From Schwartzia sp. (in: firmicutes) (GTDB lineage Bacteria; Bacillota; Negativicutes; Selenomonadales; Selenomonadaceae), in NCBI GenBank assembly GCA_017458745.1, contig JAFTAB010000094.1:1-36955 (forward strand): DNA of 36,955 nucleotides, read 5' to 3'. The position numbers and the translations under genes are program-made. This document shows, one piece after another, positions 1 to 36,955 of the stretch. The stretch's first letter is position 1, and every line of letters starts with the position of its first letter. The notes beneath the pieces were generated by a model. It saw only the letters and a program-made list of their open reading frames with translations. It had not been told where the DNA came from and searched no databases.

Positions 1-273
1 AATACCGCCAGCTTCATAAAGACGGTGACTGGATTCAATATTTCTCTGGAAGGGGAAGGAGATGTGGTCGATATGTGGAACGCATGGGAGAACAGTATCA
101 ATCAGGCGCGTATGGACGGAGAAGCCATAGGCGAAAATCGCGGTCGCAACGAGGGCGAGATCAACATTATGACTGCAATTCGCATGATGAAAGAGAACAA
201 GCCTTTTTCCGAGATTGGCGAAAAGACCGGGCTTGCCCAGCAGCGGTTGACCGAGCTAAAGGCGATGCTCTAA
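1..273 (+). CDS. Rpn-family nuclease/putative transposase, C-terminal fragment
   Basis: The reading frame is open from the first base, so this is the 3' end of a gene that starts outside the window. The visible 90 residues match the usual tail of Rpn (recombination-promoting nuclease, PD-(D/E)XK transposase-like) proteins: a charged linker with alternating Glu/Gly/Arg (around EAIGENRGRNEGE), followed by a short helical segment with the pattern AIRMMKENKPFSEIGEKTGL that resembles a small helix-turn-helix ending in LTELKAML. The catalytic nuclease part is upstream and cannot be checked. A strong hairpin terminator follows directly. Assignment rests on the typical tail only, so it is moderately confident. 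Confidence 0.6.
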   Translation, partial: NTASFIKTVTGFNISLEGEGDVVDMWNAWENSINQARMDGEAIGENRGRNEGEINIMTAIRMMKENKPFSEIGEKTGLAQQRLTELKAML

Positions 274-278
274 AAATT

Positions 279-319
279 AAAATGCCAGCTTATCGAATCA
301 AGATAGGCTGGCATTTTTT
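279..319 (+). terminator. Rho-independent terminator after the Rpn-like gene
   Basis: Arms AAAATGCCAGC (279-289) and GCTGGCATTTT (307-317) are perfectly complementary. They close on an inner TTATC/GATAG pairing and are followed by a T run. Confidence 0.9.
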
Positions 320-454
320 CATATAGGTGTGTCAAAGAAATGAAGCTCTGAAAAATGTTCATTAAGCTGGTTCAAATAAATTTTTTTAAAAACATTTGCA
401 AAAAAGAAGGAATTTTTTTGTTTCATAGCGAAATATTTCCTGTGAGAATTTTTT

Positions 455-524
455 TCCGATGCTAGTGGGAGTTTTAGCGTCCATAAGGCAATGGAGAAAT
501 TCGACCGGATAAGTCTCGTTTTAT
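455..524 (+). repeat. Interspersed repeat family 1, copy A
   Basis: This copy starts TCCGATGCTAGTGGGAG, continues with GCGTCCATAAGGCAATGG and AAATTCGACCGGAT, and ends AAGTCTCGTTTTAT. It shares these blocks in order with the copies at 1289, 16423 and 25751. The second hairpin module seen in the other copies is missing. It lies directly upstream of the zinc-ribbon gene, and its right end is about 30 bases before that gene's ribosome binding site. Confidence 0.75.
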
Positions 525-569
525 ATCGTATAAAAGAGTTCATCTTTTTGTGAGAGGAGTTGAGCGATT

Positions 570-1202
570 GTGCTGATTGAGTCATGTACCTCTGTCGCGT
601 TTTATTGTCAGCGTTGCGGCAGTATCCATGTGCATGATGTTCCTTACTTCTCGGAGCTGCGTGTCACGCCGATTTTGTGTGACAGCTGCGGGCATGAGCA
701 GGGAGTCATCGAGCGGCTGGATGGGCGTATTGATATTGTCATTCCGTGCGTCACTTGCGGCACCGTGAATCGCTCGACGTACTCCATTAAGAAAGCGCAT
801 CACATTCATCTTGAGAAAATTTATTGCGGGGGCGACCGTTTTGAGCTTGGCTATATAGGCAGGCATCATCTGATAGATGAGCTTATGGCGTTCAATCAGG
901 CCGAGTTTGAGGCGCTTCATCCCAATGACGGCAAGAATTTCATCGAGAAGCAGCGCGTGCTGCTGGAGGCGCTCAACCGCGTCCACGAGATGGCGGAGCA
1001 GGGCGACATCACTTGCCCGTGCGGATGCGACGCTCTCGCGGCTGACATCCGTGGCAACAGCATCGTGCTGGAGTGCAGGAGCTGCGGCAGCGATTATGTG
1101 CTGAGGGCGGAGAAGGCGCAGGATCTCACGGAGCTCAGGAGCCGCATAGACATCTCGCTCGTTGCCCCGAGTGCGAGGGGAAAAAGAAAGGCGAGAAAGT
1201 AA
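570..1202 (+). CDS. CpXC-like zinc-ribbon protein of unknown function
   Basis: The 210-residue protein has several Cys-X2-Cys knuckles: CQRC near residue 13, CDSC near 36, CVTC near 60, then CPCGC and CRSC in the last third. This pattern resembles CpXC-domain proteins, which are predicted metal-binding proteins without a known reaction. No signal peptide or membrane segment is visible, so it should be cytoplasmic. The start is GTG, chosen because GAGGAG sits at proper distance (about 552-557). The C terminus is strongly basic (ARGKRKARK), which would suit nucleic-acid contact, but that is inference. It stands alone between two repeat copies (455-524 and 1289-1360), upstream of nifJ. No function is assigned. 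Confidence 0.7.
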   Translation: MLIESCTSVAFYCQRCGSIHVHDVPYFSELRVTPILCDSCGHEQGVIERLDGRIDIVIPCVTCGTVNRSTYSIKKAHHIHLEKIYCGGDRFELGYIGRHHLIDELMAFNQAEFEALHPNDGKNFIEKQRVLLEALNRVHEMAEQGDITCPCGCDALAADIRGNSIVLECRSCGSDYVLRAEKAQDLTELRSRIDISLVAPSARGKRKARK

Positions 1203-1288
1203 AAGAGAAAAAGTTGAAAAGCTGCATATCGTTTTGATTGAGATTCTTTCGTGATACGCGCATTGGCTCGTGGCGAAAGATTTTTTCT

Positions 1289-1360
1289 TATCCGATGCTT
1301 GTGGGTAAATTCGACCGGATTCATTGGGAGTTTTAGACTCCCGCTGAATGGGTCTCAGTT
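1289..1360 (+). repeat. Interspersed repeat family 1, copy B
   Basis: It begins TATCCGATGCT, lacks the first hairpin module, and contains GGTAAATTCGACCGGATTCA. An imperfect hairpin follows (GGGAG, loop TTTTAGA, CTCCC), then CTGAATGGGTCTCA. It sits between the zinc-ribbon gene and the nifJ promoter. Confidence 0.75.
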
Positions 1361-1397
1361 TCTGCCAAAGAAATTATATGCGCCTCTATTTTACACA

Positions 1398-1426
1398 TTT
1401 ACAAAAAAATTATCATGCTATATAAT
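1398..1426 (+). promoter_or_regulatory. Promoter of nifJ
   Basis: TTTACA at 1398-1403 and TATAAT at 1421-1426 are separated by 17 bases. They lie 53 bases ahead of the nifJ start in AT-rich DNA. Confidence 0.75.
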
Positions 1427-1479
1427 TTTATAGATATGATTCTCGTTATTCAAAATTTTTAAGGAGGAATCATCAGATT

Positions 1480-4400
1480 ATGAGCAAAACAATGAGGACA
1501 ATGGATGGCAACACCGCAGCCGCGTATGTGTCATACGCGTTCACCGATGTCGCGGCGATTTACCCGATCACGCCATCGTCTCCGATGGCGGAGCATGTCG
1601 ATGAAATGGCGGCGCATGGCAAGAAGAATCTTTTCGGGCAGCCGGTGCGGCTCATCGAGATGGAGTCTGAGGGGGGCGCGGCGGGCGCGGTGCACGGCTC
1701 GCTGCAGGCGGGCGCGCTCACCACGACATATACGGCTTCTCAGGGCATGATGCTGATGATCCCGAATATGTATAAAATTGCAGGCGAGCTGCTGCCCGGC
1801 GTTTTTCATGTGAGCGCTCGCGCGCTTGCGGCGTCGTCGCTCAATATTTTCGGTGACCAGCAGGATGTCATGGCCGCTCGTCAGACGGGCGTCGCGATGC
1901 TCTGCGAGACAAGCGTGCAGGAGGTCATGGATCTCGCCGCCGTCGCTCACCTCGTCGCGATAAAGGGGCGCGTGCCGTTCATCAATTTCTTTGACGGGTT
2001 CCGCACGTCTCATGAGATTCAGAAAATTGAAATGATTGACTACGAGGATTTCGGCAAGCTGCTCGACTGGGATGCTGTCGAGGCGTTCCGCCATCGCGCG
2101 CTGAACCCTGACCATCCAGTCATACGCGGAACGAGCCAGAACCCCGATATTTATTTCCAAGGGCGCGAGGCTGTCAATGGGTATTACGAGGCGATTCCCG
2201 ATCTCGTTGAGAAGACGATGGCGGAGCTGGCCAAGGTCACGGGGCGCGAGCATCACGTCTTTGACTATTACGGCGCGAAGGATGCCGACCGCGTGGTCGT
2301 CGCGATGGGCTCCGTATGTGACACGGCCGCCGAGGTATGCGATTATCTGAATGATAATGGCGAGAAGGTCGGCGTCCTGTCGGTTCATCTTTATCGCCCG
2401 TTCTCCCTCAAATATTTCTTCAAGATGCTGCCAAAGACGGCAGGCAAAATCGCCGTGCTCGACAGGACGAAGGAGCCCGGCTCAATCGGCGAGCCGCTTT
2501 ACCTCGACGTGAGGAACGCTTTCTACGATGAAAAAGAGAAGCCCGTCATTGTCGGAGGCCGCTACGGTCTCGGCGGCAAGGATGTCACGCCCGACCAGCT
2601 GTTCGCGGTGTATGAGGAGCTGAAGAAGGACGCGCCGCGCAATGGATTCACGATCGGCATCGAGGATGACGTGACTTGTCTCTCGCTTGCGCCGTGCAAG
2701 AGCGACGTCGATCTCACCCCGAAGGGCACGACTGCGTGCAAGTTCTGGGGATTCGGCTCAGACGGCACGGTCGGGGCGAATAAGAGCGCGATAAAGATTA
2801 TCGGCGACAACACGGATATGTATGCGCAGGCGTATTTCGCATACGACTCGAAGAAGTCAGGCGGCGTCACGATGTCGCATCTGCGCTTCGGCAAGCTGCC
2901 GATTCGTTCCCCGTATCTCCTCAACAAGGCGGATTTCATATCCTGCTCGAAGGAGTCGTATGTCCATATGTATGACCTCCTCGCGGGGCTCAAGAAGGGC
3001 GGCACGTTCCTTCTCAACACGACATGGAGCGAGGCGGAGCTTGACGCGAATTTGCCCGCTTTCATGCGCCGCTATATCAAGAATAATGACATAAAATTTT
3101 ATATCATCAACGCGGTTGACATCGCGCAGAAGATTGGCCTCGGCGGTCGCTTCAACATGATAATGCAGTCGGCTTTCTTCAAGCTCGCTGACATAATCCC
3201 CATAGATGATGCGGTGAAATATCTGAAGGATTCCGTGGTCGAGTCGTACGGCAACAAGGGGCAGAAAGTCATAGACATGAACAATGCCGCCATAGACGCT
3301 GGAATTGATCCGAGCGCGCTCATCGAGGTCAAGGTGCCGGCAGAGTGGAAGGACGCGAAGGATGAGCCTGCCGACACTAAGGGAATCCCCGAATTTATAA
3401 CGAAGGTGCAGAACGTGATGAACCGCCAGGAGGGCGAGAAGCTCCCTGTCAGCACGTTCGCGAAGGGCATGGAGGACGGCACTTTCCCGAGCGGCACTTC
3501 CGCCTATGAGAAGCGCGGCGTCGCCATCATGGTTCCGGAGTGGCAGAGCGAGTTCTGCATACAGTGCAATCAGTGCTCGTTTGTTTGTCCTCATGCGGCT
3601 ATTCGCCCGGTGCTCACCGACGACAAGGAGAAAGAGGCCGCCCCTGAAGGTATGGAGTTCAAGGAAGCGATTGGAGCGAAGGGGCTTCATTTCACTATTG
3701 CGATTTCACAGAAGGACTGCCTCGGCTGCGGCAACTGCGCCGACATCTGCCCCGCCCCGAAGGGCAAGGCTCTCCTGATGAAGCCGCTCGGCTCGCAGAT
3801 AGATAAGCAGCCTATATTTGATTACGGCGTTGACACGGTGGAGCCGAAGAATAACCCGATGAACAAGAAGACCGTGAAGGGCAGCCAGTTTGAAAAGCCG
3901 CTGCTCGAATTTTCGGGCGCGTGCGCGGGCTGCGGCGAGACACCGTATGTCAAGCTCGTCACGCAATTATTCGGTGACCGCATGATGGTCGCGAACGCGA
4001 CCGGCTGCTCCTCGATCTGGGGCGCGTCGGCTCCCGCGATGCCGTACACCAAAAATAAAGCGGGTCATGGCCCGGCTTGGGCAAACTCCCTCTTTGAGGA
4101 CAACGCGGAGTTCGGTCTCGGCATGTTCCTCGGAACGAAGGCGGTGCGAGAGACGCTTGCATCCGACGTGAAGGCCGCAATGGATGCCGGCAAGGCAAGC
4201 GCAGAGCTCAAGGCTGCGATGCAGGACTGGCTTGACAACATGGCCGAGGGCGAGGGCACTCGCGATAGAGCCGACAAACTCGCGGCGTTGCTCGAAAAGG
4301 AGAAGGGCAGCGACAAACTGCTCAATAAGATTTATGACAAAAAGGATTTCTTCGTCAAGCGCTCGCAATGGATTATCGGCGGCGACGGGTGGAGCTACGA

Positions 4401-5007
4401 TATAGGCTACGGCGGGCTCGACCATGTGCTCGCGGCGGGCGAGGATGTGAATGTGCTGGTGCTCGACACTGAGGTTTACTCCAACACGGGAGGTCAGTCA
4501 TCGAAGGCGACCCCCGCGGCTGCGGTCGCGCAATTCGCGGCGAGCGGCAAGCGCACGAAGAAAAAGGATCTCGGCATGATGGCCATGAGCTATGGATATG
4601 TCTATGTCGCGCAGGTGGCGATGGGCTATGACAAGAATCAGGTCGTAAAGGCGATAACCGAGGCGGAGGCGTATCACGGGCCGTCGCTCGTCATCTGCTA
4701 CTGCCCGTGCATCAATCACGGCGTTCGCATCGGCATGGGCAAGAGCCAAGCGGAGACAAAGAGGGCGGTCGAGGCCGGCTACTGGGCCACGTACCGCTTC
4801 AATCCGAACGACATCGGCACGGACAAGAATCCGTTCACGCTCGATTCCAAGGAGCCGACGGCGGACTTCAAAGAGTTCCTTGAGGGCGAGGTAAGGTATT
4901 CCAGCCTGAAGCGCGGGTTCCCTGAGCTCGCGGAGCAGCTTTACGACAAGACGGCGAGCGACGCAAAGGCGAGACTCGAAGGCTATAAGAAGCTGGCAGG
5001 CAAATAA
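1480..5007 (+). CDS. nifJ: Pyruvate:ferredoxin (flavodoxin) oxidoreductase, single-chain
   Basis: This enzyme oxidatively decarboxylates pyruvate with CoA to acetyl-CoA and CO2 and passes electrons to ferredoxin or flavodoxin, in the cytoplasm of anaerobes. At 1175 residues it has the full length of homodimeric PFOR. The domain order is visible: pyruvate-binding domain (YPITPSSPMAEH near residue 28, then the GGAAGAVHG region), two ferredoxin-like clusters (Cys693/696/699/703 and Cys747/750/753/757), and the thiamine-diphosphate domain with CAGCGE (Cys815, Cys818) and GDGWSYDIGYGG ahead of the SNTGGQSSK loop. The start follows AAGGAGGA at 1461-1468. It has its own promoter and a terminator shared with the convergent fprA. 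Nothing is truncated. Confidence 0.98.
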   Translation: MSKTMRTMDGNTAAAYVSYAFTDVAAIYPITPSSPMAEHVDEMAAHGKKNLFGQPVRLIEMESEGGAAGAVHGSLQAGALTTTYTASQGMMLMIPNMYKIAGELLPGVFHVSARALAASSLNIFGDQQDVMAARQTGVAMLCETSVQEVMDLAAVAHLVAIKGRVPFINFFDGFRTSHEIQKIEMIDYEDFGKLLDWDAVEAFRHRALNPDHPVIRGTSQNPDIYFQGREAVNGYYEAIPDLVEKTMAELAKVTGREHHVFDYYGAKDADRVVVAMGSVCDTAAEVCDYLNDNGEKVGVLSVHLYRPFSLKYFFKMLPKTAGKIAVLDRTKEPGSIGEPLYLDVRNAFYDEKEKPVIVGGRYGLGGKDVTPDQLFAVYEELKKDAPRNGFTIGIEDDVTCLSLAPCKSDVDLTPKGTTACKFWGFGSDGTVGANKSAIKIIGDNTDMYAQAYFAYDSKKSGGVTMSHLRFGKLPIRSPYLLNKADFISCSKESYVHMYDLLAGLKKGGTFLLNTTWSEAELDANLPAFMRRYIKNNDIKFYIINAVDIAQKIGLGGRFNMIMQSAFFKLADIIPIDDAVKYLKDSVVESYGNKGQKVIDMNNAAIDAGIDPSALIEVKVPAEWKDAKDEPADTKGIPEFITKVQNVMNRQEGEKLPVSTFAKGMEDGTFPSGTSAYEKRGVAIMVPEWQSEFCIQCNQCSFVCPHAAIRPVLTDDKEKEAAPEGMEFKEAIGAKGLHFTIAISQKDCLGCGNCADICPAPKGKALLMKPLGSQIDKQPIFDYGVDTVEPKNNPMNKKTVKGSQFEKPLLEFSGACAGCGETPYVKLVTQLFGDRMMVANATGCSSIWGASAPAMPYTKNKAGHGPAWANSLFEDNAEFGLGMFLGTKAVRETLASDVKAAMDAGKASAELKAAMQDWLDNMAEGEGTRDRADKLAALLEKEKGSDKLLNKIYDKKDFFVKRSQWIIGGDGWSYDIGYGGLDHVLAAGEDVNVLVLDTEVYSNTGGQSSKATPAAAVAQFAASGKRTKKKDLGMMAMSYGYVYVAQVAMGYDKNQVVKAITEAEAYHGPSLVICYCPCINHGVRIGMGKSQAETKRAVEAGYWATYRFNPNDIGTDKNPFTLDSKEPTADFKEFLEGEVRYSSLKRGFPELAEQLYDKTASDAKARLEGYKKLAGK

Positions 5008-5034
5008 AGTTATAGTATGAAATGAAACAAAAAA

Positions 5035-5075
5035 AACAGGCAGTGACTTCAAAGTCGCCGCCTGTTTTTTATTTT
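5035..5075 (+). terminator. Bidirectional terminator between nifJ and fprA
   Basis: The stem AACAGGC (5035-5041)/GCCTGTT (5060-5066) has an inner GACT/AGTC pairing. An A tract lies on the left and a T tract on the right, so it can end transcription from both convergent genes. Confidence 0.88.
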
Positions 5076-5088
5076 TGTTAAATTCCGA

Positions 5089-5121
5089 GGTAAAACTCCA
5101 ACTGAATAAATCTCATTTCAT
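5089..5121 (+). repeat. Interspersed repeat family 1, right-end remnant (copy C)
   Basis: TAAAACTCCAACTGAATAAATCTCATTTCA matches, in two parts, the right end of family 1 (AAAACTCCCACTGAATAAGTCTCATTTTA). Only the right end is present. It overlaps the last codons and stop of fprA on the minus strand. Confidence 0.65.
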
Positions 5122-6282
5122 TGATATAATCTTTTCCCTTATCTCTTTCAACTGCTCTTTGGTCGGGACGTTTTGCACGCGTATCATGTCCGTCGCGATG
5201 TCGCAGCCAGCGGCTCTCAGCTCGTCCTCGACCAGCTTTATGCTCTGCCCGCCCCATCCGTATGAGCCGAAAGCGATCGCGCTCCTGCCCTTCGGCGCGA
5301 AGCCCTTCAGGTAGCAGAGTAGGGCGGCGACGGGCGGCATCATCTGATTGTTTATGGTCGGAGAGCCTACCGCAAGATATTTGCTGGTGAGCACCTCGGT
5401 GATAACGTCGGATATGTGGTCGCAGCGCAGGTCGAAATACGATACCGCGATGCCGCGCTCGGTAAAAGCGTCGGTAATCTCCCGCGCGATTTTCTCGGTC
5501 GATCCCCACATGGTGTCAAATACGACTACGGCCTTGGCGTCATCTATCTCGCCCTCGCTCCATTTCTCGTACGAGGCTAATATTGCGAGTATATGCTTGC
5601 GCCATATTATGCCGTGGCCCGTGGCGATTATGCCGATGTCGAGCGAGGAAAGCGCCTTCAGTGCGCTCTGCGCCTGCTTGCCATAGAGCATCAGGATATT
5701 GGCGTAGTATTTTTTTGCCTCCTCCATGACTGCATGGAGGTCGTTTTCGTCATCGAAACGATTGCTCGTGGCGATATGCTGGCCGAACGCGTCATTCGAG
5801 AAGAGAATTTTTTCCTCCGGGCAATATGTGACCATCGAGTCGGGCCAATGGAGCATCGGGGTCGCGACAAATTTCAGCGTCCTTTTGCCGATGCTCAACT
5901 CGTCGCCTGACTTCACGGGCTTATATTTCAAGGCTCCGTATCGCGCGGTGAGCCCCTTCAGTCCCTGCGGGTCGCTCGTAACGATTGTGGCGTTTTTCGC
6001 GTAGTGAGTTATCAGGAGATTGATGCTGCCCGAGTGATCCGGCTCGACGTGATTCGAGATGATGTAGTCGATTTTCGCCGGGTCGATGACAGAGGAAATG
6101 CGCGAGATGAGTTCACCGTAGAAAGGCGTTTTTACGGTGTCGATGAGGGTGATCTTTTCGTCGATGATGAGGTACGCGTTGTATGAGGAGCCGCGGCTGG
6201 TGGAGTAGCCGTGAAATGATCTCATTGACCAGTCGATTGCGCCCACCCAGTAAATGTTTGGCTTGATCTCAATAGCTTGCAT
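5113..6282 (-). CDS. fprA: Flavodiiron protein (A-type flavoprotein, oxygen/NO reductase)
   Basis: Flavodiiron proteins reduce O2 to water (or NO to N2O) in the cytoplasm of anaerobes, using a di-iron centre and FMN. The 389-residue protein has the N-terminal metallo-beta-lactamase-like domain with the iron motif HVEPDH (His78, Glu80, Asp82, His83). The flavodoxin domain begins near residue 250 (VVVFDTMWGSTEKIA, an FMN phosphate-binding loop) and contains the later VGSPTINNQMMP segment typical of the family. The start is preceded by AAGGAG. It converges on nifJ with a shared terminator; pairing with an oxygen-sensitive PFOR fits a protective role, which is inference. The last two codons and stop fall in a repeat remnant, so the C-terminal end was probably reshaped by that insertion. 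Confidence 0.95.
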   Translation of the reverse strand: MQAIEIKPNIYWVGAIDWSMRSFHGYSTSRGSSYNAYLIIDEKITLIDTVKTPFYGELISRISSVIDPAKIDYIISNHVEPDHSGSINLLITHYAKNATIVTSDPQGLKGLTARYGALKYKPVKSGDELSIGKRTLKFVATPMLHWPDSMVTYCPEEKILFSNDAFGQHIATSNRFDDENDLHAVMEEAKKYYANILMLYGKQAQSALKALSSLDIGIIATGHGIIWRKHILAILASYEKWSEGEIDDAKAVVVFDTMWGSTEKIAREITDAFTERGIAVSYFDLRCDHISDVITEVLTSKYLAVGSPTINNQMMPPVAALLCYLKGFAPKGRSAIAFGSYGWGGQSIKLVEDELRAAGCDIATDMIRVQNVPTKEQLKEIREKIISMK

Positions 6283-6379
6283 ATTTTTATGCTCCTTTCT
6301 TAAATTTATCTTCGAGAAAATTTTTGGCTCTGAATAGTATTTCTATGTTTTATGAATAAAGCAATGGGTCGCTGCGTTC

Positions 6380-7774
6380 TCATCTCGTGTACGCCTTGTC
6401 CGCTTCCTCCTTTGCCTCCTCCCAGTCGGCGTTTACCCTCGCAGCTATGAGCCGCTTTCCGAGGACGTCCTCGTGAAGCCCGTCGAGTCCCAGCCACTCG
6501 GGCAGCTCGTTGTCGTCGCCGGCGGAGTAGGCGGCGAATGAGCGAGCCACGTCGATATGGGGGACGGTTCGCAGAAATTCATTGAACTCGAGGAATTTCT
6601 TTTGCCATGCCGGATCTGTTGGCTCATCGAATGCCCGCTCGATGTTGCCGGGGTTTATCGGCGGCAGCGTGAGGAATATTGGCTTCACGTCGTTTTGCAT
6701 ACATTTCTCGATGAGCAGCTTGGTGTTCATTATTGCCTGTTTCACCGTGAAGTCCTCGGAGCGCAGGTCATTGGTGCCGCACATGACGAGAAGATATTTT
6801 GGGTGAAAAGGTACCACGTCCGCGTCAAATCTGGTGACGAGGTCGCCCGTCACGTTGCCGCTCTGCGAAAGATTAAGCGACGGGAAGTCGAGATATGTGA
6901 GCCAGCTATATTCCAAATCCTCCGGGCCAAAAGAAAGATGACCGCCGCCGTGGCTGATGCTGTCGCCGTAGACCGCAACATCCCATGCCTCATTGGGCGA
7001 GGTGGTGAAGCTCGCCACGCTCGACCATGTGCCTATGGGCTTGCCGCTGTCATCGAGCGAGCGCACGCGCCAATAGAATGGATTCTCGTTGAGCCTCGGC
7101 AATGGGTCGTAAAACTCGGCGATTGGCGAAAGGTAGGTGTCGAGAGGCGTGGCGTATGGATTGCTCTCGGGGTTGAGCGAGTATATCTCAATCTCAAAGC
7201 TCGACGACTCGGAGGGCCTTACCCAGCTATAGACGGGGTAGAGGAGCGTGCCGCCGTGGCTGCTCTTGGGAATTGGCTCCGGTATCGGCGCGTGCATCTC
7301 TTCCAGCTTTGAGCTGGTGTAGAGCGGCGCAGTCTCGCTGAAAGGGCTCAGGGGATTGCCGCCGATGCCGAGCACTCTCACTCGCCACCATAGCGGGCGA
7401 CCGTTCTTGATTTTGTCTTTCAGATTGAACAGGGGAATATTATATATGTTGCTGTATATGTTCTTGGTCGTGAAAATAGCCGTGTCGGCGGGAGCGAGGC
7501 TGTCGAGATTGCTCGGTTTCTCGTCGAAAAGCTCAAGCTCGTACGAGACGGCGTTGACATTCTTGCGCCATTTGATGACGGGCGACAGGGACAGAGGAGA
7601 GTCCTTTGTGGTGACAGTCAGCATGTCGGGCGCGTCCTCCGTGAGAGGCAGACCCTTGGTCTCGGTCGAGGGGGCACATGCTATCATGGAGGCGGCAAGA
7701 AGCAACGCGATTTTTTTTGAAAGGCGGGCGAGCCGCGCATTAAATCCTGATTTTAAAATTTTTCCCAGCCTCAT
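6380..7774 (-). CDS. SGNH/GDSL hydrolase lipoprotein
   Basis: This is a predicted surface or periplasmic lipoprotein of 464 residues. After a basic N terminus (about residues 1-20) comes the hydrophobic stretch IALLLAASMIAC, whose Cys can serve as the lipidation site. The middle (about 50-300) looks like two fibronectin-type or similar beta-sandwich units (repeated WRVR and tyrosine-rich strands). The C-terminal third is an SGNH hydrolase: GDSISHG (block I serine), MCGTNDLR (block III) and DGLH (block V Asp and His). Substrate is unknown; esterase action on cell-wall or polysaccharide acyl groups is a guess. The chosen start overlaps the stop of the upstream HTH gene as ATGA. A longer in-frame start at 7918 would place a basic leader before the signal peptide, so I reject it. 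Confidence 0.8.
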   Translation of the reverse strand: MRLGKILKSGFNARLARLSKKIALLLAASMIACAPSTETKGLPLTEDAPDMLTVTTKDSPLSLSPVIKWRKNVNAVSYELELFDEKPSNLDSLAPADTAIFTTKNIYSNIYNIPLFNLKDKIKNGRPLWWRVRVLGIGGNPLSPFSETAPLYTSSKLEEMHAPIPEPIPKSSHGGTLLYPVYSWVRPSESSSFEIEIYSLNPESNPYATPLDTYLSPIAEFYDPLPRLNENPFYWRVRSLDDSGKPIGTWSSVASFTTSPNEAWDVAVYGDSISHGGGHLSFGPEDLEYSWLTYLDFPSLNLSQSGNVTGDLVTRFDADVVPFHPKYLLVMCGTNDLRSEDFTVKQAIMNTKLLIEKCMQNDVKPIFLTLPPINPGNIERAFDEPTDPAWQKKFLEFNEFLRTVPHIDVARSFAAYSAGDDNELPEWLGLDGLHEDVLGKRLIAARVNADWEEAKEEADKAYTR

Positions 7775-8013
7775 GGGCGCCACCTGCGTTTCGGGTCGCC
7801 CTGCGACGGATGAGGGCGGCGCGATTTTTTGGCGACGCGCTCCTTTTGCGCCGTCATCGCCCTCGCGCGAATACGCTCCTCTATCCATGCGGGAGGCGTG
7901 AGCTCGCCGTGCTCCCATTTATTCACGATGCCATACGGGATCCTGAAAATGCTCGAGATGTCGGACGGCGACCAGCCGGCCTGCAATCTATATTGAGTGA
8001 CGCGGTTCATCAT
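7771..8013 (-). CDS. Small helix-turn-helix protein with basic tail
   Basis: The protein has 80 residues. Residues 1-50 fit a compact HTH of the XRE-like type, with the pattern SDISSIFRIPYGIVNKWEHG followed by PPAW; the motif WE(H/R)G..PP is common to small Firmicute DNA-binding proteins. The last 30 residues are rich in Arg and Lys. The start follows AGGTCAGGA, and two adjacent ATG codons are possible (8013 or 8010). Its TGA overlaps the ATG of the lipoprotein gene, so the two are translationally coupled and probably co-regulated from the consensus promoter just upstream. A regulator of its own operon is a reasonable guess, not shown. Confidence 0.65.
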   Translation of the reverse strand: MMNRVTQYRLQAGWSPSDISSIFRIPYGIVNKWEHGELTPPAWIEERIRARAMTAQKERVAKKSRRPHPSQGDPKRRWRP

Positions 8014-8048
8014 TTTTCCTGACCTCTTTATAAGTTATTTCCAAATAA

Positions 8049-8077
8049 ATTATAAAATCAGAGCGGGGCGGTGTCAA
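8049..8077 (-). promoter_or_regulatory. Consensus promoter of the HTH-lipoprotein operon
   Basis: On the minus strand TTGACA (8077-8072) and TATAAT (8054-8049) are both perfect and 17 bases apart. Confidence 0.85.
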
Positions 8078-8124
8078 TAAAGGAGACACTGATTAAAGGA
8101 AATAACTGTAAAATCATTCTCGGT

Positions 8125-8135
8125 TATGATATACT
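8125..8135 (+). promoter_or_regulatory. Possible -10 region for map
   Basis: TATGAT (8125-8130) overlaps TATACT (8130-8135), about 35 bases before the map start. No good -35 is visible, so the call is weak. Confidence 0.4.
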
Positions 8136-8167
8136 ATCTCGTGTGATTTTTTGGAAGGAGCGAGAAA

Positions 8168-9040
8168 ATGAACAGAAACGACCTCTGCTGGTGCGGCAGC
8201 GGGAAAAAGTACAAGCATTGTCATCTCGCGATGGATGAGCGTATCAAGGAGATGAAATTCGATTTTTTCAAGGGTCAGGTGAGGCCCCCGCGGAAGATAA
8301 TCGACAATGAGCAGGACATCGCGGGCATCAAGGCAAGCGCGGTCATAAATGACGGCGCGCTCGACCTGATGGCCGAGATGATAAGGGAGGGCATTGACAC
8401 TCTGACGCTCGACGACGCGGCAGGGGATTACATCACGTCGCATGGCGGCGTGTCCGCGTGCCTGAATTACGAGGGCTACCCGAGGAACGTGTGCATCTCG
8501 ATAAACGACGTGGTTTGCCATGGCATACCGTCGCGCGACACGATACTGAAGAGCGGCGACATCGTGAATATCGACATCACGACGATTTACAACGGATATT
8601 TCGCCGACGCGTCGAGGATGTTCATGATTGGCGACGTGGCGCCGAATGCCCGTCGGCTTGTGGAGGTGACGCGCGAGTGCATGGAGCTTGGCATCAAGGC
8701 GGCGCAGGCGTGGCATTTCCTCGGCGACATAGGCGCGGCCTGCGCGGCTCACGCGCATAAAAACGGCTACTCTGTCGTGACGGATTTGGGAGGCCACGGC
8801 GTAGGAAAGCAGTTCCATATGGAGCCGTTTGTTCCGCACAATGCCAAGGCGGGAACGGGCATGCTCATGGTCCCCGGCATGGTGCTGACGGTCGAGCCGA
8901 TGATAAACGAGGGCACATACAAAGTGACTACCGACGAGGAGGACGGATGGACTGTCCGCACGAAAGACCACAAGCTCTCCGCTCAATGGGAGAGCACTAT
9001 TCTGATAACGGAGAACGGCCCGGAGGTATTGTCCCACTGA
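8168..9040 (+). CDS. map: Methionine aminopeptidase with N-terminal SEC-C zinc finger
   Basis: It removes the initiator methionine from new proteins at the ribosome. Residues 1-20 form a SEC-C motif (CWCGSGKKYKHCH: Cys7, Cys9, Cys18, His19), a zinc knuckle also found at the SecA C terminus. The type I peptidase core follows with metal ligands in order: Asp in NIDITT, Asp in FADASR, His in GGHGVG, Glu in TVEPMI and Glu in QWES. At 290 residues it is longer than the plain type I enzyme by about this finger. The start follows GAAGGAG. Its TGA overlaps the ATG of the DEAD-box helicase gene, so the two are coupled. SEC-C-bearing MetAPs are known in several bacterial groups. Confidence 0.95.
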   Translation: MNRNDLCWCGSGKKYKHCHLAMDERIKEMKFDFFKGQVRPPRKIIDNEQDIAGIKASAVINDGALDLMAEMIREGIDTLTLDDAAGDYITSHGGVSACLNYEGYPRNVCISINDVVCHGIPSRDTILKSGDIVNIDITTIYNGYFADASRMFMIGDVAPNARRLVEVTRECMELGIKAAQAWHFLGDIGAACAAHAHKNGYSVVTDLGGHGVGKQFHMEPFVPHNAKAGTGMLMVPGMVLTVEPMINEGTYKVTTDEEDGWTVRTKDHKLSAQWESTILITENGPEVLSH

Positions 9041-10407
9041 TGAAAAGGTTTAGCGAAATCAAAATTAAAAACGAGGCGGTGGACATACTTCACCGTCACG
9101 GCATAGACGAGCTGACGCCCGTGCAGGAGGAGGCCATTCCGATCGTGAGGAGCGGGAGCGACGCCATAGTGCAGGCGCCGACGGGCACCGGCAAGACGCT
9201 CGCTTTCCTGCTGCCGCTGCTGGAGCGCATGAAGCCCGGCGTCGACATAGTCCAGACTCTGATTGTCACCCCGACGCGTGAGCTGACTCTCCAGATTGCG
9301 AAAGTGGCGCGTGAAATTTGCCCCGCGTATGGAATAAAGCCGCTGGCGATCTTGGGCGGTGAGGATATATTCCGCCAGAAGGAGCAAATACATCGTCGCC
9401 CGCAGCTTATCATCGCCACGCCCGGGCGGCTGCTCGACCACATGCGCCATAATACGCTCGATCTCTCGCATGTGAACAAGGTCGTGCTCGATGAGGCCGA
9501 CGAGATGATGAAGCGCGGCTTTATAGAGGACGTGGAGACTCTCCTCTCGTCGCTTGCGCCTGACAGGCAGCTGATGCTGTTCTCGGCGACCATGCCGGAG
9601 CGCGTCGTATCTCTCGCTCATCGCTACATGATAAAGCCGAAAGGAGTAAAGATAGAGGCTCGCCATGTGACGCTGGATGCCATTCATCAGACGGTCATCG
9701 ACACGAAGGAGGAGACAAAGCTCGACACGCTTTGCGAGCTGATCAACACGAGGTCGCCGTACCTCATGATGGTGTTCTGCATGACGCGCGGCAAGGTGCA
9801 TTATGTGACGATGGAGCTGGCGGGGAGGGGATACCTCGTCGACGAGCTGCACGGCGAGCTCACGCAGACGCAGAGAAATCATGTGCTCAAAAATTTCCGC
9901 GAGGCAAAAATACAGGTGCTGGTGACGACCGACATCGCGGCCCGCGGGCTTGACATCGAGGGCGTTACCCACGTCGTGAATTTCGACTTGCCTATGACGA
10001 CGGTTGACTATATCCACCGCATAGGTCGCACGGGCAGGGCGGGGCGCGAGGGCGAGGCCATAACCTTCGTCAACGCGAGGCAGTACGACCACCTCCGCAG
10101 GATAGAGGCGGGCATCAAAAAGAGCATTGAGCACATGGGGACGCAAAAAAAGCGCCGCGTGGGCAAGACAAAGGCGAGGCTCTCCACGAGCGCGGCAAAT
10201 AAAAAGGGAGGAGCCGCCCCGACCCAAAAGACGATAAAGCCCGACTCTAAAAGCGGAAAGAGAAAAGAAAAGGCTCCGTCAAATGGCATGGGCGATGGCA
10301 AGAGGATAGACCGCAAAAAAATGGGCGGGAATTTCGTCGGCAAGCCAAACGCAAAGAAAAAATTCGCAGCAAAATTCGGCATAAAAAAAGCTAAGAAGAG
10401 AAGATAA
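9040..10407 (+). CDS. DEAD-box ATP-dependent RNA helicase
   Basis: An ATP-driven RNA-unwinding protein of 455 residues. All core motifs are seen: Q motif (TPVQEEAIP), motif I APTGTGKT (46-53), motif II DEAD (151-154 within LDEADEMM), motif III SAT (182-184), and HRIGRTGR (326-333) in the second RecA domain. From about residue 365 the tail is highly basic and Lys/Arg/Gly/Ser-rich, ending KKAKKRR, without a recognisable DbpA RNA-binding fold; such tails usually give non-specific RNA affinity. I start at the ATG overlapping the map stop (TGATG); an upstream in-frame start would run through map codons. Likely roles are ribosome assembly, mRNA turnover or cold adaptation (CshA-like), which sequence alone cannot settle. 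Confidence 0.93.
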   Translation: MKRFSEIKIKNEAVDILHRHGIDELTPVQEEAIPIVRSGSDAIVQAPTGTGKTLAFLLPLLERMKPGVDIVQTLIVTPTRELTLQIAKVAREICPAYGIKPLAILGGEDIFRQKEQIHRRPQLIIATPGRLLDHMRHNTLDLSHVNKVVLDEADEMMKRGFIEDVETLLSSLAPDRQLMLFSATMPERVVSLAHRYMIKPKGVKIEARHVTLDAIHQTVIDTKEETKLDTLCELINTRSPYLMMVFCMTRGKVHYVTMELAGRGYLVDELHGELTQTQRNHVLKNFREAKIQVLVTTDIAARGLDIEGVTHVVNFDLPMTTVDYIHRIGRTGRAGREGEAITFVNARQYDHLRRIEAGIKKSIEHMGTQKKRRVGKTKARLSTSAANKKGGAAPTQKTIKPDSKSGKRKEKAPSNGMGDGKRIDRKKMGGNFVGKPNAKKKFAAKFGIKKAKKRR

Positions 10408-10462
10408 TCTTATAAAAAAATCTAATTTCATGAACAGTTCCTATGACAAAATAATTTTCCTG

Positions 10463-10491
10463 TGGAAAAATATCATCAACTGCGTTATAAT
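10463..10491 (+). promoter_or_regulatory. Promoter of the cobalamin operon
   Basis: TATAAT at 10486-10491 has a 4/6 match to TTGACA (TGGAAA, 10463-10468) 17 bases upstream. The riboswitch aptamer starts about 10 bases later. Confidence 0.65.
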
Positions 10492-10499
10492 GTACTGCG

Positions 10500-10645
10500 T
10501 GAAAAGGTGCTTTGCTTAACAGGGAAGTCCGGTGCATCCCGGCGCGGTCCCGCCACTGTATGAATGAGCGCTCACCATTTGCCACTGAACTTGATTTCGG
10601 GAAGGCGGCGCGCGCGATGATTTGAGCCAGGAGACCTGCCTTTTC
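10500..10645 (+). ncRNA. Cobalamin riboswitch aptamer
   Basis: The conserved elements are in order: GGTGC near 10506, AGGGAAGTCCGGTG, the TCCCGGCGCGGTCCCGCCACTGT block at about 10537-10559, and the B12 box AGCCAGGAGACCTGCC (10625-10640). It precedes cbiD and so should lower expression of the whole operon when adenosylcobalamin or a related corrinoid is plentiful. Confidence 0.95.
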
Positions 10646-10721
10646 TCTTTCGGACGCGACGGCCTACGGCTGATAGGCAGGGTGCATTAGGTTTATTGTG
10701 CTTCTTTGGTGCGATATATTT

Positions 10722-10754
10722 CCCCCTGCCTGTTATGACAGGGGGATTATTTTT
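10722..10754 (+). terminator. Riboswitch expression platform: hairpin that is both terminator-like and SD-masking
   Basis: CCCCCTG (10722-10728) pairs with CAGGGGG (10739-10745) and is followed by ATTATTTTT. The 3' arm contains the only good Shine-Dalgarno (AGGGGG, 10740-10745), seven bases ahead of the TTG start of cbiD. The hairpin could therefore stop transcription, hide the ribosome site, or both. Confidence 0.75.
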
Positions 10755-11853
10755 GGCTAAGAAGGAATTGCGCGGCGGATATACCACCGGCGCCTGCATG
10801 GCGGCGGGGGTGAAGGCGGCTCTTTTGTATTGGCGAGGCGAGTATGCAGGCTCGCTCGTTCTGACCGCGCTCGACGGCACTCAGCTTCATATCCCCGTGA
10901 GGGATATAAAGGAAGACGATGGCGCGGTGACTGTCGAGATCATAAAGGAATCGGGCGATGACCCCGACATCACGAATGGCACCTCGGTGCTCACGACGAC
11001 GCGGCGACTGGAGAAGGGCAGCGGAATCGTATTCAAGGCGGGGATGGGCATCGGCACTGTGACTAAGCCGGGGCTGTCGGTGCCGCCGGGGAACCCGTCG
11101 ATTAATCCGGGGCCTCGAAAGCTGGTGCAAAGTGTAGTCGATGAGCTGCACGACGAGGGCAATATCGAGGTCACTGTCTCGATACCTGCGGGAGTGGAAC
11201 TCGCGAAAAAAACGCTTAACCCAATCCTTGGCATAGAGGGGGGTCTTTCCGTCATAGGAACGACGGGGGTGCTGCGTCCGATGTCCGAGGAGGGATTCAA
11301 AAATTCTCTATTGCCGCAGATTGACGTGGCACTCGCCGCGGGGTATAAAACGCAGATTTTCGTGCCCGGCAAAATCGGCGAGAATATCGCGGTCGCCTGT
11401 GGGCTTCCGAAGGAGGCCGTCGTGCAGACGAGCAATTTCATCGGGTTCATGCTTGAGGCGGCGGCCGAGAGAAAGGTGGAGCGCGTGCTCCTGCTCGGAC
11501 ATATAGGCAAGCTCGCCAAGGTCGCGGGAGGCACATTTTACACGCACAACCGAATCGGCGACGGCAGGCTGGAGACAATGGCGGCCTATGCGGCGGCTGA
11601 GGGGCTGCCCGCCGACGGAGTGAGGCGCATACTCGGCGCGACGACGACCGAGGACGCGATGCCCGTGCTGGAGGAGCATCACCTGACGCGGGTATATGAT
11701 ATAATATCGAGGAGAGCGAGCGAGCGCAGCGAGCGATATGTTTTCGGCGCGATGAAGGTGGGCACGGTGCTCGCGACTCTGCGCGGCGAGATTCTCGGAA
11801 TGGACGAGGCCGCGCGGGAAATAGGAAGTGATTTCCATTGGAATATAAAATAG
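10753..11853 (+). CDS. cbiD: Cobalt-precorrin-5B C1-methyltransferase
   Basis: CbiD uses S-adenosylmethionine to methylate C1 of the corrin ring in the anaerobic cobalamin pathway. The 366-residue length fits the family. Typical segments are RGGYTTGACMAAGVKAAL at the N terminus, GTVTKPGLSVPPGNPSINP, and the later LLLGHIGKLAKVAGG. I place the start at TTG 10753, after AGGGGG, giving MAKKELRGG. In-frame upstream codons, including TTG at 10696, would translate through the regulatory hairpin. It is first in the operon, and its 3' end overlaps cbiE by 16 bases. Presence of CbiD with CbiG indicates the oxygen-independent route. Confidence 0.96.
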   Translation: MAKKELRGGYTTGACMAAGVKAALLYWRGEYAGSLVLTALDGTQLHIPVRDIKEDDGAVTVEIIKESGDDPDITNGTSVLTTTRRLEKGSGIVFKAGMGIGTVTKPGLSVPPGNPSINPGPRKLVQSVVDELHDEGNIEVTVSIPAGVELAKKTLNPILGIEGGLSVIGTTGVLRPMSEEGFKNSLLPQIDVALAAGYKTQIFVPGKIGENIAVACGLPKEAVVQTSNFIGFMLEAAAERKVERVLLLGHIGKLAKVAGGTFYTHNRIGDGRLETMAAYAAAEGLPADGVRRILGATTTEDAMPVLEEHHLTRVYDIISRRASERSERYVFGAMKVGTVLATLRGEILGMDEAAREIGSDFHWNIK

Positions 11854-12491
11854 ACGGTGAGGCATCGGCTCATAAAATCATTGTCGCGGGCATAGGCCCC
11901 GGCAATCCGGATTATATGCTCCCCGCCGCGTTGAGCGCAATCCGCTCAGCCAAAGTGCTCGTCGGCGGCTCGCGCGTGCTCGCGGACTACGCCGGCGAGG
12001 GGCAAAGGACCATGACGATAAAGCGCGACATCGTGGCTGTGATGGATTTCATACGCGGCGAGCTAATGCATGATGACGTGGTCGTGATGGTGTCGGGCGA
12101 CCCCGGGTATTTTTCGTTGCTTGACGCTTTGCGGCGTGATTTTTTGCCGGAAACAATAAGCGTTATACCGGGAATCAGCTCGATACAGTTCGCCTTCGCG
12201 AGGCTCGCTTTGCCTTGGCATGACGCGGAATTCCTGAGCTTTCATGGTCGCCGCCCCGAGGACGAGAGACTGAAATATTTTGAGGGGCGCAAAATCGGCA
12301 TGCTGACTGACAGGAAATACACGTCGCGGACGATACCGGAGCTGCTGATGAATATGGGGTGGCCTGCCGAGTCGCGCCTTTTCATCGCGTCGCGGCTGTC
12401 GTATCCCGATGAAAAAATAGTGAGCACGACGCTCTCGGGCGCGGCGGATGTGCCCGAGACTTCCGAATGTGTATTGGTGGTGACAGGCTGA
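11838..12491 (+). CDS. cbiE: Cobalt-precorrin-7 (C5)-methyltransferase
   Basis: CbiE methylates C5 of cobalt-precorrin-7 with S-adenosylmethionine. The 217-residue tetrapyrrole-methylase fold shows the N-terminal loop VAGIGPGNPDYM, the VSGDPGYFSLL segment and PGISSIQFAFARL. The start is TTG inside the end of cbiD, an overlap of 16 bases. The stop TGA overlaps the ATG of cbiT, so the two subunits are made in a coupled way, as expected for CbiE and CbiT, which are fused as CobL in some bacteria. Here they are separate chains. Confidence 0.94.
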   Translation: MEYKIDGEASAHKIIVAGIGPGNPDYMLPAALSAIRSAKVLVGGSRVLADYAGEGQRTMTIKRDIVAVMDFIRGELMHDDVVVMVSGDPGYFSLLDALRRDFLPETISVIPGISSIQFAFARLALPWHDAEFLSFHGRRPEDERLKYFEGRKIGMLTDRKYTSRTIPELLMNMGWPAESRLFIASRLSYPDEKIVSTTLSGAADVPETSECVLVVTG

Positions 12492-13078
12492 TGGCGAATA
12501 ATTATCTCGGCATCGACGACGCCGAGTTCATTCGCGGCGAGGTGCCGATGACGAAGCAGGAGATAAGGGTGCTCACGCTGGCGAAAGCGAGAATTGAAGA
12601 AAATGACATCGTTTGGGACATCGGCGCGGGCACTGGCTCGATTTCCGTGGAGGCGGCAAGGCAGGCCGATAAGGGCAAGGTGTGCGCGATAGAGCGCAAT
12701 GATGATGGCGTTGCTCTCATACGACGCAACGCAGAGAAATTCGGTATAGAAAATATTGAGACAGTGTCGGGCGAGGCTCCTGACGCGCTGGAAAATCTGC
12801 CGGCCCCCGACGTCGTCATAATCGGCGGCAGCGGGAAGCGTCTTGAAACGATACTTGACTTGATTTCATCGAAGCTGAAAAAAGGCGGGCGCATAGTGCT
12901 GAACTGCATCACGGTGCAGACGCTCGCCTCGTGCCTCTCGTATATGCGCGAGCATAAAAAGAATTATGAGTATGAGGCGATACAGGTGCAGGTAAACAGG
13001 CTTCAGACGGTTGGCCCGTACGAGATGGCAAAGGCACTGAACCCGATTTACATAGTGACGTGTGTGAAGATAAGATAA
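12491..13078 (+). CDS. cbiT: Cobalt-precorrin-6B C15-methyltransferase (decarboxylating)
   Basis: CbiT methylates C15 and decarboxylates the acetate chain at C12. It is a Rossmann-type methyltransferase of 195 residues, unlike the other methylases of the operon. WDIGAGTGSISVEAA is the S-adenosylmethionine-binding motif, and VCAIERN gives the acidic end of strand 2. The N-terminal GEVPMTKQEIR is typical of the family. The start is the ATG overlapping the cbiE stop; a start 24 bases upstream in the same frame has no better ribosome site. A 24-base gap with AGGAGGAG leads to cbiF. Confidence 0.94.
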   Translation: MANNYLGIDDAEFIRGEVPMTKQEIRVLTLAKARIEENDIVWDIGAGTGSISVEAARQADKGKVCAIERNDDGVALIRRNAEKFGIENIETVSGEAPDALENLPAPDVVIIGGSGKRLETILDLISSKLKKGGRIVLNCITVQTLASCLSYMREHKKNYEYEAIQVQVNRLQTVGPYEMAKALNPIYIVTCVKIR

Positions 13079-13102
13079 TAATAATCTTTAGGAGGAGCAT
13101 AT

Positions 13103-13861
13103 ATGCAGGTATTCATCGTCGGCGCGGGCCCCGGGGATCCGGAGCTCATCACCGTGAAAGGGCAGCGGCTTCTGCGCGAGGCGGATGTCATCATCTACGC
13201 CGGCTCGCTCGTCAATCCCGATATTTTGAAATGGGCGAGGGAAGATGCCGAGATTTATAATTCGGCGTCAATGACTCTCCCGGAGGTCATTGATAAAATA
13301 ACGGAGTCGGTCAATCAAAACAAGATGGTAGTGCGCCTCCACACGGGCGACCCCGCCATCTACGGCGCGATACAGGAGCAGATGGACGAGCTGAAGCGGC
13401 GCGACATTGAGTTTGAGGTCGTGCCCGGCGTGTCGTCTTTCCTCGCCACTGCGGCGGCACTGAAGCAGGAGTACACGCTTCCCGATATATCGCAGACAGT
13501 CATAATCACGCGCAACGAGGGGCGCACTCCCGTGCCTGACCGCGAGAGCCTCCGCAGTCTCGCTGCCCACCAATCGACGATGTGCATATTCCTCTCGGTC
13601 CATATGCTTGATGATGTGGTGCGCGAGCTGATAGCCGGAGGATACGCGCCGACGACGCCGATAGCCATAGTACACAAGGCATCATGGCCGGAGCAGAAAA
13701 TCGTCAGGGCAACGCTGGAGACTATCGTCGAAAGGGTGAAGGGCGAGGACATCTCGCGCACGGCGATGATCGTCGTGAGCAACGTGCTCGACACGGACTA
13801 TTCGCTCTCGCGCCTCTACGCGCCGGAGTTCAGCCATATGTTCCGCAAGGCGAGCGAATAA
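13103..13861 (+). CDS. cbiF: Cobalt-precorrin-4 C11-methyltransferase
   Basis: CbiF adds a methyl group at C11. The 252-residue protein has the tetrapyrrole-methylase features VGAGPGDPELITVKG at the N terminus, IIYAGSLVNPDIL, HTGDPAIYGAI, and PGVSSFLATAAAL. A strong AGGAGGAG site precedes the ATG. Its TAA is immediately followed by the cbiG ATG with no gap. CobM is the equivalent name in the aerobic pathway; the setting with CbiD and CbiG favours the cobalt-bearing substrate. Confidence 0.95.
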   Translation: MQVFIVGAGPGDPELITVKGQRLLREADVIIYAGSLVNPDILKWAREDAEIYNSASMTLPEVIDKITESVNQNKMVVRLHTGDPAIYGAIQEQMDELKRRDIEFEVVPGVSSFLATAAALKQEYTLPDISQTVIITRNEGRTPVPDRESLRSLAAHQSTMCIFLSVHMLDDVVRELIAGGYAPTTPIAIVHKASWPEQKIVRATLETIVERVKGEDISRTAMIVVSNVLDTDYSLSRLYAPEFSHMFRKASE

Positions 13862-14959
13862 ATGCGATGCGCTGTATTCGTCGCGTCGGAAAATGGCGTG
13901 CGCATTGCGTCGGATTTGCGCATTGGGCTCACGGGCGACGCTGTTGATATATTCGTAAAGAATGGGCGCGAGCTGCCGATCGACATGAGCGACGATGAGC
14001 GCGAGTCGGTCATTCGCTACGACAGACTTGGAGGCGCGGTATCCGAGTCGTTTGCTTGCTACGACGCTCTGATATTCGTCATGGCGCTTGGCATAGCGGT
14101 GCGCATGATCGCGCCGCATCTCAAAAGCAAGCTGACCGATCCCGCCGTCATCGCGGTCGATGAAGATGGGAGCCATGCGATAAGCGTGCTCTCGGGGCAC
14201 GTCGGCGGGGCAAACGCGCTGACGATGAGGGTAGCCGATGTGCTGGAGTGCGAGCCAGTGATCACGACGGCGACGGATGTGAATGAGAAGATTGCTCCCG
14301 ACTCCATCGCGCCGATGATGGGACTGCGGCCATCGCCGAAGCCGATGATTGAGGTAATAAACGGCGCCATGCTCGAGGGCAGGGACGTTGAGTGGTATAT
14401 CGACAACCGCGTGAAGCGTTTTGATTTTTATTCCGAAAAGCTAGGCTTTTACGGCATTGACGCCAAGACGATTAACGCGGTGGATTATTTCATGATGGGC
14501 GCGCTTGATGAGCCTTCGGTGCTGATAACCGAGGACGAGAATTTCAGGCGCGACAATCTCCTTTCGCTCGTGCCGCGCCGCCTGATTGCGGGAATCGGTT
14601 GTCGGCAGGGAGTCCCAATGGAGCATATCCATGGGGTTTTAAGTGACGCGCTCGATGACATAGGGCAGGATCTCGACGCGGTGTCGCTGATCGCGAGCAC
14701 GTCAGCGAAGAAAAATGAGCGGGGACTCTTGGAGCTTGCCAGACTGCTCGGGGTAGAGGCAAAATTTTTCGATAATGATATAATGCAGGAAAAGATAGAC
14801 GAATATAAATTGAAGGAATCAGAATTTGTAAAAAAACAAATCGGCGTCGGAAATGTCTGCGAGGCGGCAGCTCTTTGTGCCGCGCCGAACGGCGGACGAT
14901 GGGCGATGACAAAAACAAAATTTGAGAAAGTGACGGTGGCTCTGCTATGGGAAAAATAA
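13862..14959 (+). CDS. cbiG: Cobalt-precorrin 5A hydrolase
   Basis: CbiG opens the delta-lactone of cobalt-precorrin-5A, releasing acetaldehyde; this reaction marks the anaerobic pathway. Three parts are visible in 365 residues: an N-terminal region of about 1-130 with the conserved MALGIAVRMIAPHLKSK and LSGHVGGAN, a variable central part, and a C-terminal CbiG/CobE-like domain from about 240 (LIAGIGCRQGVP, then STSAKKNERGLLELA). The start directly abuts the cbiF stop. The end overlaps cbiH by 13 bases. No frameshift is seen. Confidence 0.95.
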   Translation: MRCAVFVASENGVRIASDLRIGLTGDAVDIFVKNGRELPIDMSDDERESVIRYDRLGGAVSESFACYDALIFVMALGIAVRMIAPHLKSKLTDPAVIAVDEDGSHAISVLSGHVGGANALTMRVADVLECEPVITTATDVNEKIAPDSIAPMMGLRPSPKPMIEVINGAMLEGRDVEWYIDNRVKRFDFYSEKLGFYGIDAKTINAVDYFMMGALDEPSVLITEDENFRRDNLLSLVPRRLIAGIGCRQGVPMEHIHGVLSDALDDIGQDLDAVSLIASTSAKKNERGLLELARLLGVEAKFFDNDIMQEKIDEYKLKESEFVKKQIGVGNVCEAAALCAAPNGGRWAMTKTKFEKVTVALLWEK

Positions 14960-15684
14960 CGGTGATTGGCATTGGACCGGGCAGTCTCGACGAGATGACG
15001 CCGAGGGCGCGCGCGGCAATCGAGGCGGCTGATGTTATCGCGGGCTTCACGACATACATCAAGTTCATTGATGAACTCATAAAAGGCAGGGAGGTCATCG
15101 GGACGGGAATGATGCAGGAGGTAGACCGTTGCCGTCTCGCCGTGAAGTGCGCCGCCGAGGGCAAAAAAGCCGTCATGATTTCGAGCGGCGACGCGGGCAT
15201 TTACGGCATGGCGGGGCTGGTGTATGAGATTGCCTTCGGCTACCCGCAGGAGACGCGCCCAGAGGTGGAGATTATTGCGGGAATATCGGCGGTAAATGCC
15301 GCTGCCGCAGTGCTGGGGGCACCTCTCATGCACGATTTCGTCGTCATCAGCCTTTCCGACAGGCTCACGCCGTGGGGGCTGATAAAGAAGCGGGCGGCTC
15401 TCGCGGCTCAAGGGGATTATGTCATCGCGCTTTACAATCCCAAGAGCAAGTCGCGTGTCAAGAACATAGACGAGATTCACGACATACTAATGCAGTATAA
15501 GTCGCCCGAGACGCCCGTCGGCATCGTGCGCAGCGCGTCGCGCTCCGATGAGCGGAAGATCATAACGAATCTGCGCGATTTCACAAATGAGGAAATTGAT
15601 ATGTTCTCGATTGTGATAATAGGGAACAGCAAGACTTTCGTGAGGGACGGCGTGATGGTGACGCCCAGAGGTTACAAGCTATGA
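14947..15684 (+). CDS. cbiH: Cobalt-factor III / precorrin-3B C17-methyltransferase
   Basis: CbiH methylates C17 and drives ring contraction of the corrin macrocycle. The 245-residue protein shows VIGIGPGSLDEMTPRAR, VIAGFTTYIKFI, SSGDAGIYGMAGL and PGISAVNAAAAVLGAPL, all standard for this family. It starts inside the end of cbiG (13-base overlap), and its TGA overlaps the ATG of cbiJ (ATGA). It has the plain methylase length, without the extra C-terminal iron-sulfur domain found in some CbiH60-type proteins. Confidence 0.95.
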   Translation: MGKITVIGIGPGSLDEMTPRARAAIEAADVIAGFTTYIKFIDELIKGREVIGTGMMQEVDRCRLAVKCAAEGKKAVMISSGDAGIYGMAGLVYEIAFGYPQETRPEVEIIAGISAVNAAAAVLGAPLMHDFVVISLSDRLTPWGLIKKRAALAAQGDYVIALYNPKSKSRVKNIDEIHDILMQYKSPETPVGIVRSASRSDERKIITNLRDFTNEEIDMFSIVIIGNSKTFVRDGVMVTPRGYKL

Positions 15685-16436
15685 TATTCGTCGCGGCGGG
15701 CACGCAGGACGGGCGCGAGCTGGCAGGCGCGATACTGGGCGCGGGCTATGACGTGACGGCGTCGGTCGTCAGCAGCTACGGCAAGCAGCTTCTCGAGAAA
15801 TACCCGCACATGAAAATAAATGACAAGCCTCTCGACAGGGATGGACTGGAGAGCTTTATGTCGTCGCATGATGTGACGCTGTTCGTCGATGCGAGCCACC
15901 CATACGCGGCGAATGTCTCGGCGAACGCCATGGAGGCGTGCCGCGCGCTCGGAGTGCGATACATACGATATGAGAGGCAGAGCGTGCCGATAAATTATAA
16001 AAATGTATATATGGTGGGGAGCTATGACGAGGCGGCGAAAAAAGCCGGAGAGCTTGGAAAAAATATATTCCTCACGACGGGCAGCCGCAACGTGAAAGCG
16101 TTCACGTCGTCGCCGTATCTAGCTGAGCATGTGATAACGGTGCGCGTTCTGCCGACGGCGGAAGTGATTGCCGAGATCACGGCTCTCGGGCTCACTCCGA
16201 AAAACATTGTCGCTATTCAGGGGCCATTCTCGGAGGAGCTGAATGTCGCGCTTTATCGCCAGTACAATGCCGACGTTATTGTCACGAAGAATTCGGGTGA
16301 AATCGGTGGCACCGACACGAAGCTCACGGCAGCGGAGAAGATGGGGTTGCCCGTGGTGATGATAGACCGCCCGCGCCTGAAATACGATAATATCGCGTAC
16401 ACATACGATGAAGTTTTAAATTTTATCCGATGCTAA
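15681..16436 (+). CDS. cbiJ: Cobalt-precorrin-6A reductase
   Basis: It reduces the macrocycle with a nicotinamide nucleotide. The 251-residue protein opens with FVAAGTQDGRELAGAIL and contains FVDASHPYAANVSANAMEAC, YIRYERQ, FLTTGSRN and NIVAIQGPFSEELN, all usual for CbiJ/CobK. It overlaps cbiH by four bases. Its last residues (FIRC) and the TAA stop lie in the left end of a family 1 repeat (TTATCCGATGCTAA), so the native C terminus has probably been replaced by repeat-encoded codons. This should be tolerated, because the conserved core ends before it. Confidence 0.94.
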   Translation: MIFVAAGTQDGRELAGAILGAGYDVTASVVSSYGKQLLEKYPHMKINDKPLDRDGLESFMSSHDVTLFVDASHPYAANVSANAMEACRALGVRYIRYERQSVPINYKNVYMVGSYDEAAKKAGELGKNIFLTTGSRNVKAFTSSPYLAEHVITVRVLPTAEVIAEITALGLTPKNIVAIQGPFSEELNVALYRQYNADVIVTKNSGEIGGTDTKLTAAEKMGLPVVMIDRPRLKYDNIAYTYDEVLNFIRC

Positions 16437-16525
16437 AGGGCGATAAGCGCCCATAAGGCACTGGGTAAATTCGGCTAGATTCAGTGGGAGTATAAAACTC
16501 CCACTGAATAAGTCTCATTTTATAA
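16423..16525 (+). repeat. Interspersed repeat family 1, complete compact copy D
   Basis: This is the cleanest copy. It starts TTATCCGATGCTAA, then hairpin 1 GGGCG (16438-16442)/CGCCC (16448-16452), then ATAAGGCACTGGGTAAATTCG. Hairpin 2 has perfect 11-bp arms TTCAGTGGGAG (16480-16490) and CTCCCACTGAA (16498-16508). The right end is TAAGTCTCATTTTAT. It lies inside the cobalamin operon between cbiJ and cbiC. With no T tract after the hairpin it is not a simple terminator. Confidence 0.85.
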
Positions 16526-16553
16526 AAATCACATACGAAATGAGGTAACGACA

Positions 16554-17195
16554 ATGGACATTGATTTCATAAAGCAGCCCATGGCAATAGAGGAACGCAG
16601 CATGGAAATCATCGCGCCTCATCTCGCCGGACTCAATCTCAGCGAGGCGGAGACGAAGGTCTACTCGCGCATGATTCACGCGTCGGGAGATGTTGACTAC
16701 GCGAAGGTCATACGTATTCATCCGAGGGCGATCGAGGCGGCGCAGGAGGCGCTGAAGCGAGGCGCAAATATCTACACCGACGTGGAGATGGTGCGCACCG
16801 GCATCCACAAGGCATCGTTCAATCGCTACGGCGGCAAAATAGAGTGCCGCGTGGCGGACCCGGCGATAGCGGAGCTGGCAAAGAAGGAGGGTATCACCCG
16901 CTCGATGGCGGCGATGCGCTCCTTCGGCAAAGAACTCGAAGGCTCGATAATCGCGATTGGCAATGCGCCGACGGCTCTTTTTGAGGTGCTGAGGCTTGCA
17001 AATGAGGAAAATATTCTGCCCGCTGTTATCATAGGCATACCGGTTGGATTTGTCGGCGCGGCTGACTCTAAGGCGGAGCTTGCGAAGAATGACAAGGTGC
17101 CATATATCACGGTGGAGGGCACGAAGGGCGGCAGCCCGATAGCGGCCTCGGCGGTCAACGCTATAATGTACCTTTTGGATAACAGAAGGGACTAA
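16554..17195 (+). CDS. cbiC: Cobalt-precorrin-8 methylmutase
   Basis: CbiC moves a methyl group from C11 to C12 to give cobyrinate. The 213-residue protein has the conserved MIHASGDVDYAK (the His is the expected catalytic residue), the IYTDVEMVRTGI segment, AIGNAPTALFEVLRL and the PVGFVGAADSK motif. GAGG precedes the ATG by about ten bases. It is separated from cbiJ by a 100-base repeat, the largest break inside the operon upstream of cbiA. No separate promoter is clear, so read-through from the riboswitch promoter is assumed. Confidence 0.95.
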   Translation: MDIDFIKQPMAIEERSMEIIAPHLAGLNLSEAETKVYSRMIHASGDVDYAKVIRIHPRAIEAAQEALKRGANIYTDVEMVRTGIHKASFNRYGGKIECRVADPAIAELAKKEGITRSMAAMRSFGKELEGSIIAIGNAPTALFEVLRLANEENILPAVIIGIPVGFVGAADSKAELAKNDKVPYITVEGTKGGSPIAASAVNAIMYLLDNRRD

Positions 17196-17244
17196 TGAAC
17201 CGGCACGATGATTTTTGATTGAAGATTAATATGAGGTGGAATAA

Positions 17245-18627
17245 ATGGAGAAAAAAATTCCTCGTGTCGTGATTGCGGCGACGCAGAGCGGAGCGGGCAA
17301 GACGACCATAGTGACGGGGCTTCTCGCCGCGCTGCGAGAGAAGGGTCTAAATGTGCAGTCGTATAAGATCGGCCCCGATTACATCGACCCAGGCTATCAT
17401 TGCATCGCTAGTGGCAAGCCCGGGCATAATCTTGACACCTGGCTCGTGCCAAAAGAGAAAATCACAAGGCTTTTCGCTGAGACGGTTGACGATGCTGATA
17501 TAGCCGTCATCGAGGGCGTCATGGGACTATATGACGGCGGCAAAAACGGCATCAGCTCGACTGCGGAGATTGCAAAGCTGCTTGATGCGCCCGTGCTGCT
17601 CGTCATCAATGCGAAATCAATGGGCGAATCCGCGGCGGCGATTGCGCTCGGATTCAAGCAGTATGACCCGGCGGTCAAGATTGCGGGAGTCATCGTGAAT
17701 CGTCTCGGCTCACCCTCGCACAAGGAGATGATCGTTGAGGCAATGGAGCGGCTCGGCATAGACACGTACGGCTCGATAATGCGGAACGAGGCCATGCACA
17801 TGCCGGAGCGCCATCTCGGTCTGCTGCCTGTCGAGGAGAACATGGGTGACAGGGATGCCGTCTCGGAGATGGGCAAAGCCATAGCGCGCGATGTGGATGT
17901 TGACAGGGTGTGCGAGCTGGCAAGGTCGGCAGCCCCGCTTTCGGTCGACGACGAAAGCATGGCTGCTGTGCCGAAACGAGTAAAGATTGGCGTGGCACGC
18001 GACGAGGCGTTTTCATTCTATTACCCGGAGAGTCTTTCAGTGCTTGAAAAATATGGCGCGGAGATTGTGACTTTCAGTCCGCTCCATGATTGGGGGCTTC
18101 CCGATGCGGACGCGCTGATTTTCGGCGGCGGATTCCCCGAGATGTTTGCGGAAAGATTGTACATCAATAATATCATGGTTGACGCCATAAAAGAAGCGGC
18201 GGCAAGCGGGATGCCGATATACGCGGAGTGTGGCGGGTTCATGTATCTCATGCGGGAGCTCATCGACTTCAAGGGAAAATCATTCCCGATGCTCGGCATC
18301 GTTCCGGGCAAAGTGCAGATGAATGGGAATCTTCAGACTGTAGGCTACGTCGAGGCCACCATGATGAGAGATACCATCCTTGGCAAAAAGGGGACCGTGC
18401 TTCGCGGGCACGAGTTTCATTTTTCGTCGGAGTGCGACCCGAACCCCGGCGACGACTATCCGAGGGCATTTTCTTTCAAGAAGATGCGAAAGAAAGAGCC
18501 GTATCTGGCCGGCTACGCGAATGGGAATATCCTCGGCTCATACCTGCACCTGCATTTCGCCGGCGCAGAGGAAGCGGCGAGATGTCTCGTCGATGCGGCG
18601 GAACAATATAAAAATAGGAAGCAATAA
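17245..18627 (+). CDS. cbiA: Cobyrinate a,c-diamide synthase
   Basis: CbiA amidates the a and c side chains of cobyrinate using glutamine and ATP. The 460-residue protein has the N-terminal ATP domain (ATQSGAGKTTIVTGLL near residue 10, then KIGPDYIDPGYH and IEGVMGLYDG). A C-terminal glutamine amidotransferase domain from about 250 carries the nucleophile region AECGGFMYL and the late GSYLHLHF, where His completes the site. The ribosome site GAGGTGG precedes the ATG. Length and motif order are normal. Confidence 0.96.
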   Translation: MEKKIPRVVIAATQSGAGKTTIVTGLLAALREKGLNVQSYKIGPDYIDPGYHCIASGKPGHNLDTWLVPKEKITRLFAETVDDADIAVIEGVMGLYDGGKNGISSTAEIAKLLDAPVLLVINAKSMGESAAAIALGFKQYDPAVKIAGVIVNRLGSPSHKEMIVEAMERLGIDTYGSIMRNEAMHMPERHLGLLPVEENMGDRDAVSEMGKAIARDVDVDRVCELARSAAPLSVDDESMAAVPKRVKIGVARDEAFSFYYPESLSVLEKYGAEIVTFSPLHDWGLPDADALIFGGGFPEMFAERLYINNIMVDAIKEAAASGMPIYAECGGFMYLMRELIDFKGKSFPMLGIVPGKVQMNGNLQTVGYVEATMMRDTILGKKGTVLRGHEFHFSSECDPNPGDDYPRAFSFKKMRKKEPYLAGYANGNILGSYLHLHFAGAEEAARCLVDAAEQYKNRKQ

Positions 18628-18679
18628 TTTGAAGTAATTGTTTATTGATGTTTTTGACTTATCGTAACGAGGTGATAAA

Positions 18680-19246
18680 TTGGGAAAAATCGTGCTTGTC
18701 ACGGGCGGTTCCAGGAGCGGAAAAAGCGAGTTCGCCGAGCGGTACGCGGCAAAATGCGGCAAAAATGTCGGCTACATCGCGACCGCTGAAGTATACGACA
18801 GCGAGATGGCTTTTCGTGTGAAGCTGCATCGTGAAAGAAGGCCGCATGATTGGCAGACATTTGAGGCTCCGTATGACGCGCATGAGACGATAGCCGAGGC
18901 GGGCAGGTCATCGTGCGATACGATTCTTTTCGATTGCCTCACGATTTATGTCAGCAATATCCTTTGCTCGATGGAGTCAATCAGCGATTCCGCCGAAAAC
19001 TACAGGACAATGCGTGAGCAGATTGACGCGCTCATTGCGGCGTCGAGGGATTTCGACGGCACTGTAATTTTTGTGACGAATGAGGTCGGCAGCGGCATCG
19101 TGCCGGAAAATCATTTGGCGCGTGAGTACCGCGACATCGCCGGCCTCGTAAATCAATGGGTGGGGGCGGCATCGGACGAGGTGTATCTCGTGACGTGCGG
19201 CATAGCGGTCAATATAAAAAATCTTGCGGCGAATTTGGAGGATTAG
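18680..19246 (+). CDS. cobU: Adenosylcobinamide kinase / guanylyltransferase
   Basis: This bifunctional enzyme phosphorylates adenosylcobinamide and then transfers GMP to make adenosylcobinamide-GDP. The 188-residue protein has the P-loop GGSRSGKSEFAE near residue 8, the HRERRPHDWQTFE segment that carries the guanylated histidine, and VTNEVGSGIVPENHLAREYRD. The start is TTG after GAGGTGAT. Two bases separate its TAG from the ATG of cbiP. A 52-base AT-rich gap lies upstream with no convincing promoter. Confidence 0.95.
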   Translation: MGKIVLVTGGSRSGKSEFAERYAAKCGKNVGYIATAEVYDSEMAFRVKLHRERRPHDWQTFEAPYDAHETIAEAGRSSCDTILFDCLTIYVSNILCSMESISDSAENYRTMREQIDALIAASRDFDGTVIFVTNEVGSGIVPENHLAREYRDIAGLVNQWVGAASDEVYLVTCGIAVNIKNLAANLED

Positions 19247-19248
19247 TC

Positions 19249-20781
19249 ATGGCAAAATTTCTCATGATGCAGGGCACGAGCTCTCATGTCGGCAAAAGCA
19301 TACTCGTGACCGCGATGTGCAGGATTTTTTATCAGGACGGCTTTCATGTCGTGCCATTCAAGGCGCAGAACATGGCGCTCAATTCGTATGTGACGAGCGA
19401 CGGCAAGGAAATGGGACGCGCGCAGGTAGCGCAGGCGGAGGCGGCGGGCCTTTTGCCGATGGTGGACATGAATCCGGTGCTGCTGAAGCCTACCGGCAAT
19501 CAGTCGTCGCAGATCGTGCTGATGGGTCACCCAATCGGCAATATGTCGGCGAAGGACTATCACAAGGGATACTCGGTTAAGCTCTTTGGGGAGGTCAAGG
19601 CCGCGCTTGAGCGGCTGAAAAAAGAATACGATGTCATTGTCATTGAGGGTGCGGGCAGCCCGGCCGAGGTCAACCTCCATGACAATGATATTGTAAATAT
19701 GCGAGTCGCGCGTCATCTCAATGCGCCCGTGTTGCTCATCGCGGATATCGACAGGGGCGGTGCGCTTGCATCGCTTGTCGGCACGCTGGAGCTTTTGACC
19801 GAGGAGGAGCTCGCCCTTGTCAAGGGGCTTATAATCAATAAATTCCGTGGCGATGTGTCGCTGCTCACGCCCGCTGTGAAGTTCTTGGAGGAAAAGACGG
19901 GGAAGCCCGTGCTCGGGATTATTCCGCATATAGAGCACATGGGCATAGACGACGAGGATTCGGTATCGCTTGAGGACAAGGCTGAAAAGCCAAAATATAA
20001 TGACGTGACGATAGCCGTGATTCGCACGCCGAAGATTTCAAATTTTACTGATTTTGATTGCCTCGCGGGGGAGGATGATGTCGCGCTTTACTATGTGACG
20101 GACATTCATACTCTCGGCGAGCCGGATCTGATAATGCTGCCGGGCAGCAAGAACACGACCGATGACATGATATATCTGCGCGAGTCGGGGCTGGCTGACG
20201 CGATAAAGGAAAAGGTATCGCGCGGGACTCCGCTCATCGGGATATGCGGCGGCTATCAGATGCTCGGCGAGGCTGTGCGCGACCCTCATCACGTGGAAAC
20301 GGAAAGAGACGGCACCGAGGGACTTGGGCTTCTTGGCATGGTCACGACATTCGGCGAGGAAAAGCTCACCTCGCAGGTCAAGGCTGACTGCCATGAGTGG
20401 CGATTCCTTGGCAAATCAATATCGGCGGAAGGGCTTCGAGGCTATGAGATACACATGGGCGAGACTTCCTTCACGCGTGACGGTGACAGCCACCCTCTGC
20501 GCGTCACGGAGCGAGCGGGCGAGCCGTGCGACATAGTTGAGGGCACGGGCAGAGCCGATGGGCTTGTATTCGGCACATATATCCATGGCATATTTGACCA
20601 TGATGAGTTCCGTCGAGCTGTGCTGAATGCCATCCGCGAGAAAAAAGGACTCTCGCCCAAGAAGAACACGCGCAATGTCCGCGCCGAGAAGGAGAAGAGC
20701 TACGACGCGCTCGCCGATGTGGTGAGGAGTCACCTCGACATGAAGAAAGTGCGTGAGATTATGGGACTCAATGAAAAATGA
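19249..20781 (+). CDS. cbiP: Cobyric acid synthase
   Basis: It amidates the b, d, e and g side chains of adenosylcobyrinate diamide using glutamine. The 510-residue protein has the ATP domain (MMQGTSSHVGKSILVTAMCRIF, then PFKAQNMALNSYV and IEGAGSPAEVNL). A glutamine amidotransferase domain follows from about 260, with GICGGYQMLGEAV (catalytic Cys) and YIHGIFDHDEFR (His). The start is the ATG behind TTGGAGGA; an upstream frame extension runs through cobU and lacks homology. It overlaps cbiB as ATGA. Called CobQ in the aerobic nomenclature. Confidence 0.96.
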   Translation: MAKFLMMQGTSSHVGKSILVTAMCRIFYQDGFHVVPFKAQNMALNSYVTSDGKEMGRAQVAQAEAAGLLPMVDMNPVLLKPTGNQSSQIVLMGHPIGNMSAKDYHKGYSVKLFGEVKAALERLKKEYDVIVIEGAGSPAEVNLHDNDIVNMRVARHLNAPVLLIADIDRGGALASLVGTLELLTEEELALVKGLIINKFRGDVSLLTPAVKFLEEKTGKPVLGIIPHIEHMGIDDEDSVSLEDKAEKPKYNDVTIAVIRTPKISNFTDFDCLAGEDDVALYYVTDIHTLGEPDLIMLPGSKNTTDDMIYLRESGLADAIKEKVSRGTPLIGICGGYQMLGEAVRDPHHVETERDGTEGLGLLGMVTTFGEEKLTSQVKADCHEWRFLGKSISAEGLRGYEIHMGETSFTRDGDSHPLRVTERAGEPCDIVEGTGRADGLVFGTYIHGIFDHDEFRRAVLNAIREKKGLSPKKNTRNVRAEKEKSYDALADVVRSHLDMKKVREIMGLNEK

Positions 20782-21740
20782 CGGCTATTGACACGGCAAT
20801 GACTGCGGCGCTCGCCTTCGCGATAGATTGCCTCATAGGCGACCCGCGCAGCAATCTTCATCCCGTCGTGATAATTGGCAAGCTGATTTCGCTCGCTGAA
20901 AAAGCGCTTTATAATGAGCATGATTCTGATAAAAGAAAATTTTTCAACGGGCTTGTGCTGATGTTGTTCGTGCTGTCCGTCTGCTGGCTGGCGGCAATGG
21001 CGGCAGTGGAGCTTTTGAGTATGGCGCAGAATCGCTATCTGCTTATCGCGGGCGAGGCTTTATTTTTGAAGTTCATGATTTCCCCTCGAAGTCTGGCGGA
21101 GGCGGGGAGAGAGATACGCGACTATCTCATCTCGGGCGATCTGGGAAAAGCCAGATTCAAGGTCGGCTGGATTGTGGGGCGCGACACGGATAATCTCTCC
21201 GTCGGCGACGTGACGAGGGCGACTGTCGAGACAATATCGGAAAATACCGTCGACGGGATCATATCGCCCCTGTTTTTTTTCTTTGTCGGCGGGCTGCCTC
21301 TCGCTGTGGCATATCGCGCGGCGAACACGATGGACTCGATGATAGGATATAAAAATGACAAGTATATGTTTTTTGGCAGGGCAGCGGCGCGAGCCGACGA
21401 CGCATGGAATTATTTGCCCGCTCGGCTGACCGGGGTGATGCTCGTCATGGCTGCCGCGGCACTTGGGCACGATTTCAAAAGCGCGTGGCGCATAATGAGG
21501 CGCGATGCAGGGAAACACCCCAGCCCCAACGGCGGCTACACCGAGTCGACGGTGGCGGGGGCGCTGGGAATCCGATTGGGCGGTCTCAATTATTATTTCG
21601 GCAAGCCGTCATTTCGGACGTACATGGGTGACCCGGTGAAAGAGCTTGCTCCCATCCATATAACTCAGTCGATACGGCTCATGTATGCGGTGACAGTGAT
21701 GTTTCTTGCTGCGGCGTCGGTCGTGAGGTTTTATATTTAA
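20778..21740 (+). CDS. cbiB: Adenosylcobinamide-phosphate synthase, membrane protein
   Basis: CbiB attaches the aminopropanol (phosphate) arm to adenosylcobyric acid. The 320-residue protein has several hydrophobic segments (residues about 5-20, 50-70, 75-90, 155-175, 215-235 and 295-315). It carries the family motifs DCLIGDPRSNLHPV near the N terminus, ISENTVDGIISPLFFF and NTMDSMIGYKND. It starts four bases inside cbiP. The partner cobD further down supplies the aminopropanol phosphate. Confidence 0.95.
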   Translation: MTAIDTAMTAALAFAIDCLIGDPRSNLHPVVIIGKLISLAEKALYNEHDSDKRKFFNGLVLMLFVLSVCWLAAMAAVELLSMAQNRYLLIAGEALFLKFMISPRSLAEAGREIRDYLISGDLGKARFKVGWIVGRDTDNLSVGDVTRATVETISENTVDGIISPLFFFFVGGLPLAVAYRAANTMDSMIGYKNDKYMFFGRAAARADDAWNYLPARLTGVMLVMAAAALGHDFKSAWRIMRRDAGKHPSPNGGYTESTVAGALGIRLGGLNYYFGKPSFRTYMGDPVKELAPIHITQSIRLMYAVTVMFLAAASVVRFYI

Positions 21741-21759
21741 ATCAGAGGTCGTTTTTTAT

Positions 21760-22524
21760 ATGCGCTCATTTTTCATAGGGCTTCAGTTCCTCACGCGGAT
21801 CAGCATCGTGAGGCAGGATAATTGGACGACGGAGGACTTCGGCAACAGCGTTAAATTTTTTCCGCTGGTTGGCGCGGTGCTTGGCGCGATTTATGCGGCT
21901 TTCGTCTATTTTTTTCTCATTTTTTTGCCCGCGCATGGCGTAGTGGTGCCGCGCCACTTCCTCACGGCGTTCATGCTCGTGATGCCTCCGCTCCTGACGG
22001 GCGGGCTTTTCTGCGACGGGTTCATGGACACGATGGACGGCGTATTCTCGGGAAGAGAGCGAGAGAAAATGCTTGAGATAATGAAGGACAGCCGCGTAGG
22101 CTCAAACGCCGTTTTTTCTTTTGTGGCGCTCATGATATTTGAGTACGGGATATTGCTCGACATGGATTGCCGGGTGATGATCGGGGCGTTTTTTGTGCGT
22201 CCCGTTATCGCGATGATGATGATGGTGATTGGCATATCCTGCTTCCCATATGCGAGGAAAGAGGGGCTAGGCAAATTCTTTGCCGACTTTGCCAATCGGG
22301 GGACGCTCGCAATCGCCGCAATCACGACGCTGATATTTGTCCTGCCGTGGGGGAGGCTCGCTTGGCTCGCATTGATCGTGAGCCTTGCTTTCACGATGTT
22401 TTTCGCTCACTATGTGACAAAAAAACTCGGCGGCCTCACCGGCGACGTCTACGGGGCAATCAATACTTTAAGTGAGGGACTTGTGCTGCTGACGTTTTTA
22501 TTTGGCAGCGCATTTGGAATATGA
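21760..22524 (+). CDS. cobS: Cobalamin-5'-phosphate synthase, membrane protein
   Basis: CobS joins adenosylcobinamide-GDP with alpha-ribazole (phosphate) in the membrane. The 254-residue protein is highly hydrophobic with about six transmembrane segments. It shows the metal-binding motif GGLFCDGFMDTMDGVFSGRER, in which the DG..D..DG acidic residues are conserved, followed by MKDSRVGSNAV. A modest site CAGAGGT precedes the ATG. Its TGA lies just before the ribosome site of cobD. CobT, which would activate the lower ligand, is not in this window. Confidence 0.94.
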   Translation: MRSFFIGLQFLTRISIVRQDNWTTEDFGNSVKFFPLVGAVLGAIYAAFVYFFLIFLPAHGVVVPRHFLTAFMLVMPPLLTGGLFCDGFMDTMDGVFSGREREKMLEIMKDSRVGSNAVFSFVALMIFEYGILLDMDCRVMIGAFFVRPVIAMMMMVIGISCFPYARKEGLGKFFADFANRGTLAIAAITTLIFVLPWGRLAWLALIVSLAFTMFFAHYVTKKLGGLTGDVYGAINTLSEGLVLLTFLFGSAFGI

Positions 22525-22537
22525 AGGACGAAATGAT

Positions 22538-23626
22538 ATGACTGTGAATAATCGTTTTCAGCATGGCGGCGACGTATATGGAGCCGCGCCCGAGGGCGGG
22601 TGGCGGGATTTCTCGGCGAACATCAATCCGCTGGGGCTTTCATCGAGAGTCAGAGAGGCGATTGCCTCGCACTTGGACGACGTGATACATTATCCCGACC
22701 CGGCTGGGGCCGCGCTCAAGTCCGCCGTCGCGTCGCATTATGAAGTGCCACAGAAAATGATAACACTCGGCAATGGCGCAGCCGAGCTTTTTTACGTGCT
22801 GTTCCACATGGCGGCGCTCAAAAGCGTGATGATACCCATGCCGTCATTCTCGGAGTATGAGCGGGCTGCGCTCGCGGCCGGCATGAAGATTGACACCTTC
22901 GCCATGAGCGCGGACAATGATTTCGAGCCGGATATTGATGGGCTCATAAAAGCATTATCACGGGACAAGGTCAGCGCGATTATCCTCGGCAACCCGAATA
23001 ACCCGACAGGGAATCTCATCGCGAAAGATGATATAGAGAAAATCGTCATCTCGTCGCGAGAAAATAATTCGCTCGTCATTGTTGACGAGTCCTTCATTGA
23101 TTTTCGGGGCGATTCTGAAAAATATTCCGTGGGCGGCTTGGTTGAGAAATATGATAATCTCGTGGTCATTCATTCGCTTACTAAATTTTATGCAATGCCC
23201 GGGCTGCGTCTCGGATTTGCCATAGCGCCTGTTGGCATCGCGCAGGCCATGGAGCGGGGAAAGGATCCGTGGAATGTCAATCTCCTCGCTCATCATGCGG
23301 GGATAGCCGCGCTCGCTGACGCGCCGTATCAGGAGGCGACCCGGCTTTTTGTGTCGGAGGAGAAGGACGCTCTCGCCGAGAGGCTTCGCGCGCTGGGGGG
23401 GATGACGGTTTACCCGCCGACTGTGAATTTTATTCTTGTCAAGCTTGACAGAAAAAAGTGGGGCACGTCAATCGAGCTGAAGGAAAAAATGAGGGAGCGC
23501 GGCTTTCTGATTCGTGACTGCTCGAACTATATCGGGCTGAGCGATTCCTTTATTCGCGTGGCTGTGAAGAGCCGCGCGGAAAATGATGAGCTGGTCGAGG
23601 CTCTTAGCGCGGCGGGGGGCATGTGA
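22538..23626 (+). CDS. cobD: L-threonine-O-3-phosphate decarboxylase
   Basis: CobD makes (R)-1-amino-2-propanol phosphate, the arm used by CbiB. It is a 362-residue PLP enzyme of fold type I. Seen motifs are HGGDVYGAAPEG and DFSANINPLG at the N terminus, LGNPNNPTGNL in the middle, VDESFIDF, and SLTKFYAMPGLRLGFA with the Schiff-base lysine. I start at the ATG that has AAGGA nine bases upstream; a longer frame start at 22502 lies inside cobS. It resembles HisC-type aminotransferases, but the motif set and the operon favour CobD. Confidence 0.93.
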   Translation: MTVNNRFQHGGDVYGAAPEGGWRDFSANINPLGLSSRVREAIASHLDDVIHYPDPAGAALKSAVASHYEVPQKMITLGNGAAELFYVLFHMAALKSVMIPMPSFSEYERAALAAGMKIDTFAMSADNDFEPDIDGLIKALSRDKVSAIILGNPNNPTGNLIAKDDIEKIVISSRENNSLVIVDESFIDFRGDSEKYSVGGLVEKYDNLVVIHSLTKFYAMPGLRLGFAIAPVGIAQAMERGKDPWNVNLLAHHAGIAALADAPYQEATRLFVSEEKDALAERLRALGGMTVYPPTVNFILVKLDRKKWGTSIELKEKMRERGFLIRDCSNYIGLSDSFIRVAVKSRAENDELVEALSAAGGM

Positions 23627-23627
23627 A

Positions 23628-24245
23628 ATGGTGAGGCTCATACTGGTGAGGCACGGCAAAACCGAGTGGAACGCGCTCGGAAAATATCAGGGGCAATCGG
23701 ATATCGAGCTCTCGGAGGAGGGCATGATGCAGGCGGAAAAACTCGCCGCGCATTTCCCCGTGAGCCGTCTCGATGCGATATATGCGAGCGACCTAAGACG
23801 CGCATACATGACGGCGGAGCGAGTCGGAGAGCGGATGAACGTCGAGCCGCAAAAGGAGCCGTCGTTTCGCGAGCTGGACTTCGGCGAATGGGAAGGTTGC
23901 ACATATAAAGAAATAATTGAGCGGTGGCCGGAGGAGGGAGAGAAATTTTTCGGCGCGCCGGAAAAGCTCGCGATACCAAACGGCGAGACATTCCAAATGC
24001 TTCAGAACAGGGCGATGACACGACTCAATGAGATAGTGACGATGAGCGAGGTCGAGCGTCACGGGACGATAGCCGTGTTCGCGCACGGAGCGATAATAAA
24101 GACGATGCTCTGCACGCTGATGCACATCCCGCTCCACTACGTCTGGATGCTCCAGCAGAGCAACACGGCGGTGAACATAATAAATTTTGACGCCGGATAT
24201 GTGGGCATAGAGCAGCTGAACAACACGGAGCATCTGAGAATATGA
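23628..24245 (+). CDS. cobC: Alpha-ribazole / cobalamin-5'-phosphate phosphatase
   Basis: This histidine-phosphatase family protein of 205 residues is expected to remove the 5' phosphate from alpha-ribazole-P or cobalamin-P in the last steps. It has LVRHGKTEWN with the phosphorylated His near residue 9, an Arg-rich ASDLRRAYMTAE, FGEWEG, and the second active His in FAHGAIIK. The start is the ATG one base after the cobD stop, with a GGGGGG site. It is the last gene of the operon. Motifs alone do not separate CobC from other phosphoglycerate-mutase-like phosphatases; location decides. Confidence 0.88.
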   Translation: MVRLILVRHGKTEWNALGKYQGQSDIELSEEGMMQAEKLAAHFPVSRLDAIYASDLRRAYMTAERVGERMNVEPQKEPSFRELDFGEWEGCTYKEIIERWPEEGEKFFGAPEKLAIPNGETFQMLQNRAMTRLNEIVTMSEVERHGTIAVFAHGAIIKTMLCTLMHIPLHYVWMLQQSNTAVNIINFDAGYVGIEQLNNTEHLRI

Positions 24246-24476
24246 GAGAAGACATTAGTCTGAGTGATATTTTTTGAAAAAATATTTTCAAACGCCTTTA
24301 AACTTTAGTATCTCGTCATTCTTTTTTCATTTCCCGTTAGTATTATATATGCAGAAATAAATAACGATATATTATTCTTATGAAAATGATCAGCGTATTT
24401 TCGCCCTGTCTTTTCACCTCTCCTGAGGCTCGGGCGATTATATATACCGTTTCATTTTCATTCTCTATCTCCCTTT
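24246..24476 (+). other. Non-coding stretch with long imperfect inverted repeat; possible small RNA or 3' UTR
   Basis: No supported gene lies here. GAAAATGA (24382-24389) and TCATTTTC (24452-24459) begin arms that continue imperfectly to CGCCC and GGGCG, giving a folded unit of about 78 bases. The strong terminator at 24477 follows. A TATTAT at 24341-24346 is a possible -10 with no good -35. Confidence 0.35.
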
Positions 24477-24526
24477 GAGCCCTGTCCGGCCTCCCCTAAA
24501 TAAATCCGGACGGGGCTCTTTAATTT
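24477..24526 (+). terminator. Terminator of the cobalamin operon or of a small RNA
   Basis: GAGCCCTGTCCGG (24477-24489) pairs with CCGGACGGGGCTC (24506-24518) through 13 pairs with one G-U, followed by TTTAATTTT. Confidence 0.92.
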
Positions 24527-24698
24527 TAATTTTTTTAGTTCAGATGAAACGCTTCAGGATTTGACAAGTATATCATGCAGCCTCGGTGAAGATTAAAAAA
24601 ATCTTGGCAGAGAGCGGTATGAGCGTGCTGCGTGAAAATGTTGGACGACGCTGGCCAATTTTTCTTTTAAATTTGTTTCTAAAAAAATTATTTTTGTG

Positions 24699-24704
24699 TA
24701 TAAT
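24699..24704 (+). promoter_or_regulatory. Possible -10 of rapZ
   Basis: TATAAT preceded by TTTTTGTG, about 70 bases before the rapZ start. The -35 is not clear. The 170 bases upstream of it (24527-24698) hold only a small AAGAT/ATCTT hairpin and no gene. Confidence 0.45.
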
Positions 24705-24718
24705 AAATAAAAAAAGGT

Positions 24719-24735
24719 TCTAAGTCTCATTTTAT
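24719..24735 (+). repeat. Interspersed repeat family 1, right-end remnant (copy F)
   Basis: CTAAGTCTCATTTTATG matches the right end of copies D and E over 15 bases (TAAGTCTCATTTTAT). No left part is visible, and rapZ begins shortly after. Confidence 0.5.
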
Positions 24736-24772
24736 GAAGAGCCAAAGAAATAATTCCTTGGAGGCTATTTCG

Positions 24773-25687
24773 ATGGATAATGACAATCAAAATGCCTACA
24801 GGTTTGTCATAGTCACTGGGATGTCGGGCGGGGGCAAGACACAGGCTTGCCGTCATCTCGAGGATCTCGGCTTTTTCTGCATTGACAATTTGCCGCCTGT
24901 ATTCATACCGAAATTCGCTGAGCTTTGCGCTCACTCGGCGGGGCATATCTCAAAAGTGGTGCTCGTCGTCGATACCCGCAGCCGCGAGTTCTTCGACACG
25001 TTCATCCATGTGCTGGAGGAGATGGACGCGACCGAGCAGAAGTATGAGCTGCTTTTCATGGACGCTTCTGATGCCGCTATCATACGCCGCTACAAGGAGA
25101 CGCGCCGCCGCCATCCGATGGCTCCGTCGTCGCGCATCTCCGACGGCGTGAAACGCGAGCGCGAGAGGCTTGCCCCCGTGCGCGAGCGCGCGACGTATAT
25201 AATAGACACGTCGGATTTGAAAAAGGTCGAGCTGAAGAATAAAATAATTCGTCTCTTTGGCAATCCGGACGGCTTCACGATAGGCATAAATGTCGTTTCT
25301 TTCGGGTTCAAGTTCGGGAGGCCTATGGATGCCGACATGGTGATGGACGTGAGGTTTCTGCCCAATCCTTTTTATGTGGACTCGCTCAAGAAGAAGAGCG
25401 GCACGGTGCCGGAGGTCGCCGAGTACATAGCCAAGTCGCCGGTGACTCAGGAGTTCGAGGAGAAGCTGGATGACCTGATTACTTTCCTCATACCGCAGTA
25501 TGTCAAGGAGGGCAAGACGCAGCTCGTCATAGCGATCGGCTGCACGGGAGGAATGCATCGCTCGGTTTTCATCGCGAAGCATCTTTTTGATATGCTCGGC
25601 GCGCGCGGCTATCAGGCAACGCTGGAGCACAGGGACTTGATGAAAAATGACGTGCAGGAGCACCTGAAGGAAAGCAAGCTGGGATAG
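24773..25687 (+). CDS. rapZ: RapZ/YvcJ-family nucleotide- and RNA-binding protein
   Basis: Members bind nucleotides, and in enteric bacteria RapZ controls GlmS amino-sugar synthesis through small RNAs; in Firmicutes the role is less clear. The 304-residue protein has the Walker A motif TGMSGGGKTQA near residue 15, CIDNLPP, the region RRRHPMAP, and the C-terminal domain with GCTGGMHRSV. I start at the ATG eight bases after GGAGG rather than the in-frame ATG at 24734, which has no ribosome site and touches a repeat remnant. The usual Firmicute partners yvcK and whiA do not follow; a long repeat and rpmF do. Confidence 0.92.
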   Translation: MDNDNQNAYRFVIVTGMSGGGKTQACRHLEDLGFFCIDNLPPVFIPKFAELCAHSAGHISKVVLVVDTRSREFFDTFIHVLEEMDATEQKYELLFMDASDAAIIRRYKETRRRHPMAPSSRISDGVKRERERLAPVRERATYIIDTSDLKKVELKNKIIRLFGNPDGFTIGINVVSFGFKFGRPMDADMVMDVRFLPNPFYVDSLKKKSGTVPEVAEYIAKSPVTQEFEEKLDDLITFLIPQYVKEGKTQLVIAIGCTGGMHRSVFIAKHLFDMLGARGYQATLEHRDLMKNDVQEHLKESKLG

Positions 25688-25750
25688 CAAGAGGGGAACG
25701 AGTCTGCCCTTTGCGAGGCTGAATTTGTTCCGCTCGTTCTTGTTTGCTTT

Positions 25751-25950
25751 TTTATCCGATGCTAACGGGCGCTAAATCTCCCGCTTCTTAAGCGAGAGAT
25801 AAGCGTCCATAAGGCAATGGGTAAATTCGACTAGATTCAGTTATTGGAGCCTCTTATGAGCAAAGCGAATTAGAGGCTCCTGTATGCATGGGGACGCGAA
25901 AGCGTCCATCGTAGGGCGTTTAAAACTCCCACTGAATAAGTCTCATTTTA
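25751..25950 (+). repeat. Interspersed repeat family 1, expanded copy E
   Basis: This copy has the same ends as copy D but is about twice as long. Hairpin 1 is enlarged: GGGCGCT (25767-25773)/AGCGTCC (25802-25808) around ATCTCCCGCTT/AAGCGAGAGAT. In place of hairpin 2 there is an inserted module with GGAGCCTCT (25846-25854)/AGAGGCTCC (25872-25880) and GGACGC-GAAA-GCGTCC (25892-25907), a GNRA-type tetraloop. It fills most of the gap between rapZ and rpmF. Confidence 0.82.
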
Positions 25951-25955
25951 TTTTC

Positions 25956-25984
25956 TTGACAACATATATAATGCTCGCTATAAT
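25956..25984 (+). promoter_or_regulatory. Consensus promoter of rpmF-plsX cluster
   Basis: TTGACA (25956-25961) and TATAAT (25979-25984) are both perfect, with a 17-base spacer. The -35 begins six bases after the right end of repeat copy E. Confidence 0.9.
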
Positions 25985-26055
25985 ATTCGCGTTAGTCATA
26001 AATGGCGATGAATCAATTTATTTTTATAAGTGGAATATTTAAGGAGGTGTTTTTG

Positions 26056-26235
26056 ATGGCAGCGCCAAAGAGGAAAACATCGAAGTCGCGCCGCGACAAG
26101 CGCCGCGCAAATTGGAAACTGACCGTGCCGGGCTATGTCCTTTGCCCGCAGTGCCATGAGCCGAAGCTCCCGCATCATGTCTGCATGGAGTGCGGCTACT
26201 ATAATGGCAGGGAAGTAATCGCGCAAGGTGAATAA
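26056..26235 (+). CDS. rpmF: 50S ribosomal protein L32
   Basis: A 59-residue ribosomal protein with a zinc ribbon, CPQC and CMEC, and the normal [21 protein letters not shown] terminus. AAGGAGGTG is a perfect ribosome site nine bases ahead of the ATG; longer in-frame starts lack one. It is the zinc-binding (C+) form. The rpmF-plsX order is widespread in bacteria. A terminator and a second promoter separate it from plsX, so the ribosomal gene can be transcribed in excess. Confidence 0.97.
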
Positions 26236-26245
26236 GAATTTATTG

Positions 26246-26278
26246 AAAAGAGCGGGATGAAAGGTCTCGCTCTTTTTT
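26246..26278 (+). terminator. Terminator after rpmF
   Basis: AAAAGAGCG (26246-26254) pairs with CGCTCTTTT (26268-26276) and runs into a T tract. Confidence 0.85.
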
Positions 26279-26280
26279 GC

Positions 26281-26309
26281 TTGCAATTTTTATTTAAATT
26301 CTTTATAAT
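26281..26309 (+). promoter_or_regulatory. Internal promoter for plsX
   Basis: TTGCAA (26281-26286) and TATAAT (26304-26309) are 17 bases apart, directly after the rpmF terminator. Confidence 0.7.
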
Positions 26310-26401
26310 GACTTACTATGGTTTTTTCTTATACTTATTACCGACACGATGAGCTAGGGAACGATGAATAATTCGGCGTTTCCCAAAGAAGGAGTTAATG
26401 G

Positions 26402-27427
26402 ATGAAGATCGCTGTTGACGCGATGGGCGGTGATTATGCGCCGGAGCAGATTGTTTTCGGCTGCGTGAGGGCTGCTCGTGATTTTGATTGCGAGATTGTG
26501 CTCGTGGGTGATGAGCAGAGGATAAAAGGGCTGCTCGCGCGGGAGAAGGATATCGACAAACTGAAGATTTCTGTTTATCATGCGTCCGAGGTCATAGGCA
26601 TGGACGAGCATCCCGCTGACGCGGTGAGGCAAAAGAAAGACTCGTCCGTGGTCGTCGCCACGCGGCTGGTCAAGGAGGGCAAGTGCGACGCGGTCTTCTC
26701 GGCGGGCTCGACGGGAGCGGCCGTCGCGGCGGCGCAGCTCATCCTGAAGAGAATAAAAGGGATAAAGCGGCCGACTATCGCGACGCCGATGCCGACGCCA
26801 AAGGGCGTGACGCTCCTGATGGACTCGGGGGCGAATGTGGATTCAAAGCCGCTCCACCTATTGCAGGGGGCCCTGATGGGCTCGATTTATTCCGAGCTTG
26901 TGTTTGGCAAGAAAGAGCCTCGGGTAGGGCTGCTGAATATAGGCGAGGAGGAGACGAAGGGCGATGAGCTCGCCCGCACTACGTATCCGCTGATGAAGTC
27001 GATGACGACGATAAAGTTCGCGGGCAATGCCGAGGGGCGCGACATACCGAAGGGCAATTTCGATGTCGTGGTCTGCGACGGCTTTGTCGGAAACGCGATT
27101 TTGAAGTTCGGCGAGGGGCTCGCGAAGATGCTCTACAGGCTCGTCAAGGACGGCGTGAAAGAGGCGGGCATTCTGGCAAAGATAGGGGCGTTCCTCTTGA
27201 TGCCGACGCTGAAGGAAATCGGGAAGCGAGTCGATGTGACGGAGTACGGCGGCGCGCCTCTGCTCGGGGTGAACGGCTGCTGCATCATAGGCCATGGCTC
27301 GTCGAACTCGAAATCGGTGAGGAGCGCGATACGCGTCGCGAACGAGTTCGCAAAGAGCAAAGTGCTGGAGCGGATAAAGGACGCGGTTGTCAAGGAAGAG
27401 ACCCTTTTGGATCTTGAGGATATGTGA
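26402..27427 (+). CDS. plsX: Phosphate acyltransferase
   Basis: PlsX turns acyl-ACP into acyl-phosphate, the donor for PlsY in the first step of phospholipid synthesis; it acts at the inner face of the membrane. The 341-residue length and the N terminus AVDAMGGDYAPEQIV are typical. Other family features are SAGSTGAAVAAAQLIL, PMPTPKGVTLLMDSGANVD, CDGFVGNAILK and the late GGAPLLGVNGCCIIGHGSS. The ATG follows AAGGAG. It is the first lipid gene of the cluster, with its own promoter. Confidence 0.97.
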   Translation: MKIAVDAMGGDYAPEQIVFGCVRAARDFDCEIVLVGDEQRIKGLLAREKDIDKLKISVYHASEVIGMDEHPADAVRQKKDSSVVVATRLVKEGKCDAVFSAGSTGAAVAAAQLILKRIKGIKRPTIATPMPTPKGVTLLMDSGANVDSKPLHLLQGALMGSIYSELVFGKKEPRVGLLNIGEEETKGDELARTTYPLMKSMTTIKFAGNAEGRDIPKGNFDVVVCDGFVGNAILKFGEGLAKMLYRLVKDGVKEAGILAKIGAFLLMPTLKEIGKRVDVTEYGGAPLLGVNGCCIIGHGSSNSKSVRSAIRVANEFAKSKVLERIKDAVVKEETLLDLEDM

Positions 27428-27444
27428 TACAGATTTGTTTTTTC

Positions 27445-27472
27445 TTGCCTTATGGCGTAAAATGGGTATAAT
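27445..27472 (+). promoter_or_regulatory. Promoter for the fabK-fabD-fabG group
   Basis: TTGCCT (27445-27450) and TATAAT (27467-27472) are 16 bases apart, about 70 bases before fabK. Confidence 0.65.
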
Positions 27473-27542
27473 GGATATTAAATTGATTTATATAAATACC
27501 AAAAAGGCACAAGATTTATACCATTGAGAAATGAGGATCGCT

Positions 27543-28490
27543 ATGTTTGAAGAAAATCTAATTTGCAAGATGCTAAAAATTAAATACCCGATTTTTCAGG
27601 GCGGCATGGCGTGGCTCGGCACGGCCGAGCTGGCGTCCGCTGTCTCGAATGCGGGAGGTCTCGGCATCATAGGCGCAGGCCATATGCCCCCTGATGTGCT
27701 CCGCGCGGAGATTCAGAAGACTAAGGCGAAGACCGACAAGCCTTTTGGCGTAAACATAATGCTGATGTCTCCTTTCGTCAAGGAGGTCATGCAGGTCGTG
27801 GTCGAGGAGCGCGTGCCTGTAGTGACCACCGGGGCCGGCAATCCCGGCGAGTATATCCCATCTCTCAAGGAGATTGGCACGAAGGTCATACCGGTGGTCG
27901 CGTCTGTCGCGCTCGCAAGGCGTCTCGTGCGCACGGGTGTCGATGCGGTCATCGCGGAGGGCATGGAATCCGGCGGGCACATAGGCGAGCTGACGACGAT
28001 GCCTTTGGTGCCGCAGGTCGTTGACGCGGTCGATGTCCCTGTCATAGCGGCGGGCGGCATAGGCGACGCGCGTGGGTTCGTCGCGGCTTTCGCTCTCGGC
28101 GCGAGCGCGGTGCAGATGGGCTCGCGTTTCGTGCTGTCCAAGGAATGTATAGCGCATGAGAATTACAAGAATCTTGTGCTGAAGGCTCGTGACCGCTCGA
28201 CGGTCATCACGGGACGCGCGACGGGGCATCCTGCCCGCGTGCTTCAGAACAAGCTGTCGCGCCATTATCTTGACCGCGAGAGCCATGGCGCGTCGATTGA
28301 CGAGCTGGAGAAGCTCGGCCTGGGGACGCTGCGCTTGGCGGCTCGTGAGGGCGACGTGGAGAACGGCTCCGTTATGATCGGCCAAATCTCAGGTATGCTC
28401 TCGGACATTGAGTCGGTTGATGAGATTATTCAGGGCATTGTCAGCAAGGTCGGGCCGACTATTGAGTCAATAAATAACAATTTGAAATAA
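27543..28490 (+). CDS. fabK: Enoyl-[acyl-carrier-protein] reductase (FMN), FabK type
   Basis: FabK is a flavin enzyme that reduces enoyl-ACP with NAD(P)H in the last step of each fatty-acid elongation round, replacing FabI. The 315-residue TIM-barrel protein starts LKIKYPIFQGGMAWLGTAELASAVSNAGG. It has AEGMESGGHIGELTT, with the His expected near the flavin, and the FMN phosphate segment AAGGIGDARGFVAAFALGA followed by VQMGSRF. I take the ATG after GAGG; an ATG four codons earlier has a poorer site. Position just before fabD and fabG supports the FabK call over nitronate monooxygenase. Confidence 0.93.
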   Translation: MFEENLICKMLKIKYPIFQGGMAWLGTAELASAVSNAGGLGIIGAGHMPPDVLRAEIQKTKAKTDKPFGVNIMLMSPFVKEVMQVVVEERVPVVTTGAGNPGEYIPSLKEIGTKVIPVVASVALARRLVRTGVDAVIAEGMESGGHIGELTTMPLVPQVVDAVDVPVIAAGGIGDARGFVAAFALGASAVQMGSRFVLSKECIAHENYKNLVLKARDRSTVITGRATGHPARVLQNKLSRHYLDRESHGASIDELEKLGLGTLRLAAREGDVENGSVMIGQISGMLSDIESVDEIIQGIVSKVGPTIESINNNLK

Positions 28491-28505
28491 AAAGGGGGCA
28501 TCGTC

Positions 28506-29468
28506 ATGGGGGCATCAAAAATCGCTTTCATTTTCCCGGGGCAGGGCGCACAGTTCGTCGGCATGGGAAAAGAATTTTACGACAAATATGATGTGGCGAG
28601 GCGCCTTTTCCGCGAAGCTGACGAGGCTTTGGGCTACTCCATCAGCGATATGTGCTTCGAGGGGCCCGACGATAAACTGGTGCTGACGGCGAACACGCAG
28701 CCGGCCATTCTCACTGTGAGCGTGATTGCGGCTGAGGTGCTGCGCGAGACTGGGATAGAGCCGGAGATTGCGGGAGGCCATAGCCTCGGCGAATACTCTG
28801 CGCTGGTTGAGGCCGGGGCTATTGATTTCGCGGATGCGGTGATGCTCGTGCACAAGCGCGGCTCATTCATGCAGGATGCCGTGCCCGTGGGAGAAGGGGC
28901 GATGGCGGCGGTGCTCGGCCTTGAGCGCAGCCAGATTGTTGAGATTTGCGAGTCTGCATCTAAGAAATCGAAAAATAATCGCTTGCTTGTGGAGGCGGTT
29001 AATTTTAATTGCCCGGGGCAGACGGTCATAGCGGGCACTACGGAGGGCGTGAAGCTGGCCGTGGACGCGCTGTCCGCCGCGGGAGCGAAAAAAGCCGTGA
29101 TGCTTCCGGTGAGCGCGCCGTTCCACAGCGCATTGATGGCTCCCGCGGCTGAAAGGCTCGCGGCGGAGATGGAGAAAATCACCATCCGTGACGCCAGGAT
29201 TCCTGTTGCCGCGAATTATACCGGCGAGCTGGAGCAGGATGCCGCGACTATAAAGAGCAATCTTATCTCCCAGGCGGATCATGCCGTGAAGTGGGAGGAC
29301 TGCGTTGCGGCAATGGCTCATGGCGGGGCAACCCATTTCGTCGAGGCGGGGCCGGGCAAGACATTGACGGGATTCAACAGGCGCATTGACCGCTCGCTGA
29401 TTAATATGAATGTTTCGGATATAGCGACGCTTCAAAAAACACTTGACACATTGAAAGGGGTTAGTTAA
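28506..29468 (+). CDS. fabD: Malonyl-CoA:ACP transacylase
   Basis: FabD loads malonyl units from CoA onto acyl carrier protein. The 320-residue protein has [12 protein letters not shown] at the N terminus, [11 protein letters not shown] with the catalytic serine (about residue 93), and [11 protein letters not shown] with the paired histidine. GGGGG precedes the ATG. Only one base separates its TAA from the fabG ATG, so fabK-fabD-fabG is a tight unit. Confidence 0.97.
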
Positions 29469-29469
29469 T

Positions 29470-30213
29470 ATGCTCCTAGAAGGAAAATGCGCGCTAGTCA
29501 CCGGAGCCTCACGCGGGATAGGCAGAGCCATAGCGCTCGCGCTTGCGAGGGAGGGCGCGAAGGTCGCCATAAATTACGCCGGCAGCACTGAAAAGGCGGA
29601 GGCAGTCAAAAAGGAAATAGAGGCTGCGGGCGGCTCGGCTATCCTGGCTCAGGCGGATGTCTCCGACGGGGAAATGGTTCAGGCGATGGTGAAGAGCGTC
29701 TATGAGACGTTCGGCGCGATTGACATACTCGTGAATAATGCCGGCATTACCCGCGACGGCGTTTTGATGCGCATGAAGGAAGAGGATTTCGATGCGGTCA
29801 TAAACACTAATCTGAAGGGCGTTTTCCATATCACGAAGGCCGTATCGCGGTTCATGATGAAAAAGCGCTATGGGCGCATCATAAATATGGCCTCGGTCGT
29901 GGGAATTACCGGCAACGCGGGGCAGACCAACTACTCGGCGGCAAAGGCGGGCATCATAGGCTTCTCGAAGTCGTGCGCCAAGGAACTCGCGTCGCGCGGC
30001 ATCACCTGCAACATGGTCGCGCCGGGATTCATAGATACAGACATGACAGCCGTGCTCGGCGATGAGCTCAAGGCGGAGATGATAAAGGCAATACCGCTTG
30101 CCAGAATCGGCACGCCCGAGGATGTCGCAAAGGCCGTTCTGTTCCTCGCGTCCGACGAGGCATCATATATCACGGGACAGGTCATAAATGTTGATGGTGG
30201 AATGGTAATGTGA
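29470..30213 (+). CDS. fabG: 3-oxoacyl-[acyl-carrier-protein] reductase
   Basis: FabG reduces 3-ketoacyl-ACP with NADPH. It is a classic short-chain dehydrogenase of 247 residues: [15 protein letters not shown] for cofactor binding, NNAGITRDG, and the catalytic Ser142, Tyr155 and Lys159 in the NYSAAK motif. The end, [14 protein letters not shown], is typical of FabG. The ribosome site AAAGGGG lies ahead of the ATG. A 261-base gap with an inverted-repeat element separates it from acpP. Confidence 0.97.
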
Positions 30214-30245
30214 TTGCTGTTTTAGGGGCGGCAGTTGCATTATTG

Positions 30246-30398
30246 GGAATTGAAAAGAATAAGTTGCGCAAGCGGTGCAGAATAAATTTTGCCCGGCAAG
30301 TCAGCGGAAGCGCGCTCGCGGTCTAGTTGCGGCACGCTTTCGGCGCAGCGCACGGGATTTTAGGAATCGGGTTGTGCAAGTTATTTATTGACAATTCC
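30246..30398. repeat. Imperfect inverted-repeat element between fabG and acpP
   Basis: Outer arms GGAATTG (30246-30252) and CAATTCC (30392-30398) continue imperfectly inward (GTTGCGCAA opposite TTGTGCAAG, and AAATTTTGCCCG opposite CGGGATTTTAGG). The whole 153-base unit can fold into one long hairpin. It is non-coding and ends just before the acpP promoter. It may be a small non-autonomous element or a structured leader. Confidence 0.55.
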
Positions 30399-30409
30399 TT
30401 ATATAAAAT

Positions 30410-30439
30410 TTGACATAAAGGTTTGAAATTGTTTAGAAT
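30410..30439 (+). promoter_or_regulatory. acpP promoter with overlapping palindrome
   Basis: TTGACA (30410-30415) and TAGAAT (30434-30439) have an 18-base spacer. Perfect 8-bp arms TTTGACAT (30409-30416) and ATGTCAAA (30438-30445) cover both hexamers and could be an operator. Confidence 0.7.
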
Positions 30440-30474
30440 GTCAAAGCGAATTTCTTTGGAGGGAGGTGAACTGA

Positions 30475-30714
30475 ATGTCTGATACTTTTGCAAAAGTTCG
30501 TGACATCGTGGTTGAGCAGCTTGGCGTTGAGGCCGATGAGGTAACGATTGATTCTACGTTTATTGATGATCTGGGAGCCGATTCACTTGATATTGTTGAG
30601 CTCATCATGGCTTTCGAGGAAGAGTTTGGCATCGAGATACCTGATGAGGCAGCAGAGAAGATTAAGACAGTTCAGGATGTTGTGACTTACATTGACCAGA
30701 ACCAGAGCAAATAA
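30475..30714 (+). CDS. acpP: Acyl carrier protein
   Basis: A 79-residue acidic carrier that holds growing acyl chains on a phosphopantetheine arm. The attachment serine is Ser37 in [10 protein letters not shown]. Length and composition are standard. A strong GGAGGGAGGTG site precedes the ATG, fitting the high level of ACP expected. It has its own promoter. Codon use is less GC-rich than in its neighbours, as is common for very highly expressed genes; that reading is inference. Confidence 0.98.
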
Positions 30715-30733
30715 TTTTTGGTCGCTATGTTTT

Positions 30734-30762
30734 GCCGCGAAGCTCTTTTAGGGCTTCGCGGC
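30734..30762 (+). terminator. Stem-loop after acpP, without T tract
   Basis: GCCGCGAAGC (30734-30743) and GCTTCGCGGC (30753-30762) form a perfect 10-bp stem with a nine-base loop. No U run follows, so it may protect the acpP message or pause transcription rather than end it. Confidence 0.5.
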
Positions 30763-30766
30763 TGCC

Positions 30767-30916
30767 GGAAACACTGATTATCTCATGGTCGCCTTGACGG
30801 AGTTTTTTCGCATGGCTGCGTTAATGCTCGCGCATAGAAACTCTATGCTTCTTCGCATTGCCTTGCCGCGCGGTAAATATCTCGTCAATTCTTCCATCCA
30901 ATTAATCAGTGTTTCC
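30767..30916. repeat. Inverted-repeat element, family 2, 150 bp
   Basis: The perfect 14-bp ends are GGAAACACTGATTA (30767-30780) and TAATCAGTGTTTCC (30903-30916). The interior is non-coding with small hairpins (CATAG/CTATG near 30835). The right end with CTTAC matches the right end of the element at 31927-31989. This looks like a MITE-type element. Confidence 0.7.
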
Positions 30917-30974
30917 TTACTTTGAAGATTATCGGCTTTTCGCCGTTCATATATTTCCGAATGGAGGAATAGGC

Positions 30975-31922
30975 TTGAATCTCCCGGAACTAAGGATAGG
31001 AAAGAAAACAGCAAAAGTGCCTATAGTGCAGGGCGGCATGGCGATAAGGCTCTCGACGGCGAGGCTCGCGTCCGCTGTCGCGAACGAGGGCGGCATCGGC
31101 CTCATAGCGGCATCGGGAATGACAAATGACGAGCTGCGCTATGAGATACGCTTGGCTCGCTCGCTTTCCCCTAATGGCGTTATAGGAATAAACATAATGG
31201 TCGCGGCGAGGAAATTCGCCGAGATAGTAAAGACAGCGATAGACGAGGGAATAGATCTCGTGGTGGCGGGCGCGGGATTCTCGCGCGACATGTTCGGCCT
31301 CGGCAAGGAGTCGGGGACTCCGATCGTGCCTATCGTCTCCTCGGTGAAGCTAGCAAAGATTTCGGAGAAGCTTGGCGCAACGGCTATCGTCGTGGAGGGC
31401 AAGGAAGCGGGAGGCCATCTTGGCACAACCACATCTGTCCGTGACCTCATACCCGACATACGCGCAGCCGTGAAGATTCCTGTCATTGCCGCAGGCGGCG
31501 TGCTGCACGGCCAGGACATCATCGACATACTCAGAATGGGCGCAAACGGAGTGCAGATGGGTTCGCGTTTCGCGTCGAGCAAAGAGGCAAACAGTGCCCC
31601 CATGCTCAAGGAATATTATCTGAAGTCGAAGCCTGAGGACATTGTGGTTATCCATAGCCCCGTTGGACTGCCCGGCCGCGCGGTCAGGAATCCTTTCGCC
31701 GAGAGGATAATGGCGGGGCCTGTGCCGCCGACTGTCTGCGATAACTGCCTTAAGGCTTGCAAGCATAATTTTTGCATTATCCGCTCGCTTATCAGAGCGC
31801 AGCAGGGCGATGTGGACACAGGGCTGGTATTCACCGGCGAGTACATATCGCATATAAAAAAGATTTTATCGGTAAAAGAGATATTCAAGTATCTGCTTGA
31901 TGAAGTTGCGGCAGTAAAATGA
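30975..31922 (+). CDS. FabK-like flavin oxidoreductase (nitronate monooxygenase family)
   Basis: A 315-residue TIM-barrel flavoprotein paralogous to FabK at 27543. It has VPIVQGGMAIRLSTARLASAVANEGG, EGKEAGGHLG (His near the flavin), VIAAGGVLHGQDI and VQMGSRF. It differs from FabK by a late cysteine cluster C-X2-C-X3-C-X4-C (CDNCLKACKHNFC, about residues 255-267), which could bind metal or an iron-sulfur cluster. I take TTG 30975 as the start because GGAGG lies seven bases upstream; a longer in-frame start at 30909 would begin inside the family 2 repeat. Its place between acpP and fabF suggests a role on acyl chains, but detoxifying nitronates is equally possible. Confidence 0.8.
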   Translation: MNLPELRIGKKTAKVPIVQGGMAIRLSTARLASAVANEGGIGLIAASGMTNDELRYEIRLARSLSPNGVIGINIMVAARKFAEIVKTAIDEGIDLVVAGAGFSRDMFGLGKESGTPIVPIVSSVKLAKISEKLGATAIVVEGKEAGGHLGTTTSVRDLIPDIRAAVKIPVIAAGGVLHGQDIIDILRMGANGVQMGSRFASSKEANSAPMLKEYYLKSKPEDIVVIHSPVGLPGRAVRNPFAERIMAGPVPPTVCDNCLKACKHNFCIIRSLIRAQQGDVDTGLVFTGEYISHIKKILSVKEIFKYLLDEVAAVK

Positions 31923-31926
31923 AGGC

Positions 31927-31989
31927 AAGGAAACAGCGAGCAAGCCAAATTCGAGGGAATGAGCCGAATGGCTTATCAGCGTTTCCTTA
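31927..31989. repeat. Inverted-repeat element, family 2, short copy
   Basis: AAGGAAAC (31927-31934) pairs with GTTTCCTT (31981-31988). The arms continue imperfectly to AAGCC/GGCTT. The right end TTATCAGCGTTTCCTTAC matches TAATCAGTGTTTCCTTAC of the 150-bp copy at 16 of 18 positions. Confidence 0.6.
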
Positions 31990-32055
31990 CGCGACCGCCC
32001 CGCTGCCATGCAAAATCTGACGGCAGGGCGGAACGACTGAATTGAGGTGTCATTA

Positions 32056-33306
32056 TTGAAAAATCGTGTTGTGATTACAGGGATTGGAGTCGTGTCGCCA
32101 ATCGGAATAGGAAAAGATAATTTTTGGAATGCTCTCGTCGAGGGCAAGAACGGCATCGACAGGATAACGCGCTTTGACCCGACGAATTACGCCTGCAAGA
32201 TAGCGGGCGAGGTGCAGGACTTCAACCCGACTGACTTCATAGACAAGAAAGAGACAAAGCGCATGGATCGCTATGCCCAGTTTTCGCTGGCGGCGTCAAA
32301 GCTGGCAATAGAGGACGCGGGGCTCGACCTCGCAAAGGAGAATCCTGATCGCATCGGCACTTATATCGGCGCGGGCATTGGCGGCATCGAGACCATGCAC
32401 TCGCAGTATGAGAAACTTTTCGCAAAGGGCCCGCATTTTATCAGTCCATTTTTCATACCGATGATGATAGCGAACATGGCGGCGGCTCATGTGTCGATTG
32501 CGTTCGGGCTGCATGGCCCGTCGAGTTGCAATGTGACGGCGTGCGCGACCGGCTCCAACTGCATCGGCGACGCGATGCGCCTGCTTCAGGGTGGCTACGC
32601 CGACGTGATGCTGGCGGGCGGCTCGGAGTCGTCCATTTCCGAGGCGGCGGTCGCGGGATTCACGCAGATGAAGGCGCTCTGCGTGGATCACAATGACGAT
32701 CCGGCTCATGCGTCGCGTCCTTTCGCGAAGGGAAGGAGCGGCTTCATTATGGGCGAGGGATCGGGCATCGTCATTCTGGAGACTTTGGAGCACGCCGAGA
32801 AGCGCGGCGCCCACGTCTACGCGGAGCTGGCCGGCTACGGCTCAAATGCCGACGCGTATCACATCACGAGCCCTGCGCCTCACGGCGAGTATCAGGCAAA
32901 GTGCATGCAGCTCGCCATTGCTGATGCGGGGCTGACGCCTGACGATATCGACTATGTCAACGCGCATGGCACGTCGACGCAGATGAATGACCTCGGCGAG
33001 ACGGAGGCATGCAAGACGGTGTTCGGCGCGAGGGCGAAGGACGTGCCCGTGAGCTCGATAAAGTCGATGACTGGGCATCTGCTCGGAGCCGCCGGAGGAG
33101 CGGAGTGCATCGCGACGACGCTGGCGGTGGTGAATGACATCCTGCCGCCGACTATAAACTATGATGAGCCTGATTTGGAGGAAGGGCTCGACCTCGACTA
33201 TGTGCCTAATAAGTCAAGGGCGCACAAATTGAGGGCGGCCATCTCGAATAACTTCGGGTTCGGTGGACACAACGCTTGCCTCGTAGTAAAGAAATTCACG
33301 AAATGA
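32056..33306 (+). CDS. fabF: 3-oxoacyl-[acyl-carrier-protein] synthase II
   Basis: FabF condenses malonyl-ACP with acyl-ACP to lengthen the chain. The 416-residue thiolase-fold enzyme has the active Cys in VTACATGSNCIGDA, the first His in NAHGTSTQMND, and KSMTGHLLGAAGG with the Lys and second His. The end NNFGFGGHNA is typical. I start at TTG, giving MKNRVVITGIGVVSP, because GAGGTG lies six bases before it; the GTG at 32047 would sit inside that ribosome site. The gene continues into rnc after ten bases. Confidence 0.96.
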   Translation: MKNRVVITGIGVVSPIGIGKDNFWNALVEGKNGIDRITRFDPTNYACKIAGEVQDFNPTDFIDKKETKRMDRYAQFSLAASKLAIEDAGLDLAKENPDRIGTYIGAGIGGIETMHSQYEKLFAKGPHFISPFFIPMMIANMAAAHVSIAFGLHGPSSCNVTACATGSNCIGDAMRLLQGGYADVMLAGGSESSISEAAVAGFTQMKALCVDHNDDPAHASRPFAKGRSGFIMGEGSGIVILETLEHAEKRGAHVYAELAGYGSNADAYHITSPAPHGEYQAKCMQLAIADAGLTPDDIDYVNAHGTSTQMNDLGETEACKTVFGARAKDVPVSSIKSMTGHLLGAAGGAECIATTLAVVNDILPPTINYDEPDLEEGLDLDYVPNKSRAHKLRAAISNNFGFGGHNACLVVKKFTK

Positions 33307-33316
33307 GGCAGGCAGC

Positions 33317-34039
33317 ATGAGTTATACCTTATCTGCGGCGCGGACGAAAATGCTTGATGAGCTTTCATCGCGCCTTGGCATTTCATTCAGAAATCTCTCG
33401 TTGCTCGATCAGGCACTCACGCATACCTCGTATGCGAATGAGTCGCTTCATCGCAAGGTCACGCACAACGAGCGGCTTGAGTTTCTGGGTGATGCGGTGC
33501 TGGAGCTTGCAACGAGCACGTACTTGTTCCTGCATTTTCCTGAGCTTCCCGAGGGCGACCTTACGAAGGCACGCGCGTCAGTCGTGTGCGAGGCCGCGCT
33601 TCATCGTCGGGCGGCTGAGGTGAATCTAGGCGAGTACCTGCTATTGGGGCATGGCGAGAAAATGACCGGCGGTGATAAGCGTCCGTCGATACTCGCTGAC
33701 GCTTTTGAGGCTGTCATTGGTGCCATCTATCTCGATCAGGGATGGATGAAGGCCTCGGAGTATGTGCTCAATCAGCTCGGAGAGGAGCTGAAGGAGGTAG
33801 AGCACGGCGAGACGATAAAGGACTACAAGACGATGCTTCAGGAGGTCATCCAGAAGCATCAGGGGCAGCACATCGTATATGAGCTGCTGGCGGCGACGGG
33901 CCCCGACCACGCGAAAAAATTTCAGGTGGCGGTGCGCATAAACGGGCTGGCTTATGGAATCGGCAGCGGCCGCAGTAAAAAAATAGCCGAGCAAAACGCG
34001 GCAAAGGCGGCCCTGAAAAAGATGGAGCCCGATAATTGA
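33317..34039 (+). CDS. rnc: Ribonuclease III
   Basis: RNase III cuts double-stranded RNA in rRNA maturation and mRNA control. The 240-residue protein has the nuclease signature HNERLEFLGDAVLEL, the second metal-binding region ILADAFEAVIGAIYLDQG, and a C-terminal double-stranded RNA-binding domain from about 165 (KDYKTMLQEVIQK to AAKAALKKME). The fabF-rnc order is common in Firmicutes. A clear terminator follows, marking the end of the cluster. Confidence 0.97.
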   Translation: MSYTLSAARTKMLDELSSRLGISFRNLSLLDQALTHTSYANESLHRKVTHNERLEFLGDAVLELATSTYLFLHFPELPEGDLTKARASVVCEAALHRRAAEVNLGEYLLLGHGEKMTGGDKRPSILADAFEAVIGAIYLDQGWMKASEYVLNQLGEELKEVEHGETIKDYKTMLQEVIQKHQGQHIVYELLAATGPDHAKKFQVAVRINGLAYGIGSGRSKKIAEQNAAKAALKKMEPDN

Positions 34040-34086
34040 AAAAGAGAGGCCCGGTATCGTACAGAATATTAATACATGACCGATAA

Positions 34087-34121
34087 AAAAGTCTGTCGCA
34101 AAAATTCGCGGCAGACTTTTT
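34087..34121 (+). terminator. Terminator after rnc
   Basis: AAAAGTCTGTCGC (34087-34099) pairs with GCGGCAGACTTTT (34108-34120), with one G-U pair and a T tail. Confidence 0.92.
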
Positions 34122-34165
34122 CATTTTGTGCCCGGCGGCGCACGTTCCTAAACGTGGATTGAAAA

Positions 34166-34252
34166 TTCGCCAAATCGCAGGACAGTTTTTCGCCAAATCG
34201 CAGGATGATTTTTCGCCAAATCGCAGGACAATTTCTCGCCAAATCGCAGGTT
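34166..34252 (+). repeat. Iteron-like array, four copies at 23-bp period
   Basis: The 14-base core CGCCAAATCGCAGG recurs exactly at 34168, 34191, 34214 and 34237. The period is a strict 23 bases, and the nine-base intervals are T-rich (ACAGTTTTT, ATGATTTTT, ACAATTTCT). The last copy ends seven bases before the -35 of the next gene. Spacers are too short and too alike for a CRISPR. Confidence 0.85.
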
Positions 34253-34256
34253 TTTC

Positions 34257-34285
34257 TTGTAATCGCTGTCATCAAGCATTATAAT
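34257..34285 (+). promoter_or_regulatory. Promoter of the AAA ATPase gene
   Basis: TTGTAA (34257-34262) and TATAAT (34280-34285) have a 17-base spacer. A second TATAAT is at 34291-34296. The iteron array abuts it. Confidence 0.65.
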
Positions 34286-34316
34286 GACGATATAATACGG
34301 AATGGGGGGAGCAGTG

Positions 34317-35594
34317 ATGGCGAGTTACAAGCCGAGGATTATCGACGAGGTTATCGCGCATCGTTTGAAGAATAAGGGCGCGATCCTTGTGGAAGGCGCG
34401 AAATGGTGCGGCAAGACCACAACCTGTGAACAACACGCTGAAAGTATTCTTTATTTGAGCAATCCCGACAGCGTGAAGCAGAATTTGCAACTGGCGGATA
34501 TAAGCCCTCGTTCCCTTTTGCAGGGGGAGACACCACGCTTGATTGACGAATGGCAGATGGCCCCTAAACTATGGGATGCCGTGCGGTTTGAGGTGGATCA
34601 TCGAGACGGGTTTGGGCTTTTTTTGCTGACTGGCTCCGCCGTCCCCGCAGAAACGGATCAAATTCGCCACACGGGGACAGGCCGATTTGCATGGATAAAG
34701 ATGAGACCCATGAGCCTCTATGAGTCCGGAGAGTCCTCCGGTGCCGTCAGCCTCGGCGCATTGTTTTCCTCCTCGGATGAAAAGATTTTTGCCGAAAACA
34801 AATCAACATTGGAGAAAATTGCCTTTCTCATTTGCCGTGGCGGGTGGCCGCAGGCAACATTCCTTGAGGGAGAGGACGCGCTGATACAGTCCTTTGATTA
34901 TTTAGATGCTGTCGTGAAATCAGATATTAGCCGTGTGGACGGCGTTTCACGCAACGAGACCAGCGCGCGTCTTATCATGCGGTCTTTGGCACGGCATCAG
35001 GGAACGCAAGCTCCAAACACGACAATTTGTAAAGATATTAACATGAGTGATGACAGGGAACTGAGCAAGGATACAGTGGTGTCCTATACTAATGCGCTGA
35101 AAAAGATTTTCGTGATTGAGGACAGCCCTGCATGGAATCCAAACCTTCGCTCCAAGACAGCTATTCGCACATCGGACACACGATACTTTGTCGATCCGTC
35201 TATAGCCACTGCCGCTCTCGGCATCGGCCCCGGCGATCTTCTGAACGACTTGGGGACATTCGGCCTGTTTTTTGAAACGCTATGTATTCGCGATTTGCGC
35301 GTTTATGCGGAAGCGCTGGGTGGCAGTGTGTACCATTTCCGAACAAAAGAAGGTTTGGAATGTGACGCCGTGGTTCATCTGCGAAACGGAAGCTATGGCC
35401 TTGTGGAAATCAAGCTTGGCGGTGACAAGTTGATTGAGGAGGGCGTGCGCACCCTCAAAGCGGTTGCAGATAATATTGACACAACAAAAATGAAAGCGCC
35501 GGCTTTCCTGATGGTTCTGGCAGGAGCTTCACCTTATGCGTACAGGCGGGATGACGGGGTGTGCGTTGTTCCGATTACGGCGTTGAAAAATTAG
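34317..35594 (+). CDS. AAA ATPase with DUF4143 / PD-(D/E)XK-like C-terminal domain
   Basis: A 425-residue protein of the widespread 'ATP-binding, DUF4143' family, whose role is unknown. Residues about 20-160 form the ATPase: Walker A GAKWCGKTT (27-35), Walker B LIDEWQ (75-80) and LLTGSAVP as a sensor-like strand. The C-terminal part carries a nuclease-like signature with GLECDAVV (Asp350) and LVEIKLGG (Glu364, Lys366). I start at the ATG after GGGGGAG; an ATG five codons earlier has no ribosome site. Base use is less GC-rich than in the core genes. Together with the iterons upstream and the toxin-like pair downstream, this suggests an accessory, transferred gene. Confidence 0.85.
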   Translation: MASYKPRIIDEVIAHRLKNKGAILVEGAKWCGKTTTCEQHAESILYLSNPDSVKQNLQLADISPRSLLQGETPRLIDEWQMAPKLWDAVRFEVDHRDGFGLFLLTGSAVPAETDQIRHTGTGRFAWIKMRPMSLYESGESSGAVSLGALFSSSDEKIFAENKSTLEKIAFLICRGGWPQATFLEGEDALIQSFDYLDAVVKSDISRVDGVSRNETSARLIMRSLARHQGTQAPNTTICKDINMSDDRELSKDTVVSYTNALKKIFVIEDSPAWNPNLRSKTAIRTSDTRYFVDPSIATAALGIGPGDLLNDLGTFGLFFETLCIRDLRVYAEALGGSVYHFRTKEGLECDAVVHLRNGSYGLVEIKLGGDKLIEEGVRTLKAVADNIDTTKMKAPAFLMVLAGASPYAYRRDDGVCVVPITALKN

Positions 35595-35600
35595 CGTCAT

Positions 35601-35692
35601 AAGCTGATTGAACTGATTGAAACGCAAACGCGAATTTGCGGATTGTGCCGGGCGACGCCGTGGTTGTGGCTGCGAGTAATGCAATCTGCACG
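35601..35692 (+). repeat. Flanking direct repeat, left copy
   Basis: This 92-base sequence begins AAGCTGATTGAACTGATTG and ends GCAATCTGCACG. It recurs at 36620-36701 with about nine mismatches and a 10-base difference (GGCGACGCCG is extra here). Inner TGCGGATTG/CAATCTGCA can pair. Confidence 0.85.
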
Positions 35693-35723
35693 GGCTTTGG
35701 AAAGCGGAAGTGCAAAACAAATA

Positions 35724-35766
35724 AAAAGTGGCGTTTGCGGGATAAAATCTCGCAGGCGCCATTTTT
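35724..35766 (+). terminator. Terminator after the AAA ATPase gene
   Basis: The 20-base arms 35724-35743 and 35747-35766 pair throughout, with several G-U pairs, around an AAA loop, and end in a T run. Confidence 0.88.
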
Positions 35767-35790
35767 GCGTGTTTTGATGGGAAAAATGGC

Positions 35791-35819
35791 TTGCAGGGCA
35801 AGAAAAGCACGATTATAAT
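35791..35819 (+). promoter_or_regulatory. Promoter of the nucleotidyltransferase-HEPN pair
   Basis: TTGCAG (35791-35796) and TATAAT (35814-35819) have a 17-base spacer, close to the AGAAGGGGG ribosome site. Confidence 0.6.
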
Positions 35820-35837
35820 AAGAAGGGGGTGTGAGTC

Positions 35838-36197
35838 GTGAAGCGAGAGTTGCAGGAAATATTGGAAAAATATACAGCAGATGTGCAAGCACTTTATGGC
35901 GATTGTTTGAAAGAAGTAATCCTTTACGGCTCTTATGCGCGGGGCGACTACCGCGAGGATTCCGATATTGACATCATGATTCTCGTGGATATGGACGATG
36001 AAGAAATACGGCGCAGGGGTGAAGTGCTTTTGCATTTCACTTATGAATACAACTATGCAAATGATATACTCATTATGCCGATTGTCGTGGATATTGACCA
36101 CTTCAATCGTTGGGTGAGGGCATACCCGTTTTATAATAATGTGTGGAATGAAGGAATTGAACTTTATGAAGAAGAAGGAAGCAAAACCGCTGGATGA
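35838..36197 (+). CDS. MNT-type nucleotidyltransferase (MntA-like antitoxin)
   Basis: A 119-residue minimal nucleotidyltransferase. The signature G-S-X10-D-X-D is exact: Gly31-Ser32 in YGSYARGDYRE, then Asp43 and Asp45 in SDIDIMI. In characterised MNT-HEPN modules such proteins neutralise the HEPN toxin by adding nucleotides to it. The start is GTG after AAGGGGG. The gene overlaps the HEPN gene by 32 bases, in the usual order for this pair. The module has its own promoter and is bracketed by direct repeats, so it looks like a self-contained cassette. Confidence 0.87.
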   Translation: MKRELQEILEKYTADVQALYGDCLKEVILYGSYARGDYREDSDIDIMILVDMDDEEIRRRGEVLLHFTYEYNYANDILIMPIVVDIDHFNRWVRAYPFYNNVWNEGIELYEEEGSKTAG

Positions 36198-36588
36198 TTT
36201 CGGAGGCGCAAAGGAACTGGCGGCGTATCGTATTTCCGTCGCCAAAGAGGATTTGGCAGATGCAGAACACAGTTTTGAGGAAAAACGGTACAGAAATGCC
36301 AACAATAGAGCATATTATGCCATCTTTCGTGCAATCTCCGCTTGCTTGGCCTTGGAGTTCAAGGCGTTCAAGAGCCACGCGCAAGTGATTGGAAATTTTA
36401 ATAAGGATTTCATACACACGGGAAAGTTTCCAAAGGGGATGGGAGAAAAAATCAGCAAGGCACAGATTGTGCGCAACGCAAGCGATTACAGCGATTTTTA
36501 TGTTGTGTCTGTAGAAGAAACGGAAGAACAACTGGAGACGGCTCGACAAGTAGTCGCTTTGGTTGAGGCGTACTTGGAAAAACAGTGA
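36166..36588 (+). CDS. HEPN-domain protein (HepT-like toxin partner)
   Basis: A 140-residue all-helical HEPN protein, with RYRNANNRAYYAIFRAISACL at about 41-61 as the family's most conserved helix. Many HEPN RNases carry R-X4-6-H. Here the matching region is RNASDYSDFY (Arg103, Tyr108, Tyr112) with no His after the Arg, so RNase activity is uncertain. I choose the ATG with AAGGA ten bases upstream; two earlier in-frame starts are possible (36139, 36148). Overlap with the nucleotidyltransferase gene supports joint translation. It could be an active toxin, a decayed one, or a member of a non-nuclease HEPN group. Confidence 0.82.
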   Translation: MKKKEAKPLDDFGGAKELAAYRISVAKEDLADAEHSFEEKRYRNANNRAYYAIFRAISACLALEFKAFKSHAQVIGNFNKDFIHTGKFPKGMGEKISKAQIVRNASDYSDFYVVSVEETEEQLETARQVVALVEAYLEKQ

Positions 36589-36619
36589 GGCAACGCCAGT
36601 TTAATACGTATAGATAATA

Positions 36620-36701
36620 AAGCTGATTGAACTAATTGAAATGCAAGCGCGAATTTGCGGATTGTGCCGTGGTTGCGCTTGCGAATATTGCAATCTGCAC
36701 G
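36620..36701 (+). repeat. Flanking direct repeat, right copy
   Basis: This 82-base copy of the repeat at 35601-35692 lies 31 bases after the HEPN stop. The stretch just beyond it (GCAAACGCGAATT, 36702-36714) repeats part of the left copy once more. Confidence 0.85.
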
Positions 36702-36781
36702 CAAACGCGAATTATCACGGCAAAAGGCGGCGCGCCAACCGCAGCTCAACGGACAATTACATATGGATAATGAAAAAATGA

Positions 36782-36827
36782 CTCCCCATGTGCTATCAAA
36801 AAAAGATAACGCATGGGGAGATTTTTT
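36782..36827 (+). terminator. Terminator after the HEPN gene
   Basis: CTCCCCATG (36782-36790) pairs with CATGGGGAG (36812-36820), with an inner TATC/GATA pairing and a T run. Confidence 0.9.
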
Positions 36828-36955
36828 GAAAAATACCTTCTTGCTGTGTTGTAAACTAATGCCGATGTGACACGTAATGAAGTAGGACTGTTTTCATAGC
36901 TTGCAGAAAATTGCGGAGCAAAGTTGGGAACGATTTTCGTAGAGTAAGCTACTAC
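36828..36955. other. Non-coding end of window
   Basis: No gene or clear signal is seen after the last terminator. It may be the leader of a gene beyond the window. Confidence 0.4.

What the first reader, a model, noticed from the sequence alone, without database searches (positions are those of the whole stretch)
30975..31922. Second FabK-like flavoprotein with a cysteine cluster inside the fatty-acid cluster
The gene between acpP and fabF is a FabK paralogue but carries C-X2-C-X3-C-X4-C near its C terminus, absent from the FabK at 27543. It could be a different acyl-chain reductase or isomerase (for unsaturated fatty acids, since no FabA/FabM gene is seen here) or a nitronate monooxygenase.
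Basis: partly seen in the sequence, partly recalled or inferred. Interest (0 to 1): 0.52.

Follow-up and report, generated by a model that had tools for sequence, protein, structure and literature searches.

The report
FabX-like unsaturated fatty acid enzyme
This gene, sitting inside a fatty-acid gene cluster and usually labelled a nitronate monooxygenase, belongs to the same protein branch as the Helicobacter pylori enzyme FabX, and most likely puts the double bond into membrane fatty acids in bacteria that live without oxygen.

Summary
Window 30975-31922 (+, TTG start, 315 aa) lies between acpP and fabF. Its only four cysteines form C-X2-C-X3-C-X4-C (C255/258/262/267), absent from the FabK at 27543. 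The protein is neither FabK nor NMO. It falls in one fully supported branch with H. pylori FabX and keeps FabX's four [4Fe-4S] cysteines, catalytic His182, its partner Ser273 and FMN-contact Phe339. It is compact, with shorter cysteine spacing and without the helix-7 stretch holding FabX Arg164. Fifty of 50 good-quality related genomes carry it; 14 of them have no FabM-type family, one FabA/FabZ-family gene and no desaturase. The branch is widespread: 152 of 299 Bacillota genomes and 20 of 20 Clostridium-group genomes, whose double-bond enzyme was 'novel and unknown' in 2009. Most likely it makes cis-3-enoyl-ACP for unsaturated fatty acids; in anaerobes probably as an isomerase of trans-2-enoyl-ACP, since H. 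pylori FabX needs O2 (inferred). The general idea is not new: UfaA (2011) and FabX (2016, 2021) are known. Function is untested here.

The parts
30975..31922 (+). fabX-like gene (315 aa), compact lineage of the FabX/UfaA-type branch of the NMO/FabK superfamily
30963..30967 (+). GGAGG ribosome-binding site for the TTG start at 30975
   Evidence: sequence
31416..31418 (+). codon of His148, equivalent of FabX catalytic His182
   Evidence: 62 of 62 FabX-like, 17 of 17 FabK
31656..31664 (+). codons of S228-P229-V230 (FabX S273-P274-V275; S273 hydrogen-bonds His182); S in 62 of 62 FabX-like, 0 of 17 FabK
   Evidence: PMC8626469 section 8
31737..31775 (+). cysteine cluster C255, C258, C262, C267, equivalents of FabX C300, C304, C308, C320 that hold the [4Fe-4S] cluster
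31830..31838 (+). F286-T287-G288, equivalent of the FMN-contacting F339-T340-G341 of FabX; F in 62 of 62 FabX-like, 0 of 17 FabK
27543..28490 (+). fabK, the ordinary enoyl-ACP reductase of the cluster (no cysteine cluster)
30475..30714 (+). acpP, upstream neighbour; proposed carrier of the substrate
   Evidence: named by sequence
32056..33306 (+). fabF, downstream neighbour; proposed elongating enzyme for the cis-3 product (a Clostridium FabF does this job in E. coli, PMC2700279)

Best explanation
It is a compact member of the FabX/UfaA-type branch: an FMN flavoprotein whose four C-terminal cysteines hold a [4Fe-4S] cluster, and which makes cis-3-enoyl-ACP so that FabF can elongate it to unsaturated fatty acids. 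Shown by sequence: the branch, the conserved catalytic and cluster residues, the FAS-II operon. Inferred: cluster, flavin and activity. Mechanism I think most likely: it binds FabZ's trans-2-enoyl-ACP, His148 abstracts a proton next to FMN, and a kinked tunnel lets the chain settle as cis-3-enoyl-ACP; the net reaction is redox-neutral and needs no O2. The less likely variant (about 1 in 3) is FabX-style dehydrogenation of saturated acyl-ACP with an unknown anaerobic electron acceptor. From the double-bond positions in Selenomonas and Selenobaculum (C18:1 and C16:1 omega-9, C17:1 and C15:1 omega-8) I infer C11-C12 substrates rather than the C10 preferred by H. pylori FabX.
For: One branch with H. 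pylori FabX against FabK and NMO: support 100/100 (69 rows, careful); 100 SH-aLRT with the whole cysteine domain removed (82 rows). FabX heads the PDB list for the C-terminal third: 4e-11 against 0.002 for the best FabK. At 14 of the 17 FabX-diagnostic positions that the H. pylori fragment covers, window protein and H. pylori FabX have the same letter; the four C, S273 and F339 are in 62 of 62 FabX-like and 0 of 17 FabK rows; FabX K152 (ACP contact) is K or R in 62 of 62, A in 16 of 17 FabK. Context: acpP-[X]-fabF in 25 of 59 compact-class loci, fab genes within about 5 kb in 9 of 38 loci of the C-X7-C class; the widely recurring neighbours were FAS-II genes, the rest of that operon (rnc, a radical-SAM-like gene, smc; named by sequence) and a common ABC-transporter ATPase at scattered places; Ilyobacter has it next to fabK. 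Need: 14 of 50 good relatives have no ECH-family protein, all 14 have one FabA/FabZ-family gene and this gene; 0 of 60 have a desaturase. The window genome's FabZ lies with lpxC- and lpxA-like genes (named by sequence) and passes the FabZ, not the FabA, cut-off. Selenomonas and Selenobaculum, obligate anaerobes, have about 38-47% C15:1 to C18:1 (my sums from tables); G052, whose contig length 2,679,003 equals the published Selenobaculum genome, carries the gene. Among 299 Bacillota, 2 of 14 genomes with a desaturase have the FabX-like gene against 150 of 285 without (not corrected for kinship).
Against: No activity, flavin or iron was measured. Full-length phmmer ranks FabK (164 bits) above FabX (147), and structure comparison ties FabK and FabX (Z 39 and 38). 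FabX's helix-7 stretch with R164, whose mutation cut activity about 80-fold, is missing here, and T130 is R. Identity to H. pylori FabX is only about a third. FabX needs O2 in H. pylori. FabZ may itself have isomerase ability, which sequence cannot tell (PMC2700279). The predicted model is poor exactly at the cysteines (pLDDT under 50).
Confidence: 0.82

Rival explanations
1. Nitronate monooxygenase that detoxifies alkyl nitronates, as databases label it.
For: Pfam NMO model 188 bits; plasmid relatives are annotated nitronate monooxygenase.
Against: The Pfam model covers FabK too (253 bits for the window FabK); the protein lies outside the NMO rows; O2-dependent nitronate oxidation makes little sense in strict anaerobes; it is conserved in an acpP-fabF gap and has four cysteines that the NMO rows lack.
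Confidence: 0.04
2. A second enoyl-ACP reductase, for instance specialised for unsaturated intermediates.
For: FabK superfamily; same operon as fabK; overexpression of Fusobacterium FabX partly offset a FabK inhibitor (PMC11091888, passages).
Against: Outside the FabK rows in the trees; NCBIfam FabK cut-off missed by 248 bits; [quoted passage not shown]
Confidence: 0.08
3. FabX-style acyl-ACP dehydrogenase/isomerase in the strict sense, with an anaerobic electron acceptor (ferredoxin, flavodoxin or another) in place of O2.
For: The four cluster ligands are kept in 100 of 100 FabX-like ORFs, which an isomerase need not have; N. gonorrhoeae UfaA works anaerobically with an unknown acceptor (stated in PMC11300592, passages).
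Against: No redox-partner gene recurs among the neighbours in 95 of 100 loci that could be examined; backtracking next to an active FabK would be a futile cycle (inference).
Confidence: 0.33
4. Unsaturated fatty acids in this group come from a bifunctional FabZ (FabN/FabQ type) and the FabX-like protein does something else.
For: Isomerase ability of FabZ cannot be read from sequence (PMC2700279 passages).
Against: C. acetobutylicum FabZ lacks isomerase activity (PMC2700279), and 20 of 20 sampled members of its group have the FabX-like gene.
Confidence: 0.08

Closest known systems
Helicobacter pylori FabX (HP0773; PDB 7e1q, 9lt5)
   Same: One branch with full support; four cysteines, His182, Ser273, Phe339, FMN contacts N99, E175, Q240 and ACP contact K152 conserved.
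   Different: About a third identical; 315 against 363 residues; C-X2-C-X3-C-X4-C against C-X3-C-X3-C-X11-C; no helix-7 stretch with R164; inferred anaerobic owner with FabK, where H. pylori is a microaerophile without FabK (PMC8626469).
Neisseria gonorrhoeae UfaA (NGO1024; Isabella and Clark 2011)
   Same: Superfamily; needed for anaerobic unsaturated fatty acid synthesis; the paper's title points to anaerobes lacking FabA (title seen as a reference; the paper is not held, its abstract is recalled).
   Different: Its sequence could not be fetched, so the relation was not tested directly; a Caballeronia protein that may be of that type (L334) falls in the FabX branch.
Fusobacterium nucleatum C4N14_08920 (FabX homologue, PMC11091888)
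   Same: FabX-type protein with the key cysteines in a bacterium that also has FabK (passages).
   Different: 50.8% identical to H. pylori FabX, so of the long kind.
FabK (PDB 7l00, 5gvh, 2z6i)
   Same: Fold, catalytic His; neighbouring gene in this operon.
   Different: No cysteine cluster, no Ser273 or Phe339 equivalents, separate rows in the tree.
Streptococcal FabM, enterococcal FabN, E. coli FabA
   Same: Proposed job (cis-3-enoyl-ACP).
   Different: Other protein families (recalled; family assignment as used).

Membership tests
FabX/UfaA-type branch | common descent apart from FabK and NMO | tested here: met
   (100/100 with all columns; 100 SH-aLRT without the cysteine domain)
FabX/UfaA-type branch | four cysteine ligands of a [4Fe-4S] cluster at the C terminus | tested here: met
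   (residues; the metal itself was not tested)
FabX/UfaA-type branch | catalytic His182 with Ser273 and FMN contacts | tested here: met
H. pylori FabX, strict sense | ACP-docking R164 with T130 | tested here: not met
   R164 falls in a gap and T130 is R104; 32 of 62 FabX-like rows have a gap at R164
H. pylori FabX, strict sense | acyl-ACP dehydrogenase/isomerase activity with O2 as acceptor | not testable with these tools
   needs purified protein
UfaA of N. gonorrhoeae | orthology to NGO1024 | not tested
FabK (TIGR03151) | score over the curated cut-off (453 bits) | tested here: not met
   205.5 bits
nitronate monooxygenase | grouping with NMO rows | tested here: not met
   only plasmid-borne proteins annotated NMO were in the trees, PA1024 itself was not

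The most novel reading that the evidence does not exclude
The compact and C-X7-C lineages are the long-missing double-bond enzymes of strictly anaerobic Bacillota (Negativicutes, Clostridium and others), working as O2-independent, redox-neutral flavin/Fe-S isomerases of trans-2-enoyl-ACP, with chain-length choice (C12/C11 in Selenomonas relatives) set by the lineage; O2-dependent backtracking by H. pylori FabX would then be a later specialisation.
Probability: 0.4. Interest if true: 0.7.

Novelty: new variant of a known kind. Interest (0 to 1): 0.45.

Why it matters
In 2009 the enzyme that makes the double bond in clostridia was still 'novel and unknown' (PMC2700279). A FabX-type gene in all 20 sampled Clostridium-group genomes, C. 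beijerinckii among them, and in a whole class of related anaerobes names one gene per organism to test. It also bears on FabX as a drug target: the FabX papers call homologues rare in human-associated bacteria (PMC8626469, PMC12079444); PMC8626469 counted at over 50% identity, whereas at lower identity the branch is common in Bacillota.

Tried and rejected
Rejected: nitronate monooxygenase and second FabK (see rivals). FabM: the one ECH-family gene of the window genome (cut by a contig end) is nearest generic enoyl-CoA hydratase models, with FabM 24 bits below the best, and 14 of 50 good relatives have no ECH gene at all. True FabM (over its cut-off) was found in 1 of 299 Bacillota, G345, which has no FabX-like match; too few for a claim.

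In some searches two rows (L141, L145) were labelled without motif; my pattern wanted I, L, V, M or A after the last cysteine; they have all four cysteines followed by T, so the compact class counts 59, not 57. Two annotated NMO rows with very long branches (Pantoea, Methylosinus) were dropped after the first tree; there the Methylosinus row sat within FabK and the Pantoea row next to the FabX branch, which the tool flagged as unsafe. For the last tree I also left out 16 prefixes of near-duplicate rows and added four (69 rows; one search built it but failed at printing). Literature: ten searches in an open-access library only; none listed a paper on FabX-type proteins in Negativicutes or Clostridium, but the UfaA 2011 and FabX 2016 papers are not held.

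Full report
What is there. The window is a FAS-II operon: plsX, fabK, fabD, fabG, acpP, the gene of interest (30975-31922), fabF, rnc (names by sequence). The host genome (2.05 Mb draft, 83% complete) is inferred to be a Selenomonas-type Negativicutes: the tool puts G052 in the same class, and the contig of G052 (2,679,003 bases) has exactly the published genome length of Selenobaculum gbiensis (PMC10491768, passages).

Identity. Against PDB sequences the whole protein matches FabK (164 bits) and FabX (147 bits) about equally and NMOs far less (PA1024 75 bits). The C-terminal third decides: FabX 4e-11, best FabK 0.002. There FabX's C300, C304, C308, C320, which hold its [4Fe-4S] cluster (PMC8626469, abstract, sections 4, 7, 8, 9, 13 and passages), align with C255, C258, C262, C267. 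The FabX branch (51 rows) stands against 16 FabK and 2 NMO rows with 100/100 support, and with 100 SH-aLRT when everything after residue 220 is removed (63 FabX-like of 82 rows), so the cysteines do not make the grouping. Of residues named in the FabX paper, N99, E175, H182, G220, Q240, S273, F339, G341 and the four cysteines are kept in 62 of 62 FabX-like rows; S273, F339 and the cysteines are in 0 of 17 FabK rows. FabX K152 is K or R in all 62. R164 and T130 are not kept in the window protein.

Sub-lineages. Among 100 loci fetched (out of 152 genomes with a match in a sample of 299 Bacillota), spacing falls into three classes: C-X2/3-C-X3-C-X4-C (59, about 315 aa, the window's class), C-X2/3-C-X3-C-X7-C (38, about 360 aa) and C-X3-C-X3-C-X11-C (3, 52-55% identical to the H. 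pylori fragment). The X7 and X11 classes, H. pylori FabX and cyanobacterial, Bacteroidota, phage and Caballeronia proteins form one supported branch (100/99); the compact class lies outside it. Compact proteins are therefore deep relatives of FabX rather than FabX proper.

Context and need. acpP-[X]-fabF occurs in 25 of 59 compact loci, with two more beside a fab cluster on the other strand; fab genes lie near 9 of 38 X7 loci and 0 of 3 X11 loci (corrected). In 10 of 15 class-level loci fetched with flanks a FabK ORF sits about 2 kb upstream. A strong homologue is in 58 of 60 relatives, the two misses being drafts of 76% and 84% completeness, and in 50 of 50 good ones. ECH-family genes are missing in 14 of 50 good genomes; all 14 have a single FabA/FabZ-family gene and none of the 60 has a desaturase. 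Selenomonas strains have C18:1 omega-9 (12.6-27.1%) and C16:1 omega-9 (6.5-19.3%) (PMC10901824, passages); Selenobaculum C17:1 cis-9 17.6% and C18:1 cis-9 19.5%. So double bonds are made and a dedicated enzyme is otherwise lacking.

Clostridium. All 20 Clostridium-group genomes that I chose from the named hits hold one match of this kind (one genome had a second, weak match that is FabK-like), each with four cysteines in the X7 spacing (20 of 20), among them C. beijerinckii HUN142. PMC2700279 (abstract and passages) showed that C. acetobutylicum FabZ lacks isomerase activity while FabF does both elongations, and concluded that the double-bond enzyme was novel and unknown. C. acetobutylicum itself was not among the genomes searched.

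Mechanism. FabX dehydrogenates decanoyl-ACP, passes electrons to O2 and lets the trans-2 product isomerise; no other acceptor is known and isomerisation needs no O2 (PMC8626469 discussion). Strict anaerobes with FabK in the same operon have FabZ's trans-2-enoyl-ACP at hand, so a redox-neutral isomerase is the simpler reading. Recalled, not seen here: Goldfine and Bloch's labelling in C. butyricum, where octanoate gave omega-7 and decanoate omega-9 products, also fits a bond set on the freshly elongated enoyl intermediate and not on the saturated chain. [quoted passage not shown] Omega-9 and omega-8 products mean a cis-3 bond set at C12 and C11; this is arithmetic on published fatty-acid tables, not a measurement on this enzyme.

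Known or new. FabX (2016, 2021), UfaA (2011) and a Fusobacterium FabX homologue (PMC11091888, passages) are known; a Bacteroidales FabX has been expressed (PMC11300592, passages), and a Ralstonia UfaA homologue was discussed (PMC4549310, one passage). What is added is the compact lineage with its shortened cluster spacing and missing docking stretch, its place in the FAS-II operon across a class, the breadth in Bacillota, and the Clostridium candidate. FabX papers describe homologues as rare in human-associated bacteria (PMC8626469 section 4; PMC12079444, passages); PMC8626469 counted at over 50% identity, so the lineages seen here would have escaped. Other papers looked at: PMC9260719 (passages, no FabX) and PMC12691678 (passages). 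The ten searches listed under Tried and rejected found no paper on these lineages, in an open-access library that lacks the 2011 and 2016 papers.

Noticed in passing
L337:2986-4071 (IMGVR_UViG_3300046710_000057, 128.6 kb): A contig listed as viral encodes an X7-class FabX-like protein (36% to the window protein) between two short ORFs that look HNH-like by eye: possible phage-borne gene for unsaturated fatty acids.
   Followed up: partly
L335:1498-2598 and L327:3992-5071: Cyanobacterial plasmids carry FabX-like genes near psbA (and, in Pseudanabaena, beside heme oxygenase), reminiscent of low-oxygen gene clusters (recalled), with a further cysteine spacing (C-X3-C-X3-C-X9-C).
   Followed up: partly
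window 30767-30916: 150-base element with perfect 14-base inverted ends (GGAAACACTGATTA / TAATCAGTGTTTCC) between acpP and the fabX-like gene; similar ends at 8082 and 31973; MITE- or REP-like.
   Followed up: partly
L334:220-1422: Unannotated Caballeronia megaplasmid protein in the FabX branch with a C-X5-C-X3-C-X12-C cluster (spacing by eye), possibly the betaproteobacterial UfaA type.
   Followed up: partly
L325:4995-6942: Ilyobacter polytropus plasmid: compact FabX-like gene, annotated nitronate monooxygenase, directly upstream of fabK.
   Followed up: yes
L141, L145 (G081, G273): Two 6.4-6.8 Mb Bacillota genomes have both a desaturase and a compact FabX-like gene, unlike the other 12 desaturase genomes of the sample; perhaps an O2 route and an anaerobic route side by side.
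   Followed up: no
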